Position numbers and translations under genes: made by a program. 64,000 bases of DNA from Planctomycetota bacterium (GTDB lineage: Bacteria; Planctomycetota; B15-G4). This document shows positions 1-64,000 of the stretch, piece by piece. The notes under the pieces are model-generated. The model ran no database searches. It saw only the letters and a list, made by a program, of their open reading frames with translations, and had not been told where the DNA came from. The stretch's first letter is position 1; each line of letters starts with the position of its first letter. The stretch is taken from positions 140,846 to 204,845 of the forward strand of contig JAQWOM010000043.1 of NCBI GenBank assembly GCA_029245865.1, in the 5' to 3' direction.

Positions 1-1
1 G

Positions 2-157
2 GTGCGCGTGCTCGATCAAGGTGCTCTCGCAGCACTGGCGGCCATGGTTGCTCTGCTCGTGCACCTCAAAGGCCGGCGACTGCACACGGCTGTCCTGATC
101 TTCACCATCACCGCAGGCGAATTGTTGTTCGCGGCTCAGAGTTGGCCATTCCACTAG
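2..157 (+). CDS. C-terminal fragment of a membrane protein (5' end outside window)
   Basis: The frame from base 2 is open to a TAG at 155-157 and gives 51 residues. They include two hydrophobic stretches (around ALAALAAMVALLV and TAVLIFTITAGELLFAA), separated by a short basic loop (HLKGRR), and end in QSWPFH. Third codon positions are mostly G or C, as in neighbouring genes. The fragment is convergent with the minus-strand gene that stops at 200. The opposite strand is also open here, but its product is hydrophilic and Cys-rich with poorer GC3, so I prefer the plus frame. No family can be named from this fragment. Confidence 0.45.
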   Translation: MRVLDQGALAALAAMVALLVHLKGRRLHTAVLIFTITAGELLFAAQSWPFH

Positions 158-199
158 CCGCGAGTTGTTCTGCGAACACATCCGGCCAGGCTGGCACGC

Positions 200-904
200 T
201 TAGCTCTCCGTGCCGCCCTCGTAGCCTGCTGCCTTCTTGGGCACCCCCGTGGGCCAAGGCCCCCTGGCCGCGACTGCCAATAAACGCCAACGCGTCAGGC
301 ACAAGGCTCCAACGACCCACAAGAACGCGTGAAGCAAGCCGAGCATCTTTCCCTCTTGCAGGCCTGCCAGATCCGGAAGCAACCAGGCGACAGCGGCCCC
401 CCAGCCATCCCTGGCCAACCAAGGTCGCAATTGTCCGACCACGGCGAGAACCCACAGCGCGGGCACGAGCCGGCCTCGCTCGAGGAAAGAGCCCAGCAAA
501 AGCCCGCCTGCGGCCAACACAGCCAGTTGCGAGATCAAAGCGAGCATCGAAGAGGGCAACCCTCCGGAAGCGATGGCGGCTGCAAGGACTGCTGGCAACG
601 TGGCGAACAGCAGTCCAAGCCACCGGGCGAGGAGTCCCAAGTTGTTCGCACGCACGGCCCGGAGCAGCAGGATTCCTTCGCGTGCCTCACGGCCCACCTG
701 CAGCGGTTCAGCCAGAGACAGCACGAGCAAGCCACCAAACAACATGCACCCCTGCCGGATCTCCGCCAGAAAACTCTCTGTGGGACCGAGACTGGCTGAA
801 ACCAGTTGCGCCGCCACCCAGGAGGCTCCCAGCGTCACCAGCAACGTCGGCCAGAATGAAGCTGAGACGAGAATCCGGCGCAAAGTGCTTTGGAAGACAG
901 GCAT
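200..904 (-). CDS. Polytopic membrane protein, ABC-2 permease-like
   Basis: The 234-residue product has five to six predicted membrane segments and short basic loops. The segments include LVTLGASWVAAQLVSA, GCMLFGGLLVLSLAEP, LLFATLPAVLAAAIASG and LLHAFLWVVGALCLT. The overall shape resembles the small permeases of ABC-2 transporters: an N-terminal helix, a GREAREGILLLRA cytoplasmic loop, then paired helices. No ATPase gene is adjacent in the window, so the transporter assignment is weak. The gene lies 70 bp downstream of the signal peptidase gene on the same strand and may be co-transcribed with it. The C-terminal tail is basic and Gly-rich. Confidence 0.6.
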   Translation of the reverse strand: MPVFQSTLRRILVSASFWPTLLVTLGASWVAAQLVSASLGPTESFLAEIRQGCMLFGGLLVLSLAEPLQVGREAREGILLLRAVRANNLGLLARWLGLLFATLPAVLAAAIASGGLPSSMLALISQLAVLAAGGLLLGSFLERGRLVPALWVLAVVGQLRPWLARDGWGAAVAWLLPDLAGLQEGKMLGLLHAFLWVVGALCLTRWRLLAVAARGPWPTGVPKKAAGYEGGTES

Positions 905-974
905 GGCACCATTCTGAAACAGCCGATGGCGTCAGAACAACCGTTCTTCTCTCCGGCCTCATCGGCCGGCTTGG

Positions 975-1496
975 TTAGTTCCGAGTGAGAGCCGCCACCG
1001 TGGAGACCCCCCCACTCGACATGCGTAGCATGACTTTGCCCAGGATCTGTGTTTCAGCGACGGGCCCGAAATCACGACTGTCGACAGAAACAGATCGATT
1101 ATCTCCCATCACAAAGTACTCCCCGAGTCCCAGTTCGAGTTCGTACATCGTGTCGCGGCTGCTGTAGCACGCAGGAATCTGCTCATGGACCACGATTCCG
1201 TTGCGGATGATCGACCCTGCTGAAAGGGCGAGGCGATCTCCTGGGGCTCCCGCGATGCGTTTCACGAGCACCTCACCCTGGATCTCGAACACCACGGTGT
1301 CTCCGGCACGAACGGGATAGATCATCCAGTCCTCATCTGTGACCAGAATGCGGTCGCCGTCCAACAGGGTGTCCAACATGGATGTCCCCGCCACTCGGTA
1401 GACGGTGAACCAACCCGCGCGCGCAGCCATGAGCAGCAAGACACCGACAACCCCCACGCGGAAGGCGATCAGCAACTGTCGACGAGAGAAGATCAT
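975..1496 (-). CDS. lepB: Signal peptidase I
   Basis: This membrane-bound serine protease (family S26) cleaves signal peptides from exported proteins. An N-terminal membrane helix (about residues 8-30) precedes the catalytic Ser39 in AGTSMLDTLLDGD. The general-base Lys79 lies in VKRIAGAPGDRL, and the C-terminal box GDNRSVSVDSRDFG is intact. At 173 residues it is a compact, minimal type with a single N-terminal helix. It is separated from the upstream GT gene by 167 bp, so it probably has its own promoter, though none is obvious. Its ATG start puts the membrane helix at the expected distance from Ser39. Function is secure; specialisation relative to other S26 paralogues cannot be judged. Confidence 0.92.
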   Translation of the reverse strand: MIFSRRQLLIAFRVGVVGVLLLMAARAGWFTVYRVAGTSMLDTLLDGDRILVTDEDWMIYPVRAGDTVVFEIQGEVLVKRIAGAPGDRLALSAGSIIRNGIVVHEQIPACYSSRDTMYELELGLGEYFVMGDNRSVSVDSRDFGPVAETQILGKVMLRMSSGGVSTVAALTRN

Positions 1497-1648
1497 GCGA
1501 GGCTCCAGGCCATAATGAAGCCCTATCGGTCACGGAGCCCCGATTCATTGAGACTCATCGCGATCAGACGAATCCGCCCTTCAGACCGTCTCTTCGACGA
1601 TCCAGCAGCCACATGCATCTTGAGCCGTCCGAACAGGCCTTCCGAGCC

Positions 1649-1680
1649 AGTTCGAAATCTGTTCTAGAACAGATTGAACT
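1649..1680 (-). terminator. Large inverted repeat spanning the GT2 stop codon
   Basis: Bases 1656-1675 form a perfect 20-bp palindrome (AATCTGTTCTAGAACAGATT). Outer arms AGTTC (1649-1653) and GAACT (1676-1680) extend it, with a 2-nt bulge on one side. As RNA this is an 8-bp stem with a CTAG loop plus a further 5 bp. The TAG stop of the GT2 gene lies at its centre. It sits at the distal end of the leftward GT operon, where a terminator or mRNA 3'-end stabiliser is expected. No clear U-tract follows, so a protein-binding site is an alternative. Confidence 0.5.
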
Positions 1681-2368
1681 TCACGATGCACCAGAGAGCC
1701 TGGAAACCATCGAGCACGCCGATCTTCTTGCCTTCGGCGAAATCGCGTCCGAAATACGACACCGGCACCTCGTAGATTCGCACCTTGCTGCCATTGAACT
1801 TCATGCGCGAAATCTTCGCCGTCATCTCGGGCTCGACACCAAAGCGGTTGCTCTCAATGTTCAAGCGGTCTGCCACCTCACGCCGGAACACCTTGTAGCA
1901 GGTTTCCATGTCCGTGAGATTCAGGTTGGTGAGCATGTTCGAGAACAAGGTCAAACCTTTGTTCACAACGTAATGCCAGAAGAGGTGGCAGCGGTGAGCA
2001 CCACCACCGAGGAACCGGCTTCCGTAAACAACGTCAGCCATTCCATCTTCGATGGGCTTCAGCAATGTCGGATAGTCATCCGGTGTGTACTCAAGGTCGG
2101 CGTCCTGAATCAGGACCACATCGCCTTCCACTTGCGCGAAGCCGGCACGAAGGGCAGCGCCTTTCCCTTGGTTCACATCTTGAAAGAAGATCCGAAGGCC
2201 GGGGATATTCTCCGCCTGCATGGCTTCAAGGACGTCACGAGTGCCATCCTTGGAGCCGTCATCAACGACCACCAGCTCTTTGTCTTGCGGTGTCGCAAGG
2301 ACACGCTCGATGATCGTGCGGACAGTCTGCCGCTCGTTGTAAACCGGCATGACGACGCTAAGTTTCAT
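1664..2368 (-). CDS. Family 2 glycosyltransferase, DPM1/polyprenyl-phosphate type
   Basis: The product is predicted to transfer a sugar from a nucleotide donor to a lipid phosphate at the inner membrane. Visible features are the GT-A start LSVVMPVYNERQTV, VVDDGSKDGT, the DxD-type motif QDADLEYTPDD, and the acceptor region GSRFLGGG...NKGLTLFSNMLTNLNLTDMETCYK that is typical of DPM1-like enzymes. There are no C-terminal membrane helices, so it is the soluble form (234 aa). The track ORF starts at 2518, but the first 50 residues lack family character and would overlap the upstream gene. The ATG at 2368 places the domain at the N-terminus. It is the last gene of the leftward GT operon. Substrate is unknown. 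Confidence 0.85.
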   Translation of the reverse strand: MKLSVVMPVYNERQTVRTIIERVLATPQDKELVVVDDGSKDGTRDVLEAMQAENIPGLRIFFQDVNQGKGAALRAGFAQVEGDVVLIQDADLEYTPDDYPTLLKPIEDGMADVVYGSRFLGGGAHRCHLFWHYVVNKGLTLFSNMLTNLNLTDMETCYKVFRREVADRLNIESNRFGVEPEMTAKISRMKFNGSKVRIYEVPVSYFGRDFAEGKKIGVLDGFQALWCIVKFNLF

Positions 2369-2459
2369 GAGTTCATTCCCAAGGCGCTCGGAATCATCAC
2401 GGATGCTCCGGGGCTTATCAAGGTGTTCAATATCAGCGAGATTGATGCGTTCAACGTGT

Positions 2460-3641
2460 TTAGCGATCTGAGGCGATTCGAGGATCAACGACAACCTCAG
2501 AAGTGCCAAATATCTCATCTAAATGGAATGTGTCCATGAGCGCCCGGATCATGTGCGAGAACTCAGGAGCCTCTTCGACCGCCCAGAAGGGAATTCTGAA
2601 GAGAGTCAGAATCTCGCTGTCTGGCCGGCGGCGGCGGCCCTGGATATCCCGGCGCTTGGCGGCCATGGCGTCCATCATCATGGTGAAATCGTTCATGGCC
2701 AGCATATCTGCCTTGGCAGGCGGTGGAATCCCGACCGAACGTTTGTTTGCGCGGAGCTTCAAGAAAATCTCGTGCAGTCGGCCACGGCCACGAGCATCAC
2801 GAGCATCGATTCGATAACCGCCGTCGTCGAGGGCAAGAACATAGGACATTCGCTTCTGGTGTACGAGCATGGCTGCCGGAAGCACGTGATGAAGGACAGA
2901 CTCCTCGTAGTTCTTGTAGATCAACCAGAGCGGATTACGCATCTGCAGCAAGCGGATCTTGTGCACATCAATGCGACGACTCGTACTCATATGGTGGTGA
3001 TAAGCGAGTGACTGAGGCACGTAAAGGATTCGATATCCCAGCACCCAGAGACGAAAACCCAGGTCGACATCTTCGTAGTAGGCGAAAAAGTCGTCGTCGA
3101 AACGCCCGGCGTCTTCGTAGACCACACGACGAATAGCCATCGAGCCGCCGCATGCAAAAAGTGTGTCTGCCGGTTTCTTGTATCGCTCGATGTCGGAATC
3201 TCCCATTCCGACTTGCCAACCGATCCCATGGAAATTCATGGCCGACCCACCGAAGTTGACGACCTGCCCATTCCAGCTCAGGGTCATCGAACTGGTGCAG
3301 TCTGCTTCTCCGGAAATAATCGGCGCAACCAGTTCCCTCAGCCAACCAGATTCGACCCGCATGTCCGTGTTCAGGAAGACAAGGATTTCACCGCTCGACG
3401 CCTCGACACCCACATTGACACCGCCAGCAAAGCCATGGTTCTGGCGACATTGGATGCAACGTGCGTCGGGGGCCTCCTTGTCGAGCCAATTGACGGACCC
3501 ATCAACCGAGGCATTGTCGACCACAACGATCTCAAGCAACTCCTCGGGATAATCCACGCCTCGCAGCGATTCGAAGAGCTTCTCGAAGTGGTGCACCCCG
3601 TTGAGGTTGACCAGAATGATGGAGACCGACGGTGAGTTCAC
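2460..3641 (-). CDS. Family 2 glycosyltransferase, rhamnosyltransferase-like
   Basis: The N-terminal GT-A domain carries VSIILVNLNG, VVDNASVDGS, the NHGFAGGVNVG nucleotide-sugar loop and the metal motif NTDMR. It continues with FFAYYEDVDLGFRL, the usual acceptor/base region of WbbL-type transferases. The C-terminal ~150 residues are a basic, mostly alpha-helical extension without a recognisable domain. The start is a GTG at 3641 that overlaps the upstream TGA by four bases (GTGA). This trims 24 uncharacteristic residues from the track ORF and leaves 393 aa. It is translationally coupled to the GT2-GT4 fusion. Donor and acceptor are unknown. Confidence 0.85.
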   Translation of the reverse strand: MNSPSVSIILVNLNGVHHFEKLFESLRGVDYPEELLEIVVVDNASVDGSVNWLDKEAPDARCIQCRQNHGFAGGVNVGVEASSGEILVFLNTDMRVESGWLRELVAPIISGEADCTSSMTLSWNGQVVNFGGSAMNFHGIGWQVGMGDSDIERYKKPADTLFACGGSMAIRRVVYEDAGRFDDDFFAYYEDVDLGFRLWVLGYRILYVPQSLAYHHHMSTSRRIDVHKIRLLQMRNPLWLIYKNYEESVLHHVLPAAMLVHQKRMSYVLALDDGGYRIDARDARGRGRLHEIFLKLRANKRSVGIPPPAKADMLAMNDFTMMMDAMAAKRRDIQGRRRRPDSEILTLFRIPFWAVEEAPEFSHMIRALMDTFHLDEIFGTSEVVVDPRIASDR

Positions 3642-6010
3642 GAATCCAGGACTCCGCTGTTCTGGCGGGATGAAGCCCGGCAGGAAACGACCTGCCGGTA
3701 TCGCCATTCCCACTCCTCGGCCTCTTCGGCATCAGTCTTGATAGGCGGTGCCCCCGAAGCCAACCGCGGACCCAGTTCGGAGTCATCCAGAAAACGCTGC
3801 AAGGCCTGACGCAACGAATCCGAGTTCCCTGTCTCGAACAGCAATCCACTCACATCATGGTCAATACCTTCGGCGATCCCCGCGATATCGCTCCCGACAA
3901 CCGGCGTCTTTGCGAGGTGCGCTTCTCGAACCGTCAGGCCGTATGCCTCCTGCCAGATGGAAGGCACCACGAGAACATCAAGGCCTCCGTGAATTTCCGC
4001 CAGGGCATCGTGATCGAAACGGCCATGAAAAATCATGCGGTCCCCGGCAAGGCGCCTGGCCGACTCGGTCACCGATTGAATCGCTTCTCTCACCACCGGA
4101 TCGTTCCCGCCCTCATGGTCACCATGCACGTGCACGACCGCGACACCTTGTGGCAAAGCAGCCACCGCCTGAGCGAGCACTTCGAGGCCTTTGTACCAGA
4201 CAATGCTGCCAATGAAACCGATCCTTAGCGGCTCACCTTGCGCGCGGGGAACTCGTTTGGGAGGCCCGTCGGCGAGCCACCGCGTGTCCATGCCGTAGGC
4301 ACTCAAAGCGACACGATCAGGAGCAACCCCAAGCCCTTCAACAGACTTCAAGAGCGTCAGTGAGGGCACGACAAGTGCATCTGCCCTCTGCAAGGTCTCG
4401 CGCATCCAGCCTTCCCGGCGTAACAGGGATGCCGTGTCTTCGAGGCTCTTCTTTCGCCCGGGCATCGGAGCGGGAAGGCTCTGAGGCACGCCCGCAGCCC
4501 ACTTTCCAGGCAGCGCCCCCAGAAGTCGGTCGAGTGTGGCCAACGGCCCTACCCAAGCTGGCTTGTCTTTCACACAAGCTGCGCAACCCAGCCCCGGCGG
4601 TGGAATGAAACAATTGCTCCGATCTGGTCGGATCAGTTGAACCTTGGGGCATCGCGCCCAGAAATCACTGAGCGTGACAACGCACGGCACATCGGCAACT
4701 CGGCAGCGATTAATGATTCCGGTCGACAGATGAATCATGTGTTGAATATGAACAACATCCGGCTGCTCAGCGGCGAGCACCTTGTCGAATGCATGCTCTG
4801 CAGGTTGAAAGCGATAGGTCTCATCAACCCCAGAAAAAGCCAGGTGATTCACGAAGCGATGCACTCGAAAACCATCAAACTCAGATTCATGGACGGAACG
4901 ATCGTCTTCCTCAGGTGTGCCGGGGCTGCGCACAAAAAGTACGACCTCGTGGCCACGCTCCCGCAAGGCACGCGCGAGTGTCAACGAGAGCACTTCGACA
5001 CCCGCCCATGAGTCCGGAGGAAAGCCGTGCACCGCCATGAGGACTTTCAACCTTTGCGGTGCCGGCACCTGTCTCGGCAAGCGGCCCGAGGCTTCCTCAC
5101 GTGCAATTCGCCCGCCCTTCCAGAATCCGTGAAATTCCGCAAAGTGGTAGAGAGGCGACAGCAGCGTCCATTTGAACCTGGCCCATGAACTCATGGGTTC
5201 GTGGGCCAAAAAGCGACGGTCCTCTTTCCAACTCCGCCCCGTCATGGTGAACACATCAGGCAAGGATCCGATGCAAGTGCGGCCCAGAAGTTTCATATTC
5301 ATATCTGCGTCGACCTGCGTGCGTGCGTGCACCGTGCGAGCTTCGTACTCGTGGCTATGCAGAACTTCGCTTGTGGGGTCGAAAACCACCGTCCAACCGC
5401 CCTCGAGAACGGCCTTCGCGTACTTGATGTCTTCTCCCATCATTCCACGGACCAGTGGGATTTTCTCCCAGACCGAACGGCGGAGGCAACTCGAGACATC
5501 ATTGTAATTGCACTTCAAGCGCAATGAATGTGGGTCGAGTGCACTCCATGCAGCCGGTGACTCCATCGTCACTTCAACGCGCTCGGTCCCGAAACAGAGG
5601 TCCCCTTCGCAGCCACGTTTAACGAGCGGGCCCGCATCCGGTCGAGGAAGGATGCGACTGAAAGCTCCCGCCACATTCGGGTTCTCGAAATTGCGTACGA
5701 GATTCGAAAGCCAATGCACTCCCACGGGTTCTGCATCCTGCACCAACAGCACCACGAGGTCCCCACGCGTCATGCCAATTCCAAGATTGCGCGTGTCGCC
5801 GTGATCAAAAGCCTCGGGTTCAATGCGATGGCAGCGCACCGAAGGACGCTCGGCAACGACACCAAGGCTCCCGTCGGTAGAGCCTGAATCGATGACCAGA
5901 ATATCCACGTCACCGTCATAGTCTTGCCTCAGCACTGCATCGAGGCAGGGCTCCAGAACAGGCCAGCCGTTCTTCGCCGGAATGACCACCGACACCGACG
6001 GTGCGCTCAT
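3638..6010 (-). CDS. Two-domain GT2-GT4 fusion glycosyltransferase
   Basis: A 790-residue fusion. Residues 1 to ~300 are a GT2 domain with VVIPAKNG, IDSGSTDGS, FDHGDTRNLG and QDAEPVG (residues 91-97) in place of the usual DxD, as in RfbN-type rhamnosyltransferases. Residues ~321-780 are a GT4 domain: LMAVHGFPPDSWAGVE glycine loop, HIQHMIHLS, the DFWARCP...C...CAAC cysteine motif, GFIGSIVWYKG, and the E-x7-E region PSIWQEAYGLTVREA. Two sequential transfers on one chain are a reasonable inference. The start is ATG 6010, overlapping the upstream TGA (ATGA). The GT2 half is clearly paralogous to the next gene upstream (6007-6969). Confidence 0.85.
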   Translation of the reverse strand: MSAPSVSVVIPAKNGWPVLEPCLDAVLRQDYDGDVDILVIDSGSTDGSLGVVAERPSVRCHRIEPEAFDHGDTRNLGIGMTRGDLVVLLVQDAEPVGVHWLSNLVRNFENPNVAGAFSRILPRPDAGPLVKRGCEGDLCFGTERVEVTMESPAAWSALDPHSLRLKCNYNDVSSCLRRSVWEKIPLVRGMMGEDIKYAKAVLEGGWTVVFDPTSEVLHSHEYEARTVHARTQVDADMNMKLLGRTCIGSLPDVFTMTGRSWKEDRRFLAHEPMSSWARFKWTLLSPLYHFAEFHGFWKGGRIAREEASGRLPRQVPAPQRLKVLMAVHGFPPDSWAGVEVLSLTLARALRERGHEVVLFVRSPGTPEEDDRSVHESEFDGFRVHRFVNHLAFSGVDETYRFQPAEHAFDKVLAAEQPDVVHIQHMIHLSTGIINRCRVADVPCVVTLSDFWARCPKVQLIRPDRSNCFIPPPGLGCAACVKDKPAWVGPLATLDRLLGALPGKWAAGVPQSLPAPMPGRKKSLEDTASLLRREGWMRETLQRADALVVPSLTLLKSVEGLGVAPDRVALSAYGMDTRWLADGPPKRVPRAQGEPLRIGFIGSIVWYKGLEVLAQAVAALPQGVAVVHVHGDHEGGNDPVVREAIQSVTESARRLAGDRMIFHGRFDHDALAEIHGGLDVLVVPSIWQEAYGLTVREAHLAKTPVVGSDIAGIAEGIDHDVSGLLFETGNSDSLRQALQRFLDDSELGPRLASGAPPIKTDAEEAEEWEWRYRQVVSCRASSRQNSGVLDS

Positions 6011-6969
6011 GCGGCACACCCAGACGGCCCAGGGGCATCGCGCTTCTCTGGTAAAGCGCCGAGTGTGCCACGGCTCCCTCGGTATTGGGCGATGACTTGC
6101 GCCCACCGTAAAGAGGAACTGGCTCGACGCGCTTCCGGACTGCGGTGCTCCGGATGCGAGGCTAGCCAGCGCCGATCGGCTGCCAGTTCAGCCGCCCAGC
6201 CCTTGAACACACTGAGGAGGCCTGGCCGAATTCTCAATCCGAAGCACTCACGGAAAAAGCGCGCGTCACGCTCATAACGCGCGGCCACCGAGTCCTCGTC
6301 GTACTCATGCCCATGCTCGACGACAGCCTCGGATGCATGACCCAGTGCCCAGCCAGCCCAGAGCAGGTCGTAAGCCAAGAGTGCGTCCTCTCCAAAGTCT
6401 GTGTCGCGAAACCGAAGGGCTTCGAAAACTGGGCGCCGCACCGCCAGAGCAATGCTGTCAAGCAATAACAGGGCACGCCAGGCAGCTGGATCCAGACCGG
6501 CCAATTCATCGCGTTTGTAGGGGCCCGTTCTCCTTGGCAGCGCCTCATGGAACGGCGATCGTTCCACCGTGGACCTTGTCAGCACTCCAGCATCACCAGG
6601 TGGAATCTGGCGGGCGGTGACAGCCCCCAGTGTTTCGTCAGCGAACGCGCCTGTCAGCTCTCCGAGAAACCGAGGCCCGACAGGAACGGCATCCTGAACC
6701 ATGAACACCACCACATCCACGTCAGGCAGCGCATCAAAGCCCAGGTTGCGTGTCGGCCCATGACGGAAGTTGGATTGCGCGACAGGAATCACACGAGCCC
6801 CGCGCTCGGTGGCAACTTTGACGGTGCCGTCGTCGGACCCCGAGTCCACCACAACGATGGCAGCCGGCGGAGCCTCTTGGTTGAGCAACGCATCGAGACA
6901 TGCTCGAAAGCGCGCGCCTCCCCTGAGCGTCGGGATGACCACTCCCGTCTCTATGACTTCTTCCTCCAA
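6007..6969 (-). CDS. Family 2 glycosyltransferase, RfbN-like
   Basis: A 320-residue GT-A enzyme with VVIPTLRGG, VDSGSDDGT, FRHGPTRNLG and QDAVPVG (residues 92-98). These match the GT2 half of the adjacent fusion gene position by position, so the two arose by duplication. The HEYDEDSVAARYERDARFFRE stretch fits the helical C-terminal part of rhamnosyltransferase-type GT2 proteins. It overlaps the coiled-coil gene upstream by 19 bases and the fusion gene downstream by four, so it sits in a coupled operon. Cytoplasmic or membrane-peripheral; substrate unknown. Confidence 0.85.
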   Translation of the reverse strand: MEEEVIETGVVIPTLRGGARFRACLDALLNQEAPPAAIVVVDSGSDDGTVKVATERGARVIPVAQSNFRHGPTRNLGFDALPDVDVVVFMVQDAVPVGPRFLGELTGAFADETLGAVTARQIPPGDAGVLTRSTVERSPFHEALPRRTGPYKRDELAGLDPAAWRALLLLDSIALAVRRPVFEALRFRDTDFGEDALLAYDLLWAGWALGHASEAVVEHGHEYDEDSVAARYERDARFFRECFGLRIRPGLLSVFKGWAAELAADRRWLASHPEHRSPEARRASSSLRWAQVIAQYRGSRGTLGALPEKRDAPGPSGCAA

Positions 6970-7613
6970 CGGAAAGGTGACCGCAAGGCATTCAAGACTC
7001 GATACGGGAGGCTGTTCCAGATCCGATCGATTTGCTTCTCAAGACTCTGAATGTGCGTGGTCTTTTCATTGAGAGCTTTCCAGAGATCTTCGATGGTCTG
7101 CTCCAGACGGCCCACGCCGTCCATGATGTTGTTCTTCTCATTCATCAACAGATCCAAGTCTCGAGTCGTCTCATCGAGGAAAGCGATGGCCTGTTCAGCT
7201 GCAACCATGCGCAGTTGCACATCTGCCAACCAGTCCGGCGAGAGTTCGCGATCCGCCGAGCGAACCAGACCTAGATTTTCTTCCAGTCGAACCAAGCCCT
7301 CGGTGTCTTTTGGAAGTTCTTTGATCGCCTCTTCGACTGCCGACCAAGCAAGATGAACATGAGCCGGAGTAAGAGTCTTCGGCCTCGGCAAGGTAAACGT
7401 GTCTCGACTGATACCTTTCTCACGGAAAAGGTCTGCGATCTCCGTCACTTTCCCCAGGCGGTCTAGTTGCTCTTCTAGCTTCCTGTTCACCTCGATCAGG
7501 TGATAGATCTGCCCGACCAGATGCGCCTCGTGCCGCTGAACCTCTTCGGCACTTCGCGCGCGCGGTTCGGTCGCGGCGTGATTCGTAGATTTCTCGTTGC
7601 CGTCCCTGCTCAT
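6951..7613 (-). CDS. Coiled-coil protein of the glycosyltransferase operon
   Basis: A 220-residue soluble protein with no enzymatic motif. Two heptad-rich regions are visible: about residues 22-55 (EVQRHEAHLVGQIYHLIEV and onward) and about 140-200 (LLMNEKNN...LEQTIEDLW...IQSLEKQIDRIW). It ends with SLPYRVLNALRSPFRWRKKS, a basic amphipathic tail like those at the ends of many large surface-polysaccharide glycosyltransferases. It is coupled on both sides: ATGA with the upstream GT4 and a 19-base overlap with the downstream GT2. A scaffold or chain-length/assembly factor that tethers transferases to the membrane is a fair guess. The function is not known. Confidence 0.7.
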   Translation of the reverse strand: MSRDGNEKSTNHAATEPRARSAEEVQRHEAHLVGQIYHLIEVNRKLEEQLDRLGKVTEIADLFREKGISRDTFTLPRPKTLTPAHVHLAWSAVEEAIKELPKDTEGLVRLEENLGLVRSADRELSPDWLADVQLRMVAAEQAIAFLDETTRDLDLLMNEKNNIMDGVGRLEQTIEDLWKALNEKTTHIQSLEKQIDRIWNSLPYRVLNALRSPFRWRKKS

Positions 7614-8962
7614 GTCACCATCTTCTCTCCCGCAAGCGCCCGTTCCCAGAGCCCCACGAAGTCCGCTGCATTCTCTTCAAGTGTTCGGACGTTTGAAATC
7701 CCAGCGGCGAGCCTTGCAAGCAACGAGGGATCTTCCTCGAACTCCGCCAAGACGCCCGTCAATGAGCCGGGATCGCCCGCTCGGAAGGTGCGTCCATTGA
7801 CCCCATCGTTCACAATCTCTGACAATCCCCCGAGATCGCTGGCGATCACCGGTCGCCCGGCGCAAAATGCCTCGAGCACCACAAAGGGCGTGTTTTCGTA
7901 CCAGACAGACGGGACCACCAACACATCGATAGAGGACAAGGCCTCGGCCAGTTCGCCGTGACCATAGGGTCCTCGAAAGTTGATCCGTGGATCGACATCG
8001 GCGAATGCGCGCACGCGTTTTGCGTACTTCGGGAAGTGAGTCATATTCCCGCGAACGACCAGGCGGAGTCGACTGCCCCGGCACTCTCGAAAAGCCGAAA
8101 CGAGAATCTCCAGACCTTTCTTCGGGTTCACGCTCCCGAAGAACCCGAATGTCACGGTCCCCTCCCCCGCCACGGGGATCTTGCTGATCTCGCCTTGGAG
8201 CGGATCTACGCCATAAGGGCAATGCAGCATGTGCTCATCGGCATAACCATTAGAAAGAAACATGCTCTTGATGAACTTACTCGGAGCGATGAGCGCAGTT
8301 GCCTTGTCGAGAAGACCGCGGATGAACTTTTTACGCCCATGGAGCGCGGCACGCCGAGGGCCAGCTCCCTCGTGATTGAGGTCAACGAACGATGGGTTCG
8401 GCAGAGCCGATTCAACAAACCCAAAGCGTTTGCTGAACATGCGCATGCCCTGGTAACCGTAGTTGTCCGGCGCCAAACACTCCACACATGCAGAGGTCTC
8501 CGGCCCCTCACACAAGGCCCCGTCATTCCGAAGCAACTGAACTGTCGGACACAAGAACCAGTAGTCCATGAGTTGCACGTAGACGGGGATGCCGCGCATC
8601 CGACATTCCTCGATCAGCGACAAGCCGAGACCCATCAAGTGGAAAACATGCACAACATCAGGTTTGTACTCGTCTAACCAACTGCCGAAGACCTTGCCGA
8701 GAAAGACACTGTAATAGTCATTCAGTACGTGATTGGGAGCGAGGGCGTCAAAGAAGGTCAAGCGCGTCACAGGAACATCGTCGACGGTGTCTTCAAGCAA
8801 TCGATACGTCGTCTGGCGATGTGGATCTGGCTCATGAGTAAAAACGCGCAGGTCAAATCCCTGAGCTCGCAAAATCGTGGCAAGCCGGTGGGCATAGATT
8901 TCAGTGCCGGTGCTGTAGCGAGGTGGGTACTGGTGCACAACGAATGCGATCTTCACGGGCAA
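7610..8962 (-). CDS. Family 4 glycosyltransferase
   Basis: A retaining GT-B enzyme of 450 aa. The N-domain begins AFVVHQYPPRYSTGTEIY (glycine-rich acceptor loop) and contains VVHVFHLMGLG and the DYWFLCP...C...CVEC cysteine motif shared by all GT4s in this window. The C-domain has GFFGSVNPKKGLE and the E-x7-E signature in PSVWYENTPFVVLEAF. It starts with an ATG ten bases inside the preceding GT4 gene and overlaps the coiled-coil gene by ATGA. It probably acts on a lipid-linked glycan at the inner face of the cytoplasmic membrane. Specific sugar unknown. Confidence 0.87.
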   Translation of the reverse strand: MPVKIAFVVHQYPPRYSTGTEIYAHRLATILRAQGFDLRVFTHEPDPHRQTTYRLLEDTVDDVPVTRLTFFDALAPNHVLNDYYSVFLGKVFGSWLDEYKPDVVHVFHLMGLGLSLIEECRMRGIPVYVQLMDYWFLCPTVQLLRNDGALCEGPETSACVECLAPDNYGYQGMRMFSKRFGFVESALPNPSFVDLNHEGAGPRRAALHGRKKFIRGLLDKATALIAPSKFIKSMFLSNGYADEHMLHCPYGVDPLQGEISKIPVAGEGTVTFGFFGSVNPKKGLEILVSAFRECRGSRLRLVVRGNMTHFPKYAKRVRAFADVDPRINFRGPYGHGELAEALSSIDVLVVPSVWYENTPFVVLEAFCAGRPVIASDLGGLSEIVNDGVNGRTFRAGDPGSLTGVLAEFEEDPSLLARLAAGISNVRTLEENAADFVGLWERALAGEKMVT

Positions 8963-10260
8963 GACCTCCCCGACAGCGCTTGCTCGTAGAGACCCAGAAG
9001 TTCCGCGGCAGCATCTGCCTCGTCCCTTACGCGATGAGCAGAGCTCGCCAAGCGCTCCAGAAGCTGACGGTCATCTACAAGTCGCCGCAAGGCGCGAGCT
9101 AAGGAAGCTTCGTCACCCGCCTCGAACAACAGTCCGTTCACACCGTCCTCCACTGCCTCGGCCATGGCTCCATGATTTGCAGTGACCACGGGCACGCCTC
9201 TCAGGAAGGCCTCCCGAAGAGTCAGTGCATAGGCTTCGTACCAGATAGAGGGCACCACCACGACATCGAAGCTGGCCAGGATTTCAGGCACATCCTCGTT
9301 GTCATATCGCCCGTGGAGCTCGATCACCGATTCGAATCCACTGCGTAGTGCCTCAAGACGTTGCCCATAGGCCCGATCGTGGTGAAAGGGCAGTACTTCG
9401 CCCCACACATCCAAACGCATGACGGAGGGATCGCCAATCTGCCGGATTGCCTCGAGAAGCAGGTGCACACCCTTGCTCGGAAGCACCGAACCTATGAAGC
9501 CGACACGCAACGGCCCCGCGCTCCTCGGAGCGCTCGGAACCCTCTTAAAGCGGCTCACAGGGAGCCCATTCTCCACCACTTGGATTCGACCAGCAGGCAC
9601 GCCATAGGCTTCGTACATTCTCCGCATGAACGCAGAGGGAGTCACGAGAACATCCACGCCATTGAGGACACGACGCATGACTGCGTGGTAATCCTCCAGC
9701 AACGCAAGATCACCGGAATCCTGCTCATCTGCACTCGCACCGGGTGCACGACCTTGCCCCAACAAATGCGGCCACAATTCACGGAGGCAAGGCACGCATT
9801 TTCCCAGACGAATCTCCGGACAGAGTTCTAGCTCTGCCGTGATGCGCTGGCCGCGGGGACAGCCCATCCAGAAGTCGTGCAAGGTCATCACCGTGGGAAT
9901 GTCCCGCGCGCGCAGACGCTCAAGAATCGACACGGAGAGGCACGTGAGGTGATGCACATGCACGACATCAGGCTTCACTTCATCAAGGACCTCTACAAAT
10001 CGATCCCCAATGTCGGCATCTGCGTACATCTTCTCAAACGTCGTCGCCTGTTCGAAGGTATTCGACAAGCGCAGCACCGGGACGCCCTCGACTTCGTCAC
10101 GAACAAGCGAGAGGTGTGGAGCCCCTTGGCGCCCCGTTCGCGCGAACACCACGGCATCATGTCCTGCGGCCCGTGCAGACCGGGCAAGCCCTTCGACATG
10201 GAGTTCGACTCCGCCGATGGATTCGGGCAAGTAAGAGGCGGTGACAAAAAGGACGCGCAC
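8953..10260 (-). CDS. Family 4 glycosyltransferase
   Basis: A GT-B enzyme of 435 aa. Visible are LFVTASYLPESIGGVELHVEG, VVHVHHLTCLS, the DFWMGCP...C...CVPC cysteine motif, GFIGSVLPSKGVH, and the E-x7-E region PSIWYEAYALTLREAF. It is followed by NHGAMAEAVEDGVNG, which lines the donor pocket in GT4 enzymes. The ATG lies two bases after the stop of the M3 peptidase gene, and the 3' end overlaps the next GT4 by ten bases. It belongs to the same surface-polysaccharide operon. Sugar specificity cannot be read from sequence. Confidence 0.87.
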   Translation of the reverse strand: MRVLFVTASYLPESIGGVELHVEGLARSARAAGHDAVVFARTGRQGAPHLSLVRDEVEGVPVLRLSNTFEQATTFEKMYADADIGDRFVEVLDEVKPDVVHVHHLTCLSVSILERLRARDIPTVMTLHDFWMGCPRGQRITAELELCPEIRLGKCVPCLRELWPHLLGQGRAPGASADEQDSGDLALLEDYHAVMRRVLNGVDVLVTPSAFMRRMYEAYGVPAGRIQVVENGLPVSRFKRVPSAPRSAGPLRVGFIGSVLPSKGVHLLLEAIRQIGDPSVMRLDVWGEVLPFHHDRAYGQRLEALRSGFESVIELHGRYDNEDVPEILASFDVVVVPSIWYEAYALTLREAFLRGVPVVTANHGAMAEAVEDGVNGLLFEAGDEASLARALRRLVDDRQLLERLASSAHRVRDEADAAAELLGLYEQALSGRSCP

Positions 10261-10262
10261 CC

Positions 10263-12212
10263 CTAGCTGGCCAACCAGGCTTCAAAAGCGTCGAAGGCGT
10301 AGGGTCGCCCGAGAAAATCTTGCATGAGGTCCTCCGCATCACGGCTGCCACCGGGCTCCAGAACCGCTTCTCTGTAGCGGCGAGCCGCTTCGGCATTCAT
10401 CAGATCGTCACCGAATACGGACAAGCAGTCTTTCGCCAGAACCAGTGACCACATGTAGGTGTAGTAGAGCGCCGTGTATCCGTCGAGATGCCCAAAAGCT
10501 GTCTGCATGCTCGTCCCCTCTTCAAAGGGGGTCGAAATGTAGCGATCACGCGTTTCGCGCAGGACCGCAGTGGTGTCTCTCCCTTCGGGGTCCTGGCTGT
10601 AGTACTCCAGCGACAGAGCCGCATAGAACACCTGATTGCGTGTCAGGACGCCCTTCCCATATTCAGAGGCTTGGTTCATCCGCTCCACCAGTTCCACGGG
10701 GATCGGCTCGCCTGTCTCATGATGAAGAGCAAAGCTCTGCAGCACCTTTGCATCCTGCGACCACTCTTCAAACAACTGGCTGGGCACTTCGACAAAGTCC
10801 CACTCAGTCGCGATTCCCGAAGTCGCCAACCAAGCATGTCGACCTGCAAGAAGGTGGTGCAGCAAGTGTCCAAATTCATGAAAAGCAGTTCGAACATCAG
10901 AGGGATCTAGCAGCGCAGGGTTCTCAGCACCCGGGCGAGGGAAATTGCAAACGAGACAAGCACTTGGAATGACTCGGTCGCAATCCGAGCCGGCTGCATC
11001 ACCAAGCAATCCTCTCTGCAGATCGAACATGGCCGCATGCTTAAACTTGTCTTCGCGCGGATGCATGTCTAAGTAGAAACGGGCAAGGACCTCTCCCTCC
11101 TCCACGATCTCCCAGGCCTCGACATCGTCGTGCCAGAGCGCGGCACCTTCAATCCGCCGGATATGCAACCCATACAAACGTCCAATGACATCAACAATGC
11201 CGTCACGGACAGCCTCATATCGAAAGTATGGCCGAGCCTCTCTCGAATCGAATGCATAGCGTTCGCGACGCACGCCTTCGATGGCGTAAGCCCTGTCGTA
11301 GTCGTGCAGAACGCTACCGGGATGCTCAATCTGGATCGCAGCCGTAAGGTCTTCCATCTCCTGACTTGCTCGATCCACCGTGAGGTCAGCCACACGCTGA
11401 ATGAAATCACCCGCACGCTCAGCGGTCTTGATCATCTTGTCTTCAGTGGCGTAGGCCGCCCAGCTTGGATAGCCCAGCAACGTTGCCAGTTCGTGACGCT
11501 TGGCCAGCAAGTCGTCCAGAACGGAAAAATTTGCGGGGGCCCCCCGACGACTGAATTCCATGAACAACGCACGCCGCGATTCTCGATCCCGACAGAACTT
11601 CATCATTGGCATCAAGTCAGGAGGATTGGTGGTGATGTGAATCAATCCATCCTCTCCAGGCGGATGGTTGCCTATGAAGTCAGCTGGTAATCCGTCCAGA
11701 TTCGCAGCTGAATCCAGTGTGATCTCTCGTACATCACCGGCAATGTTCCGCGAGAATGACTGCCCCACCTCCACGAGTTCTTCCTGCAAGGTGCGAACTC
11801 GGTCACGAACGGCTTCATCGCGATCGACCCCCGAGCGACGAAAATCGCGCAAGGCATGCTTGATCATGCGACGCGTCACAGCGTCAGGCGCACGCTCTGC
11901 ATCGAGCCCTGCGAGTCGGTCATACACCTCACGGTCAAGCGACAGCTCGGTGCCGAAGCGACTCACATCTTGTTCAATCTCAGCTGCAGCCTCTCGCATG
12001 CTGGCGTCTGGGTGCACCTGAAAGAACAGATGAGTCAACCCTGCACTGCGGTTGAGTGGGTGCCCGATGGCATCGTGCCCCTTCAACACGTCAAGAAGAG
12101 AAGAGTCCTCTGGCAAGGCCTTGAAGGAGGCCAAAGCCTCCCTGGCGGCGGCCAGATCGGCCACGCAAGCAGCCTTGAAAGTATCGACGTCTGCTGAAAG
12201 TAGGGATTCCAT
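10263..12212 (-). CDS. M3 family oligopeptidase (thimet/OpdA-like)
   Basis: A cytoplasmic zinc metallopeptidase of 649 aa. The zinc motif HEFGH is at residues 445-449 in AFHEFGHLLHH. It is followed by the conserved block WDFVEVPSQLFEEW, which supplies the third ligand region. The N-terminal half is the helical cap typical of thimet oligopeptidase and oligopeptidase A. Length fits family M3. The family degrades short peptides, including cleaved signal peptides, so its place inside a GT operon (75 bp after the upstream GT4, 2 bp before the next) has no obvious logic. It may be a housekeeping gene caught in the operon. Confidence 0.9.
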   Translation of the reverse strand: MESLLSADVDTFKAACVADLAAAREALASFKALPEDSSLLDVLKGHDAIGHPLNRSAGLTHLFFQVHPDASMREAAAEIEQDVSRFGTELSLDREVYDRLAGLDAERAPDAVTRRMIKHALRDFRRSGVDRDEAVRDRVRTLQEELVEVGQSFSRNIAGDVREITLDSAANLDGLPADFIGNHPPGEDGLIHITTNPPDLMPMMKFCRDRESRRALFMEFSRRGAPANFSVLDDLLAKRHELATLLGYPSWAAYATEDKMIKTAERAGDFIQRVADLTVDRASQEMEDLTAAIQIEHPGSVLHDYDRAYAIEGVRRERYAFDSREARPYFRYEAVRDGIVDVIGRLYGLHIRRIEGAALWHDDVEAWEIVEEGEVLARFYLDMHPREDKFKHAAMFDLQRGLLGDAAGSDCDRVIPSACLVCNFPRPGAENPALLDPSDVRTAFHEFGHLLHHLLAGRHAWLATSGIATEWDFVEVPSQLFEEWSQDAKVLQSFALHHETGEPIPVELVERMNQASEYGKGVLTRNQVFYAALSLEYYSQDPEGRDTTAVLRETRDRYISTPFEEGTSMQTAFGHLDGYTALYYTYMWSLVLAKDCLSVFGDDLMNAEAARRYREAVLEPGGSRDAEDLMQDFLGRPYAFDAFEAWLAS

Positions 12213-12287
12213 GATCGGCTAATGATACCGGTCAGCGGACTCGATCTCTCTTGCCGCGTTCAGACAAGACCAGGGCCCCCCGAGGGC

Positions 12288-13586
12288 TCAGCGATGCGGC
12301 TGGTGGCCGGCCTCGCTTGTGAGCCGCTCGACCAAGGCCACATCCTCTGACAACCCTCGCACGGCAGGGATACCCGCAGCGAGGTCATCGACCTTGGACG
12401 GCTGCGCACACAGTTTCTTCAGCAGCCCTGCCAGCGCCTCGGCATCGCCGGGGGGGAAGGTCAGCCCTCCTCCCTGGGCAACCAATTCGGCCATGCCACC
12501 ACGATCCGACGTGAGCACTGGCATCCCCCTCTGGAAAGCCTCATGGATCGTGAGCGGGCTGTTCTCCCACCACAAACTGGGGACCACCAGCACGTCGAGA
12601 GCGGCAAAGACCTCCTCCCGGTCTTCCTGCGAAAAGGGGCCTTTGAGCAGCAACGGCGGCGTGCGCTCGGCAATCTCTTCGAGGCGCGCCGCCACATCAG
12701 GGAACCAATCGAGGTGCCCATAAATACGCGCCTGAAGCTGTTCACCGGAGAGGCCGCTGAGTTCGACGGCTCGAGCAAATGTCTCCACACCCTTGTAGTC
12801 ACTCAGTGTGCCAACGTAGCCAAAGTGCAGCGGGACAGACGCAGGTGCACGCGCCGAACGCGCAGCCGGATCCGGGAAGCCGTAATCCGCGACGACCAGT
12901 TTCTCGGGAGGCATCCCAGCATTTTCAAAGCGGCGGGCAAGAAACTTCGAAGGCGCGATGAACTTATCTACATGTGCGTAGGCGGCATCCATATCTTTCT
13001 TACGGCCCTCCAACGCCCGTGCAAACCAGCGTCGGTCTCCTAGCTCAGCGTAGCTATTGCCATGGGAGTCGTCGCTCCAACGCTCGCGATCGATGGGGTA
13101 GATATCGACGCAATCTGCGCAGACGCTGGGCACGGCCTCCTCGCAAGCATTGCCTTTCAGATCGAACATCAAGCCGGATCGCGAACAAAGCCACCAATAC
13201 TCATGAAGAGTCATGAGCACGACAGACGTACGAGCTGCCGCGGCCTCAAGACTTGAGACACCTCCGACAAACTGCAGCCCTTGCACATGAATCACATCCG
13301 GATTGAATCGATCGAGGACGCTCTCAAAGACACGCGCCATTTGCGGGTCATCCCACTGCTCTGACAGGTCATGGTAGATACGGTTGTAAATAGCTTCGTA
13401 GACCGGGATTCCCTCGTACTCCCGCTCCAGGAGTTCGTACTGCGGAAGGTCGCGCCGCTCTTCGCATGTAAAAACAGCGACTTCATGCCCGGCATTCACC
13501 AAGGCGCGGCAGAGGTTAGCCGTGTAAATCTCAGAGCCTGCGGAGTGCAAGGGCAGGTAGTCGTGGATGACCTGGAGAATGCGCAA
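12288..13586 (-). CDS. Family 4 glycosyltransferase
   Basis: A GT-B enzyme with RILQVIHDYLPLHSAGSEIY, VIHVQGLQFVG, the EYWWLCS...C...CADC cysteine motif, GYVGTLSDYKGVE, and the E-x7-E region PSLWWENSPLTIHEAF. The track ORF starts at an ATG (13640) inside the upstream gene. I prefer the TTG at 13586: it has a strong GGGAGG Shine-Dalgarno seven bases upstream, follows the upstream stop by 16 bp, and puts the first beta strand at the N-terminus (432 aa). It is the second gene of the leftward operon. Substrate unknown. Confidence 0.82.
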   Translation of the reverse strand: MRILQVIHDYLPLHSAGSEIYTANLCRALVNAGHEVAVFTCEERRDLPQYELLEREYEGIPVYEAIYNRIYHDLSEQWDDPQMARVFESVLDRFNPDVIHVQGLQFVGGVSSLEAAAARTSVVLMTLHEYWWLCSRSGLMFDLKGNACEEAVPSVCADCVDIYPIDRERWSDDSHGNSYAELGDRRWFARALEGRKKDMDAAYAHVDKFIAPSKFLARRFENAGMPPEKLVVADYGFPDPAARSARAPASVPLHFGYVGTLSDYKGVETFARAVELSGLSGEQLQARIYGHLDWFPDVAARLEEIAERTPPLLLKGPFSQEDREEVFAALDVLVVPSLWWENSPLTIHEAFQRGMPVLTSDRGGMAELVAQGGGLTFPPGDAEALAGLLKKLCAQPSKVDDLAAGIPAVRGLSEDVALVERLTSEAGHQPHR

Positions 13587-13602
13587 CTCTCTGCCTCCCG
13601 AT

Positions 13603-14664
13603 TCAGTAGAGCGCGCGCAATCGACGAGTACGTCCAGCATCTCGTCGAAGAGGCGTGCGAGATGACAACGGGTACTCAGAATGGCGTTCCAGCCACTCCA
13701 TCAGCTCTGCAACGGGCACACGCTCTGGCACCGCACCTCCGCGGCGCACTTCCACCACAACAACACCCTGCGCACACATCGGACCGCAGAGCACGCGGAT
13801 CGGAATCCCCAGGCGTTCTGCTGCCTGCCGCTGCGCCCCAGCAGGCTCGCCAGTGTCGTCACGCAAGACCGCAAACCCCGCTGTCTCCAACTCGGCTTCA
13901 AGCTTCCGTGAAGTTTGTCGAGCCGCGACATCTTCACCAGCAGCCTCCACAAGCGCCACGTCATAGGGGGCACAAGCAGGCGGCCAGCACACACCTCGAT
14001 CATCACGGTGGTGCTCGGCAAGAACCCCCACGACTGCATAGAGATCGAGATCGAGAAGCAGGAGGTTGTCGGGCACGTGCGGGGCCGCACCCGATTGCAC
14101 TTCATTCGACTCATCTGGATCTTGCTGCAGAGACCGTCGAACCGCATGCCCAACAACCGCGCCCCCTGCTCGAATCACACCCGACTCATCTCGCTCAGGG
14201 CCAGGCACACCCAACTCAGCAAGCGCACCCAGAACCGCCGTCACGACATCGCCTGCAGCCGCGCTCTCACTGGCTTCCGACGACCCACCTTCGAGTCGAA
14301 CAATGTCTAGCCGGCGGTAGAGAGAAAGACCCGACAGGTCCTCGGCTTGTGTCACAGTCTCACGAAATCCGGTACCCAGCGCAGCCAGTCCAGATTGTGC
14401 CCCTGCCCAACCCAGATGGGCCAGGAGATTGACCAGGGCCTCTCCCTCACTGGCCGGCAAGCTCGCCTGCTGCACTCCAAGCGCCCCAACACTCGACAGC
14501 AGCGTCTCCTCAACCCGCCCAAGCACCCGTTCGAGCAGCGGCGTACCAGCGACGAGCCCGGGCCCGAGGGCCACGACAAAGCCTGAATCCACGAGAAAAG
14601 AGAATGTGTTTCCGTCTGGAGTCACCTCGGAACGGAACCGATGAACGAGGGCGGAACGACGCAT
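13603..14664 (-). CDS. Degenerate prolyl-tRNA synthetase-like protein (predicted inactive)
   Basis: The 353-residue protein follows the ProRS layout but lacks its catalytic core. The N-terminus (residues 1-70) resembles ProRS motif 1: SGFVVALGPGLVAGTPLLERV, where the enzyme has the RRLAAGIY-type block. Residues ~206-345 resemble the end of the catalytic domain and the anticodon-binding domain: GVLAEHHRDDRGVCWPPACAPYDVALV, then LRDDTGEPAGAQRQAAERLGIPIRVLCG. Motif 2 with its ATP-binding Arg, motif 3 and the editing insertion are not recognisable. It is the first gene of the leftward GT operon and is divergent from the secreted protein gene. A tRNA-binding, editing-accessory or regulatory role is possible; aminoacylation is unlikely. 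Confidence 0.65.
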   Translation of the reverse strand: MRRSALVHRFRSEVTPDGNTFSFLVDSGFVVALGPGLVAGTPLLERVLGRVEETLLSSVGALGVQQASLPASEGEALVNLLAHLGWAGAQSGLAALGTGFRETVTQAEDLSGLSLYRRLDIVRLEGGSSEASESAAAGDVVTAVLGALAELGVPGPERDESGVIRAGGAVVGHAVRRSLQQDPDESNEVQSGAAPHVPDNLLLLDLDLYAVVGVLAEHHRDDRGVCWPPACAPYDVALVEAAGEDVAARQTSRKLEAELETAGFAVLRDDTGEPAGAQRQAAERLGIPIRVLCGPMCAQGVVVVEVRRGGAVPERVPVAELMEWLERHSEYPLSSRTPLRRDAGRTRRLRALY

Positions 14665-14762
14665 GGCTTCTCTATGTCCTTTATCCGGCGGCGGCCGTCA
14701 GAGTGTATCCGCGCCAACCCTTCCTCCGTGATATGTAATCGGCCCAGACCTCTTGCCGCCTC

Positions 14763-14805
14763 TGGACTCACATCGAAATCGGAGTCCAAAGCGAGAACAA
14801 TCTCG
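14763..14805 (+). promoter_or_regulatory. Two stem-loops in the leader of the secreted-protein gene
   Basis: Arms TGGACTC (14763-14769) and GAGTCCA (14782-14788) are perfect 7-bp complements around 12 nt. Four bases later CGAGA-ACAA-TCTCG (14792-14805) forms a second 5-bp stem with a tetraloop. They lie 39-81 bp before the ATG at 14844, in the 179-bp divergent region between the ProRS-like gene and the secreted protein. The first could be an operator dyad, or both could be an mRNA leader structure. No consensus promoter is evident. Confidence 0.35.
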
Positions 14806-14843
14806 GGTATGACAGGGCAATCCCGTCCCTTCTGAGCGACCCC

Positions 14844-16361
14844 ATGAACATCATTTCAACACTCTCCGCAGCCCTCCTCTTGGCAAGCAGTGTCTTCGCC
14901 GGGGGGGCGACGATCGACAGCACGGACTACCTCCCCCTCGGTCATTTCCATGCGTGGGAGATGATTGATAGCGACAACTTCGTAACCGGGGGCACGCAGA
15001 TTGTCAGCGTAAAGAAGACAATCACAGACAACGAGCAACTCCGCTACAACGTGCGCACGAAAGTCTTCGACGAGATAGCCGATGTCGTCTTCCAACTCGG
15101 CATCGAAGGCGAGAACGCCTACCTGTACGGGGCCCGAGTGGTCGTAGGCGACGTGGACTTTGGTGACAGTGACATCAAGGTCGACACCATGCTCTTTGAG
15201 CCCAAAGTTTTCCTGGGCAGCACAACGACCACACTCGACACAGATCCGGTGGTGACAGACGTCACTTCAAGCATCAAGTTCAAGATCAAGATTGGCCCGA
15301 AGTCATTCGGCGGAAAAGTAGACGTTGCCGGAACCATTGCAACAAGCTGGCAATCGGTTGGTGATGTCGACACGCCGCTTGGATTGATTCCGGGATCGGA
15401 TCTCGCTCAACTCACGATGACTTTCGACTTCACCTACAGCTCTCAAGATGAAGACATCCATGAGGCAATCGAGGACGAGTCCACGCTCAAAACAGTTCAT
15501 GCCACCTTGGGCGCAAACCGCGGGTTCGTGCAGATTGACGGTGCAGGAAGTTCGGCCAAAGTTCTCAAACGAGCGATCCTGACCAACACGACTTTGGGTA
15601 ATTTTCCTCCCCTCACATCGGACCTCTCGCAACTGACGATCCCCACTCCTCAGTTGTTCAATCTCTTCCTGGATGATTCAGGAGAGAGTGGCCTCACGGA
15701 CGAATTCCTCTCCATGACGGACCTCGAACTCACGCAGAGGCTCGGCGGCAAAACAGAGCTAACCGCAAACATCGACGTCAACGGGGGAGTCACTGTTCCG
15801 GTGCAACTGAAGGGCAAAACCAAGTTCAAGAAAGACGGCTCCGCACTGATCAGCCTCAAAGGAAAAACACCGCACCCTGAATTGTTCGCCCCTCTCAAGA
15901 TGAAGATCAAGTCAGTGATCACTGCGGACAGCACCGAACTGCTCCTGACCTACAAGGGGGGCAAAGACCCTTTTGGCTCGCCGATTCTGGGCGAAGTCAT
16001 GATCCCCATCGCCCCCGCGCCCGTGGCCTCGGTTGAACTTGCACTGAACAAGTTGCTCGACGTGAAGTTCGACCCCAACCCGCTCAAACGCAAGTTAGGT
16101 GCCGAAGGCACGTTGACGGTGGGCACCAAGATCATTCCCGTGACCGTGTTTGAATCATTAAAAGCCAAGCCCGGCTCCCCCGCGACACGCAACTATTCAC
16201 TCATTCAGTCCGGGGGAAGCGGCAAGAAGCTCCTGAAGTTCCGTGCGAGCAACACCGATGAGTCGGACTACCTTGTCAGTAAGATGAGAGGCAGCTTGGT
16301 GGGCTTAAAAGTCCAACCCGATGTCACGACTCTCGACATCACCATGGACGCAGAAGATTAG
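14844..16361 (+). CDS. Secreted protein of unknown function
   Basis: A 505-residue protein with a clear signal peptide (MNIISTLSAALLLASSVFAGG, cleavage near residue 20). The mature part is Thr/Val/Lys/Asp-rich and looks all-beta. The C-terminal half has a loosely repeated pattern in which a strand ending VPVQLKGK is followed by a Lys-rich KFKKDGSA turn, echoed by IIPVTVFESLKAK. No enzymatic motif, lipobox, sorting domain or membrane anchor is visible. It is transcribed alone on the plus strand between divergent and convergent genes. A periplasmic or cell-surface structural protein is plausible. I do not recognise the family. Confidence 0.75.
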   Translation: MNIISTLSAALLLASSVFAGGATIDSTDYLPLGHFHAWEMIDSDNFVTGGTQIVSVKKTITDNEQLRYNVRTKVFDEIADVVFQLGIEGENAYLYGARVVVGDVDFGDSDIKVDTMLFEPKVFLGSTTTTLDTDPVVTDVTSSIKFKIKIGPKSFGGKVDVAGTIATSWQSVGDVDTPLGLIPGSDLAQLTMTFDFTYSSQDEDIHEAIEDESTLKTVHATLGANRGFVQIDGAGSSAKVLKRAILTNTTLGNFPPLTSDLSQLTIPTPQLFNLFLDDSGESGLTDEFLSMTDLELTQRLGGKTELTANIDVNGGVTVPVQLKGKTKFKKDGSALISLKGKTPHPELFAPLKMKIKSVITADSTELLLTYKGGKDPFGSPILGEVMIPIAPAPVASVELALNKLLDVKFDPNPLKRKLGAEGTLTVGTKIIPVTVFESLKAKPGSPATRNYSLIQSGGSGKKLLKFRASNTDESDYLVSKMRGSLVGLKVQPDVTTLDITMDAED

Positions 16362-16397
16362 AGAGACTTCAATCGGCCCGAACGACGCGATCACCCG

Positions 16398-18140
16398 TCA
16401 ACTGTCGCCACCCAGATAGCCCAGGGCCCTGAGTTCGGCAATCGTCTCGGGGTCGAGGTCTTGCAGTTGGATGTTCTCGCTCTCAATGCTTCGGCTCGTA
16501 TTTTCGGCCGCATAGTGTTTCAGCAATTCGTGAAGCCTTGTCGTTCGACCTCGGTGCGTGTGACTGAGATTTGACTGCTCGCCGGGATCCGTGTCCAACT
16601 GATAGAACTGCTTCAACAAGCCATCGCGAGGTAAGCGCTGGGCGGGCATCTTGAGCACTGAGTCCGGCTCAAGAACCACCTTCGCAAGGCGCTCTGCGAC
16701 CGTGCCCTCCTTGGGACCGATCTCCGGATTGAGTTGCAATATTTGCCGGGTGTGATCGAGACGCCCGTAGTGCATCCGCGAAACAGTTTGGAGCGTATCC
16801 TTCTTCCGGACGACATACTCGAAGGGGTCGGCCTTATCGCCGTCATAGGCGCGGTTGCGAATGAGCTTCTCAGTGCCGTCACTGATGGACTCACTGTCCA
16901 GGCCTGTAAAGTTCATCTCCGAGTACGAATAAACCCCATCTGTCTCCAGAGTTCCTCTTCGGGCTGCAAGGCCCAGATCGCGCCCCTGGCTGAACTCTGG
17001 CTGCTCTAGTCCATAGGCGCCGAAAATCGTGGGCAAGACATCCACGTGACTCGCAAAACTTCGAACACGCGCAGGGTCCGGAGCGCCGTCTCGTGGAAAA
17101 CGAACGATAAACGGCACATGCAACTGCTCGTCGTGAAGGTCTGTTCCATGCGCACGTTTCCCGTGATCAAACAGTCCCTCTCCATGATCAGAGGTGACGA
17201 TCACAAGCATGTCATCCAAGAGGCCGCGCTCACGCAACCCATCGAACAGCTTGCCAAGCCAAAGGTCACAGAATTTGACTTCCCCTGAATAAAGCCAGCG
17301 AAGTCTTTCGATGTCTAATGGCGTGCGATCCCGACTCTTGTCCACCAGTGTGAGATCTCGACGCGAGCCATCAAAGCGCCCTTCAGGTTCGGGCCCACTC
17401 ATGAGTTCCGGGTGTGGAAGGTAGGGGTCATGCGGATCGATGTAGTGCAAGAAGAGAAAGAAAGGCTCCTCTGCTCTCAGGCTGTCGACGAGCTCAAGCC
17501 CTGCCTTGGTGACCTCATTGGCCGGAACAACCGGAAAATCACCTGGGTAGCCAACTTTGGGGAGCCTCCAGATGAACTCTTCAAAACCCTGAGCGAAACC
17601 GAGACTCTCTCCAGCATTACCATTCGTCGACACGGCGAAACTGCGAAGTCCCGCAGCCGAGAGAGATTCTGCCAAGGTCACAAGACTGCTCTCCAATACA
17701 TCCTCTTTGGTCAGGACGTCCACTGTCGTCGGGTACTGCCCTGTAAAAATCGAGGCCAGTGAAGGGCGTGTCCAGCTGGACGCAGCCATCCCGTTTTCAA
17801 ACACCAGCGCATCTTCAGAAAGTGCGTCGAGCGACGGCGTCAGACTTTCTCTTGATTCCGAAGGCCCCACGTAGTCAGCACGCAAGGTGTCCACCACGAT
17901 CAACAGCACACCTCGTGGAGGTTCTGGAATCTCTGGTTTCGAAGGCTCCCCTGAACTGCAGCCAGCCAGCCAAAGACACAACGTCGCCCCCAGGCAAAGC
18001 CCTGGCCGCCAACGAGCACTCGAAGAGAGGTCAGTTCGTGAAAAAACGGAGGTCCACCGGTAATAAGCGAAACGTAGAAGGCTCAGAAAGGGGATCGTCA
18101 TCTTATCGGGAGGAGAAGAACGAAGGGTTCGGTGCGTCAT
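16398..18140 (-). CDS. Lipoprotein of the sulfatase/alkaline-phosphatase fold with internal LysM-like domain
   Basis: A 580-residue protein with lipobox LAGC (Cys61) after a hydrophobic signal. The catalytic fold is complete: first metal motif VVDTLRADY (Asp84), nucleophile region SSWTRPSLASIFTGQ, and SDHGEG (317-322) followed by the HGTDLHDE block. The nucleophile position is Thr124 rather than Cys or Ser, and the following Arg of CxPxR is missing. It therefore resembles phosphotransferases such as LtaS more than formylglycine sulfatases. Residues ~441-500 form a LysM-like module (YVVRKKDTLQTVSRMHYG ... LNPEI), inserted between two strands near the C-terminus. ATG at 18101 is an alternative start. 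It may modify envelope glycans; substrate unknown. Confidence 0.8.
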   Translation of the reverse strand: MTHRTLRSSPPDKMTIPFLSLLRFAYYRWTSVFSRTDLSSSARWRPGLCLGATLCLWLAGCSSGEPSKPEIPEPPRGVLLIVVDTLRADYVGPSESRESLTPSLDALSEDALVFENGMAASSWTRPSLASIFTGQYPTTVDVLTKEDVLESSLVTLAESLSAAGLRSFAVSTNGNAGESLGFAQGFEEFIWRLPKVGYPGDFPVVPANEVTKAGLELVDSLRAEEPFFLFLHYIDPHDPYLPHPELMSGPEPEGRFDGSRRDLTLVDKSRDRTPLDIERLRWLYSGEVKFCDLWLGKLFDGLRERGLLDDMLVIVTSDHGEGLFDHGKRAHGTDLHDEQLHVPFIVRFPRDGAPDPARVRSFASHVDVLPTIFGAYGLEQPEFSQGRDLGLAARRGTLETDGVYSYSEMNFTGLDSESISDGTEKLIRNRAYDGDKADPFEYVVRKKDTLQTVSRMHYGRLDHTRQILQLNPEIGPKEGTVAERLAKVVLEPDSVLKMPAQRLPRDGLLKQFYQLDTDPGEQSNLSHTHRGRTTRLHELLKHYAAENTSRSIESENIQLQDLDPETIAELRALGYLGGDS

Positions 18141-18227
18141 TCAGTTTGTTCGGGCCCATCCTGAGGCCAGTCAGATTCGAGTCAAGCCTGTTTCGATGGG
18201 AAAGCCTACCGCTTCGTTCTCGTGAAC

Positions 18228-19064
18228 CTAGAGGGCGAAGCGAACCCACACCGGCGCATGATCCGACAGGCCGGCTTTCTTTTCGATCCACGCTTCGCGT
18301 GCGCAAGGCGCCAGATCAGGAGAGGCCAGCACATAGTCCAGTCGCCACCCCAAGTCATTCTCTCGCGCACGGCCTCGATTAGACCACCAGGAGTAGAGCC
18401 CCGGCTCATCCGGATGCAAGTCGCGAAGAACGTCGGCCCAGCCCTGATTGAGCAACCGGCTAAACCAGGCTCTTTCCTCCGGTAAAAATCCGGAGTTCTT
18501 TTCGTTTCGCTTGGGCGCGTGAATGTCGATTTCCGTATGGGCGATATTGAAGTCACCACAAATGACCGTCGGCCGTCCCTGTGAAAGCAGGTCTGCAGTC
18601 ATGGCCAGGAAATGATCGAGCCACAAGTATTTCCGGCCCTGCCGCTCCTCTGACGAAGAACCGCTAGGAACATAGACGTTGAGAATCGTCATTTCGGGAA
18701 GGTCTGTTCGCAGCACGCGGCCCTCAGCATCACTCCAATCGAGACCTGAGCCTTCGACGTACCGATCCGCTGCAGGGCGCGAGTAAGTGGCCACTCCGGA
18801 GTACCCCTTCTTCTCTGCATTGAGCCAGCGTGAGTTGTAGCCTTCGGGGCAGCGCAAAGAGGCGTCGACTTGCTCTGGCCAGGCGCGCACTTCCTGGAGA
18901 CACAGCACATCCGGCCGGCCTTTGGCCAGCCATTGAGCCCAGCCCTTGGAGGCTGCAGAGCGAATCCCATTGCAGTTGAGTGAGCACAAGGTGAAGGCTC
19001 GCTCATCAGTTCCAAACAGCGAACGTGTTTTGGACGCATCTTGACGACGCCGAGCAGCACTCAT
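18228..19064 (-). CDS. xthA: Exodeoxyribonuclease III
   Basis: This AP endonuclease/3'-exonuclease of base-excision repair has the full catalytic set: CSLNCNGIRSA, LCLQEVRA (metal Glu), ILNVYVPSG, CGDFNIAHTEIDI (Asp/Asn pair) and LSDHAPVWV (catalytic His). At 278 aa it has a ~25-residue basic N-terminal extension before the fold starts. The ATG overlaps the hisS stop by four bases (ATGA), so it is translationally coupled to hisS. The pairing has no obvious functional meaning. Confidence 0.92.
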   Translation of the reverse strand: MSAARRRQDASKTRSLFGTDERAFTLCSLNCNGIRSAASKGWAQWLAKGRPDVLCLQEVRAWPEQVDASLRCPEGYNSRWLNAEKKGYSGVATYSRPAADRYVEGSGLDWSDAEGRVLRTDLPEMTILNVYVPSGSSSEERQGRKYLWLDHFLAMTADLLSQGRPTVICGDFNIAHTEIDIHAPKRNEKNSGFLPEERAWFSRLLNQGWADVLRDLHPDEPGLYSWWSNRGRARENDLGWRLDYVLASPDLAPCAREAWIEKKAGLSDHAPVWVRFAL

Positions 19065-20344
19065 TCGTCCGAAAAGCTCCGCACATTGACAGGAGTCTCA
19101 GAATCCAACACTCCAAAGCCATCAAAGCCCTGAGCCTGAAGTTCGTCGAGTTGCTTGCCCATCTTTTTCCGCCGAAGCACTGTCGTCACAGAACAACCCT
19201 GCGAACGCAGTGCGGAGGCTTCTTCCATCAGGCTTCCTAACTCCGCATCCGTCCCGTAGAGAAGAGCGATGTGCCGTCGCTCTCGAGTCGGAACAATCCC
19301 TTGCTCTTCCAAGACCATGACGACGCGCTCGAAGCCTATCGAGAAACCACAGGCGGGAACCTCACGACCTGAAATGCGTCCGATCATCTTGTCGTAGCGG
19401 CCACCACCCGCCATGGCAAACGGATAGCCCTTCATCACGACCTCGAAGATGGCTCCCGTGTAGTAGCCCATGCCTCGCACAAGCGTGGGATCGATCTCAA
19501 GCGCAGAGCCTTCCGGGAGTGAACGTCCGGCAATGTCTGCAATCTGAAAGAGCCCACGCTCAACTTCCTCACCCTCGGCGTCCAGATCCATGCGTGACCG
19601 CCAACACCGAAGGGCATCGTCTCTTCGGCCCTCTGCCATGCAAGTCAACACTTCCATGGCCGCCTCAACAGCCTCGCCCGGGTGTTGTTTGGACAACAAT
19701 TCCTCGGCAACTCCATCCAAACCGATCTTGTCTAACTTGTCGATCGTGATGAACACTTCGCCGATTCGTTCGTCTGAGAAACCACAGCCCGCAATGAAGG
19801 CATTGAGCAGTCGGCGGTCATTGAGACGCACGACGAAACCCTTTAGACCCAATTCTGTGAGAGCTGACACCGTCGCCCGAATCAACTCGATTTCCGCCAG
19901 AATCGAAGCTTCACCAAGTACGTCAATATCGCACTGGGTGAACTGTCGAAAACGGCCTCTCTGCGGGCGCTCAGCCCGCCACACCGAACCGATTTGAATG
20001 GAACGAAATGGGCTTGGCAATTCACCGGCGTGTTCGGCGTAAAAGCGGGCGAGCGGCACCGTCAAATCGTAGCGCAAGCCAAAATCGACAAGATCGTCAG
20101 CGCGCGTAGCACTGGCGAGATCCAATTTGTCGCCCCGCTTCAAAACCTTGTAGATCAGCTTCTCGTTGTCCCCACCCTCTCCACTGCACAACAGGTCGAT
20201 ATGCTCCAGAGCTGGCGTCTCAACTCGTCGGTAGCCGAAGCAGTCATATGCCTTCAGAATGACACTCTGTGCATGATCGCGCCGCTCCACCTGCCCAGGG
20301 AGCAGATCGCGCATGCCGCGTGCAGGGGCGGTGTTGTTCTTCAC
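19061..20344 (-). CDS. hisS: Histidyl-tRNA synthetase
   Basis: A class II synthetase of 427 aa that charges tRNA-His. Motif 1 follows RGMRDLLPG. Motif 2 is seen as FRSIQIGSVWRAERPQRGR...FTQCDID, and the His-specific motifs are present (LVRGMGYYTGAIFEV; GGGRYDKMIG; GFSIGFERV). A C-terminal anticodon-binding domain starts near IALLYGTDAE. Length is normal for the bacterial enzyme. It is the first gene of a two-gene unit with xthA, with 68 bp between its start and the flavoprotein gene upstream. A clear housekeeping anchor. Confidence 0.96.
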   Translation of the reverse strand: MKNNTAPARGMRDLLPGQVERRDHAQSVILKAYDCFGYRRVETPALEHIDLLCSGEGGDNEKLIYKVLKRGDKLDLASATRADDLVDFGLRYDLTVPLARFYAEHAGELPSPFRSIQIGSVWRAERPQRGRFRQFTQCDIDVLGEASILAEIELIRATVSALTELGLKGFVVRLNDRRLLNAFIAGCGFSDERIGEVFITIDKLDKIGLDGVAEELLSKQHPGEAVEAAMEVLTCMAEGRRDDALRCWRSRMDLDAEGEEVERGLFQIADIAGRSLPEGSALEIDPTLVRGMGYYTGAIFEVVMKGYPFAMAGGGRYDKMIGRISGREVPACGFSIGFERVVMVLEEQGIVPTRERRHIALLYGTDAELGSLMEEASALRSQGCSVTTVLRRKKMGKQLDELQAQGFDGFGVLDSETPVNVRSFSDE

Positions 20345-20412
20345 AGCAAACCTCCGGCCTGAACTCCGAATGAGCCCGTCAGCGGCAGCATCCTACCCGG
20401 CAGGGCCACCAC

Positions 20413-22008
20413 TCAGCGCGTCCACTTCGTCCATGTCTTCATGAGGCTTGATACGAAGGGTGTCAGGCGCGTGCGGTTGTACTGATCGCCCACCCGCCGG
20501 ATCGCCTCAGCCCGGGTGGGATAGGGGTGAATCACGTTCCCCACGGCCCCCAGGCCCATCCGCCCTGCCATCGCGACACTGACCTCTGAAATCATCTCGC
20601 CAGCATGACGCGACACGATAGTCGCACCCAGGATTCGATCTTTCCCTTTCTCGGTGAGCACCTTGACGAAGCCCGCGCCCTCACCCTCGAGAATCGCCCG
20701 GTCCACCTCTTCGAGTGGCTGGACATAAATATCCAGGTCGAGGCCTTGTGCCGCAGCATCTGCCTCATACATACCGACGTGCGCGATCTCAGGGTCCGTG
20801 TAGGTGCACCACGGAATCGTCAATGTCGACATCTTGGCCCTGCCTGCAAAGAGGGCGTTGCGGATCACGAGGCGCGCCATGAAATCGGCGCTGTGCGTGA
20901 ACTTGAACGGCGAAGCGACATCACCTGCAGCAAATACATTTGGATTGCTCGTGCGGAGATTGTCATCAACGCCAACGCCTTCCTTCTCATTGCACTCCAC
21001 CCCGGCAACTTCCAGGCCGAGGCCTTGCACATTCGGTTCTCGTCCAACGCCCACAAGAATTGCATCGGCCCGCAATTCCATCGATTCGACACCGCTCTCT
21101 CTGTCAATTTCCAGTTCAAGGACCTTGTCGCTTCCATCTTGACGCACGCGCAAGATCTTGGAACCGAAGTGCATATCGATTCCATCTCGAACGAAAGCCG
21201 CCTGCACGATCGCCGCAGCGTCTCGATCTTCGCGCATGAGAAGGTGATTTCCCTGCTCCACAAGAGTCACGGCGCTTCCAAATCGCGCAAAGGACTGCGC
21301 CATCTCACAACCAACAGGCCCCGAGCCAATCACGATCAGACGACGGGGCCGCTCCGTCAGGTTGAACAGCGTCTCATTCGTAAGAGCCCCCACCTCAGCG
21401 AGCCCGGGAATCGGCAAAGTCGCCGCGCGACATCCGGTTGCGATGACCGCTTTCTTGAACTGCAAGGTCTCTTCCCCAACAGCCACCGTATCGCGGCCGG
21501 TGAAGACGCCTTCGCCCAGATACACATCCACACCGAGATTGGAAAAGCGCTGAACCGAATCATTGGGAGCGATTTGAGCCCGCAAGCGGCGCATTCGTTC
21601 CATGATGACGGCAAAGTCCACCTCCACTTCGCCGGAAACATGAATGCCAAACTCACCGGCATCGCGAACCTCCGCGACTCGGCGAGCTGCGGCGATCAAC
21701 CCCTTGCTCGGAACGCAACCGGCATTGAGGCAGTCACCTCCCATGAGATTTCGTTCGATGAGCGCAACCTTGGCACCCAGCCCCGCAGCACCTGCTGCAC
21801 AGACAAGTCCTGCGGTTCCACCACCGAGAACCACCATGTTGTAGCGACCCTGCGGCTTCGGATTGACCCAGTCCGCTGGGTGCACTTGCTCGATCAGAGC
21901 TCGATTGTGCTCGTCGTCTGGCTGCAATGGCTGCAATGGCTGCGAGACCGGGGGAGAAGGCCCTCCATCATCGGGCGACAGCTTGCCCCGATCTTTCTGG
22001 ACAGTCAC
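20413..22008 (-). CDS. Pyridine nucleotide-disulfide oxidoreductase, mercuric reductase-like
   Basis: A FAD flavoprotein of 531 aa. FAD-binding LGGGTAGLV begins near residue 61, followed by the redox-active disulfide CLNAGCVPSK (Cys93, Cys98), the NAD(P) motif IGSGPVGCEMAQ, the second FAD block VFAAGDVA, and the C-terminal active-site HPYPTRAEA. The MerA heavy-metal domain and C-terminal Cys pair are absent, so mercury reduction is unlikely. A ~50-residue Pro/Gln-rich N-terminal extension precedes the fold. It overlaps the start region of the TVP38-type gene by ATGA. This pairing is frequent in bacteria, suggesting membrane-associated redox work. Physiological substrate unknown. Confidence 0.88.
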   Translation of the reverse strand: MTVQKDRGKLSPDDGGPSPPVSQPLQPLQPDDEHNRALIEQVHPADWVNPKPQGRYNMVVLGGGTAGLVCAAGAAGLGAKVALIERNLMGGDCLNAGCVPSKGLIAAARRVAEVRDAGEFGIHVSGEVEVDFAVIMERMRRLRAQIAPNDSVQRFSNLGVDVYLGEGVFTGRDTVAVGEETLQFKKAVIATGCRAATLPIPGLAEVGALTNETLFNLTERPRRLIVIGSGPVGCEMAQSFARFGSAVTLVEQGNHLLMREDRDAAAIVQAAFVRDGIDMHFGSKILRVRQDGSDKVLELEIDRESGVESMELRADAILVGVGREPNVQGLGLEVAGVECNEKEGVGVDDNLRTSNPNVFAAGDVASPFKFTHSADFMARLVIRNALFAGRAKMSTLTIPWCTYTDPEIAHVGMYEADAAAQGLDLDIYVQPLEEVDRAILEGEGAGFVKVLTEKGKDRILGATIVSRHAGEMISEVSVAMAGRMGLGAVGNVIHPYPTRAEAIRRVGDQYNRTRLTPFVSSLMKTWTKWTR

Positions 22009-22727
22009 TTGGCGACCTCCTTCTCAAGCGCAAGTTTGGCAAGACGCGTGATGTAAACCGTCACAACAAGGGTCGCAAGCAAGCCCACGACCGTGAACGC
22101 CGTCTCACCCGCGCTCCCTTTCCCTGCCGCAACCACATCTTTGGCCGCAGCACCCAGGTAGACGTACATGATTGTGCCAGGAATCATCCCTAGCCATGAA
22201 GCCAGCAGGTAATTCCGAAACGACACTGCCGTGAGTCCAAACGCATAGTTAAGAAGATTGAATGGGAACACCGGGGACAGCCGCGTCAAAAACACGATCT
22301 TGAACCCTTCGCGCCCCACAGCTCGGTCCACTGCAGAAAATCGGGCGTTGTTCGTCATCTTGCCTTCAATCCAACCACGTGCGAGATAGCGCCCCACGAG
22401 AAAAGCCGCGGCTGCACCCAGCGTGGCACCACACGAGACGGCCAACGATCCCTTGACCACACCAAACGCAGCGCCCGCTCCCAGTGTCAGCACCGAACCG
22501 GGGATGAGTAGAACGCAGGCAATGATGTACAGGCCAACCAGGGCAAGTGGCCCCCACCAGCCCAAGCCATCAACCCAGTCGATGGCGGCCGACAACCAGC
22601 TCTGAACAGGAAAGAGCACGAGAGCAAACACCAAGGCAGCCAGCACCATGATCAGCAACAACCACCGTCGCTTGCTGGTGGGTGCTGCAGAAGAGGCACT
22701 TTGGGTGCCAAGCCTCGAATCCGGCAT
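22005..22727 (-). CDS. TVP38/TMEM64 (DedA-superfamily) membrane protein
   Basis: A 240-residue inner-membrane protein with a cytoplasmic N-terminal tail, an isolated first helix, and the family core: LIPGSVLTLGAGAAFG (re-entrant helix), GATLGAAAAFLVGRYLARG, then FKIVFLTRLSPVFPFNLLNYAFGLT and SWLGMIPGTIMYVYLG. The R-x-SPV-P-NLLNYA-GL signature is diagnostic. Eukaryotic relatives act in lipid scrambling and bacterial ones in polyprenyl-lipid or membrane homeostasis. It is the upstream, coupled partner of the flavoprotein gene (ATGA overlap at 22005-22008). Confidence 0.88.
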   Translation of the reverse strand: MPDSRLGTQSASSAAPTSKRRWLLLIMVLAALVFALVLFPVQSWLSAAIDWVDGLGWWGPLALVGLYIIACVLLIPGSVLTLGAGAAFGVVKGSLAVSCGATLGAAAAFLVGRYLARGWIEGKMTNNARFSAVDRAVGREGFKIVFLTRLSPVFPFNLLNYAFGLTAVSFRNYLLASWLGMIPGTIMYVYLGAAAKDVVAAGKGSAGETAFTVVGLLATLVVTVYITRLAKLALEKEVAK

Positions 22728-22745
22728 GCTCGCTCTCCTCAGTCC

Positions 22746-22934
22746 TCAGAACTCATCTAACCCGGCACGGGCTCTTTTGAGGATGCCGTGAAACGCCCCC
22801 CAAGCGGCGAGATTATTCAGGAACACGGGACCCAGAATCGCCTCGCCCAGGCTCTTGGGAGCCAAAGTTCGCGATTCGTCTCTGGCAAGGCCGAACTCGG
22901 GCACGCCAAAGCATGCGAGGCCTCTCCTCCCCAC
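22746..22934 (-). CDS. Possible small ORF in the 222-bp gap (uncertain)
   Basis: This is the only sizeable minus-strand ORF between the TVP38-type gene and the 610-aa membrane protein. It would encode 62 residues from a GTG, with a mildly hydrophobic middle (LGEAILGPVFLNNLAAW) and a basic end. No clear Shine-Dalgarno or family match is visible, and the plus strand is also open over the same bases. A 4-bp hairpin (CCCG-GCA-CGGG near 22760) lies inside it. The stretch may be non-coding spacer holding the promoter of the downstream pair. Confidence 0.2.
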   Translation of the reverse strand: MGRRGLACFGVPEFGLARDESRTLAPKSLGEAILGPVFLNNLAAWGAFHGILKRARAGLDEF

Positions 22935-22949
22935 GCCCTCGAACTGTCA

Positions 22950-24782
22950 CTAAAGGCGTACTTCAGTCGGCTCAGAGTCGTCTTCTGTGGACCGCTCAGC
23001 ATCGAGTTCGGCGGGCGGCCCCGAAGGGGTCGAGGGGCCTGGCTTCGAGAAGAACGGGTCGTCCGGCAGTTCGTCGATGACAAAGCCATCGCCTGGATCT
23101 GATTCATCGAGTGCCGGGTGGATAGAGATCGGATCTGGCGATTCCGCAGGCTCCCATGCCACATCGCCTTGCCAACCCTCTTCGGCGCTGTCTTCAACGA
23201 TGACACGCGACTCCGGGACCACCACAGGCACGGAATCCACGGGGAACCCGAGTTCCACAACAACCTCCGGGTCAGCTTCAACAGCATCGCCATCCGGCTG
23301 GGAGTCCAGAAAACCTTCAAACTCACACACGGATTCCTCGACAGTCTCAATTTTTTCGCCGATCCAGTTGTCGATAAGCAAGACGATCACAGCGGAAACA
23401 GTCGTGATCCATGCGGCTCCCGTTGGCCCGATGTGCGGTTGCAAGAACGTGATACCCAAGGCTTGCAAAACCAGCGCGCCAGCAATCAAACCCCATCCGA
23501 TTCCTTTGAATCCGCGGGCAGCATGACGCAACAGTTGCGTCGACAAGAGCGCCACGGAAGCGACCATCAGCGTAGCGGTGCGGCAGAGGTCGGCCGCCGG
23601 CAGCCCGAAGAGAGACAGGTTTCCACCGAGTTGCGTACCCAGTACGAACGACGTCCCTTCTGAGCCCGCAACGACCGGCCGTAAACCACCGACCGGGGTA
23701 AAAACCTCGTACAACTGTGCCAGGGGGCCACTCGGCCCATACATCCAGGACAACGCGGAGGGTCCGACAACAAGCCAGGTCGCGAGACAACCCAGTGCAA
23801 GGCTGCGATTCCGCCGAGAGCCTCCGCGTCCGTCGACTCGGTCAAGGCCACTTGCAACCAAAGCCGAAGCGGGCACCAGTGGAATGAGCATGCAAAGTGC
23901 GAGCAAGGCTGCCCAGGCTGGTCGCGCTCCCATAACATCCCCATGTTCACCGACGGAAACGAACATCATCCCCATCAATGCGGTGACGCAGAGCAGCAAG
24001 GGCATCATGGCCATGCCGACGACCCGAGCCTGAACCCGCGGAAACTCGGACGCTACGCGTGGACCGATCTGCGCCGTCTGAGAAAACAATCCCATGACGA
24101 CACTCTGGACGACACCTCCAGCGAGGAGCACCACGGCCACGCCCATCAGCCCGGGTTGCGTTCCAGCGAAACCTGTTCGAGTCATCACGTAAAAGGCGCC
24201 AAGGTATCCTGGCGCGCTCGCGAGAAGAGCGATGACTTGCCCCTTGGGCTTGATGGAAGCCGCATCGGTTCGCAGCAAAGAGCCCGCAAGAATGAGTACC
24301 CAGACGCCTATCGTCAGTCCAACCGTCACCCATTGCCGTGCACTCGCCAACAGATCACCAAGCACATGGAATTCATTCATTGTCAGCAAAGCCATCACAA
24401 GGCCTGTGACCGGAATCACCCAAATGAGCGAGCGCCGCAACGCATCTGTCGTGAGAACAAGAACCGCAACGACGCCCAGACCGAGCACTGTCGTGTCCTG
24501 CATCACCACGCCAAAAATCATGACGGGCAAGAGACACTGAGCAACCAGCCCCGGACGAATTGAAAGCAGTCGTAGGCCCAGTGCAAAGCATGAGATGTCG
24601 ATGCCCCCTCGGTTGGGGCATGCGCGTTCAGTCACTGCCAAAACCCATGCATGAGAGAACACGACGAGCAACACCAACATCGCACGCGTACCGAGAAAGC
24701 GAGGGTCAGCATTAGCCGTCAGGACAAGTGCCGAAAAGCACAGTGCCAAGCTGGCCAGCCAGGTTCTGAAGACTGTTGACAT
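22950..24782 (-). CDS. Polytopic membrane protein with acidic cytoplasmic tail, unknown
   Basis: The 610-residue protein has roughly 13 hydrophobic segments over residues 1-480. Examples are LALCFSALVLTANA, AMLVLLVVFSHAWVLAV, VTVGLTIGVWVLILAG, VVLLAGGVVQSVVMGLF and ALLALCMLIPLVPASALVA. The last ~130 residues are very acidic, proline-rich and presumably disordered (clusters such as DESDPGDGFVIDELPDD). No transporter, kinase or glycosyltransferase motif is recognisable. It stands alone, 222 bp from the next gene downstream and 167 bp from the GT4 gene upstream. A lipid- or polysaccharide-related membrane role is only guessed from the neighbourhood. Confidence 0.7.
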   Translation of the reverse strand: MSTVFRTWLASLALCFSALVLTANADPRFLGTRAMLVLLVVFSHAWVLAVTERACPNRGGIDISCFALGLRLLSIRPGLVAQCLLPVMIFGVVMQDTTVLGLGVVAVLVLTTDALRRSLIWVIPVTGLVMALLTMNEFHVLGDLLASARQWVTVGLTIGVWVLILAGSLLRTDAASIKPKGQVIALLASAPGYLGAFYVMTRTGFAGTQPGLMGVAVVLLAGGVVQSVVMGLFSQTAQIGPRVASEFPRVQARVVGMAMMPLLLCVTALMGMMFVSVGEHGDVMGARPAWAALLALCMLIPLVPASALVASGLDRVDGRGGSRRNRSLALGCLATWLVVGPSALSWMYGPSGPLAQLYEVFTPVGGLRPVVAGSEGTSFVLGTQLGGNLSLFGLPAADLCRTATLMVASVALLSTQLLRHAARGFKGIGWGLIAGALVLQALGITFLQPHIGPTGAAWITTVSAVIVLLIDNWIGEKIETVEESVCEFEGFLDSQPDGDAVEADPEVVVELGFPVDSVPVVVPESRVIVEDSAEEGWQGDVAWEPAESPDPISIHPALDESDPGDGFVIDELPDDPFFSKPGPSTPSGPPAELDAERSTEDDSEPTEVRL

Positions 24783-24939
24783 GGATCCAGGACCGATATC
24801 GGAGCGAGGTTTTGTCTCTTCCTATCGGCAAATACCGCCCGGGAGTGGGGCTCAAATACGCCTTTTGATTCCCCGCCAGTGGCGAGACGGCAATCCAGCC
24901 CGCAGCAGGCCTCTGGTGGCCCGATTCAGCGCCTGTCAG

Positions 24940-24971
24940 GAGAGGCCTGTCAGCCCTCCAGCCGGCCTCTC
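24940..24971 (-). terminator. 8-bp inverted repeat across a GT4 stop codon
   Basis: GAGAGGCC (24940-24947) and GGCCTCTC (24964-24971) are perfect complements around 16 nt that include the TGA of the GT4 gene. It marks the distal end of the second leftward GT operon. A 9-bp direct repeat (GCCTGTCAG at 24931 and 24945) overlaps it. No U-run follows, so intrinsic termination is uncertain. Confidence 0.3.
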
Positions 24972-26356
24972 AACTCCGACACTTTATCCTGGAGACCTTC
25001 GACGACGGATTCCCAGCCCTCGCCACGCAGGAGTTCCTGCAGACCAGCCTCTCTCAGGTCAAAGGCGTGCGTTCGGCGCCCCAGGGCGGAGAGATCGAGC
25101 CCACTCACAGCAGGCTTCGGAGCGGCCAAGACCTCCTTGTAGAGCGACCTGAGGGAATCGAGATGATCTCCGCCAGCTCGAGTTCGGGGGCCCGGTGCGG
25201 CCCGCATAGAAGCGCGCACACCGGGTTCTTGAGCAAGCCGAAGCAAAGAGCCGGCCAGGGCCTGCACATCCCCTCGGGTGAACAATGTCATGCGTTCTGT
25301 TGCACGGTCTGCCAACGCACCGAGATCCGTCGCCACGATTGGCACCTCAAGACTTGCGGCCTCGTCCAGGGTAAACGAGTAAGACTCCGCGCAAAGCGTT
25401 GGCAGCACTGCCACATCAATGGGTGCCCCGGCGAGATCTTCTGGTTGGTAGGCACCGTGCCAGACCACCTTCCGACCTCCTGCATGAGATCGAACCTCTG
25501 CCGTCATCTTGTCGTCGGGGGCCTCGCCCCACACATGCAACTCAACACAATCTGGGTCTGATAACGCAGCCTGCGCATCGAGCAGCACCTCGATGCCCTT
25601 GAGCGGATGCAAGTGGCCAAAGAATCCCACACGCATCGGATCGATCGCACTGGCAACGCGGTCAGCAAGAGGAAGTGTTGCTGGCTGAGAGAGAGTGCTT
25701 CCTGCAGGGGGTATCGCGTGAATCGGCTTGTCAATTCCTAGCCATTTCATGATGCGCTTCCCATGGCCTTCGGTCGGCGCAACAAGCGCCGATGCGGCAG
25801 TGACCTCCTGGCGCAGATCTTCCACAAACATTTCGAGAGAGGCCCCCACCTCTGCATCTCCCTGAAACTTCCAGCGGGGTGCGCAATGCAGGCAGGCCTC
25901 TACAGACGGAGGCACCGCGCAAAACTCACCCTCTTCGCGCACCCGGTGATAGCGCGGACAGGAAGCAAAGAGATCGTGCAAGGACAGCACGACAGGAATG
26001 CCGCATGAAGAAGCTGTGCGCACCAGCGTCGTTGTCAGGCGAGCCCAGTGGTGCACATGAACGATGTCGGGCTTGAAAGCATTCAGCCAGTCAGCAAAGG
26101 CCTGTTCGACATGAGGGTTTTCGAGCTTGTCCCATCGCTCAAAGAACAGATCTGAGCGGTGAAAGCGCACGACGGGAACTGGTCCTGATTCATCCCGAAC
26201 AACGGCTCTCTCAGGCTTCCAGTCGATCGAGCCGCTGAAAACCTCCACTGTCTCTCCCGAAGCCACCAGAGACTGACCCAGAGCTGCCACGAGACGCTCT
26301 GTCCCCCCCACCAGTTCTGGTGGATGCCCGTGAACGACGAGCCCGACTCTTGTCAC
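24950..26356 (-). CDS. Family 4 glycosyltransferase
   Basis: A GT-B enzyme of 468 aa. Visible are VGLVVHGHPPELVGGTERL, IVHVHHWARLT, the DLFASCP...C...CLHC cysteine motif, GFFGHLHPLKGIE and the donor-site E-x7-E variant PTLCAESYSFTLDEAA. A short helical C-terminal region (LQDKVSELRGRLEG) looks like a coiled-coil stub. The track start at 26674 adds over 100 Cys/Arg-rich residues that are frame-shifted shadow of the upstream gene. The real start is a GTG at 26356 overlapping the upstream TGA (GTGA). It is the last gene of the second GT operon. Confidence 0.85.
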   Translation of the reverse strand: MTRVGLVVHGHPPELVGGTERLVAALGQSLVASGETVEVFSGSIDWKPERAVVRDESGPVPVVRFHRSDLFFERWDKLENPHVEQAFADWLNAFKPDIVHVHHWARLTTTLVRTASSCGIPVVLSLHDLFASCPRYHRVREEGEFCAVPPSVEACLHCAPRWKFQGDAEVGASLEMFVEDLRQEVTAASALVAPTEGHGKRIMKWLGIDKPIHAIPPAGSTLSQPATLPLADRVASAIDPMRVGFFGHLHPLKGIEVLLDAQAALSDPDCVELHVWGEAPDDKMTAEVRSHAGGRKVVWHGAYQPEDLAGAPIDVAVLPTLCAESYSFTLDEAASLEVPIVATDLGALADRATERMTLFTRGDVQALAGSLLRLAQEPGVRASMRAAPGPRTRAGGDHLDSLRSLYKEVLAAPKPAVSGLDLSALGRRTHAFDLREAGLQELLRGEGWESVVEGLQDKVSELRGRLEG

Positions 26357-27765
26357 GGGGACGGCTGCCGCCCGCCATGACCGAGGAGTTCCGTATAGAT
26401 CTCCTCCATCGCCTCGGCGTCGTCTGCAATCGTCCGGGGCTTGTCCATGCTCACACTCCAGGTCCGGAGAGTTGTCGGACTGTGAATGACAGAAGCCATG
26501 TGCGTGGTCAACGCGCTCACATCTCCGGCCGGGAAGAGCCGGCCCGAACGACCGTCTTGAACCAGCTCTGCCATGCCACCTTGGCCCGAAGCGATCACAG
26601 GGACACCCGCGGCAAAGGCTTCCTGAATGACAACGGGCGAGTTCTCCAGCCACAGTGAAGGCATGACGAGGCAATCGAGCTTTGCGAATGCACTGCCAAT
26701 ACTTGCCCTGTCCAGTGACCCATGAAAAGTAATGTCGAGCCCCGTGGCGAGTTCCTTCAGCATCTTTCCGTAGTCACCGTAGTGCGAGTCACTACCAAAA
26801 ATATGCAGACGGCAGGTTTCCGGAGGAATCCTCTGCATGGCCTGCAACAGGATGTGCACTCCCTTGTGTGGCGCCAAGGTCCCCACATAACCGAAGGTCA
26901 CCTTGCCTCCATCCCTCTCCTCACGCTCCAGGTTTTCAAAGGGAGAGATGTCAATGCCGTATCGCGAAACGCGCAATTTGTTGCGCGCGATCCCCCACTG
27001 GGCGACACGGTCCGCAACCGTGGCCGACGGAGAGAGAAAAAGGTCTACCTGCTCAATCAACAGAGCCACTTTGCGCATGCGATGGCGTAGGTCTTCTTGC
27101 AGATCTACGGCCGAGCCGGCCTGGGCAACTTTGCTAGAGCTATGAGTTTTACGCTTCCTCAGCATCTTGCTGCGATCTTGGGCCCAGTAGACGAGCGGTG
27201 CGAGATCAACGCCTGACAACTCGCGAGTCACCTGCATCATTCGGATCATTGCCTTCTCAGGCGCACCCTGACTGAACCGAAAATCTTGAAGACAGTTTTC
27301 ACAGTCAGTCAGTGTCGGGCCCCCGCACAAACTTCCGTCTGGCAGCAAGAGTTGGCCAAAGCGAACGCAAAACAACCAGAAGTCGTTCAACGTCATAACC
27401 ACTCGCGCGCCTGCACTTCGACTAATACGCGGAATGCCGAGCGACAAGAGCATGAGATGCTGCACATGCACAATATCGGGCTTGAAGACATCCAGCACTC
27501 GCTGAAAAGCACCCTCGGCTCGAGGGTTTGCAAAAGTCTCCGAGAAAGTCTCATGGTCAAGGTTGTTCACCATGACATGGCACTTCAATCCGTCGACATC
27601 GCGTTTGATGATGCTGTAACTGCGACGCGAGAGGATCTTCTCTGTGCAGAACACCTCAACGGTATGTCCGCGCGACTGCAGTTCCCGCGCAAGGTTGTAT
27701 GTATAGACCTCAGTACCTGCTGAATGGTCCGGCAGGAAGAAGTGCACCGGCATCAAAATTTTCAT
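26353..27765 (-). CDS. Family 4 glycosyltransferase
   Basis: A GT-B enzyme of 470 aa with LMPVHFFLPDHSAGTEVY, IVHVQHLMLLS, the DFWLFCV...C...CENC cysteine motif, GYVGTLAPHKGVH and the E-x7-E region PSLWLENSPVVIQEAF. An extra ~60-residue basic insertion around RSKMLRKRKTHSSSKV, between the cysteine motif and the C-domain, sets it apart from its paralogues. It is coupled by ATGA to the GT2 upstream and by GTGA to the GT4 downstream. Probably membrane-associated through the basic insertion; sugar unknown. Confidence 0.87.
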   Translation of the reverse strand: MKILMPVHFFLPDHSAGTEVYTYNLARELQSRGHTVEVFCTEKILSRRSYSIIKRDVDGLKCHVMVNNLDHETFSETFANPRAEGAFQRVLDVFKPDIVHVQHLMLLSLGIPRISRSAGARVVMTLNDFWLFCVRFGQLLLPDGSLCGGPTLTDCENCLQDFRFSQGAPEKAMIRMMQVTRELSGVDLAPLVYWAQDRSKMLRKRKTHSSSKVAQAGSAVDLQEDLRHRMRKVALLIEQVDLFLSPSATVADRVAQWGIARNKLRVSRYGIDISPFENLEREERDGGKVTFGYVGTLAPHKGVHILLQAMQRIPPETCRLHIFGSDSHYGDYGKMLKELATGLDITFHGSLDRASIGSAFAKLDCLVMPSLWLENSPVVIQEAFAAGVPVIASGQGGMAELVQDGRSGRLFPAGDVSALTTHMASVIHSPTTLRTWSVSMDKPRTIADDAEAMEEIYTELLGHGGRQPSP

Positions 27766-28757
27766 GACGACCTCCGCGCGTAACGTGCCGCCACAGAGGC
27801 ATTCACACGCCGCCCCCTGAGGCCATGGTAAACACCCTGAATCTTTGCAAGTGCAGCATGTCCTCGGCCCAACACGAGCCCTCGCGCAAAGGCGAGCGGC
27901 CAGAGCAAGACATCGTAGAAGTAGAAAGCGGCCCAGCCACGCCAGTTGCCGTGCTTTCTGAGAAAATGCACTGAGTTCACTGCTGTCATGTACTTACGAC
28001 CCGCCGAGTAACCGCCACCCGTGCTTGAAGAGAGAGCATGGTACGCAGACGCGCCTGGGACTACGAACACTCCAAAACCTTGGGATGCCATGCGAAGGCC
28101 CCAGTCAGCATCCTCGAGATAGCAGAAGAAAGACTCATCCAGGCCTCCGACGACCTCCCAGGCTTGCCGAGAGACCAGCAAACAGGTCCCAGGGATGTAA
28201 TCGCGCGCCTCGGGACCTCTCACACGCCCACCGGCAGCCCGCCGACCATGGTCAATCAATTGAGTCACATTGGCTGTCGGACGCACGCACCCGCCATTGG
28301 CCCACACGAGATGAGGTTGGTCCCTGTAATAGATACAGGGCCCAAGAGCTCCGATTTGGTCGTGCCCCTGTGCTCGCAATGCCTGAACGGCTCCGAGCAA
28401 GCGGTTGAACATCTCAGGCTCGGCCACGACATCGCTGTTCAGCAGGCACACCCACTCGGCTCCCATTTCTCCGTAGGCATGGCGCATCGCACGGTTGTTG
28501 CCACCCGCATAACCGAGGTTCTCCTCGAAGCGCAAGACGTGCAAATCCACAAATTCAGCCTGCATGCGTTCAACCGAACCATCGGTGGACGCATTGTCGG
28601 CCAGTAAGATTCGTGGCTGAACGCCTTCCAGGGCACGCAAAGAAGCGAGACATTGAGCTGTCTCGTCACCCCCATTCCAGTTCAGAACGATGGCAACCAC
28701 CCGGTTGACGCTGTCGGAATCACTTCCCGGTTGCGATGAGTCCGAATTCGGGGTCAT
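27762..28757 (-). CDS. Family 2 glycosyltransferase, rhamnosyltransferase-like
   Basis: A GT-A enzyme of 331 aa. Visible are VVAIVLNWNGGDET, LADNASTDGS, ENLGYAGGNNRAMR, metal motif LNSDVV, PGTCLLVSRQAWEVVGG and FFCYLEDADWGLRM, the normal order in WbbL/RfbF-type transferases. The C-terminal helix region (FYFYDVLLWPLAFARG) is amphipathic and probably membrane-associated. It overlaps the neighbouring GT2 and GT4 genes by four bases each. Predicted to extend a lipid-linked glycan; donor unknown. Confidence 0.87.
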   Translation of the reverse strand: MTPNSDSSQPGSDSDSVNRVVAIVLNWNGGDETAQCLASLRALEGVQPRILLADNASTDGSVERMQAEFVDLHVLRFEENLGYAGGNNRAMRHAYGEMGAEWVCLLNSDVVAEPEMFNRLLGAVQALRAQGHDQIGALGPCIYYRDQPHLVWANGGCVRPTANVTQLIDHGRRAAGGRVRGPEARDYIPGTCLLVSRQAWEVVGGLDESFFCYLEDADWGLRMASQGFGVFVVPGASAYHALSSSTGGGYSAGRKYMTAVNSVHFLRKHGNWRGWAAFYFYDVLLWPLAFARGLVLGRGHAALAKIQGVYHGLRGRRVNASVAARYARRSS

Positions 28758-29950
28758 GTCTCGCTGCTCAGATGAGCAGATTCTTCGGGATTGCCTGAGT
28801 CACGAGGGAGGAGACGTCCGACCACGGCCCACCAGGTGGAAAGCGCTCCATTCAACAACTTGATGAGTTTAGCCTCCGTTCCGCTTCGCTGGATAACCGG
28901 AGAGAAACTGAGGTCCCGGCAGCCTAGCAGCCGTCCGTCCCCCACGACTCGCTCACGAGACAGCTTCCGGCGCATTCTGAGCGCCTCAGGCAGAAGAGTC
29001 AGCAACGCCAAGCGGCCTCTGAGGTAGTCCAGCAACACCCCCCTGGAAAGGGCAAATCCAGCCCAAACGCAGGAATAGGCCAGACGCCCCGGCAGGCTCA
29101 AGAAGATCGCGGGCCACGAGTAGTTCTTCAGGACCAAGTAAGGACGATTGCGCGCGTGGAGGAACGCCCGCCGCCCTGGATACCGGGGCGCCCCGGGTCG
29201 AAAAGAAATTCCTGCCGTGCCCTCTCGGTGCAGAACCACCGCATTCGGCACCCGGCGCAGGCGATACCCCCGCGCGCGCAATCGATAACTCATATCGTGA
29301 TCTTCGAACAGGATGAAGAAAGCCTCATCCCACCCACCCACGTGCGAAACAGTCGGTCGATGCAACAGAAGCGCCATGCTGATAACAGCATCCACGTCTT
29401 CCGGATCTCGAGGCACACCCTCGACTCGTGCCAGCAAATTATCGAGACACATCACCCCAACGTAGTGAAAGCTTCCACCGTCGTAGTGAACCACGCCTGG
29501 GTCATGAGCCAGAACAGCTCGAGGCTGCACGACAGCAACACCTTTCAGCTTTATCTCGGGCAAAAGCTCTAGAAGAGTGCCTTGCTGGACAATCACATCG
29601 CTATCGATTTGCAGCACCCACTCGGTGCTCGCTTCCTGCAAGCCAACGTTGCGCGCCGCGCAAGGGCCTCGGTTGTTCTCCATCTCGATGAGACGAACAG
29701 AGGGGATGCGTTGACGAATGAGATCAAGGCTTCCATCGGACGAGGCATTGTCGATCACAATGACCTCGGCAATCTCACCCTTCAATCCGGCGAGTGCATC
29801 GAGGCACTCTTCGATAAAGGCCTCTCCGTTGTAGTTGACCACGGTGACAGTTACCGGAGTCTGAAGCACATCATTCGAGCCGGACGCGCCTGGCTCGTCA
29901 CGCCCCGTAGAGGCACTGTCGTCGAACATTTGGCCCGACATATCAGGCAC
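28754..29950 (-). CDS. Family 2 glycosyltransferase
   Basis: A GT-A enzyme of 398 aa with a ~30-residue Ser/Asp-rich N-terminal leader. VTVTVVNYNGEAFIEE, VIDNASSDGS, ENNRGPCAARNVGL, metal motif IDSDVIV and FFILFEDHDMSYRLRARGY follow. A C-terminal stretch (PAIFLSLPGRLAYSCVWAGFALS) could dip into the membrane. It is coupled by ATGA to the GT2 gene downstream, and its ATG lies eight bases inside the upstream GT2 gene. It is the middle member of three consecutive GT2 genes. Acceptor and donor unknown. Confidence 0.86.
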   Translation of the reverse strand: MPDMSGQMFDDSASTGRDEPGASGSNDVLQTPVTVTVVNYNGEAFIEECLDALAGLKGEIAEVIVIDNASSDGSLDLIRQRIPSVRLIEMENNRGPCAARNVGLQEASTEWVLQIDSDVIVQQGTLLELLPEIKLKGVAVVQPRAVLAHDPGVVHYDGGSFHYVGVMCLDNLLARVEGVPRDPEDVDAVISMALLLHRPTVSHVGGWDEAFFILFEDHDMSYRLRARGYRLRRVPNAVVLHREGTAGISFRPGAPRYPGRRAFLHARNRPYLVLKNYSWPAIFLSLPGRLAYSCVWAGFALSRGVLLDYLRGRLALLTLLPEALRMRRKLSRERVVGDGRLLGCRDLSFSPVIQRSGTEAKLIKLLNGALSTWWAVVGRLLPRDSGNPEESAHLSSET

Positions 29951-30884
29951 CTGGAAGTTTGAAATCGGGAGAGTCCACCCGTTTTCTGCGGGCCAGACAG
30001 TACGGGAGGTTCAACAGTGCATTGAACGTCGCCTTCAACACGATCAGGGGGGCGCCTGCTGTGTCCTTCATCGACTGCGACAGCCCCATCGTCCCCGTAG
30101 CCTCGAGTTCGGAGTCGTGGCTGGCTCCAGTGGCATCCGCTCGAACCGATGTCCCACCGCCGGAGCTCAATGCCTTGGCGCCCATGCTCAGCGCCATGCG
30201 GAGCACGTCAGTCCACCGGCAACTCTTGAACGCATACAGCCAGAAATTGCGGACGTGATAGTAGAGAGAGCGAGCACCGGCTTTCATGCCAAACGGCGTG
30301 CTGTGATGAATGACCGGCTCGGGGTCTTGAAGGATTCGATAGCCAAGACCCAGGACACGGGCCGACAGGTCGCGCTCGTTCCCGTAGATGAAGAAGCGTT
30401 CGTCATACCACCCGGCACGCTCCATCACATCTCGACGGGCCAAAGTGCCACAACCACGAAACGTCGAGGCGTAGTAGATCCCGCGGGCGACTTCTGCAGC
30501 CTGATATGCCTCGGGCATTCCCGGCTCGATGATGCGACTCGAGATCATCGCCGTGCTTTCAGCCTCTGACTCGAGACGCGCCTCGAGCAATTCGAGCCAG
30601 CGTGGCGTGGCCACGACATCGTCATCCATGATCGCAATCAGCTCACAGCGTGCGAGCTTGAAGCCGATATTGAAGGTCTCACAGGCTCCGTAGCGATCAT
30701 GAGCGGTTTGCGCCACAAGCACATCTGGATGTTCGCGCTGGAGCCTCTCGACAGTGCCGTCTGTTGAGGCGTTGTCGACCACAACGATTTCGTCAGGTGG
30801 GCGTGTCCCAGCCTTCAACGCCTCGACGTTGTCAGCGACAGCGTCACAACGATTCCAGGTGGAGATGACGGCGGAGATCTTCAT
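29943..30884 (-). CDS. Family 2 glycosyltransferase
   Basis: A GT-A enzyme with ISAVISTWNRCDAV, VVDNASTDGT, DRYGACETFNIGF, metal motif IMDDDVV and FFIYGNERDLSARVLGLGY. It is the first gene of the second leftward GT operon (GT2-GT2-GT2-GT4-GT4). The track start at 30896 is a TTG. I choose the ATG at 30884, which gives the family-typical short N-terminus (MKISAVIST). Neither has a strong Shine-Dalgarno. The 170 bp upstream, to the PIG-L stop at 31055, presumably hold its promoter, but I see no consensus box. Confidence 0.86.
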   Translation of the reverse strand: MKISAVISTWNRCDAVADNVEALKAGTRPPDEIVVVDNASTDGTVERLQREHPDVLVAQTAHDRYGACETFNIGFKLARCELIAIMDDDVVATPRWLELLEARLESEAESTAMISSRIIEPGMPEAYQAAEVARGIYYASTFRGCGTLARRDVMERAGWYDERFFIYGNERDLSARVLGLGYRILQDPEPVIHHSTPFGMKAGARSLYYHVRNFWLYAFKSCRWTDVLRMALSMGAKALSSGGGTSVRADATGASHDSELEATGTMGLSQSMKDTAGAPLIVLKATFNALLNLPYCLARRKRVDSPDFKLPGA

Positions 30885-31054
30885 CCGGCGCAACAAAGCT
30901 CGGCGGGAGGAGTGAGTCTAACGATTCTGGCTAATCTATCGCCTAACGGAGCTCTGCAACGCCTTTTATCGACCGAACCACCCACCAACCTTCAGGTCTC
31001 TTGGCTCAACCACTTCCCCCCGGAAAGGGCACCGCCTGAAAAAGGCCCCACAAA

Positions 31055-31780
31055 CTAAAGGCTGTTGGCTTTCAACAGCGACGCAAGCTCTGAAAGCTTT
31101 GCAGCAAGCCGAGGGACATCCGGCGCGAGAACTTCCATATAGCCTTCTGCATGTGTCACGCCGTGAATGTCCACATTCACCGTACGTGCCCGATTGCGGG
31201 CGTCGACCTTTTCCACGATGTCAATGCGGTCGAGTTGGCTTGCAAAGGCCTTAAGAGCAGCCAACTTTTGCTCTTTCACCGGAGTGATATCGAGCAGAAA
31301 GCTGGCCATGCCTTCTGCATTCACTTCATAGAGCAAGAGCGTCACATCCCGGCGATCGCCGAGTGCCGCCACCACCGCATGGAGTGTGGCTACGTGATCG
31401 GGGTGCATCTCGAAGAGTGACGGTGCGTAAATCACGCGAGGCTTCACAGAAGTGATGCACTCGGCGAGTCGAGCGGGCAGGTCGTCATCTTCAGCCACGG
31501 CCCCGTCGCGCGAGTTCAGGCAGGTCGCCTCGGTCAGACCCAGGCTCCGCGCTGCCAGACGCGACTCCTCCAGTCTCTCCCGGGCATCTCCAGCCGCCTC
31601 TCCCTGCGTGACGAGTGCGACATGAACAGGGTCTCCTCTCTGAAGGTGCATCACCGCCGCCCCACCACAGCCACAGATCTCATCGTCCGGATGGGGAGCC
31701 ACGATGAGCACCGGGCCCCGAGGCACGTGCGAAAAATCCTGCAACGGCGGAAAGCTCTGAGCGGGAGTGTTCGCTGTCAT
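31055..31780 (-). CDS. PIG-L/LmbE family N-acetylglucosaminyl deacetylase-like protein
   Basis: A zinc-dependent amidohydrolase of 241 aa that typically removes an acetyl group from N-acetylhexosamine conjugates. The zinc motif PHPDDE is at residues 29-34 after a VLIVA strand, and the second ligand motif MHPDH is near residue 125. Both are intact, so it should be active. It overlaps the upstream GT4 gene by ATGA. A second, divergent PIG-L protein flanks the other side of that GT4. This GT4/PIG-L logic recalls BshA/BshB and GPI biosynthesis (transfer of GlcNAc, then deacetylation). It is the last gene of the 48.8-31 kb series. Confidence 0.88.
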   Translation of the reverse strand: MTANTPAQSFPPLQDFSHVPRGPVLIVAPHPDDEICGCGGAAVMHLQRGDPVHVALVTQGEAAGDARERLEESRLAARSLGLTEATCLNSRDGAVAEDDDLPARLAECITSVKPRVIYAPSLFEMHPDHVATLHAVVAALGDRRDVTLLLYEVNAEGMASFLLDITPVKEQKLAALKAFASQLDRIDIVEKVDARNRARTVNVDIHGVTHAEGYMEVLAPDVPRLAAKLSELASLLKANSL

Positions 31781-33042
31781 CGAGATTCTCTCTGGGTATG
31801 AATCGCCCGTTGGTAGACATCATCGACGATGTCCGCATGTGACGCGGGATTCAGCATTTCCTGAGCGGTGGCCGCTCGCCACGTCGCAAGGCGTGAGGGA
31901 TTCTCTAGAACCTCACGCAAGAGAGCGGCCAATGCACGAGGAGAGGCTGCTGCGACAGAGGTTCCTGCGGGGCCGACGCCTTCCGGCAGAGCACCGCGGT
32001 CGGAAGTCACCACCGGCATTCCCAGCGCACGAGCCTCGGCCACCACCAAGCCAAAGGTTTCCTCTGCTCGACTTGGAAACACTGCCAGATCCATCTCGGC
32101 GGCTGCTTCACGCAGATCTTCAGTGCGATAAGCCCCCGCGAAAGTCACGTCCAGCCCTTCGGCCAACTTCTGCAATTCTTCGCCATAAGCCGGGTCCGTT
32201 GGCGCCCCAAAGACACGCAAAGAAACCGCCTGGGAAGGTAGCTCGTGCAAGGCTTCCAGCAGGTCATGCACGCCTTTGGCTGGCGCCAGATGCCCCCAGG
32301 TGCCGAGCCGCAGTCGACCCTCGACCGGGGAATGCCGAGCTTTGCTGCCGCCGATTCCAGGTGCATGCGGCACAACTTCTACTTGGCCTGCACGAAACAA
32401 CCCGCTTTGTTCCCAATGCCTGGCCGCAAGCTGGCTCGGAACAATCGCGGAAGACAGGGCTTCGGCTTCGACGGGTGCGCATGCAGCCTTGTCGCGCAAC
32501 TCATGCTCGAGTTGTTCGGCACCACCTGAAAAGTCTGGCAGTACGCACTCAAAGCAACGGCGGGATGGCAGTGGGAAGTGACTGGCGCATGACTCTCCAT
32601 CTGGGCGAGCCAGAAAAAACCGAGCACACACCAGTGTGTAATCGTGCAATGTCGCGACAACAGGAATGCCTGCAGAGCGAATGCGCGAGGCGAGGTCTGA
32701 TGTCAGGTTCAACGTGTGATGAAGGTGAACCACGGCGGGGTCACACTCTTCCAACAAGCGCAGCACGAGTTCACCCATACGAGGCAAGCGCGCATCGACC
32801 GAATAGTTCTCCTCGAGACGACGTCGAAGGCGCCAGACGGGAAGATGCCCGACCAACTCCCGACTCACCTCCTCGGCAGCACCATTCCCTTGTGGACCGG
32901 ATCCGAGACGGACATCCGAGCCGCTGATCACGAGCGGTTCATCGCCACGTGCCAGTTGAGCCGTGGCAAGAGTCTCCACGCAAGCTTCTGTTCCACCCCG
33001 AAATTCGGGTGGGTAGCTGTGCACAAGGTGCACGACTCTCAC
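31777..33042 (-). CDS. Family 4 glycosyltransferase between two deacetylase genes
   Basis: A GT-B enzyme of 421 aa with VVHLVHSYPPEFRGGTEAC, VVHLHHTLNLT, the DYTLVCA...C...CFEC cysteine motif, GTWGHLAPAKGVH and the donor-site region PSRAEETFGLVVAEAR. The cysteine motif begins DYTLVC rather than the DYW/DFW form of its paralogues. It is coupled at both ends to PIG-L genes (four-base overlaps at 31777-31780 and 33039-33042), so its product is the likely substrate of one or both deacetylases. Sugar is plausibly an N-acetylhexosamine, by inference from the partners. Confidence 0.86.
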   Translation of the reverse strand: MRVVHLVHSYPPEFRGGTEACVETLATAQLARGDEPLVISGSDVRLGSGPQGNGAAEEVSRELVGHLPVWRLRRRLEENYSVDARLPRMGELVLRLLEECDPAVVHLHHTLNLTSDLASRIRSAGIPVVATLHDYTLVCARFFLARPDGESCASHFPLPSRRCFECVLPDFSGGAEQLEHELRDKAACAPVEAEALSSAIVPSQLAARHWEQSGLFRAGQVEVVPHAPGIGGSKARHSPVEGRLRLGTWGHLAPAKGVHDLLEALHELPSQAVSLRVFGAPTDPAYGEELQKLAEGLDVTFAGAYRTEDLREAAAEMDLAVFPSRAEETFGLVVAEARALGMPVVTSDRGALPEGVGPAGTSVAAASPRALAALLREVLENPSRLATWRAATAQEMLNPASHADIVDDVYQRAIHTQRESR

Positions 33043-33755
33043 AACACCTCCAGAAAGGCCTCCGCCCGATGCGCCCCCTCAGATCCTGCCCCCGGCAGCA
33101 GAACTGCACGATAGCGGTTCATGCCCTCCGTCGCCCCGAGGATGTCAGAGTGCTTGAGTTGACTCGCATAGCAAGCAATGGCCTGGCGCTTGGCCTCGTA
33201 AACAGACGTCACATCGACCAGCAAGGTCGGTACGAGAGGCGACCACACCTCGTAACCGAGCAGCGGAACGCCTCTTCCCACTTCGCGGTGGGTCTCTCGC
33301 GCAGCAAGGCCAATGAAGTGATGGTCGCTGTGCGTCTCCTGAATGTGCGGTGCATAAACGACATCCGGACGGATACGTTCGTACTCCGACTTCAAACGGC
33401 TTACGACATGTTCCATGTCTTGAGAGGTCACAACACAACTGTCCGGGAATTCCCAGAAGACCGTCTCGGCAAGACCGAGCACTTCAGCAGCATTCCGCGC
33501 CTCTGCCTGCCGCATTCCGACGTACTCTTCGGGAGAGTGAGTGCTGCCGGGATCGCCATGAATCCCCGTCGTAACGAAGATCACATGAACCGAATCGCCG
33601 GCCCGGCCATGCAGAGCGAGAGTCCCACCCAAACCGACGGTTTCGTCGTCGGGGTGAGGTGCAAGCACCAAAACCGTCCCACGAGCCGGCGGCTCGGATG
33701 TCGTCCGAGGAAGCTGCGGTGGATCTAAAGCGAAAGGTGTCTTTTCGGAATCCAA
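33039..33755 (-). CDS. PIG-L/LmbE family deacetylase-like protein
   Basis: A 238-residue paralogue of the PIG-L protein at 31055. The zinc motif PHPDDE is at residues 33-38 following VLVLA, and the second site is THSDHH in place of HPDH. That is a conservative change also seen in active LmbE proteins. The ATG follows the nhaA stop directly with no gap, and the 3' end overlaps the GT4 gene by four bases. Two different deacetylases around one transferase suggest two acetylated positions or two substrates. Confidence 0.87.
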   Translation of the reverse strand: MDSEKTPFALDPPQLPRTTSEPPARGTVLVLAPHPDDETVGLGGTLALHGRAGDSVHVIFVTTGIHGDPGSTHSPEEYVGMRQAEARNAAEVLGLAETVFWEFPDSCVVTSQDMEHVVSRLKSEYERIRPDVVYAPHIQETHSDHHFIGLAARETHREVGRGVPLLGYEVWSPLVPTLLVDVTSVYEAKRQAIACYASQLKHSDILGATEGMNRYRAVLLPGAGSEGAHRAEAFLEVL

Positions 33756-34973
33756 CTACTCTTCGACTTTCTCAATGCGCAACAACTTGCCGAGCAACGG
33801 AGCGATGAGGAAAACCACTGCGGAGAACAAGGCCCCCATCTTGGCTTGGCCCATGAGCCCCTCCTGCTGGTAGGCCACGCCGGAAACGAACAGCGCCACG
33901 GTCAATCCCAACCCAGCAATCAGCCCGGCAAGAACCAGCGCACGCACGTCCATGCCGGTCGGCAGCGAGAAGCCAGCCTTGTGTCCCATCCACGACATCA
34001 GCGCGATTCCCAGAGTCTTTCCGACCACCAGTGACAGGAGGATGATCCAGGTGAGGCCTCCCATGTTCGCAAAGGCCACCCCCGCATTGGCAAAGGCGAA
34101 CAGAAACAGTCCCCAATCCACGAAAGTCTTGAAGAAATGCTCAAAAGCTTCCAGGGGACTCGAATTGTGATGCATGGCGGCCGTCGCCGCCACGTCCTGC
34201 TCTTCGGTGACCAGCCCCATCTGCACGCGACGAGCCGGCAAGAAGGGCACGATGAAGACCAGCGCCAGTGCAGGATGGAGGTGGGCTGTGATCAGTCCAA
34301 ACCAGCTCAAGCCTCCTCCAATCAATACGTACGGCACCCAGCTCTGAACCGAGAAGCGCCGCAACAGCAGAGCGACCAACATGCCTCCCACGGTGAAAAG
34401 AAGCATGACAGGTGCCACCGGATGCGCCGGGTCTGGATAAGCCACGGCGATGATCCCCAGCCCGATGGCATCATCAGCAACCGCCAACAGCAGCAAGAAA
34501 TTGACGGCCGGGTGCTTCGACCCGAAGACCATTCGGGCCAGCAACCACGCGAGCGCAATATCTGTCGCGGTCGGCACACCCCATCCATTCGCGACCGCTG
34601 CATAGTCGTGCGCCCCTCCATAAATCCAGTTGGTCAAGAGGAAGAACACGCCAATCGGACCGATCACTCCTCCGAGCGTTCCAAGCAAGGGGTTGACGGC
34701 TTGAGACGGAGGGTTCAGCGACCCTCCAGGCAGAAGCGCATCGGTGATTTCTTTCGCTGCAATGCCAAAGAACAACACCATGAAGAGGTCATTGACCAGA
34801 AACTCGAGGGACACCGAGTGCCCCAGTATCTTGGCACTGATCAACTCACTCGTCACAAGTGTGCTGTAGAGCTCCGGAAAAGCGTTCGCCATCCAGAGAG
34901 CGACGAGTACGCCCGCAATCAGAGGAATCGAATATGCCTGAATCTTGGCGAGAAGGCCCTTCTTAGCGCTCAC
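33756..34973 (-). CDS. nhaA: Na+/H+ antiporter NhaA
   Basis: An inner-membrane electrogenic antiporter with about 12 helices. The ion-binding aspartates are present: PTATDIALAWLLA (E. coli Asp133 region) and LAVADDAIGLGIIAV (Asp163-Asp164 pair). FLVNDLFMVLFFGIAAKEI is the conserved helix II motif, and LGLTVALFVSGVAYQ is near the end. The track start (35108) lies inside the GNAT gene. I use GTG 34973, which has GGAG five bases upstream, follows the GNAT stop by 13 bp, and gives 405 aa, a usual length. It sits inside the polysaccharide operon and abuts a PIG-L gene, which is an odd context. Confidence 0.93.
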   Translation of the reverse strand: MSAKKGLLAKIQAYSIPLIAGVLVALWMANAFPELYSTLVTSELISAKILGHSVSLEFLVNDLFMVLFFGIAAKEITDALLPGGSLNPPSQAVNPLLGTLGGVIGPIGVFFLLTNWIYGGAHDYAAVANGWGVPTATDIALAWLLARMVFGSKHPAVNFLLLLAVADDAIGLGIIAVAYPDPAHPVAPVMLLFTVGGMLVALLLRRFSVQSWVPYVLIGGGLSWFGLITAHLHPALALVFIVPFLPARRVQMGLVTEEQDVAATAAMHHNSSPLEAFEHFFKTFVDWGLFLFAFANAGVAFANMGGLTWIILLSLVVGKTLGIALMSWMGHKAGFSLPTGMDVRALVLAGLIAGLGLTVALFVSGVAYQQEGLMGQAKMGALFSAVVFLIAPLLGKLLRIEKVEE

Positions 34974-34986
34974 AACAACTCCATCA

Positions 34987-36006
34987 TCAGTAGATGTCCG
35001 AATCGCCCATGGTGAAGAACCAGCGAGACTTCGACCAGTCGAGATCGAAATCTCTCGCGTAGACCATGATGCAAAGATTGAAGGGACTTTCCTCCGGCAC
35101 GAAACCAAAACGCCTCAGCGTCGCAAGCTGCGGCATATTGGGCGTCACCCAGGTTTCCAGGCGCGCTCCACCCTCCGCCAGCGTGATCTTGCCCACTTCG
35201 GCGAGAACCGCAGCCATCATCTCCTCGTCGGCACCAGGGCCAATCCAGTCCATGAGCGGCACCAGAGGCTGACCGAACCAGCCCAAACTGAAGATCAGTG
35301 CCCCGACCAGAACCCCGTCCCGCTTCGCCAGCAACAGTCGATAGCGCACATCTGGCCAGTCACGGTAGCGCCAGGCCAGATAGGTCGAATCCCTCCACAG
35401 CCCCAACGGGACCTCATCCAGGTGCTTCAGAAACAACTGGCCAACCTCATCCAAGCAGGTCCAGTCGTCTTCCGTCACCGTCACCTGGCCGGCCTCTTTC
35501 TGGAGGCCTTCTACCCACGCTTCATCGATTTGCATGACCTGCGTGGGCATGGGGCAATGCACCGGCTTGTAGCCAAGAATCCGCGTGCCGGCACCGAAGG
35601 CCTGGTTGTTGGGAAGGCCGTAGGCGTATTCGTTCCCGCGATCTCCTTCTGGCCGACAGAACTCTTTGAGGTACCGGCGCCCCAAGGTCACGAAAACACT
35701 GGTCTTGCTGAGTGCGCCACGCCATGCGCGACCGACCACCGTATCAACAGCCTGCGCACAGCGGCGCTTCTCGCCTCGTACCGAACAGTGCATTTCCATG
35801 GCAGAGTAGTTGCCGATGATTTCGCCTTGTGCATCTGTAGCCACAAGAACTTGATAGCCCATCGGGTTGTCGATGTATCGGTGCCGCCAAGTGGCCATCG
35901 TTCGCGGGACATAGTCGGGGTCGTCCCCCTGAACCACACGGTTGAACAGGGCGAGAATGCCCTCTTCATCACCCGGCTGATAGCGGCGCACTTCGAACGG
36001 TTCCAT
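34987..36006 (-). CDS. GNAT-fold acyltransferase, tandem copy 2
   Basis: A 339-residue protein that begins FEVRRYQPGDEEGILALFNRV, the usual GNAT first strand and helix. It has HRYIDNPMG, the block AWRYRDWPDVRYRLLL, and ends MGDSDIY. The pattern matches acyltransferases found in surface-polysaccharide clusters, where they acylate amino sugars. The start is ATG 36006, sharing one base with the upstream stop (TGATG). The 55 extra residues in the track ORF are shadow. It is about 35-40 percent identical by eye to the preceding gene, a tandem duplication. It could acylate the amine exposed by the PIG-L deacetylases further along the operon (inference). Confidence 0.78.
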   Translation of the reverse strand: MEPFEVRRYQPGDEEGILALFNRVVQGDDPDYVPRTMATWRHRYIDNPMGYQVLVATDAQGEIIGNYSAMEMHCSVRGEKRRCAQAVDTVVGRAWRGALSKTSVFVTLGRRYLKEFCRPEGDRGNEYAYGLPNNQAFGAGTRILGYKPVHCPMPTQVMQIDEAWVEGLQKEAGQVTVTEDDWTCLDEVGQLFLKHLDEVPLGLWRDSTYLAWRYRDWPDVRYRLLLAKRDGVLVGALIFSLGWFGQPLVPLMDWIGPGADEEMMAAVLAEVGKITLAEGGARLETWVTPNMPQLATLRRFGFVPEESPFNLCIMVYARDFDLDWSKSRWFFTMGDSDIY

Positions 36007-37055
36007 CAGTAGATGTCCGTATCGCCCATGGTCAGGTGCCAGTTTTTCTGCACCCACGAAATGTCGTAGTCCTGAGAGAAGAGCACCATGCAAAGGTTGA
36101 ATTGGGTGTTCTCCTGCGCCAGGCCCAGTTCGCGCAAACAGTCGATGTGGGGCATGGCGGGAGTGAGCCACGTTTCGAGGCGTGCGTGCTCACGTTCCCA
36201 GGCAACCGCCGCAACCTTGGACAGCAGGGCGGCCATGGTCTGCTCGTCGGACCCCGAGCCGAACCAGTCCAGAACAGCGACCACAGGTCGCTTTTCCCAG
36301 GGGACGCCCACTCTGAAGAACACGGCGCCACAGGGCTCTCCCTCTCCACCTCCTTCAGTTCCGCCACCTCGCCGAGCGATGATCAGCCCATAGGGTTGCT
36401 CCGGCCAGTCACGGTAGCGCCATGCCAGGTAAGGCAGGTCACGGACATTCCCCAGGCTCATGTCTCCGGCGTGACGCGCCGCAAGTTCCGCAACGACCTC
36501 TAGCTGAGTCCAGTCCGCTTCCTTGGCCACGACATCACCAGCACGTGCCGCCAATTCCGATGACCAGCCCTCGTCGAAATCTCGAACTTGCCGCGGCAAG
36601 GGGCAGTGCACCGGTGTGTAGCCGAGAAGCCGAACACCCAGCGGGTAATGGTTCTCATTAGGCAGCCCGTAGATGAAGTCGTTAAAAGTCGGCTGACTGA
36701 TGTCGCAATAGGTTCGTTGGTACTCGTGAGCGATGGTGATGAACAAGCTGTTCTTGCGCAGTGAACGACGCCAAGCGATGTCGACGCAGCTATCCACGAC
36801 CTGGCTTGCGACACGCTCCTCGCCTTTCACGTGAATCTTCACCGGGCACGACGAATAGTTCGCGACGATGTTGCCGTCGAGATCTGTTCCGACCAGCGTC
36901 TTGTGCCCACACGGGTTCCGTTCGTAGGTGTGCCGCCATGCATCCATATCACGAGGCGTGAAGTCAGGGTTGTCTGCACTGAAGACGCGATTAAAAAGAT
37001 TCAGAATCTGTTCTTCATCGCCGGCCTCGTAGGGGCGGATTTTGAAACCACTCAT
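36006..37055 (-). CDS. GNAT-fold acyltransferase, tandem copy 1
   Basis: A 349-residue paralogue of the next gene: FKIRPYEAGDEEQILNLFNRVF, HTYERNPCGHKTLVG, YGLPNENHYPLGVRLLGYTPVHCPLP, AWRYRDWPEQPYGLII and the terminal MGDTDIY. A short Gly/Glu-rich loop (RRGGGTEGGGEGE) is inserted in the second half. The start is ATG 37055, overlapping the upstream TGA (ATGA), and it trims ten residues from the track ORF. Two adjacent copies with shared ends suggest a dimer of related subunits or two acyl positions. Substrate unknown. Confidence 0.78.
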   Translation of the reverse strand: MSGFKIRPYEAGDEEQILNLFNRVFSADNPDFTPRDMDAWRHTYERNPCGHKTLVGTDLDGNIVANYSSCPVKIHVKGEERVASQVVDSCVDIAWRRSLRKNSLFITIAHEYQRTYCDISQPTFNDFIYGLPNENHYPLGVRLLGYTPVHCPLPRQVRDFDEGWSSELAARAGDVVAKEADWTQLEVVAELAARHAGDMSLGNVRDLPYLAWRYRDWPEQPYGLIIARRGGGTEGGGEGEPCGAVFFRVGVPWEKRPVVAVLDWFGSGSDEQTMAALLSKVAAVAWEREHARLETWLTPAMPHIDCLRELGLAQENTQFNLCMVLFSQDYDISWVQKNWHLTMGDTDIY

Positions 37056-37975
37056 GCAGCCACCACTTTCCGCACGGCATCCCACATCTCACGCTTCGCC
37101 TGCTGCGGAGCTTTCTCCCGCACCAAGCGACGCCATTCCTGCACTCCGCGCACAACGGTCATCGACTTGGCCACAAGACTTCCGCGCCAACCGAAGTGTT
37201 TCCGGTAGTACGCCAGTCGGTTCACGTGCCACAACTGCCCGAAGTTGGGTATCTGAGAAGTGCTTTTCCCCTCGTGGTGGAGAATCGCAACTTCAGCGAC
37301 ATACGCGATCTTCCAGCCCTCGCCTTTCAACCGCTTGCAGAGATCCACGTCGTTAAAGAACAGCCAAAGAGCGGGATCAAAACCGTACAGCTTGTCCCAG
37401 AGTTCCTTGCGGATGAGAAATGCCGCTCCAGGCGGCTGGTCGACATCTCGGCTCGTGGTGTGATCGAAGCCGGCCATCATGTACCGAGGAATGACCTTGT
37501 TCCCCGGAAACCATTTGTCGAAACACGTGTCGTAGAAGACCGCCGTCCAAAGATCCGGAAAGGTCTTACACGACCGCTGAATGGCACCGTCTTCACAGAC
37601 CAATCGAGGTGCACACGCCCCATGCTCCGGGTGAGTTTCAAGAAAGTTGACCAGAAAGGGCAGCACACCTGGGCCCACGGCTGTATCCGAGTTAAGCAAC
37701 AGCAGATAGCGCCCGGAGGCATGCGCCGCACCGAGATTGTTTCCAACCGCGTAGCCATCGTTCCGCTCATGGCGCACCAGCGTGATCCAGGGAAAGCGGG
37801 CAGCCACCATGTCTGCACTGCCATCAGAGGAACCATTGTCGAGAACGATCACCTCGAGACTCTGCTCGTCTCGAAGTGGCTTGAGTGAGTTCAAACAAGC
37901 ACGCAGCAGTCCCTTGGTGTTCCAGCTCAACACCACGACGGAAAGGGTCGGCCGATCGCCTGAGCCGTCCGTCAT
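37052..37975 (-). CDS. Family 2 glycosyltransferase, WbbL-like
   Basis: A GT-A enzyme of 307 aa: LSVVVLSWNTKGLL, VLDNGSSDGS, RNDGYAVGNNLGA, metal motif LNSDTAV, QPPGAAFLIRKELWDKLYGFD and LFFNDVDLCKRLKGEGW. This is the canonical rhamnosyltransferase layout, including the NDVD base region. It is coupled by ATGA to the GT2 upstream and to the GNAT gene downstream. It lies directly after the ABC exporter genes and so probably acts on the exported glycan. Donor not determinable. Confidence 0.88.
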   Translation of the reverse strand: MTDGSGDRPTLSVVVLSWNTKGLLRACLNSLKPLRDEQSLEVIVLDNGSSDGSADMVAARFPWITLVRHERNDGYAVGNNLGAAHASGRYLLLLNSDTAVGPGVLPFLVNFLETHPEHGACAPRLVCEDGAIQRSCKTFPDLWTAVFYDTCFDKWFPGNKVIPRYMMAGFDHTTSRDVDQPPGAAFLIRKELWDKLYGFDPALWLFFNDVDLCKRLKGEGWKIAYVAEVAILHHEGKSTSQIPNFGQLWHVNRLAYYRKHFGWRGSLVAKSMTVVRGVQEWRRLVREKAPQQAKREMWDAVRKVVAA

Positions 37976-39162
37976 GCGTGGACGATCTCAGCAGCTGCGG
38001 ACTCAGCAGTGACGGGAGTCGGCGCCCCGAGCTTCTCCATACACACCACGCGCAAAACCTTCAGTGAGCGCCGCTCGAGAAAACGAACGTAGTATTTTGC
38101 TTCGACCAGGCCGTCCCACACGACATCTGGAATCTGAAAGCGGCGTGTCACATCCAGCCGCCCCGCGGCGAACACGAAGCCAGGGTCCACGGCCAGTTCG
38201 GCCACATAGCCCCCTGTCCCGGGCACATCGAGCGTAGGCGGCGCCTCGCAGGCACCGAGGTCGTCGATCTCGGAAAACTCGTGTCCGCGCCCAGACCGCG
38301 CCGACGTGAAAGAAAGCAGAAGATGCGCGAACCAGTAGCCCAAAGCACCGTAGCGCGCCCGATAGAAAAGGCGGCGAGAGACCTCGTAGCGCGACATGGC
38401 TGCCTCTGGATCCTGCCCCGCACTGCGATTGAAGAAGTGCGTCAGTTCGGCCTGCGGACAAAGATCTGTGGTGAAGCCTCGGCGATGGAGGCGTAAGCAC
38501 AGATCTGCATCTTCAAAGTAGAACGGATAACGAGTGTCGAAAGGTCCCAACTCGTTGGCCAGATCACGCAGCATCAAGAAGCTGGCCCCGGAGACCTGAG
38601 ACACGGGGACGCCCGTCGTTGCCGTCCACTGCTCGATCGCCCGGCGCGTCCGGCCTCGGGCATGGCATTCACCTGCACAAGACGAGGCACGCGCCATGGT
38701 TTCCGAGAGCAAGCTCCACAACGACGGCTTCTCGTTCGGAGGCAGTTGAAAGAAACGGTGGCTGTCCAAGAAACTCTTGGGTCCCACGAGTCCGCAATGC
38801 GGATGCGCCTCCATGTGCTCAATCATGCGAGTCAACATGCCGCGAAACAGCATCACATCAGGGTTGCTGACCAGAACGTATTGACCCCTCGCATGCTCGC
38901 AAGCGAGGTTCATTCCAGACGCATAGCCCGAGTTCTGCTTCGAACGGATAACCGTGACATCCTCGTCGGCCTCCAGGGCCGCAAGGTGCTCTTCTTCTTC
39001 TGGACCCGAAGCATTGTCGAGCACAACGAAATCAAGACCTTGGCCTGCGGCGTGCTCAGGCAATCGCTGTCGTCGCACGTTGTCCACGAGGCCGCGGGTC
39101 ATGGCACCCGAGCGCCAGTTGACCACCAGGACAGTGATGAGCGGCGTGTCGATCTCAGTCAT
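37972..39162 (-). CDS. Family 2 glycosyltransferase with C-terminal extension
   Basis: A GT-A domain in residues ~1-260 (ITVLVVNWRSGAM, VLDNASGPEEEEH, QNSGYASGMNLA, metal motif SNPDVML, YPFYFEDADLCLRL) followed by ~135 residues of unassigned, beta-rich sequence (around DVPGTGGYVAELAVDPGF). DNASGPEEE replaces the common DNASxDGS. The start is ATG 39162, overlapping the Wzt stop (ATGA) and trimming 14 track residues. The extension may bind acceptor glycan. It is coupled to the GT2 downstream. Confidence 0.84.
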   Translation of the reverse strand: MTEIDTPLITVLVVNWRSGAMTRGLVDNVRRQRLPEHAAGQGLDFVVLDNASGPEEEEHLAALEADEDVTVIRSKQNSGYASGMNLACEHARGQYVLVSNPDVMLFRGMLTRMIEHMEAHPHCGLVGPKSFLDSHRFFQLPPNEKPSLWSLLSETMARASSCAGECHARGRTRRAIEQWTATTGVPVSQVSGASFLMLRDLANELGPFDTRYPFYFEDADLCLRLHRRGFTTDLCPQAELTHFFNRSAGQDPEAAMSRYEVSRRLFYRARYGALGYWFAHLLLSFTSARSGRGHEFSEIDDLGACEAPPTLDVPGTGGYVAELAVDPGFVFAAGRLDVTRRFQIPDVVWDGLVEAKYYVRFLERRSLKVLRVVCMEKLGAPTPVTAESAAAEIVHA

Positions 39163-40388
39163 GCTGTGGGTTCCAGGGATTCGACGGTGAACTCGCAATC
39201 GCAAGCCACCATTCCGGGGATGTTTTCGGGGTTGAGGACCAGCAAGGGGCGATCAACAGAGCGAGTGTCGTACGCGTGAACGAACGTCTCGTCGATGAGA
39301 TACCCCATCACGTTGAACTCGCCGCTCACCAGCGGGATGTTAGGAAGCTTGGCGCGACAGCGGTAGCGACCGCTTTTATGGACCGCCTGCATGCCATCCA
39401 GATGCGAAAAAACCGAGATCACAAGCACATTGTCATTGCGAAAAACGCCAACACCGACGTGAACAATTTGCCGGTCATTGAAGAGTTCGAACTCCATCTC
39501 CACAACCACATCCACGCCTGGCACGATGGCATCAACGATTTCTGTCTCAACGCCATCATCGACGCGCAGCAAGCGTATGTCTTCCAACTGCGGGCGCCCT
39601 TCACCTTCCACCATATCGCGCCCCATACTGAGTGCGCTTTCGTCGGCTGACAGCGCCCGTTCGTAGTTTGCGTAGGCGATCGTCACGTCCTGCGGCGAGC
39701 CTTGCATCTCGACTTTCCCGTCCTTGATCCAGACCACTTCATCGCAGATCTGGCGCACGTCATAGAGCGAATGACTGCAGAAGAGAATTGACTTACCTGC
39801 ATTGCGGAAGTTGAAGATCCGGTCGACGCACTTCTTCTGAAAGTACAGGTCCCCGACAGCAAGAATTTCATCGATAATCAAAACTTCAGGATCGATGGCC
39901 GTCGCCACGGCAAAGCCCAAACGCATGACCATGCCAGAACTGTAGGTTCGCACAGGCTTGTTGATGTAGTCGCCCAGTTCTGCGAACGCGATAATTTCGT
40001 CGACCTTAGCCGTCACTTCCTTCAACGAGAAACCCAGCACCTGGGCAGAGAGGAAGATGTTCGCGCGGCCATCAAACTCGCTATGAAATCCAGTGCCCAG
40101 TTCGAGCAAGCTCGCAACCGAGCCCTTCACTTCAGCGGTGCCGCTCGTCGCCATCGAAGTTCCGGCGAGCACCTTCAGAAGGGTCGATTTGCCTGCTCCA
40201 TTCTCACCGATCACACCCAGAGCTTTGCCGCGCGGCAATTCGAAACTCACTCCATCGAGTGCACGGTGCACCGAGTGGAATTTCTTGCGCCCGAAAGACA
40301 GCGACTCCTTGAGACGGTCGAAAGAGCTCGAATACATTCGATACTCCTTGACCAAGTCTTTGACGATGACAGCAGCGTCCGACATCAC
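39159..40388 (-). CDS. wzt: Polysaccharide ABC exporter ATPase, Wzt type
   Basis: The ATP-binding subunit of an O-antigen/teichoic-acid-type exporter, 409 aa. Walker A is GENGAGKST, the signature RTYSSGMVMRLGF, and Walker B LIIDEILAVGD. SFGRKKFHSVHRALDGVSF precedes Walker A, as in Wzt/TagH. Residues ~245-405 form an extra beta-rich domain like the Wzt C-terminal carbohydrate-binding module, which recognises the capped chain end before export. The start is GTG 40388 or ATG 40385, both overlapping the wzm stop. With the upstream permease it makes the full transporter. No chain-terminating kinase or methyltransferase is next to it. Confidence 0.9.
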   Translation of the reverse strand: MMSDAAVIVKDLVKEYRMYSSSFDRLKESLSFGRKKFHSVHRALDGVSFELPRGKALGVIGENGAGKSTLLKVLAGTSMATSGTAEVKGSVASLLELGTGFHSEFDGRANIFLSAQVLGFSLKEVTAKVDEIIAFAELGDYINKPVRTYSSGMVMRLGFAVATAIDPEVLIIDEILAVGDLYFQKKCVDRIFNFRNAGKSILFCSHSLYDVRQICDEVVWIKDGKVEMQGSPQDVTIAYANYERALSADESALSMGRDMVEGEGRPQLEDIRLLRVDDGVETEIVDAIVPGVDVVVEMEFELFNDRQIVHVGVGVFRNDNVLVISVFSHLDGMQAVHKSGRYRCRAKLPNIPLVSGEFNVMGYLIDETFVHAYDTRSVDRPLLVLNPENIPGMVACDCEFTVESLEPTA

Positions 40389-41356
40389 ACCTCGTCCGAG
40401 AACCGGCCCTTGCAGCGCAGGAAGAACGCGTAGCCGAGGAATTGTACGACGACTGCAAGAAGCCCGAATCGCAGCAACTTGCCCACGTCGAAGGGCACCT
40501 TTCCATAGGTCCAGATGGATCGATGCAAGCTGAGCACCGTCGCCATCGGGTTGACCTGCATGATGTCGTTGATGCGATTCACGTCGTGCGCAGCGGCACG
40601 ATCGTTCTCCAGAGTACTCGCGGCCTCCGCCAACAGTGCGGGCGAGGCCAGGGGGTCCTTTTCAAGAGCAACCATCGTTGCCTGCCCAACCTCGACCTTC
40701 TTCCCTGCCTGAGTGGCCACGGCATTCAGGTCGTAGAACACCGGGGTGGTGAACATCCAAAAGATCACGACGACAGGCACAAGCTGCATGACATCACGAA
40801 CAAAGATGTTTGCCGCTGAGAGGAACATCGACAATCCGCTGATGAACAAAAACTGCACAACAAGAATGGCGGGCAACCACACCAAGGCAATGGGGAGCGA
40901 ACCATTGACGATCCACTCCATCGCGACCAGTAATGCGTAGCCAATCAACAAATACACGTGGTTGACCACCACGGTGTATACAGGGAGGAGTTCGCTAGGA
41001 AACGCGATCTTCTTGACGAGATTCGCGTTTTCGAGAACAACGCCAGAACCACGCGACAAGCTCTCCGCCAGCACTGTCCAGGGCAGGATGCCCGTGATCA
41101 GATAAAAAGTGGAGCGCCAACCCTCTCCATCAGGTCCATGCGGTGCCAGCTCATCGCTGAAACCGATTTTCAGGATGCGAGCGAACACCAGGTAGTAGAT
41201 GGCAAAGAGAACAGCGGGCTGGACCACGGGCCAGACGCGCCCCAGGGTTGAGCCCTCGATCCGCGCCCGCAGCTCACGGCGTACGAACGCCATCAGCAAC
41301 TCGTGGTGCCTCATGACCACGAGCGGCAAGCGGAAAGCTGCACGGAATGGATGCAT
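40385..41356 (-). CDS. wzm: Polysaccharide ABC exporter permease, Wzm type
   Basis: An ABC-2 permease with six membrane helices. It begins with the amphipathic ELLMAFVRRELRARIEGSTLGRVW that precedes helix 1 in Wzm/TagG proteins. ITGILPWTVLAESLSRGSGV, LVKKIAFPSELLPVYTVVVN and VIFWMFTTPVFY follow in the usual order. A charged periplasmic loop of ~60 residues between helices 5 and 6 (around VEVGQATMVALEKDP) is longer than normal. The track ORF starts far inside the ROK gene. ATG 41356 gives 323 aa, with ATG 41407 as an alternative. It is coupled to wzt. Confidence 0.88.
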   Translation of the reverse strand: MHPFRAAFRLPLVVMRHHELLMAFVRRELRARIEGSTLGRVWPVVQPAVLFAIYYLVFARILKIGFSDELAPHGPDGEGWRSTFYLITGILPWTVLAESLSRGSGVVLENANLVKKIAFPSELLPVYTVVVNHVYLLIGYALLVAMEWIVNGSLPIALVWLPAILVVQFLFISGLSMFLSAANIFVRDVMQLVPVVVIFWMFTTPVFYDLNAVATQAGKKVEVGQATMVALEKDPLASPALLAEAASTLENDRAAAHDVNRINDIMQVNPMATVLSLHRSIWTYGKVPFDVGKLLRFGLLAVVVQFLGYAFFLRCKGRFSDEV

Positions 41357-41427
41357 CGGACTCTCGTGGACTGAACCGACAAAGAAGTGCGCGGAGCACC
41401 TCATCATACCCCCGCGACTGCTCGCGA

Positions 41428-42351
41428 TCAGCCCCCGAGCAGTTCGCGCGCCAGGCGCCCCGCCCCGATCAGCCCGGCTTCGTCTCCAAGACGGGCAGCT
41501 TCCACGGGCAGGTCCCGCCGCCCATTGCCCAGGGGCAGTTCCAGAACGGTCTGCCGCGCTCTCGCCAGCATCTCCGGGCAACGCATGCCAAGACCGCCTC
41601 CCAAGACGATCCGCTGAGGATCTAGCAAGTTCACCGTGATGGAAACGAGAGCTTCCAGCGCCTCCAGAGCCTCCTCCATGATCGCCGTGGCGGGCTGCTG
41701 CCCAGCTCGCCATGCTTTCAAAATCTCTGGAACATCAGCAGGTCCGCCGGCGGCCTCGGACCGCCGCTCCAGGGCATCTCCTCCCAGGTAGGCCTCGAGA
41801 CAGCCATCGCAGCCAGCCGGGCAACGGACACCAGGTCGAAAAGGCAGATGGCCGCCCTCCCCCCCCATGCCACGCTCTCCTTCGAGCAGGTGGCCACCAC
41901 TCACGAAGCCCGTTCCGACGCCTGTGCCCAGAAACAGAGCGGCCAACTCACCACACTGGGACACCTCGGATTCACCCAGCGCCGCGGCATTCACATCGTT
42001 CACCAAGGACACCGGTAAATCGAGCCTGCGCGCCAGCGCAGAGGTCACATCAAAGTCGGTAAAGCCCGTGGTAGGCCAGCTACGAACCCGGCCTGAAGCG
42101 CGGTCAACTGTTCCCGCCATCGCAACGCATGCAGCCCGAGGTCTCGAAACCCGACCACTCTCGGTTGCCACAAGAGCATCGCCGACCCCGGTCAATGCCT
42201 GAGCGAGATCTTCAGGCGAAGAGCGCGGCGTCGGCACAGACATCTGTTCGAGAATTCTTCCGGCCTCATCGATGAGAGCGCCCCGCAATTGGGTTCCGCC
42301 CACATCGAAGGAGAGCACGCTCGCCTCGGCCTGAGAGTCCACGTCCATCAC
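41428..42351 (-). CDS. ROK family sugar kinase (glucokinase-like)
   Basis: A cytoplasmic ATP-dependent hexose kinase of 307 aa. The phosphate motif is DVGGTQLRGALID, the catalytic region VNDVNAAALGE, the glycine loop GTGVGTGFVSGG, and the ATP site VLGGGLG. The zinc motif is unusual: CPAGCDGCLEAY replaces the standard CxCGxxGCxE, with one Cys shifted by two positions. No helix-turn-helix domain is present, so it is an enzyme rather than a repressor. It overlaps the pseudo-sulfatase stop (GTG 42351 or ATG 42348) and precedes wzm by about 70 bp. It may feed a hexose phosphate into precursor synthesis (inference). Confidence 0.86.
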   Translation of the reverse strand: MMDVDSQAEASVLSFDVGGTQLRGALIDEAGRILEQMSVPTPRSSPEDLAQALTGVGDALVATESGRVSRPRAACVAMAGTVDRASGRVRSWPTTGFTDFDVTSALARRLDLPVSLVNDVNAAALGESEVSQCGELAALFLGTGVGTGFVSGGHLLEGERGMGGEGGHLPFRPGVRCPAGCDGCLEAYLGGDALERRSEAAGGPADVPEILKAWRAGQQPATAIMEEALEALEALVSITVNLLDPQRIVLGGGLGMRCPEMLARARQTVLELPLGNGRRDLPVEAARLGDEAGLIGAGRLARELLGG

Positions 42352-44591
42352 CGAGTCCCCTGTTGGTTCAAAGGCACAGGGCGTGCCGCAGCCTCAAGGA
42401 TCGTCGCGCGATACCAATCATCAAAAGCATCGCGCAGGGCGCGCGCCTCTTCCTCCCATGGCCCCGTCTGGGGTTCCAGCAACAGATCTCTCTCTTGCCC
42501 CGGGCCGGGAGCCAGATCGAGCAATGTGCTCTCTCCCGTCTGACGGTCAGTGAGCAGCAAGACCCCTCCACGGCGACTGCCCTCAAGGTCTTGGTTTGTC
42601 TGCCCTTCGTACGGGAACAAGACGGAGTGAGCCACTTGGTCAATATCACTTGGCCCATACGGTGGTGGTGTCTGCCCTGACAGATACATCGCCGACATCA
42701 ACTTCCCGAGTTGTCCGACAAGCTGCGTCACATCGTCCATTTCGATCATTTCACGCTCGACGACCGGAGCCCCCATCAACCCGAGAACGCCCGGCCCTGA
42801 CACGATCACCGGAACGCGCAGCACCTCGTCGTACAACGTCTGGCCCTGACCCCGCCCGAGATGTTCATAAAACTCTTGCCCGTGGGAGCCCACGATCACA
42901 ACGAGAGTGTTTTCCAGCAAACCCTGGTCTTCCAACTCATCGAGCAGAACACCTAGAGCTTGATCAATACCCGCAACCTCAGCGTCGTACTGCGGCCCGA
43001 TCTCGTTCGCAATGAGTTCGGCGACTCCCGGCCTTGAGTCGAGAGTGGCCAGTCGCCCGACCAGGGCTGGATCGGGCAAATAAGTCACAGCATTCAGGTC
43101 GGCCATGGTTGGCTCGTGCGGCGCAGTGGCCTGATCAAAGTGCAACGTCAGGAACCATTCAAACTGCGAGGCCTCAACCAGCCAGTCCACGGCACGTTCG
43201 ACCATGACGAGCGGCGACATCGGCGCACCGAACAACGTTTCGTATCCACGTGAAAGCCCTGTCTCCTCGCTGATCACCATCGAAGACGTAAAGCAAGCGG
43301 TGCTGTAGCCTGCCCAGCTTGCTGACTCTGCCAGCGTGCTTAACCGAGGCGAAAGCGTTCGCCCCGGATGCAATCCAAGTCCATGCGTGAGTGGGTGAAC
43401 ACCCGTGAGCAGAGTGGCCACGCTTGGAAGCGCCCAGGAAGAAGGCGCCACGGCGTACTCGTAGCGCAGCCCTGTTTCAGCCAAGCTCTCGAGAACAGGC
43501 GTATGCCCCCGATCGTAGCCCTCGAATCCCAGGCGATCCGGGCGCAAGCCATCCACAATGACCAGCAAGGTGTTGAGACCGCCTTCTTTCTTGAAAGCAC
43601 GGCGGAGGCGCTCTTCCGGCTGGCGAATGAGAACCTCTCTGACGCCCACGAACAGGCCGCCACCCCCTTCGAGTTCAAGGCTGACCGACAGCGGCTTACC
43701 CACCCACTCCGAAAGATCCGCGGACACGATCAACTCCCCGGAGGGAGAAGCCCCTCCCAGGGATTTCACCAGGGGATTCACCGAGACGTTGGCGAGCACG
43801 AGTTCATCGGCAGCGACGATCACACGCCCAGGCTCGATCTGAGGATCGACCCCAATCGGAGCAGCGTGAAGCACGACACTCAACTCTGCGCCAGGCGGGA
43901 CTTCATCAACATGCAGCGTCCTGGAAAGGCCATCTTCAAGCGGGAGACATGCAGGACCCGGCATGAACAAACGCGACGTTTCGAAGTTTCCCGGTGCGTG
44001 CACCTTGTCGAGGCTCACATTCGCCAAGAGGTCCACACCGATCGCATAGGCCGTCACCGTATTCTCGGTTTCATCGAGAGGCCGGCCTTCGGATTCCAGC
44101 ACGACATCCGAGAGAAGAATCGAGCCCAACCCAGGGCGGCCGCGCCCATCCAGGCAGAGGAATTCGAGTTCGACCTCCTCATTCGGGCTCGCCGGGAGCT
44201 TGAGTCGATGCTCTTTCCACGCAGCTTCAGAAGCATGAAACTGCCCAAGCTCAACTCGCTCTCCGTCGGTACGCACCATCCGAACCGCGACATCCGGCAA
44301 TCCCTCGAGGTGCCCTTCCAGAAAGCGAACAACAGCTTCCTCGCCCGGGATCACCACCTGAAAACGCGCCATCTGACCCGCAGAGACACTCCACGCCAGC
44401 CGCCGTTGATAGTTGAGGATCACATAGCCCGGCATGGCAACCTCGTTGTTCGGCTGAAGCCGCACGCGCAGGTCGACCCGAAAGTCGGGAGCTTTCTGCA
44501 TCAACCACCAGGCAGACACAACAAGGATCAAGGCAACAACCACCGTCAGGCGTATCGCAGCAACGACCGCCTGCCGACTAGACAGGCTCAC
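42348..44591 (-). CDS. Membrane-anchored sulfatase-fold protein, predicted inactive
   Basis: A 747-aa protein with one N-terminal membrane helix (residues ~10-30), a ~300-residue beta-rich extracytoplasmic region, and a sulfatase/alkaline-phosphatase domain from about residue 338. The first metal motif VDGLRPDRL (Asp347) remains. The nucleophile position in SSWALPSVATLLTG is Ala387, the metal-binding Asp of SDHGE is Ser (GSHGQE, 568-573), and the later His is Gln (GQGQTLYDE). The equivalent sites in the lipoprotein at 16398 are Thr, Asp and His. It is likely a binding or scaffolding pseudoenzyme. It is coupled by ATGA to the lipoprotein gene upstream and overlaps the ROK gene downstream. Confidence 0.78.
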   Translation of the reverse strand: MSLSSRQAVVAAIRLTVVVALILVVSAWWLMQKAPDFRVDLRVRLQPNNEVAMPGYVILNYQRRLAWSVSAGQMARFQVVIPGEEAVVRFLEGHLEGLPDVAVRMVRTDGERVELGQFHASEAAWKEHRLKLPASPNEEVELEFLCLDGRGRPGLGSILLSDVVLESEGRPLDETENTVTAYAIGVDLLANVSLDKVHAPGNFETSRLFMPGPACLPLEDGLSRTLHVDEVPPGAELSVVLHAAPIGVDPQIEPGRVIVAADELVLANVSVNPLVKSLGGASPSGELIVSADLSEWVGKPLSVSLELEGGGGLFVGVREVLIRQPEERLRRAFKKEGGLNTLLVIVDGLRPDRLGFEGYDRGHTPVLESLAETGLRYEYAVAPSSWALPSVATLLTGVHPLTHGLGLHPGRTLSPRLSTLAESASWAGYSTACFTSSMVISEETGLSRGYETLFGAPMSPLVMVERAVDWLVEASQFEWFLTLHFDQATAPHEPTMADLNAVTYLPDPALVGRLATLDSRPGVAELIANEIGPQYDAEVAGIDQALGVLLDELEDQGLLENTLVVIVGSHGQEFYEHLGRGQGQTLYDEVLRVPVIVSGPGVLGLMGAPVVEREMIEMDDVTQLVGQLGKLMSAMYLSGQTPPPYGPSDIDQVAHSVLFPYEGQTNQDLEGSRRGGVLLLTDRQTGESTLLDLAPGPGQERDLLLEPQTGPWEEEARALRDAFDDWYRATILEAAARPVPLNQQGTR

Positions 44592-45157
44592 CGGTAGTAC
44601 GCCTCCGGCTCAACAACCGCCTCATCCTTGATCGCATATTCGGAGAGCAGAGCGCGAAGCTTCGCCGCAAGGTACTCAGCATCTTCAAAGTTGTCCGGGA
44701 AAGACTCCCAGTCAGACTCTCGGTGCTCGCCTGCCGACAGCATCCCGCCCTTGCGGACGATCTGCTCTTCGACTCGCATCCGCACGACATAACGCCGCCG
44801 ACCTTCTGCTCGATTGATGTCAACGTGCACTCGACTTCTCGAAGGGCCGCGCACCTCGCGACGTGAGATCCCTCGGAGCCACTCTGTTTCGATCTCACCA
44901 AGGTCCGGCAATCTTTTTCGCACGAAGTAGCCCTCCATCTCGAGCATGTCTAGGACGGAGGCGTACAGGTTCTGATAACTGACATCCTGCATATTGACTT
45001 CAGCCCAGCGCTGAGTCGTCGAGGCACAGCCAGACGTGAAGCCGAATGAAAGGCAAAGAGACAGCATCAAACAAACGCGGGAAAACCATCGCGCGCCAGG
45101 GTTCTCTCGTTGAGCAAGCATCCTTCCGAGTCTACTCGCTACACCGACCCGTTTCAC
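44588..45157 (-). CDS. Lipoprotein of unknown function
   Basis: A 189-residue protein with a basic N-terminus, a hydrophobic stretch (VCLMLSLCLSFGF) and lipobox FTSGC at about residue 44, so it is predicted to be lipid-anchored. The mature part is alpha/beta and charged. It carries a strand pair around SRSRVHVDINRAEGRRRYVVRMRVEEQ, resembling small DUF lipoproteins built from one TBP-like or beta-alpha-beta module. It is coupled to the pseudo-sulfatase by ATGA and follows der by 2 bp. A partner in envelope glycan export is possible. Confidence 0.72.
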   Translation of the reverse strand: MKRVGVASRLGRMLAQRENPGARWFSRVCLMLSLCLSFGFTSGCASTTQRWAEVNMQDVSYQNLYASVLDMLEMEGYFVRKRLPDLGEIETEWLRGISRREVRGPSRSRVHVDINRAEGRRRYVVRMRVEEQIVRKGGMLSAGEHRESDWESFPDNFEDAEYLAAKLRALLSEYAIKDEAVVEPEAYYR

Positions 45158-45159
45158 GG

Positions 45160-46557
45160 TTACGAGGGTCCTCGTTGCTGGAACCGCAGGAGAATCGGAA
45201 TCTCACCGTAGGGCAGTGATTCTTGCAGTCGCCGAATCAAAAACCGTCGCCAGCCTTCCTCGAACAGCTTGGGCTCGTTGACAAAGATCACGAGAGTCGG
45301 CGGATGGGTTTCCACCTGCGAAGCATAATAGATCTTTCCAATACGGCCCTTGCTCGCACGAGGCTTGCGAATCTCATAAGTCCGCCGCAGCACGCGATTC
45401 AACTCCCCTGTCGACACGCGCTCACCGGCCTGATCGTGCAACTCGGCGGCAAGCGCCAGTGTTGCATTGATATTGAAGTCCTCGGGGGCCGAGATCAGCG
45501 TGATGGGTGCAAAAGACAAGCCTGCGAGCACTCCGCGAAGATACGTCTCGTAGTCTGCAGCTTGAGCAGTCTCTCGTGCGAGGTCCCACTTCGTGACGAC
45601 CATCACAACAGGGATCGCACAGTCGACAATCATTCCCGCGATCTCTCGATCGATACGGCCGACATCCCTCGTTGCATCGAGCAACAAGAGCACAACATTC
45701 GCGCGCCGGATAGCCCGGTGCGCTCGAGACTGTCCGTAAAACTCCACTGAGTCGCTGATGGTCTTGCGCTTGCGAATGCCCGCCGTATCAATCGCGATAA
45801 AACGCCGGCCATTCCGAACAAAGGGCACGTCAACCGCATCGCGGGTTGTGCCCGCCACTTCGGACACGATGACGCGTTCCTGCCGCACCAACGAATTCAC
45901 CAGCGTAGATTTCCCGGCATTCATACGCCCAACGATCGCCAGCCTGACCACGTCGGCTGGCATCATGGGTGCCTCAGCCACATCTCCGAGGCGCGAAAAA
46001 AGTGAGTCTCTGAGATCCGTTGTTCCCAGGCGCTCTTTGGCAGAGATGCGCACCGGATCACCGAAGCCGAGCGTATAGGCTTCAGCGAAGCCCGCTTCAT
46101 CGCCAGCGCCCTCCACTTTATTTGCGATCAGCAACACAGGTTGCTCAAGCCTTCGCAAGCGGCTGGCGATGTCTTTGTCGAGAGTCGTCAAGCCTGTCTT
46201 GCAATCGACAACAAACAAGATCAAATCGGCAAGGTCCAGTGCCATGGCGATCTGATCGTCCACCTCTGACTTCAGTTGCTGATCGTCGACGTGCCCGATA
46301 CCGCCTGTGTCAATCAACTCGAGCGTTTGGCTTTCCTGATCGAGCAAAAAGCTGACACGATCTCGCGTCACTCCGGCCATAGGATCCTCGATGGCCACAC
46401 GCCTTCCAGCCAGAGCGTTGAAAAGAGTGCTCTTGCCAACATTGGGCCGCCCGACAATGGCAACACAGGGGATTCCCCCGGAGGCCGCCGGAATCGGCTG
46501 AGACACCTCGTTGGCGGACACGTCGTCCATTGGATTGTCGATCGGAGGGGGAGTCAT
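45160..46557 (-). CDS. der: Ribosome-biogenesis GTPase Der (EngA)
   Basis: The tandem GTPase needed for 50S assembly. G-domain 1 has GRPNVGKST, DTGGIG and NKVE, with Glu where NKxD normally has Asp. G-domain 2 has GRMNAGKST instead of the usual GRPNVGKS, DTAGIRKR and TKWD. The KH-like C-terminal domain (KGRIGKIYYASQVETHPPT...FVNEP) is intact. The track ORF begins at 46731 inside queE. ATG 46557 gives 465 aa and a normal, Pro/Asp-rich short leader. The NKVE and GRMNAGKS substitutions are noteworthy but may be lineage variation. Confidence 0.94.
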   Translation of the reverse strand: MTPPPIDNPMDDVSANEVSQPIPAASGGIPCVAIVGRPNVGKSTLFNALAGRRVAIEDPMAGVTRDRVSFLLDQESQTLELIDTGGIGHVDDQQLKSEVDDQIAMALDLADLILFVVDCKTGLTTLDKDIASRLRRLEQPVLLIANKVEGAGDEAGFAEAYTLGFGDPVRISAKERLGTTDLRDSLFSRLGDVAEAPMMPADVVRLAIVGRMNAGKSTLVNSLVRQERVIVSEVAGTTRDAVDVPFVRNGRRFIAIDTAGIRKRKTISDSVEFYGQSRAHRAIRRANVVLLLLDATRDVGRIDREIAGMIVDCAIPVVMVVTKWDLARETAQAADYETYLRGVLAGLSFAPITLISAPEDFNINATLALAAELHDQAGERVSTGELNRVLRRTYEIRKPRASKGRIGKIYYASQVETHPPTLVIFVNEPKLFEEGWRRFLIRRLQESLPYGEIPILLRFQQRGPS

Positions 46558-46636
46558 CGAATGAAGCGAGGAAGTGTCCTGGGAATGCCGTTGACGATAC
46601 GGCGCAGCGGCCTGCCGGTCCACGGCGGGGACCCGC

Positions 46637-47428
46637 TCAGCGCACGCGTAGCACCTTATGGACCTGTGGGACCACTCGCACCTCGAGGCCAGCAGCCGCC
46701 AGGATGTCGACGAAGGGGTCGAGTTGCTCACGAGGCAAGGCAGGCGAACCGCCCAGAGGCGTCACGGGCTGGAGAAAGACAGAGGCGCCAGGAGCGTAAG
46801 AGCTCAAGAGGTTCGCAGCGCGGGCCACCTCGTCTCGCCCCACATCACCATCAACAATAAGCTTGTAGAACACCTCCAGGCCGTCCAGCGCGCCGCTTGC
46901 CAGAACAGCGGCATGTTCATCAAGCACTCCGGCTCTCCCCGTGGCAGAGGGCAGCTTGAGATCACAGGAAACCCAACGCAGGTGCGGAGCCACGTGCGCC
47001 AGGGCAACGGCATCCAGCCCAGCCGTCTCGAGCATGACGTCTCGTGGAGCCAGTGCTGCACAGAGGGCCCGCGCGAAGTCGGGCTGCTCGAGCGGTTCAC
47101 CGCCGGTCAGGCTGACAGCAGAGGTCCCTCCGGGGTCGACCCGCTCTACAAGTTCCAGAACTTGCTCAACGGTGAGTGGGTTTTGTAGGCGAGTCGGTGT
47201 CTCGGCCTCCTCGCCTGCTTCTTCGGTGCAACGAGGAACTGCAACATCGGCGACCGAGCCCAAGGCCCACTCGGTGTCACAGTAACGACAGCCCACCGTG
47301 CACCCTGCAAGACGGACGAAGACCTGACGCTTTCCCAGCAGCAGACCTTCCCCCTGATAGCTACGGAACACTTCCGCAACTTGCCCAGTCACACGCCCCT
47401 GCTCCTCTACAGCCACAGCGGCAGTCAT
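46637..47428 (-). CDS. queE: 7-carboxy-7-deazaguanine synthase
   Basis: A radical SAM enzyme of queuosine (preQ0) biosynthesis, 263 aa. The [4Fe-4S] motif is CTVGCRYCDT, following FRSYQGEGLLLGKRQVFVRLAG, the typical QueE N-terminus. SLTGGEPLEQPDF is the SAM-binding GGE motif, and SCDLKLPS and VVPQVHKVL complete the fold. An acidic insert (CTEEAGEEAETPTR) lengthens the loop after the cluster. No other queuosine gene is in the window. It lies 3 bp after the aminotransferase gene and 79 bp before der. Confidence 0.93.
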   Translation of the reverse strand: MTAAVAVEEQGRVTGQVAEVFRSYQGEGLLLGKRQVFVRLAGCTVGCRYCDTEWALGSVADVAVPRCTEEAGEEAETPTRLQNPLTVEQVLELVERVDPGGTSAVSLTGGEPLEQPDFARALCAALAPRDVMLETAGLDAVALAHVAPHLRWVSCDLKLPSATGRAGVLDEHAAVLASGALDGLEVFYKLIVDGDVGRDEVARAANLLSSYAPGASVFLQPVTPLGGSPALPREQLDPFVDILAAAGLEVRVVPQVHKVLRVR

Positions 47429-47431
47429 CGC

Positions 47432-48616
47432 TCAACCCTCGGCGAACTCCTCCGCCAGCGCCAAGAGGGCATCGACACCACGGTCGAGCACCTCGCCTGA
47501 TGCGGCGAAGGAGAGGCGGAAGTGGGTGTCACGTGCAGAGAAAGCTTTGCCCGGGACGATCAACAGCTTGCGTTCCAGCGCGCGTTCCATGAACGCCTCG
47601 GTGGTCGCGCCCTTCGGAAGTTCCGGAAACATGTAGAAAGAACCCCCGGGCTTGGGGAACTCGTAGTGACCAGCAAGCCGCGCATAGAAAGAATCGCGCT
47701 TCTGGGCATAGTTCTCGATCTCTGCGGACATATCCACATCCATGGCCGCAAGGCCCGCGAGTTGAACCATCGACGGCGCGCAGACAAAGGTGAACTGCTG
47801 AATCCGCCGCATGGCATCGATGATGTCGTCAGGTCCCACGGCGTAGCCCATGCGCCAACCGGGCATGCCATACGTCTTGGAAAACCCACCGAGTAGCAGC
47901 AAGCGGTCCTCGTCAACATGGCCAACTGCAGCAACGTGCGGTCCGTCGTACACGAACTCATCGTAGATTTCGTCGGAGACCACCAGCAGGTCGTGTTTCC
48001 TCGCAAACGCACCAACAATGTCCAACTCTTCGGCGGACAAAACGCGGCCTGTGGGATTGCTAGGTGAGTTGATCAGCAACAGCCGCGAGCGACCCTCGGG
48101 ATCTAGCGCGGCTTCCAGCGCAGCCTCCGTAAGCGGAATGCCGGGATACATCTCGTACCCACTCCAATCCGCATCGACGAGACCTGCGAGCACCGGGTAC
48201 ATGGTGAAGTAAGGATCGGGAAGCAAGACGTGATCACCCTTGTCGAGCGCCGCCATGAATCCCAGCAGCAGCCCACCCGACACGCCCGAGGTGACGAGAC
48301 TTTGTTGACCCTGGTACCCGTAACGATCTGCAAGCCGTCCCAGGATGCGCTCGTTCAGCTCGGGCACACCTTCGGTCACGGTGTAGCGATTGAAGCCATC
48401 GCGGATGGCGGCAATCGCAGCCTCTTTGACCGCCTCGGGAACATCGAAGTGAGCCTGCCCGATCGAGAGATTGATCGGGTCGTCCATGAACTGCACCCGC
48501 TCAAAAATCTTACGGATACCGCTCGACTCCACTCCATCCGCACGACGCGAGACGAGGCGTCGACCTGAAAGAGCCTGGTCCTGAGGAGGCGCCGGGTTTT
48601 CGGGCGGAAGCGACAC
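47432..48616 (-). CDS. PLP-dependent class I/II aminotransferase
   Basis: A fold-type I aminotransferase. NLSIGQAHFDVPEAVKEA, NRYTVTEGVPELNE, NSPSNPTGRVLS, VSDEIYDEF and the PLP-lysine motif FSKTYGMPGWRMGY are all present, as is the C-terminal FRLSFAAS arginine. It is closest in pattern to aspartate/broad-specificity aminotransferases. The track start (48733) lies inside the small basic protein gene. GTG 48616, 10 bp after that gene's stop, gives 394 aa. The substrate cannot be fixed from sequence. Confidence 0.88.
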   Translation of the reverse strand: MSLPPENPAPPQDQALSGRRLVSRRADGVESSGIRKIFERVQFMDDPINLSIGQAHFDVPEAVKEAAIAAIRDGFNRYTVTEGVPELNERILGRLADRYGYQGQQSLVTSGVSGGLLLGFMAALDKGDHVLLPDPYFTMYPVLAGLVDADWSGYEMYPGIPLTEAALEAALDPEGRSRLLLINSPSNPTGRVLSAEELDIVGAFARKHDLLVVSDEIYDEFVYDGPHVAAVGHVDEDRLLLLGGFSKTYGMPGWRMGYAVGPDDIIDAMRRIQQFTFVCAPSMVQLAGLAAMDVDMSAEIENYAQKRDSFYARLAGHYEFPKPGGSFYMFPELPKGATTEAFMERALERKLLIVPGKAFSARDTHFRLSFAASGEVLDRGVDALLALAEEFAEG

Positions 48617-48626
48617 GCCCTCCGGC

Positions 48627-48800
48627 CTAAGCCTTCTTGGCGGCCTTGGCTGCCGTCCGCACCTTACGGAGACCGTAAACGGTCTTCTCTTGGTCCCACT
48701 CACCCGCCTTTTGCAGGGCCTCGAGCCGCTCAATGCGGGTCCAGACGTTGCGACTCCTGAGCAGGGCGCTCTTGATCTTCAAGCTGCGGTGGATGGACAT
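48627..48800 (-). CDS. Small basic protein of PVC-group type
   Basis: A 57-residue, strongly basic protein starting MSIHRSLKIKSALLRSRNV, continuing TRIERLEALQKAGEWD and ending TVYGLRKVRTAAKAAKKA. The pattern MSIHxSL - RNVxTRxERLExL - GxW - VYGLxKVR is that of the small basic protein known from Planctomycetes, Chlamydiae and Verrucomicrobia, probably ribosome- or RNA-associated. ATG 48800 has AGAGGA nine bases upstream, while the track start is 23 residues too long. It is the likely first gene of the long leftward transcript. A TTGACC box on the minus strand about 150 bp upstream is a weak -35 candidate. Confidence 0.8.
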   Translation of the reverse strand: MSIHRSLKIKSALLRSRNVWTRIERLEALQKAGEWDQEKTVYGLRKVRTAAKAAKKA

Positions 48801-49002
48801 CGAGGCGCTTCCTCTTGTTCTATTCGTCTTGGATAAGGCGACGGGTGGTGCGGACCGCGCTCGCGGCACTCACTCTACCGACGGTTCAGCAGGCTCTCTG
48901 AAGAGGCCAGCCGAGCCAGGACATCGTCCACATCGATGATCTCGGGTCAAGACTGAGGCCCCTGCCAAGACCGAGCGGCCTGCCAAGGCGACACCCCGAG
49001 CC

Positions 49003-49860
49003 CTAGGAGCCTGGCTCCAGTCCCTCGGGAGCCGGGTGAGCCACAATCCGCGCGTCCACGAAGGGCGCCGACTTCCCCCCATGCCAATCATCGATATCCA
49101 GCAGTCGAGTGAGTGTGGCTTGCAAGGCCTGCTTACTGCGGCCAGCCCCGACGATCAACTCGATGCTCTCGTATCCCTCGCCCTCGGCTCGTTCCTGCCC
49201 GATCAACATGAGACCTGGCAGCCCGCGCAATTCGAGTTCCTTGAGAGCTGCCGTTCCCAACTCGAGGCCGCGGTCGGATCCGTTGTAGGTTGCAGCCTGA
49301 ATGGTCAACCACTCTTGCCCTGGCTCAATCGGAGCGGCAGACGGAGGCAGTGCCCCTCCCGGACCTTCAGGGAGCACGTCAGCCAGTTTCATGGTGGGCA
49401 GTTCTGCCATGCCATCACCCAGCCAGAACTGCTTGAACACGAGCACCAGCACCACGGCCGACAGCATGACGGTGGCGCCAAAGAACATGGTACGCGTCGC
49501 ACCATCGGCCTTCCGCGCTGCGGCAGAGCGCTTCTTGCTGCCAGGTCCGGAAGCGAACAATCGAGCGCCCGAGATCAAGCGACTCACACGCGAGGCCGGG
49601 CTCTGAGTGGCTCCACCGCGCCATGCGGCAGACCCGCGAGAGGCCCCCGTCTTGGGTCGCGCGCCGGCGGAGGTCGAACGAGAAGTCGCGCCCCGTTTCG
49701 CCTTGCCAGCCCCACCTGTCGAAGAGCCGGCGAGCGCGCTTTTGACCTTCACCGAGGAAGCGATGACCTTACCGACCACCCTTCGCCGCTTGGAAGCCTT
49801 ATCAAAGCCGTCCCGGCTGGATCGAAACACGTCCAGCGGATGTTGTCGTCCCACAACCAA
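49003..49860 (-). CDS. Single-pass membrane protein with SPOR-like C-terminal domain
   Basis: A 285-residue protein in three parts. The cytoplasmic N-terminus (~1-120) is very basic, with many Ser/Ala/Lys/Arg (for example GKAKRGATSRSTSAGARPK). One membrane helix follows (TMFFGATVMLSAVVLVLVF), then a periplasmic part whose end (WLTIQAATYNGSDRGLELGTA and onward, then IELIVGAGRS) has the beta-alpha-beta-beta layout of SPOR peptidoglycan-binding domains. The SPOR call rests on pattern only. It stands alone, about 100-200 bp from each neighbour. A cell-envelope or division role is plausible. Confidence 0.65.
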   Translation of the reverse strand: MVVGRQHPLDVFRSSRDGFDKASKRRRVVGKVIASSVKVKSALAGSSTGGAGKAKRGATSRSTSAGARPKTGASRGSAAWRGGATQSPASRVSRLISGARLFASGPGSKKRSAAARKADGATRTMFFGATVMLSAVVLVLVFKQFWLGDGMAELPTMKLADVLPEGPGGALPPSAAPIEPGQEWLTIQAATYNGSDRGLELGTAALKELELRGLPGLMLIGQERAEGEGYESIELIVGAGRSKQALQATLTRLLDIDDWHGGKSAPFVDARIVAHPAPEGLEPGS

Positions 49861-49958
49861 CCCTCACCGTTGCCCAAGATCGCCTGGACCAAAGCTAGCG
49901 TGCCAGGAAGGTCGATCCAAGGCGCGAGATGCAGAAATGAGGGCCAGAAAATCAGGCT

Positions 49959-51200
49959 TCAGCCGCGTGCGGTCCGAACCAGCTCCCGGAACAGCGTCTC
50001 TTCATGCTGGAGGGTGCGCCCGATGGCCTTCTGGTAGGCCTCCGCTGGGGATTGGCCTTCCAGGGCGCGTACCCAACGAATAGCTGCTCCCATCCCGTGC
50101 TGCGACACCACATGATCGACAAACGCAAAGCTGAGCAGGTAGCCCAGGTGCACCTGCCCTGAGTCACCAAGCTCCAGAAACGACTCGGGCAAGTCTTCGA
50201 TCCGGGGCAGATCCTGACGGGCGATCCCGGACTTCTCCATGTACTCGACCAGTCGAGAGATGCCCTGCCCCCGTCCGTACTCGGCCAACTGAGCCAGTCC
50301 TTCGTTCAGGTAGACGGGGCAGCGCGGCGACAGCTCGCTCATGATCAGGTGGGTGTACTCATGCCGGAAGGAGGCCTCGATGCGCTCTCCGTCAAGTTTC
50401 GGATCGGCGACCGGCAGCCTGATCTTTCGGTCGAACAAGCCCCCCACCCAGTCATGTGCCCCCGTGACGGCACGAAACGCCTCGGGCGGATAGAGCACCA
50501 CAATGGCCTTGTTGCGCGGGAACTCATCGAAGGTGTTGCAGACCTCGGCCCGTGCGCGGTCGAGTAACTCCGCGAGTTCCAGAAATTCCGTATCTCCTGG
50601 ATGACGGATCACAAAGGTGCTCGTGACATCCGTGCGGTAGTCCTTCTCGACCGCATACTGCCGCCCCGTACGGGCGAGTGCTTTCGCAGCTCTGGCAGCC
50701 AGTTCATCATCACCCAATTCCTGAGCTTTGCGGTAAGCGACCTGTGCTTGCGGCAACTCGTCAAGCAGATTGAGCGTGTCACCTAACAACTGGTGAGCGA
50801 GTGCGTTCTCCGGGTCTGCCTTCACAGCAGATCGCGACGCGCTCAGCGCTTCGTCCAATCGGTAGAGGCGTAGCGCCAGGCTCGCCAGGTGCAAGCGATA
50901 GCCAACCTCATCAGGCACTTTGACAATCGCCCTGCGGTAGTCTCCCAACGCGGCATCCCAGGCGAAGGCATCGTAATGCGCCTGGCCACGCTTGAAGTAC
51001 GCGTAACCAAGGTTGCGCGCGAGCACCGAATCGTCGGGCTTGAGAGCCGCTGCAGACTCAAGGTAGAGAACTGCGTCTGCAGCCTGCCCATTCTCAAGCG
51101 CCTGCTTGGCGCGTTGATTCAGATCCGCCACGTCCTGTGCCGACGCCCCCATGAACAGGATCGCCAACAGCAACACAGAAAGAGAGTGACTCTTGGTCAT
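49959..51200 (-). CDS. Secreted TPR protein with M1-like/peptidase-MA metallopeptidase domain
   Basis: A 413-residue protein with a signal peptide (MTKSHSLSVLLLAILFMGASAQ), then about four TPR motifs (residues ~25-185, such as DDSVLARNLGYAYFKRGQ), then a zinc peptidase domain. HEYTH is at residues 280-284 and the third ligand is Glu300 in YLNEGLAQLAEYG. This is the gluzincin layout of the peptidase-MA group. ATG 51200 overlaps the stop of the YkgJ-like gene by ATGA, and the longer track ORF is shadow. Predicted periplasmic; substrate unknown. Confidence 0.83.
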   Translation of the reverse strand: MTKSHSLSVLLLAILFMGASAQDVADLNQRAKQALENGQAADAVLYLESAAALKPDDSVLARNLGYAYFKRGQAHYDAFAWDAALGDYRRAIVKVPDEVGYRLHLASLALRLYRLDEALSASRSAVKADPENALAHQLLGDTLNLLDELPQAQVAYRKAQELGDDELAARAAKALARTGRQYAVEKDYRTDVTSTFVIRHPGDTEFLELAELLDRARAEVCNTFDEFPRNKAIVVLYPPEAFRAVTGAHDWVGGLFDRKIRLPVADPKLDGERIEASFRHEYTHLIMSELSPRCPVYLNEGLAQLAEYGRGQGISRLVEYMEKSGIARQDLPRIEDLPESFLELGDSGQVHLGYLLSFAFVDHVVSQHGMGAAIRWVRALEGQSPAEAYQKAIGRTLQHEETLFRELVRTARG

Positions 51201-51658
51201 GAGTTTGTGGGCGGAGAGGGGAGCAGTGCGGGATCGCGAACGGCCTCGACAAAGCGGCGATAACTGTAGGAGAGACCCGCCTCGACGTGCAGAGCCTTCA
51301 GTTCCGCATGAAAGCGCTCGTAAACTTGTGGCATGAGGTCCGTCCATGCGGGATCGCAGAAATACAGACGGCATCCGAGCGGCCGACCATCCCGGAGCCG
51401 ACAGGTTCCTTCGACATGCCAGGGGCAGAGACCTGAGGGAGCCTCGGGAACGTCACCTCCGGCCTTCCTCAGCGCATGGGCAGATTCCAGGTCCGTCGCC
51501 CAGAGTTGATGCCCACTGGTGGGGAAATCGCAGCAACGGCCCGACATCTCACAGCGCGGACGGGATTCGGCGAGAGCCTCATCAACTCGAACATAAAGCT
51601 GATCGAGGGCGTCAGAGAAGGAACCGTCCTTCGCGTCGAGCGAATCGCTTGCACCGAT
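51197..51658 (-). CDS. YkgJ-like Cys-cluster protein, probable non-canonical start
   Basis: A small cytoplasmic protein with the zinc/iron-chelating cysteine cluster of YkgJ proteins: RCEMSGRCCDF, GLCPWHVEGTCRLRDGRPLGCRLYFC. The track start (ATG 51547) would cut off the first cluster Cys. The frame stays open for 37 more codons upstream, with a family-like helix (DQLYVRVDEALAESRPRCE), but contains no ATG, GTG or TTG. An ATC at 51658 follows a strong GGAGGT by six bases, just after the kinase stop, and I take it as the start (153 aa). Translation from ATG 51547 is the alternative. It is coupled to the TPR peptidase gene. Confidence 0.7.
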   Translation of the reverse strand: MGASDSLDAKDGSFSDALDQLYVRVDEALAESRPRCEMSGRCCDFPTSGHQLWATDLESAHALRKAGGDVPEAPSGLCPWHVEGTCRLRDGRPLGCRLYFCDPAWTDLMPQVYERFHAELKALHVEAGLSYSYRRFVEAVRDPALLPSPPTNS

Positions 51659-51662
51659 CGGA

Positions 51663-52814
51663 CTACCTCCGCTTTCGGCGGCGTCTCAGACGAGAGAGCC
51701 GCTGCTTTTGAATCCGCTGATCCTGCTCATCATCCACGGATGAATCCGGCCCCACATCCAGGCTCTTCTTGCCAGCAATTTGGCGCTCGATATCTTCGAT
51801 CAGCTGCTGGGGATCCTGATAGCGGATCTCCCGGTCCTTGGCCATCATCTTCTCGATGAAGTAGTGCATGTGTGCACTGATGCGCCCTCCCTTTGTCGTT
51901 TCTGCCGACAAGCCTTCGAGCACAGCCTTCTGAACGAGTTCCTCGTCATCCCCGGAGAAAGGAAGTTCGCCAAGGACCAACTGATAGAGCGTCGCTCCCA
52001 GCGCATAGATGTCACTGCGCACGTCAAGATTCTCTTCACCGCGAGCAGACTCCGGGGAGAGAAAGGCCGCGGTGCCCCGCGTCGTCTCGGAAGAGGCCTC
52101 TTCATCGTGCCGCCGCTCGCCACCATCCACTGCCGCAAACCCGAGGTCGATGACCTTGACCTCGTGAGTCTCGGGAACCCAGAGAATGTTGCCCGGCTTG
52201 ATGTCGCGATGAACGATGCCCTCGCTGCGCAAGAAATCGAGGGCCCGGGCCACTTGCAGCACGACAAGAAGCGCTGACTCCTCATCGAACACGCCGCCCT
52301 CGGAGATCGCCTCCTGCAGCGAGCGCCCGTCGACGCACTCCATGAAGGAGAGGTAGCGGCCTGCCAGTCGACCAGCCCGCAGCCCCTTCACCACATTGGG
52401 GTGCTCAAGGCGCTGCAGGAGCTTGGCCTCACCCATGAAAGCCTCGACCTCGGAGGGCTCGAGAGCGACATGGTCGTGCATCATTTTGACGGCCAGCCGC
52501 TCTCCGTCGGCCTCACGCCTTACGGCATAGACCGAGGCCACGCCGCCCTCGCCCAGCTTGGACTCATAAACATGGCCCGGTATGTCGGGCACTTCGTCCG
52601 CGTCCGTCCGAAACAATCGTTTCAATCGATCTTTGTCGAGAAGACCTGCCCGAACAGCCAGCCCGGCCAAAGAGACAGGATTCCCTGCCTCCGCAGCCTT
52701 TCGGGCCTGGTCGAACAGCTTCTCGACCTGCCCCCGCTGGAGGATTCCTTTGACGGCCAGCCGGCCAAAAAAGCGGGCTTCTGTTGCGGGATCGATTGCC
52801 ATGAGAGGGCCCAT
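51663..52814 (-). CDS. Serine/threonine protein kinase
   Basis: A Hanks-type kinase of 383 aa. A ~75-residue helical N-terminal region is followed by the kinase fold: GEGGVASVYAV, Lys110 in AVKMMHDH, catalytic HRDIKPGN (202-209), and DLG (223-225) in place of DFG. The activation segment runs to TRGTAAFLSPESARGE, then SDIYALGATLYQL. No membrane helix or sensor domain follows, and the C-terminus is a basic tail (RLSRLRRRRKRR). It is soluble, so it probably relays an internal signal. ATG 52802 is an alternative start. It is divergent from the AAA+ gene and upstream of the YkgJ-like gene. Confidence 0.9.
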   Translation of the reverse strand: MGPLMAIDPATEARFFGRLAVKGILQRGQVEKLFDQARKAAEAGNPVSLAGLAVRAGLLDKDRLKRLFRTDADEVPDIPGHVYESKLGEGGVASVYAVRREADGERLAVKMMHDHVALEPSEVEAFMGEAKLLQRLEHPNVVKGLRAGRLAGRYLSFMECVDGRSLQEAISEGGVFDEESALLVVLQVARALDFLRSEGIVHRDIKPGNILWVPETHEVKVIDLGFAAVDGGERRHDEEASSETTRGTAAFLSPESARGEENLDVRSDIYALGATLYQLVLGELPFSGDDEELVQKAVLEGLSAETTKGGRISAHMHYFIEKMMAKDREIRYQDPQQLIEDIERQIAGKKSLDVGPDSSVDDEQDQRIQKQRLSRLRRRRKRR

Positions 52815-52824
52815 CGTACCGGTG

Positions 52825-52844
52825 TTCTCGAAATCGATCGAGAA
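52825..52844. promoter_or_regulatory. Operator-like dyad between divergent kinase and AAA+ genes
   Basis: TTCTCG (52825-52830) and CGAGAA (52839-52844) are perfect 6-bp complements around AAATCGAT in the 124-bp divergent spacer. Symmetric sites of this size suit a dimeric regulator acting on both genes. No clear -35/-10 pair is recognisable beside it, so it is only a candidate. Confidence 0.3.
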
Positions 52845-52938
52845 GGGAGCAGCGATCTCTCAAGCGAGACGTGGCCAACGTCCGATGAGCTAGGCATCCC
52901 ACCACAAGGATCGACTGCCCACACCAGGGAGAATCAAG

Positions 52939-54315
52939 GTGCCCCGCTCTGACGACAACGTCGTACTCAAATACTGTGAGCTCCTGGATGAGTTCATCCG
53001 CATCCGGACCACGACGGACGACGGCACTCGGCCATCGACCGGTGACGACGCGGTCACGAACCGCGCCGCCTACCACCAGTTTGTCGTCAATCACTGCGTG
53101 GTGGACTACGAAGAGCAGGTACTCCCCCTCTTCCACCACCACAACAAGGTCTATCAAACAGAAGCTCTTGTCGAACTGCTCTACCAGATCTGCATCGAGG
53201 TAAACCCTCACCTTGAAATCCACAGCGTGACGCTTCCTGGGGACAACTCGTCGGAAGGCCTCACAGATGGCTCCGGAATCGAGGTTGATGAGACTTGGAG
53301 TGAAGCAGATGACCTTGGTGCGCTCCAAGAGCGCGTACGCGACATCGAAAGCACACTCAGTCAGTGTGTCGTCGGGCAAGAGCCCGCGGTGCACGCCGTC
53401 TCGCATGCCGTCAAGAAGGCAGCTGTTGGCCTGAAGGATCCCCGCAAGCCCATCGGAGTTTTTCTCCTAGTCGGACCGACCGGCACAGGAAAAACAGAAC
53501 TCGCGAAATCTCTGACACGCCAGTTGTTTGGCAATCTCTCATCGCTTGTCCGCATTGACTGCAGTGAGTACGCCTTGCCACACGAGTACGCGAAACTGAT
53601 TGGAGCTCCCCCCGGATACATCGGGCACAGTGAAGGCGGGCAGCTCACCGAAGCCGTCAAGAAAGCCAAGACCTGCGTTGTACTTTTCGACGAAATCGAG
53701 AAGGCGCACGAGAAAGTGCACAACCTCCTTCTCCAGCTGATGGACGAAGGAACACTGACCGACAGCAAGGGAGAAAAGGTCTCCTTCCAGCAGTCGATCG
53801 TCTTGATGACAAGCAACATCGGTGTCGACGAGGTGAACCGCATCACCGACCGCGTGGGTTTCGCCCGCAAGGAAACAGGCGATATGCCTGCCAGCTCTGT
53901 CGCCTTCACGATGAACGAGGCCGTGAAGCGCGCCTTCCGTCCGGAATTCGTGAATCGAATTGACGAGGTCATCCAGTTCCGCCCTCTGACGGTGGAAGAC
54001 TGCGAGAGCATCGCCAACCTTCAGCTTTCTGAAATGGCGAGCTACCTGGAGCGGACAGGCGTTTACCTGCGCTTTGCTCCGTCCCTGAGTCGCCACCTGG
54101 CCAAGATGGGCTGGTCTGCTGAATACGGAGCTCGCGAGCTGCGCCGGCATATCCGCGATGAGGTTGAAGACCCGCTCACCGAGCAGCTCATGGATGGCAC
54201 TTTCAGCCCTGGTGACACCGTGAGCATCAGCGTCCGAGGCAAGAACAAGGTGGTCATGACACCCGTGCAAAAACGCCGCAAACGCACAAGCCGAACCAAG
54301 AGCGAGGCTCTCTGA
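52939..54315 (+). CDS. Single-ring Clp-type AAA+ ATPase with unusual N-terminal domain
   Basis: A 458-residue protein. Residues ~150-440 form a ClpA/ClpB D2-type AAA+ module: Walker A GPTGTGKT (179-186), pore loop PGYIGHSEGG (226-234), Walker B CVVLFDE (246-252), sensor 1 LMTSNIG, arginine-finger region FRPEFVNRIDE, and sensor 2 GARELRRHI. Residues 1-120 are neither a Clp N-domain, a ClpX zinc finger nor a first AAA ring; they start with a helical, His/Asp-rich segment (YHQFVVNHCVVDYEEQ). No ClpP-docking IGF/IGL loop is apparent. The start is GTG 52939 with AGGGAG upstream. Predicted unfoldase/disaggregase with its own adaptor domain. Confidence 0.85.
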   Translation: MPRSDDNVVLKYCELLDEFIRIRTTTDDGTRPSTGDDAVTNRAAYHQFVVNHCVVDYEEQVLPLFHHHNKVYQTEALVELLYQICIEVNPHLEIHSVTLPGDNSSEGLTDGSGIEVDETWSEADDLGALQERVRDIESTLSQCVVGQEPAVHAVSHAVKKAAVGLKDPRKPIGVFLLVGPTGTGKTELAKSLTRQLFGNLSSLVRIDCSEYALPHEYAKLIGAPPGYIGHSEGGQLTEAVKKAKTCVVLFDEIEKAHEKVHNLLLQLMDEGTLTDSKGEKVSFQQSIVLMTSNIGVDEVNRITDRVGFARKETGDMPASSVAFTMNEAVKRAFRPEFVNRIDEVIQFRPLTVEDCESIANLQLSEMASYLERTGVYLRFAPSLSRHLAKMGWSAEYGARELRRHIRDEVEDPLTEQLMDGTFSPGDTVSISVRGKNKVVMTPVQKRRKRTSRTKSEAL

Positions 54316-54340
54316 GCCGCCAGTTGTATGCTCTTCGGGC

Positions 54341-55921
54341 ATGAGTCGCCCTGACGCCCCCTCGTCTCACCTGGCCTCCAGGCTGATCACTGGACTGTTG
54401 CTTGCGGCTGTCTTCGCCCTGGCAATCCTGAGTGCCACGCTCTTCGTCGATCCGAACTGGCGTCATTCGGTCGACAGTGCGATCTATCTGCTAACTGCCA
54501 AGAGCCTCTCGCTCGGTGACGGCTACACCTATCTGGGGCATCCTTTTTTTGTGCGCCCCCCGGCACTGAGCTGGTGTCTTGCTCATTTCATGGGTGAGAC
54601 CTGGAACTTCACGCTCTACAACCAACTCATCCAGATTGCGGTCGCCGCCTCATTCGGCACCATCCTCCTCGCCATGTCTCGCCTGCACGGTTGGTGCGCT
54701 GCGGCACTGATCACGCTGCTGTTTGGACTCAACCCCCTGGCGTTGAATCACCAGAACAGCATTCTGGCCGAATACCCTTTCATCGCTCTCTTCTTCGCCG
54801 CCACCTGGCTGCTCAGTCAACACCGAAACGGCCGACAGCCGGGAACTCTGGCAGCCCTGCTCGGTGCAGCCCTCTTGGCGGCCTCGGTTGCCTTCCGCAC
54901 AGTCGGCGTGCTGTTTCTTCCAGGGCTCGTCCTTCTGTCTGCGCTCGGCATGAATGGCCGAAAGCAAGACGACGCCCGCGCCGGGGGAAGCTCGAAACGC
55001 TGGCAAGGCCTTCTGGTGGCCGTGCTTGTCACGCTCAGTCTCCTTCCCTGGGCGCTCTACAGTCGAGAGGCTGCAGTCAATGCAGAACGTCCTTCGACGC
55101 AACTGCTGATGTTCGACTACAGCACCGCACTCTTCCACACCAATCCGAGTGACCCCGACTCCCCTCTCGTCGATTCTGCCGGCTGGTTCGAGCGCATCGA
55201 AAACAACCTGACCGAAATGTCGCACACGGTCGGCTACGCCTTTCTGGGTGGACCGCCCAACGAAGCCCTCAGCACATTCGGCCCCGGTTCCATGATCGTC
55301 ACCCTGCTGCTGGGTGCATGTCTGCTGTACGCCGCAGCATCTCGACGATCGGCGATGGACCTCTACGCAATCCTTTCAGTTCTTGTCCTTCTTCTCTATT
55401 TCACTTCGGCAGACCGACTGCTTCTGCCGTTGATTCCACTGATCCTTTCGTCCGTGGTGTACACGCTGCATCGCATCGGCCAATTCCTCGCCAAGCGAAC
55501 AACCCTTCCAAATCCGAGTGTGTTGTTTGTGGGAGCCTTTGCACTGGCATTCGGAGTCATGAGCCTCAGTCGCATCGACGAGTCTCGCAGCCTCAGCGCG
55601 ACCAAACGTCGTTTTCAGCGTGACGATCTCGCAACGGCCGACTGGGTCCGCGAACACCTACCGGCAAACGCTCGGCTGCTCCATGAAAAAGGAGCCGTAC
55701 TCTCCGTACTCACGGGCCGGACCACCTACACTTACAGGAATCTTCCCGGACCCTGGCCCCAGGGTTGCCCTGAGGTGGACTACGCGATCTTCAGCCCCCG
55801 GCCACGCCGAGAGGAGACCGAGACCCTTGTGGCTGCCGTCGCTGGCCCACCGACCTTCGTCCCCTTCAAGTGGAAGGGCCAGATGAGCAACATTCGGATC
55901 TACCCGCTCGATGACGACTGA
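54341..55921 (+). CDS. GT-C membrane glycosyltransferase, ArnT/PMT-like
   Basis: A 526-residue integral membrane protein with ~11 hydrophobic segments. The first periplasmic loop has acidic residues and the RHSVDSAIYLLTAKSLSLGDGYTY pattern typical of GT39/ArnT-like enzymes, which take sugar from polyprenyl phosphate. FFVRPPALSWCLAHF and FGLNPLALNHQNSILAEYPF fit the following helices. A soluble C-terminal ~100-residue region starts near ATADWVREHLPANARLL. It begins 25 bp after the AAA+ gene, and the next gene is a DPM1-like GT2 that could make its lipid-linked donor. Acceptor (protein or lipid) unknown. Confidence 0.8.
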   Translation: MSRPDAPSSHLASRLITGLLLAAVFALAILSATLFVDPNWRHSVDSAIYLLTAKSLSLGDGYTYLGHPFFVRPPALSWCLAHFMGETWNFTLYNQLIQIAVAASFGTILLAMSRLHGWCAAALITLLFGLNPLALNHQNSILAEYPFIALFFAATWLLSQHRNGRQPGTLAALLGAALLAASVAFRTVGVLFLPGLVLLSALGMNGRKQDDARAGGSSKRWQGLLVAVLVTLSLLPWALYSREAAVNAERPSTQLLMFDYSTALFHTNPSDPDSPLVDSAGWFERIENNLTEMSHTVGYAFLGGPPNEALSTFGPGSMIVTLLLGACLLYAAASRRSAMDLYAILSVLVLLLYFTSADRLLLPLIPLILSSVVYTLHRIGQFLAKRTTLPNPSVLFVGAFALAFGVMSLSRIDESRSLSATKRRFQRDDLATADWVREHLPANARLLHEKGAVLSVLTGRTTYTYRNLPGPWPQGCPEVDYAIFSPRPRREETETLVAAVAGPPTFVPFKWKGQMSNIRIYPLDDD

Positions 55922-55939
55922 TGGCTGACGGCCGGCTCT

Positions 55940-55967
55940 GGTCCGCCCGGAGGACCTGCTGAGCAGG
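55940..55967 (+). terminator. Two overlapping hairpins after the GT-C gene
   Basis: GGTCC-N7-GGACC (55940-55956) overlaps CCTGC-TGA-GCAGG (55955-55967). They lie 19 bp after the GT-C stop, in a 159-bp gap. The stems are GC-rich but no U-tract follows, so they may be attenuator or alternative structures rather than an intrinsic terminator. Confidence 0.3.
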
Positions 55968-56080
55968 CGGTGGGCGACTCGAACCAAGACCGGCACTGGA
56001 GCCCCCGCGCCTCGGGCTGCTAGCCTGCGCACCTGATCCTTCTCCAGAGACCCTTCCTCCAACGGACTGGCGCCTTCCTC

Positions 56081-56881
56081 GTGTCCCTTCAGAGCTACAA
56101 ATCGGTCGTCCCTCCGCCCAGGGATCTGAAGAAAGTCGTCGTGGTCATGCCGGCGTACAACGCGGCGTTGACGATCAAGGCCACACTGGACGACATCGAC
56201 CAGGAACAGGTTCATGAGGTCATCCTGGTCGATGACTGCTCCACGGACAACACCGCAGAGGTCGCCACATCTCTGGGCATCACGACCATTCGTCACACGA
56301 CCAATACGGGATACGGCGGCAACCAGAAGACCTGCTATCGCACTGCCTTGGATCATGGCGCCGACATCGTGGTGATGATTCACCCCGACTATCAATACGA
56401 CGCCCGCGCACTGCCAGCGATGGTCACCTTCATGCAACTCGGCACCTGCGATGTCGTCCTGGGATCACGCATCCGCACGCGCCGCGAGGCACTGCAAGGA
56501 GGCATGCCGCTCTGGAAATACCTCGCCAATCGATTCCTGACCTTCACAGAGAACCTCGTGCTGGGGCAGAACGTCGGTGACTTTCACACCGGACTCCGCG
56601 CCTACACCCGCGAGGTGCTCGAAACGATTCCATTCGAGGAAAACAGTGACGATTTTGTCTTCGACACGCAGTTCCTCGTCCAGGCAGTGCGCTTCGGATT
56701 CAAGATCGGGGACGTTCCAGTTCCCGCACGCTATTTCGCGGAAGCCAGTTCCATCAATCTGAAACGCAGCACGCGATACGGACTCGGCACGCTGGGCATG
56801 CTGGGAAGCTTCGTGCTCTGGAAGCTCGGGCTGCCGCATTCAAAACTCTTTCGCCCCAAGGGCACAAACAACCGAGCCTGA
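56081..56881 (+). CDS. Family 2 glycosyltransferase, DPM1-like
   Basis: A 266-residue GT-A enzyme starting at GTG 56081. Visible are [45 protein letters not shown], the metal motif [10 protein letters not shown], and [39 protein letters not shown], which is the DPM1/polyprenyl-phosphate-sugar synthase layout. There are no C-terminal helices. It probably supplies the lipid donor for the GT-C protein encoded just upstream (159 bp apart). It is not closely similar to the other DPM1-like gene at 1664. Confidence 0.87.
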
Positions 56882-56946
56882 ACGTCGTGCGTGCCTCGTG
56901 CTGCACGCCCGCCCCAGCCTGGCTCAAGAAGATTTCGAGAGACTCC

Positions 56947-57501
56947 ATGGCCCGCTGCTGCGTTCTGTTTGCTGACGGCTTCGAAGAAATCGAGGCAACA
57001 GTCGTCGTGGACATCTTGCGCCGCGCAAATATCGAGACCGTCATGCTGGGCGTCTCTTCACTTGAAGCCACGGGATCTCACGGCATCACACTGCGCATGG
57101 ACGGCCTGCTGGGCGAGGCCCTCGACTCGAACTGGGACATGGTCGTTCTACCAGGTGGTATGCCAGGCGCATCCACTCTGCGCGACGACCCCCGGGTTCA
57201 GCGCTTTGTGAAGTCGCACCATGCAGGCGGCAACAGGGTCGCTGCCATTTGCGCGGCTCCGATCGTTCTCGGCGCAGCAGGACTGCTCAGTGGTCGACGC
57301 GCCACCAGCTATCCCGGGTTCAGTGATCAACTCAGGGAGGCAACCATCTCCGAAGATCGCGTAGTGGTTGACGAACTCATCACAACCAGTCGCGGGCCGG
57401 GAACCGCCTTTGATTTCGCTCTGGAGTTGGTGCGCCAGCTCGTTGGAGATGAAGCGGCAGAGTCGCTTCGCACTGCAATGCTCGTCAGCGACGTACACTG
57501 A
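56947..57501 (+). CDS. DJ-1/ThiJ/PfpI family protein
   Basis: A 184-residue cytoplasmic protein starting at ATG 56947, 20 codons inside the track ORF. FADGFEEIEA carries the conserved Glu, VVLPGGMPGASTL follows, and AAICAAPIVLGAAGLL contains the redox-sensitive nucleophile-elbow Cys. GPGTAFDFALELV completes the fold. The family includes DJ-1-type glyoxalases/deglycases and chaperones. The adjacent envelope chaperone-like gene does not clarify the role. Confidence 0.9.
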   Translation: MARCCVLFADGFEEIEATVVVDILRRANIETVMLGVSSLEATGSHGITLRMDGLLGEALDSNWDMVVLPGGMPGASTLRDDPRVQRFVKSHHAGGNRVAAICAAPIVLGAAGLLSGRRATSYPGFSDQLREATISEDRVVVDELITTSRGPGTAFDFALELVRQLVGDEAAESLRTAMLVSDVH

Positions 57502-57555
57502 CCGCGACGCGCACAGTTCACGAGAGGCAATCAGCCCCGCACACTCGAAAGCTCT

Positions 57556-58608
57556 ATGGTTTTTCACATCAACAAACTCGTGATGTTCCTCAGCATGACG
57601 CTCGCGCTGGCCTTCACCGCCATCGCACAAGACCCTCAAAGCGAGCCCGCCTCAGAGATCGCGCCACCTCTCTCGCCGGGAACCGTCGCCCGCGTCGGTG
57701 ACATCCCTATCAGCGAGGCGGAATACTTTCGATACCTGGGTACGGTCTATGCCCGTGAACCGGAAGGTAAAATCGCAACGACCCAGGAACTCACCGAACG
57801 AGTTTTGATGGCGGCTGCAGCCGCAACTCAGGTCGAGGTCGATGAATCGGATGTCCAAGACCTCGCCGAACGCCTTGATGCTCGCGCGCGAACCGAATCC
57901 GGCGGTTCGATCGGACTGGTTGAAAGCCTTGGTGCTGAAGAGAGCGAACTCCGCCACTCCCTCGGGTTGCTCGCACTCCAAGAGAAGATCATTGCTGTAG
58001 AAACAGGTGTCAGCCACCCGTCAGACCAGCAGTTGCGCGCATGGATGGAGAACGCCCTCTCGGGTTTTGAATTGCAGCCAGCCCCTCTCCACGATGCCGT
58101 TGCCACCCGCTGGCATGACGGCGAGATCACCAGAATTCAATTGGGCCGACGTCTGTATGCACTGCTGACGCCCGAGGACCGAGCTGGAGTACTCACCGAA
58201 CTCATCGGCATACTCCTCATTCGCGCTGCAACTGAGCGAGCGGGGCTTGAGTTAACAGCAGAGGCTCTTGCCGAAGAGATTGCTCGGAGAGACGCGCTCG
58301 TGCGCAACCGAGATGAGACGTCGGGCATCTCCTATGCGGACATGGTAAAGCAAATGCAAAACCTCACGGTCGAAGAGCTCATCTCAACGCCAAGCTTTGG
58401 AGCCCAGGTACGTTTACGGCTCCTCGTCGAACAGCGCTGGGACGAGACTCGGCTACGCAGTTACTTCGAGGACGAGCGCGCCAGCTTCGAGCAAAGGTTC
58501 GGCCCGGACATCACCTTCGAAGCAGCTCAGTCTGCGCTGTGGCGGGAAGTCCGACAACTCAGCTATCGACAACTGTTCTCGGAATGTAGAATCGTCCGCA
58601 GCTTTTGA
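57556..58608 (+). CDS. Secreted SurA-like chaperone without PPIase domain
   Basis: A 350-residue protein with a signal peptide (MVFHINKLVMFLSMTLALAFTAIAQ). The mature part has a SurA N-terminal-type module (TVARVGDIPISEAEYFRYLG, then helical TQELTERVLMAAAAATQVEVDES) and a second, similar helical module (ATRWHDGEITRIQLGRRLYALLT). No parvulin prolyl-isomerase motif is recognisable, so it would be a holdase. It is predicted periplasmic and lies 50 bp upstream of the first BMC-P gene. Confidence 0.65.
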   Translation: MVFHINKLVMFLSMTLALAFTAIAQDPQSEPASEIAPPLSPGTVARVGDIPISEAEYFRYLGTVYAREPEGKIATTQELTERVLMAAAAATQVEVDESDVQDLAERLDARARTESGGSIGLVESLGAEESELRHSLGLLALQEKIIAVETGVSHPSDQQLRAWMENALSGFELQPAPLHDAVATRWHDGEITRIQLGRRLYALLTPEDRAGVLTELIGILLIRAATERAGLELTAEALAEEIARRDALVRNRDETSGISYADMVKQMQNLTVEELISTPSFGAQVRLRLLVEQRWDETRLRSYFEDERASFEQRFGPDITFEAAQSALWREVRQLSYRQLFSECRIVRSF

Positions 58609-58658
58609 GGCGATCTCTCTTACGCCCACCTTCCTGCGAAACCGGACGCCCTCCTGAC

Positions 58659-58985
58659 ATGTTTATTGGAAAAGTCGTCGGCACCGTGGTCTCGACCATC
58701 AAGGACGAAAAGGTCGCGAATCTCAAGCTCCAGATCGTCCAAGAACTCGACGAAAATGCAGCGCCACGAGACAAGTACGTGGTGGCCGCTGACACCATTG
58801 GCGCAGGTCAAGGCGATCTGGTTTTGTTCAGCCAGGGCAGTTCGGCTCGTCAGACCACATTGACTGATGGACGGCCCATTGACGCGGCCATCTTTGCAGT
58901 TATTGACAGCTGGGACGTGCATGGCGACCTCGTGTATCAGAAGGAAGGCCTCGAAACGACGTCCTACGACCCGGCCGAGAGCTAG
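58659..58985 (+). CDS. Microcompartment vertex protein (EutN/CcmL family, BMC-P) 1
   Basis: A 108-residue BMC-P that forms pentamers closing the vertices of a microcompartment shell. It has the family start FIGKVVGTVVSTIKDEKVANL, the turn YVVAADTIGAGQGDLVL, the pore-proximal GSSARQT, and DAAIFAVIDSW. A ~20-residue C-terminal tail (DLVYQKEGLETTSYDPAES) is acidic. ATG 58659 replaces the longer track start, and no strong Shine-Dalgarno is visible. It is followed after 5 bp by the second BMC-P gene. Confidence 0.92.
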   Translation: MFIGKVVGTVVSTIKDEKVANLKLQIVQELDENAAPRDKYVVAADTIGAGQGDLVLFSQGSSARQTTLTDGRPIDAAIFAVIDSWDVHGDLVYQKEGLETTSYDPAES

Positions 58986-58990
58986 CCAAA

Positions 58991-59281
58991 GTGCACCTTG
59001 CTCGCGTCATTGGCCGCGTCGTCGCAACTCGCCGAATCACCGGGCTCGCGACTGAGAAGCTGCTGCTTGTTCGCCCTCTCGACGAACACGGCGAGTCCGC
59101 AGGGAATACGTTGGTCGCGTGCGACATCGCCAACTCCGGGCTGGGAGACCTGGTCCACATCTGCGATGGCCGCGAGTCCACATTAGCCCTTGCTGAAACC
59201 TACGTCCCCGTAGACGCAACCATTGTGGGACACGTAGAACAGTTTGAAGTCCAAGAAGACGTCGGCGGCAGCGCGCAATGA
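58991..59281 (+). CDS. Microcompartment vertex protein (BMC-P) 2
   Basis: A 96-residue EutN/CcmL-family protein starting at GTG 58991. LARVIGRVVATRRI, EKLLLVRPLD, VACDIANSGLGDLVHI and DATIVGHVEQF follow the pentamer fold. The usual GSSAR near the pore is replaced by GRESTLAL, so this copy may differ in pore chemistry. Its stop overlaps the ABC ATPase start by ATGA, coupling shell-protein and transporter synthesis. Confidence 0.9.
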   Translation: MHLARVIGRVVATRRITGLATEKLLLVRPLDEHGESAGNTLVACDIANSGLGDLVHICDGRESTLALAETYVPVDATIVGHVEQFEVQEDVGGSAQ

Positions 59282-60027
59282 CGGCACTCCTTCAAGTCGA
59301 TGGACTGACCTATCACTACGGAACCCGCGTCGCTGTGGACGGGGTTTCTTTCGAAGTGCAGAGCGGCGAGATTCTGGCTTTACTGGGACCCAACGGAGCC
59401 GGCAAGACCACCGCCATCAGTTGCCTGTGCGGGCTGCTGGCTCCTCGCGACGGCGTGATGACATTCGAAGGCGAGCGCTTCACCCCCCTCGAGACCCCTT
59501 CACAGCGAGGCCGACTCGGCGTGGTCCCGCAGGAGCTCGCGCTGTACGAAGCTCTGACAGCGGCCGAGAATCTACTCTTCTTTGCACAGCTTCACGGCGT
59601 CTCCGACCCCGAATCTGCTGTGGCTCGCGGCCTGAAACTGGCCGCCCTCGAAGGACGCGCAGGTGATCGGGTCAAGACATTTTCCGGCGGCATGAAGCGC
59701 CGCCTCAATCTGGCCGTCGGCACCTTGACCGAGCCCAGCCTCACCTTGCTCGACGAGCCCATGGTGGGAGTCGACCCACAGTCTCGGAATCACATCTTCG
59801 ACAGCATTGAGAATCTCCGCGATCAAGGCCGCGGCATTCTCTACACCTCGCATTCCATGGATGACGTAGAACGGCTCTGCGATCGCGTCGCCATCATGGA
59901 CCACGGCAAGTTGATGGCCATCGGGACTCCGGCGCAACTGGCAACCGAGGCCGGCATTCCGGAAGCCGACCTTGAACGGACCTTCCTCGAGTTAACCGGC
60001 CGTTCGCTACGAGACGAGAGCAGCTGA
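59278..60027 (+). CDS. ABC transporter ATPase inside the BMC-P cluster
   Basis: A 249-residue ABC-2-type ATPase. Walker A is GPNGAGKTT, the signature FSGGMKRRLNLA, Walker B LTLLDEPMVGVD, and H-loop SHSMDD. It is of the NatA/CcmA (multidrug or lipid exporter) type, without extra domains. ATG 59278 overlaps BMC-P 2 (ATGA), and the permease follows after 2 bp. Predicted to energise the adjacent permease; substrate unknown. Its position between shell genes is unusual. Confidence 0.92.
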   Translation: MTALLQVDGLTYHYGTRVAVDGVSFEVQSGEILALLGPNGAGKTTAISCLCGLLAPRDGVMTFEGERFTPLETPSQRGRLGVVPQELALYEALTAAENLLFFAQLHGVSDPESAVARGLKLAALEGRAGDRVKTFSGGMKRRLNLAVGTLTEPSLTLLDEPMVGVDPQSRNHIFDSIENLRDQGRGILYTSHSMDDVERLCDRVAIMDHGKLMAIGTPAQLATEAGIPEADLERTFLELTGRSLRDESS

Positions 60028-60029
60028 CG

Positions 60030-61349
60030 ATGATCCGCAACACCATGATCATGGTCATCAAAGACTTGCGGCTATTCCTGCGCGATAAGGTCGCCTTGAT
60101 GCTGGCGGTCTTGCTGCCCATCGTTCTGGTCACCGTCTTCTGCTCGATCATGACAGGTATGGGCGGAGGCAACGGAGGCATGCCCTCGATTGAGGTCGCC
60201 CTGCTCGACCAGGATCAGTCGCCTGCCTCGAATGCTTTCGTAGCGGCCTTCGGTGACATGCAGGGCATTTCTCTCGTGCTTGCCGAGCCTGCATCCACTC
60301 GCGACGACCTTGTGCGGCTCGTGCACGATGGGCAACGGCCCTTCGCCGTCCTGCTACCCGAGGGGTTCGCGGCGGGAGCCGAGCTTGAGTTGATCCGCGA
60401 TCCGGGTCGATCGATGAGCCTGCAAATTCTCAGTATCGGACTCGTGCGCGCGCTCTTTGAAACCCGCGGTGAGGAACTTCTCTGGGAGATCCAGTCCCGC
60501 TCACTCGAAGCCGCAGGCATTCCCGCGGAATGGACCACTCGCATCGAGGCCTTCACCACACCCTTCCGCCAGGCCATGAAGAGCCTGTTTACAGACGCCG
60601 CAGAAGAAGGGCATGTCAGTCCGGACGCAGAAGCCGACGGTGAGGACTTTGACTTCCAGCAATTCGCGCTGCAGGTCCTGCCCATTCAGACGCAGGACGT
60701 CCTGCCCAGCGGCCGGCAGGAGCAGATCACCTACATGGTTTCCCACTCCGTCTCGGGCATGACGGTGATGATGATCATGTTCAGCTTGGTCGGCTTCGCT
60801 CGCACACTCCTCGAAGAGCGCAAAGATGGGACGATGCGGCGACTGCTCTGTGCACCAATCAACCCGTTGACGGTTCTGATGAGCAAATTCCTGGGCGCAT
60901 TCATGGTCGGAATGTGTCTTGTCTTCATTCTCTTCGCCTACGCGGCCCTCGTCTTTGACTTCAGCTTCCTGCCACACTGGGACACCGTGCTGGTCATCTC
61001 ACTGGCAACCGTGGCCAGTTCGACAGCTTTTGCACTGCTCATTGCTGTGGTGTCCACCTCTGACAAGCAAGCGGACGGGCTCTCAACCATCTTGATTCTG
61101 GTCATGTCGGCACTTGGCGGTGCGTGGATGCCGTTGATGTTCATGCCAGAGGCCGTGCGAACCGTTGGCCAGTTCACTCTGACTTACTGGTCCATCGAGG
61201 CCTATCAGAGCGTCTTCTGGAGCGGGCTCCACTGGACCAACCCGACCATCCTCAAGGACCTCGGTGTCTTACTCGGTCTCGCCCTCGTGCTCGTGTTTGT
61301 GGCCGCCCGTGTATTCCAACGCCGTCGCCTGAGTGGGTTCGCATCATGA
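60030..61349 (+). CDS. ABC-2 family permease inside the BMC-P cluster
   Basis: A 439-residue permease. The N-terminal helix LMLAVLLPIVLVTVFCSIM is followed by a large extracytoplasmic domain (~60-245, VALLDQDQSPASNAFVAAF and onward). Five further helices follow (MTVMMIMFSLVGFARTLLEERKDGTMRRLL; ALGGAWMPLMFMP and others). This is the YhaP/NatB exporter layout with the ERKDGTMRRLL coupling motif. Its TGA overlaps the ATG of the third BMC-P gene. With the upstream ATPase it forms a complete exporter, cargo unknown. Confidence 0.9.
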   Translation: MIRNTMIMVIKDLRLFLRDKVALMLAVLLPIVLVTVFCSIMTGMGGGNGGMPSIEVALLDQDQSPASNAFVAAFGDMQGISLVLAEPASTRDDLVRLVHDGQRPFAVLLPEGFAAGAELELIRDPGRSMSLQILSIGLVRALFETRGEELLWEIQSRSLEAAGIPAEWTTRIEAFTTPFRQAMKSLFTDAAEEGHVSPDAEADGEDFDFQQFALQVLPIQTQDVLPSGRQEQITYMVSHSVSGMTVMMIMFSLVGFARTLLEERKDGTMRRLLCAPINPLTVLMSKFLGAFMVGMCLVFILFAYAALVFDFSFLPHWDTVLVISLATVASSTAFALLIAVVSTSDKQADGLSTILILVMSALGGAWMPLMFMPEAVRTVGQFTLTYWSIEAYQSVFWSGLHWTNPTILKDLGVLLGLALVLVFVAARVFQRRRLSGFAS

Positions 61350-61651
61350 AGATCGGCAAGGTCATTGGCACCGTGGTCACGCCCGTCCAGCACCCGTCCT
61401 ACGACGGACAACGCCTGCTTGCGGTGCGCCCGGTCGCACCGGACCTCAGCCCCACCCAGGACCGCATGTTCACAGCCGTCGATCGCTGCCAGGCCGGCGT
61501 CGGTGACATCGTGCTCCTGATGGCCGAAGGAAGCTCCGTGCGCGAGATCGTGGGCGACTCGGAAGCGCCCATAAGGACTGCTGTCGTGGGCGTCATTGAC
61601 GAGATCAGTCTTCATGGACAGATCGTCTACCCGGCGCTCAACGGCTTCTGA
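61346..61651 (+). CDS. Microcompartment vertex protein (BMC-P) 3
   Basis: A 101-residue EutN/CcmL-family protein: MKIGKVIGTVVTPVQ, RLLAVRPV, FTAVDRCQAGVGDIVLLMAEGSSVRE and TAVVGVIDEI. GSSVR retains the pore pattern that copy 2 has lost. ATG 61346 overlaps the permease TGA (ATGA); the longer track ORF is permease shadow. Three BMC-P paralogues in one locus matches what I recall of planctomycetal (PVM-type) microcompartment loci, but no BMC-H/T hexamer gene is in this window. Confidence 0.92.
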   Translation: MKIGKVIGTVVTPVQHPSYDGQRLLAVRPVAPDLSPTQDRMFTAVDRCQAGVGDIVLLMAEGSSVREIVGDSEAPIRTAVVGVIDEISLHGQIVYPALNGF

Positions 61652-61672
61652 GGACCCAGGGGACTCGGTCCT
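61651..61672 (+). terminator. Hairpin with T-containing tail after BMC-P 3
   Basis: AGGACC (61651-61656) and GGTCCT (61667-61672) form a 6-bp stem around a 10-nt loop, starting in the BMC-P 3 stop codon and followed by tccccctt. This could reduce read-through into the aldolase gene 56 bp downstream. The stem is short and the T-run is interrupted. Confidence 0.35.
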
Positions 61673-61707
61673 TCCCCCTTCTGGCAACTGACCGCTACTA
61701 TGGCGGT

Positions 61708-62568
61708 ATGGACCAGCCTTCTCCCGGCATCGACGACCTTCAAGCCTGCTTCCCGCCTGCTGCGGTGGATCCCTCTCTGGAGGGCAAACCCATCGGCACG
61801 ACCCCCTGGGCAGCCCCGGAAGCGGGCCCCGTGCGGCACGACACTCTGGTGCAGGCAGCGCCGGACGACAAGGCGGCACTCGCGCAACAGATCTGCGACG
61901 TGATGCGGATGCTCTACAAGGCCGAGATGGTCGTCGCCAATGACGGCAATGTCAGTGCGCGGCTGCCCAACGGCAACATCATGATCACCGCATCTGGAGT
62001 CTTGAAGGGCTTCATGACACCGGATCAGGTCATCGAATGCGACTCGCAAGGCAACGCGCTTGACGGGCGCACTGTCACGACAGAGATCAAGATGCACGTT
62101 GCTGCCTACCAGGAGCGCCCCGACATACGCGCCGTGGTTCATGCGCACCCCATCTATGCCACGGCCTTTTCGCTGGCGGGCGTTTCTCTGGCCGAATGCA
62201 CCATCCCCGAGATCATCGTGACCATGGGATCTATTCCCACGGCTCCGTATGCGACCCCCTCCACATACGATCTGCCCGACGAACTCCGGCCGTTCCTTTC
62301 AAAAGGAGACGCCGTGATCATGGAGCGGCACGGCGTGGTGTGCATTGGCAGCGATTTGATCGACGCTTACAAGAAGATGGAAATGGTGGAGCACACCGCC
62401 AAGATCACGCACGTTGCACGAACTCTGGGCACCGTGAAGCCCATTGCTCCTCCGGGCGTGAAGGCCCTTCTCGAAACCCGCAAGTCGCTCGGCATTCAGA
62501 CGAAGAACAACCTCTGCCACGGCTGCGGCGCTCGCGAGGTCTGCGCGGCCCCGCTGTATCCCGAATGA
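61708..62568 (+). CDS. Class II aldolase with N- and C-terminal extensions
   Basis: A FucA/RhaD-type aldolase that would cleave fuculose- or rhamnulose-1-phosphate to lactaldehyde and DHAP. ANDGNVSARL and SGVLKGF shape the phosphate site, TTEIKMHVAAY carries the catalytic Glu, and HAHP and ERHGVV supply zinc ligands. The core spans residues ~55-255. The ~55-residue N-terminal extension and the C-terminal LCHGCGAREVC tail are extra to FucA. One may be an encapsulation signal, as planctomycetal microcompartments house a class II aldolase. It is co-directional with the BMC-P/ABC cluster. Confidence 0.87.
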   Translation: MDQPSPGIDDLQACFPPAAVDPSLEGKPIGTTPWAAPEAGPVRHDTLVQAAPDDKAALAQQICDVMRMLYKAEMVVANDGNVSARLPNGNIMITASGVLKGFMTPDQVIECDSQGNALDGRTVTTEIKMHVAAYQERPDIRAVVHAHPIYATAFSLAGVSLAECTIPEIIVTMGSIPTAPYATPSTYDLPDELRPFLSKGDAVIMERHGVVCIGSDLIDAYKKMEMVEHTAKITHVARTLGTVKPIAPPGVKALLETRKSLGIQTKNNLCHGCGAREVCAAPLYPE

Positions 62569-62581
62569 AGCCTGGGCCAAC

Positions 62582-62602
62582 CCGTCCATACAACCTGGAC
62601 GG
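62582..62602. terminator. Bidirectional hairpin between convergent aldolase and pgi
   Basis: CCGTCCA-TACAACC-TGGACGG is a perfect 7-bp stem with a 7-nt loop in the 37-bp space between the two converging stop codons. Position and symmetry suit a shared terminator. There is no strong U-run on either side. Confidence 0.5.
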
Positions 62603-62605
62603 CCG

Positions 62606-63994
62606 TCAGATCACTCGATAGTTCGGGTCACTGATTTTTCGCCCCTCGACTCGAGAGCGCTCCTGCTCGAAGCCCGGCCGCCCCATCAGGCCGTAGGTCG
62701 CGACCTTCCCTGCCTCGACCCCCGGCTGATCAAAGGCATCGACCCCGTACAGTTCGCCGCCGTACGCCGTCGCCACCATGGACCACATCAAGAATTCGCC
62801 AACCGAGTGCGCATCCACCTCGGGAACCGAAATGAGTGCATTCGGACAACCTGCGTCCGTGAGCGCGAGTTGCGTGGCGCGGCACTCAGCGTCAAGCAGT
62901 TGCCCGAAGGTCTTGCCAGACAGATAGGCAAGCTCATCAAGCCCCTGAGGATGATCAGGAATCAGCAGGTCGTCTTTGTGATTCAGCACGCGCAGAAAAG
63001 TGAATGCCTTGTCGCGCGGGCCCTGAGCAAACAATTGCACCTGACTGTGCTGATCCGTGGCACCCACCGCACCGTGAGGAAACGGGCCAATCCTACGACC
63101 CTGTGCGTCGACCTTGCCCAGACTCTCTGCGACCAGTTGAACATTCCAGTCGACCATCAGCCTCAAGCGGTGGCTGTATGGGAAGAGCACCTGGGAATGA
63201 ACGCCGCAGCGCGTGTCGAGCAGGTGATGACACGCTGCCCAGACAGCAGCAGGGTTCTGCGCAAAGTCTCCGCTCAAACTCCGATTTCGTCCGTGAGCAG
63301 CGCCCTCGAGCAACTGAGGCAGGTTCCATCCCATGAGCGCGCCGGGTAACAAACCCACCGGCGACAGCACGCTAAACCGTCCACCCACGTTGTCGGGCAC
63401 GACGAAAGACTTCAACGCGTGCACATCGGCGAAAGGACGCAGAAAACCTTGCTGGGCGTCCGTGGTCACGACAATGTGGTCCCGCCAGGAATCTCCCACG
63501 GCAGCCTTCAAGGCTTCCAGGAAGAGAAGGAACTGGCTCATCGTCTCCGCCGTGGAGCCGGATTTGCTGATGACGTTGAAAAGGGTCGTTTCTGGATTGG
63601 CGACGCGCAGAACCCCACCCACCAGCGAAGGGTCCACGTTGTCGACGACAAACAGCCGCGGTCGATCATTCGGCAACCGACTGTCATGAAGCGGCCGAGA
63701 CAGGGCAGCGTGAAGTGCCTGGGTTCCGAGCGCCGACCCTCCGATTCCCATGACGACAATGTTCTCGAAGCGCCCCGACACCGACTCGGCGTATTCAAGG
63801 CATGCAGCCATGGTCGATCGATCGTCGGGCAAGTCGAAAAACCCGAGTTGACCCGAATCGCGCTTGCCCTTCAGCGAGGAGAGCTTCTCGGCGTGTTGAT
63901 CAGCAGCCTGCTCGAGATGTTCGGGATCGACGCCCACCTCACCCTGAGGGCCGCCGCGGACGAAACACGTGTAATCGAGTGTGAGGACCATCAC
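62606..63994 (-). CDS. pgi: Glucose-6-phosphate isomerase
   Basis: Interconverts glucose-6-phosphate and fructose-6-phosphate. The 462-residue enzyme has GIGGSALGTQAL, VISKSGSTAETMSQF and the signature GATDQHSQVQLFAQGP, with the catalytic-lysine region lying toward the C-terminus. The start is GTG 63994 or ATG 63991; both lie within ten bases of the window edge, so a slightly longer N-terminus cannot be excluded. It is convergent with the aldolase gene. Confidence 0.93.
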   Translation of the reverse strand: MMVLTLDYTCFVRGGPQGEVGVDPEHLEQAADQHAEKLSSLKGKRDSGQLGFFDLPDDRSTMAACLEYAESVSGRFENIVVMGIGGSALGTQALHAALSRPLHDSRLPNDRPRLFVVDNVDPSLVGGVLRVANPETTLFNVISKSGSTAETMSQFLLFLEALKAAVGDSWRDHIVVTTDAQQGFLRPFADVHALKSFVVPDNVGGRFSVLSPVGLLPGALMGWNLPQLLEGAAHGRNRSLSGDFAQNPAAVWAACHHLLDTRCGVHSQVLFPYSHRLRLMVDWNVQLVAESLGKVDAQGRRIGPFPHGAVGATDQHSQVQLFAQGPRDKAFTFLRVLNHKDDLLIPDHPQGLDELAYLSGKTFGQLLDAECRATQLALTDAGCPNALISVPEVDAHSVGEFLMWSMVATAYGGELYGVDAFDQPGVEAGKVATYGLMGRPGFEQERSRVEGRKISDPNYRVI

Positions 63995-64000
63995 CGTTTT

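Follow-up and report, generated by a model that had tools for sequence, protein, structure and literature searches.

We analysed a window of 64,000 nucleotides from a planctomycete genome (G000), in which a shortened gene for a bacterial-type (P-type) proline–tRNA ligase (ProRS), hereafter the relic, lies directly upstream of a glycosyltransferase gene. An orthologue is found in a sister genus (G002). The genes that define the locus, all on the minus strand, are:

13603–14664 (−): remodelled P-type ProRS relic of 353 aa, assigned from the open reading frame, the G002 orthologue, ProRS homology and a predicted class II fold
12288–13586 (−): GT4-family glycosyltransferase, with probable start TTG 13586 rather than ATG 13640 and GGGAGG at 13594–13599
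10263–12212 (−): M3-family peptidase, following in the conserved cluster
8953–10260 (−): second GT4-family glycosyltransferase of the conserved cluster
19061–20344 (−): full-length HisRS, a conserved landmark upstream of the cluster, present likewise at the loci of G002 and G003-C13

The coordinates, strand and 353-residue length of the relic agree with the original prediction. Orthologues of the adjacent glycosyltransferase begin at the residue matching the TTG start, which lies 16 bases past the relic stop in G000 (a few bases in G002); the mechanically called ATG start at 13640 makes this gene overlap the relic (13584–13640, −). Overall, the cluster of glycosyltransferase, M3 peptidase and glycosyltransferase, together with proS or the relic, was conserved in G000–G004, with exonuclease, HisRS, LPD and DedA genes upstream where the fetched loci extended that far. 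The gap upstream of the relic contained no promoter or terminator consensus. A divergent, secreted-looking 505-aa protein without a Pfam match (14844–16361, +) adjoins the relic, and a counterpart with 32% identity lies beside the relic in G002. An antisense open reading frame (13371–14432, +) overlaps the relic and the glycosyltransferase start; it is also 353 aa long by chance and is of a kind that is ordinary in high-GC DNA.

Within the relic, the following parts were delimited:

14449–14664 (−): motif-1 region, residues 1–72, with a ProRS core HMM match at 1.4e-7 and a predicted helix (42–60) and strand (65–68)
14290–14388 (−): vestigial motif-2 hairpin, residues 93–125 (ALGTGFRE...GLSLYRRLDIVRL), from the alignment, core HMM and predicted structure; the preceding TXE segment is deleted
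14155–14172 (−): point of the missing INS editing domain of ~180 residues, at about residues 165–170 (approximate, from the alignment)
14011–14067 (−): motif-3 strand and helix, residues 200–218, GIGVSR changed to DLDLYA with the Arg lost, from predicted structure and alignment
13681–14010 (−): anticodon-binding domain, residues 219–328, from Pfam and NCBIfam matches and the ProRS alignment
13606–13668 (−): basic C-terminal tail, residues 333–353, ending RALY; common to G002 (TRANY) and absent from full-length P-type ProRS

The C-terminal half matched the ProRS anticodon-binding domain (Pfam PF03129, E = 8.8e-11), NCBIfam ProRS models over residues 211–325 (E = 7e-22) and a ProRS in the PDB (E = 2e-17), which bears out the anticodon-binding C terminus that had been proposed from the letters alone. 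The proposed motif-1-like N terminus was likewise recovered: a profile of the two relic N termini retrieved genuine ProRS N termini from other planctomycetes (E down to 1e-8), and a ProRS core HMM, from which the editing insert had been cut out, matched the N terminus of both relics (1e-7 to 5e-8). A global profile alignment against full-length enzymes misplaced the relic N terminus into the editing domain. In class II synthetases, the motif-1 region is the dimer-forming helix and strand. The relic picks up the ProRS core again with the VGH motif at about residues 165–170, an approximate alignment placement, and between motif 3 and the C terminus 17 of 26 near-invariant ProRS positions are kept in the G000 relic and 16 of 26 in that of G002. 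The relic scored below the curated cut-offs for P-type ProRS (63.7 versus 306.7 bits for TIGR00409; 78 versus 558 bits for NF006625). It therefore resembles this enzyme in its orthologous locus, motif-1 region, anticodon-binding domain and predicted class II fold, but is 353 rather than about 590 aa long and is without the TXE segment, the INS editing domain and the motif 3 Arg.

Compared with 24 P-type ProRS of this phylum, neither relic has a TXE segment (PTHEE) or any part of the INS domain. Motif 3, GIGVSR in ProRS, reads DLDLYA in the G000 relic and GLDLHA in the G002 relic, so that an Arg conserved in 100% of the 24 enzymes is Ala in both. The expectation that motif 3 would be missing is thus correct for the Arg and the GIGVSR signature, while the corresponding strand and helix are still predicted. 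Motif 2 had been described as unrecognisable, which was overstated: the G002 relic reads FREESRSEAGL where ProRS has FRDEFRPRFGL, a vestige that beats all 279 shuffles scored, and a hairpin is predicted in G000, although in a shuffle comparison the G000 region is not significant by sequence alone. The G000 relic keeps FRE, and the flanking ALGTGFRE...GLxLYRRLDxVRL is common to the G002 relic. The RPR of motif 2 has become RSE in the G002 relic and is gone from that of G000; its first Arg is required by P-type enzymes for acceptor-stem recognition (PMC12152171). By alignment, the relic no longer has the residues for adenylation and for handling the tRNA acceptor (TXE, the motif 3 Arg and, in G000, the motif 2 RPR), which agrees with its original description as a catalytically stripped ProRS.

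The predicted lack of an editing insertion also held, with no PF04073 domain in the relic itself or elsewhere in the G000 and G002 genomes; the domain was found in G001, G003 and G004. A trans-editing factor of the YbaK/ProXp-ala type was ruled out because the relic is without this tRNA_edit domain. The relic is almost certainly not a minimal ProRS that is still active: its predicted class II fold and anticodon-binding domain are retained, but the motif 3 Arg has become Ala in both relics, TXE is deleted and a complete ProRS of another type is present in the genome (see below).

Structure prediction agreed with a class II synthetase relation, and the relic is predicted to keep a class II ProRS-like fold. 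An AlphaFold2 model of the G000 relic (pLDDT 78.8, pTM 0.79; input, the two relics and ProRS fragments) placed the motif-1 helix at residues 42–60, hairpin strands at 93–104 and 111–125 where motif 2 belongs, and a strand (200–207) and helix (208–218) where motif 3 belongs, with the middle of the alignment covered by essentially the two relics only. Foldseek returned a bacterial ProRS as the top PDB match for this model (probability 1.00). Because some ProRS N-terminal fragments were badly split or misplaced in the input alignment, we made a second, alignment-poor model from the two relics alone as a check; this low-confidence model again ranked ProRS first. Among the best structural matches was also the mitochondrial DNA polymerase gamma accessory subunit (TM 0.63 both ways), which is related to class II synthetases but not catalytic. 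This protein has a class IIa synthetase-like fold and about the relic's size, but it is a eukaryotic polymerase processivity factor with no sequence or genomic link to the relic.

The slot occupied by the relic in G000 and G002 holds full-length, editing-domain ProRS in G001 and in both G003 copies of the cluster, directly upstream of the glycosyltransferase. In G004, the cluster contains a full-length P-type ProRS with a phosphatase-like open reading frame between it and the glycosyltransferase. Because the same syntenic slot holds full-length ProRS in sister genera, the relic is the in-place orthologue of the family's P-type proS and not a paralogue in the strict sense, as the original prediction had called it. 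Gene position is indeed conserved across G000–G004, but it is held by the full-length enzyme in G001, G003 and G004; the neighbourhood is therefore older than the loss of catalysis and uninformative on any new function. This bears directly on the suggestion that the relic serves envelope glycan synthesis as a tRNA-sensing or amino-acid-transfer enzyme. The relic does lie close to and directly upstream of a glycosyltransferase gene, but an ordinary ProRS holds the same place in sister genera, so this proximity is inherited; the ATP- and acceptor-handling residues are missing; and the operon partners are not all glycan builders, since an M3 peptidase sits between the two downstream glycosyltransferases. 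The suggested envelope role is thus unsupported, and we consider it highly improbable.

The two cluster copies in G003 (G003:C13 and G003:C9), each with a full-length P-type ProRS, are 68% identical over three cluster proteins and represent either a segmental duplication or a mixed assembly. A search of the genome contigs with the glycosyltransferase returned only G003 and G004 records and two distant glycosyltransferases.

A second proS, as the original prediction required, was found in G000: one complete E-type (archaeal/eukaryote-type) ProRS (TIGR00408, 514 bits; PF00587, PF03129 and PF09180), at L004 832–2370 (G000:C42). G002 likewise carries one intact E-type ProRS (TIGR00408, 518.7 bits). 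No full-length P-type proS was detected in G000 (90.7% complete) or G002 (89% complete), which makes it unlikely that the relic is a duplicate of a surviving P-type gene, though at this completeness an unassembled copy could have escaped detection. The reverse pattern was found in G001, G003 and G004, with full-length P-type and no E-type ProRS; neither type was seen in the 87% complete assembly of G005. In the E-type tree, the G000 and G002 enzymes were sisters (94/88) within a 100/99 clade that also contains G034, G020 and G050, from three other families, and apart from the f2 and f3 enzymes of the same order. The simplest reading of sisters nested among the enzymes of other families is that the E-type ProRS was probably acquired laterally, once, before the G000/G002 split; the tree is unrooted and does not fix the direction of transfer. 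An amidohydrolase-like gene neighbours the E-type proS in both genomes.

A switch of tRNA-Pro to E-type identity was ruled out, as the tRNA-Pro genes of all six genomes still have C1-G72 and A73, the P-type state. Charging of P-type tRNA-Pro by bacterial E-type ProRSs has been reported (PMC12152171). With no PF04073 in G000 or G002, PF04073-family proofreading of Ala-tRNA-Pro may be missing from both.

Three cluster proteins grouped G000 with G002 against the rest with 100% support, and in the relic tree the pair branched beside the P-type ProRS of f1 on a common stem of 1.38, followed by branches of 0.71 and 0.97. This long shared stem and the identical deletions point to a loss of catalysis before the two genera split. 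Since that split, the relics have retained 44% protein identity (composition alone predicts 0.09), with codon-position identities of 0.58/0.60/0.32, whereas their four-fold sites are near saturation (35 of 102 identical, or 0.34, versus 0.29 at saturation). Because protein identity has persisted despite such sites, the relic is not simply decaying but is held by protein-level purifying selection, as judged from two sequences at high divergence. A displaced proS eroding as a pseudogene, its open frame a mere leftover, is accordingly improbable. Such decay would suit a gene made redundant by the E-type ProRS, found in two genera only and evolving faster than its parent (C-terminal block identity of 38% for the relic pair versus 67–82% for f1 ProRS pairs), but the frames are intact in both genera, which also have relic-only residues and the C-terminal tail in common.

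Constraint was not evenly distributed: the middle of the relic, a catalytic-core remnant at residues 71–205, is best kept (0.47), compared with 0.38 for the anticodon-binding block, which suggests that function lies in the remodelled core and not in tRNA binding alone. It is very unlikely that the frame is kept mainly for translation feeding the downstream glycosyltransferase, as a coupling or leader sequence with an incidental protein. The short distance from relic stop to glycosyltransferase start in both genomes is what such coupling would lead one to expect, but it would give no reason for amino acids to be conserved from end to end, as they are here, with the constraint running through the core remnant.

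The relic is known from the G000 and G002 sequences only. No further relics were found in 14 genomes of the class or 392 of the phylum, where weak matches were mostly ordinary ProRS N termini, and none were found in viral contigs. One short frame (310 aa, G089) was rejected as the cut-off N terminus of an ordinary ProRS.

We favor the reading, with a probability of about 0.78, that a displaced P-type proS in its ancestral place lost catalysis yet was retained under selection as a non-catalytic binding protein. The locus is that of the family's original bacterial-type proline–tRNA ligase, never moved from its ancestral place. Judging from the tree, aminoacylation of tRNA-Pro most likely passed to an E-type ProRS that the shared ancestor of G000 and G002 had gained by lateral transfer. 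The displaced enzyme then lost the TXE loop, the editing domain and the motif-3 Arg in a burst of change common to both genera, and the shortened protein has been kept since by purifying selection at the protein level. With a motif-1 core, an anticodon-binding fold and a conserved, remodelled catalytic-core floor in its predicted structure, the protein would most likely act by binding only. The likeliest binding targets would be either a translation-related partner, for which the E-type ProRS and tRNA-Pro are candidates, or, by analogy with HisZ, a small ligand occupying the former pocket.

Retained as a binding protein, the relic could, more specifically, regulate or stabilise the E-type ProRS through its core and an E-type-like C-terminal tail, a possibility we hold only tentatively. 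Within the family, the relic occurs only alongside an E-type ProRS; the relics end R-A-x-Y, and all 31 E-type sequences listed end A-Y, S-Y or N-Y (mostly R/K-A-Y), while Tyr ends none of the P-type enzymes listed; and the tail is conserved between the two relics. However, a four-residue likeness seen in two sequences only may be chance, and across the phylum the genomes that carry an E-type ProRS mostly lack a relic. It is doubtful, though conceivable, that the displaced ProRS became a regulator of its own replacement, binding the E-type ProRS or tRNA-Pro and tuning proline charging in cells without a recognisable PF04073 domain.

The relic resembles the non-catalytic synthetase-like proteins, of which HisZ and the polymerase gamma accessory subunit are examples, in that its predicted fold is kept, its catalytic residues have gone although the gene stays under selection and an intact synthetase is encoded elsewhere. 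Its nearest working model is HisZ, the regulatory subunit of ATP phosphoribosyltransferase, a paralogue of HisRS that has no adenylation activity and regulates HisG (PMC9437257). HisZ is a class II synthetase-like, non-adenylating protein retained for a non-aminoacylating role, as the relic would be, but HisZ derives from HisRS and has HisG as its partner, whereas the relic derives from ProRS by displacement rather than duplication and its partner is conjectural. Known derivatives of ProRS or its editing domain include ProRSx of Streptomyces and YbaK/ProXp-ala (PMC9437257, PMC3973320); ProRSx is catalytically active, unlike the predicted non-catalytic relic, and YbaK/ProXp-ala consists of the editing domain alone, the part missing from the relic. 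A review names ProRSx as the paralogue of ProRS and attributes synthetase-like proteins in general to gene duplication (PMC9437257), and in a partial literature search no account of a non-catalytic P-type ProRS retained after displacement came up. Here, by contrast, the original gene seems to have been set free when a foreign enzyme took over. Both the state before (sister genera whose proS is intact in this position) and the state after can be read, providing a clean case for studying what stays useful in a synthetase once catalysis is lost, and a warning that a gene neighbourhood may be inherited from a former function.

Some tRNA-Pro genes had partial copies. On G002:C1, an intact tRNA-Pro(TGG) at about 468.4 kb (L133) is followed 15 kb on, at about 483.6 kb (L139), by a 3' fragment that includes CCA, a pair that looks like the att repeats of an element integrated in tRNA-Pro. 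In G005, tRNA-Pro(GGG) has a similar 3' fragment (L132), and another matching copy lies at G005:C210 (L147).
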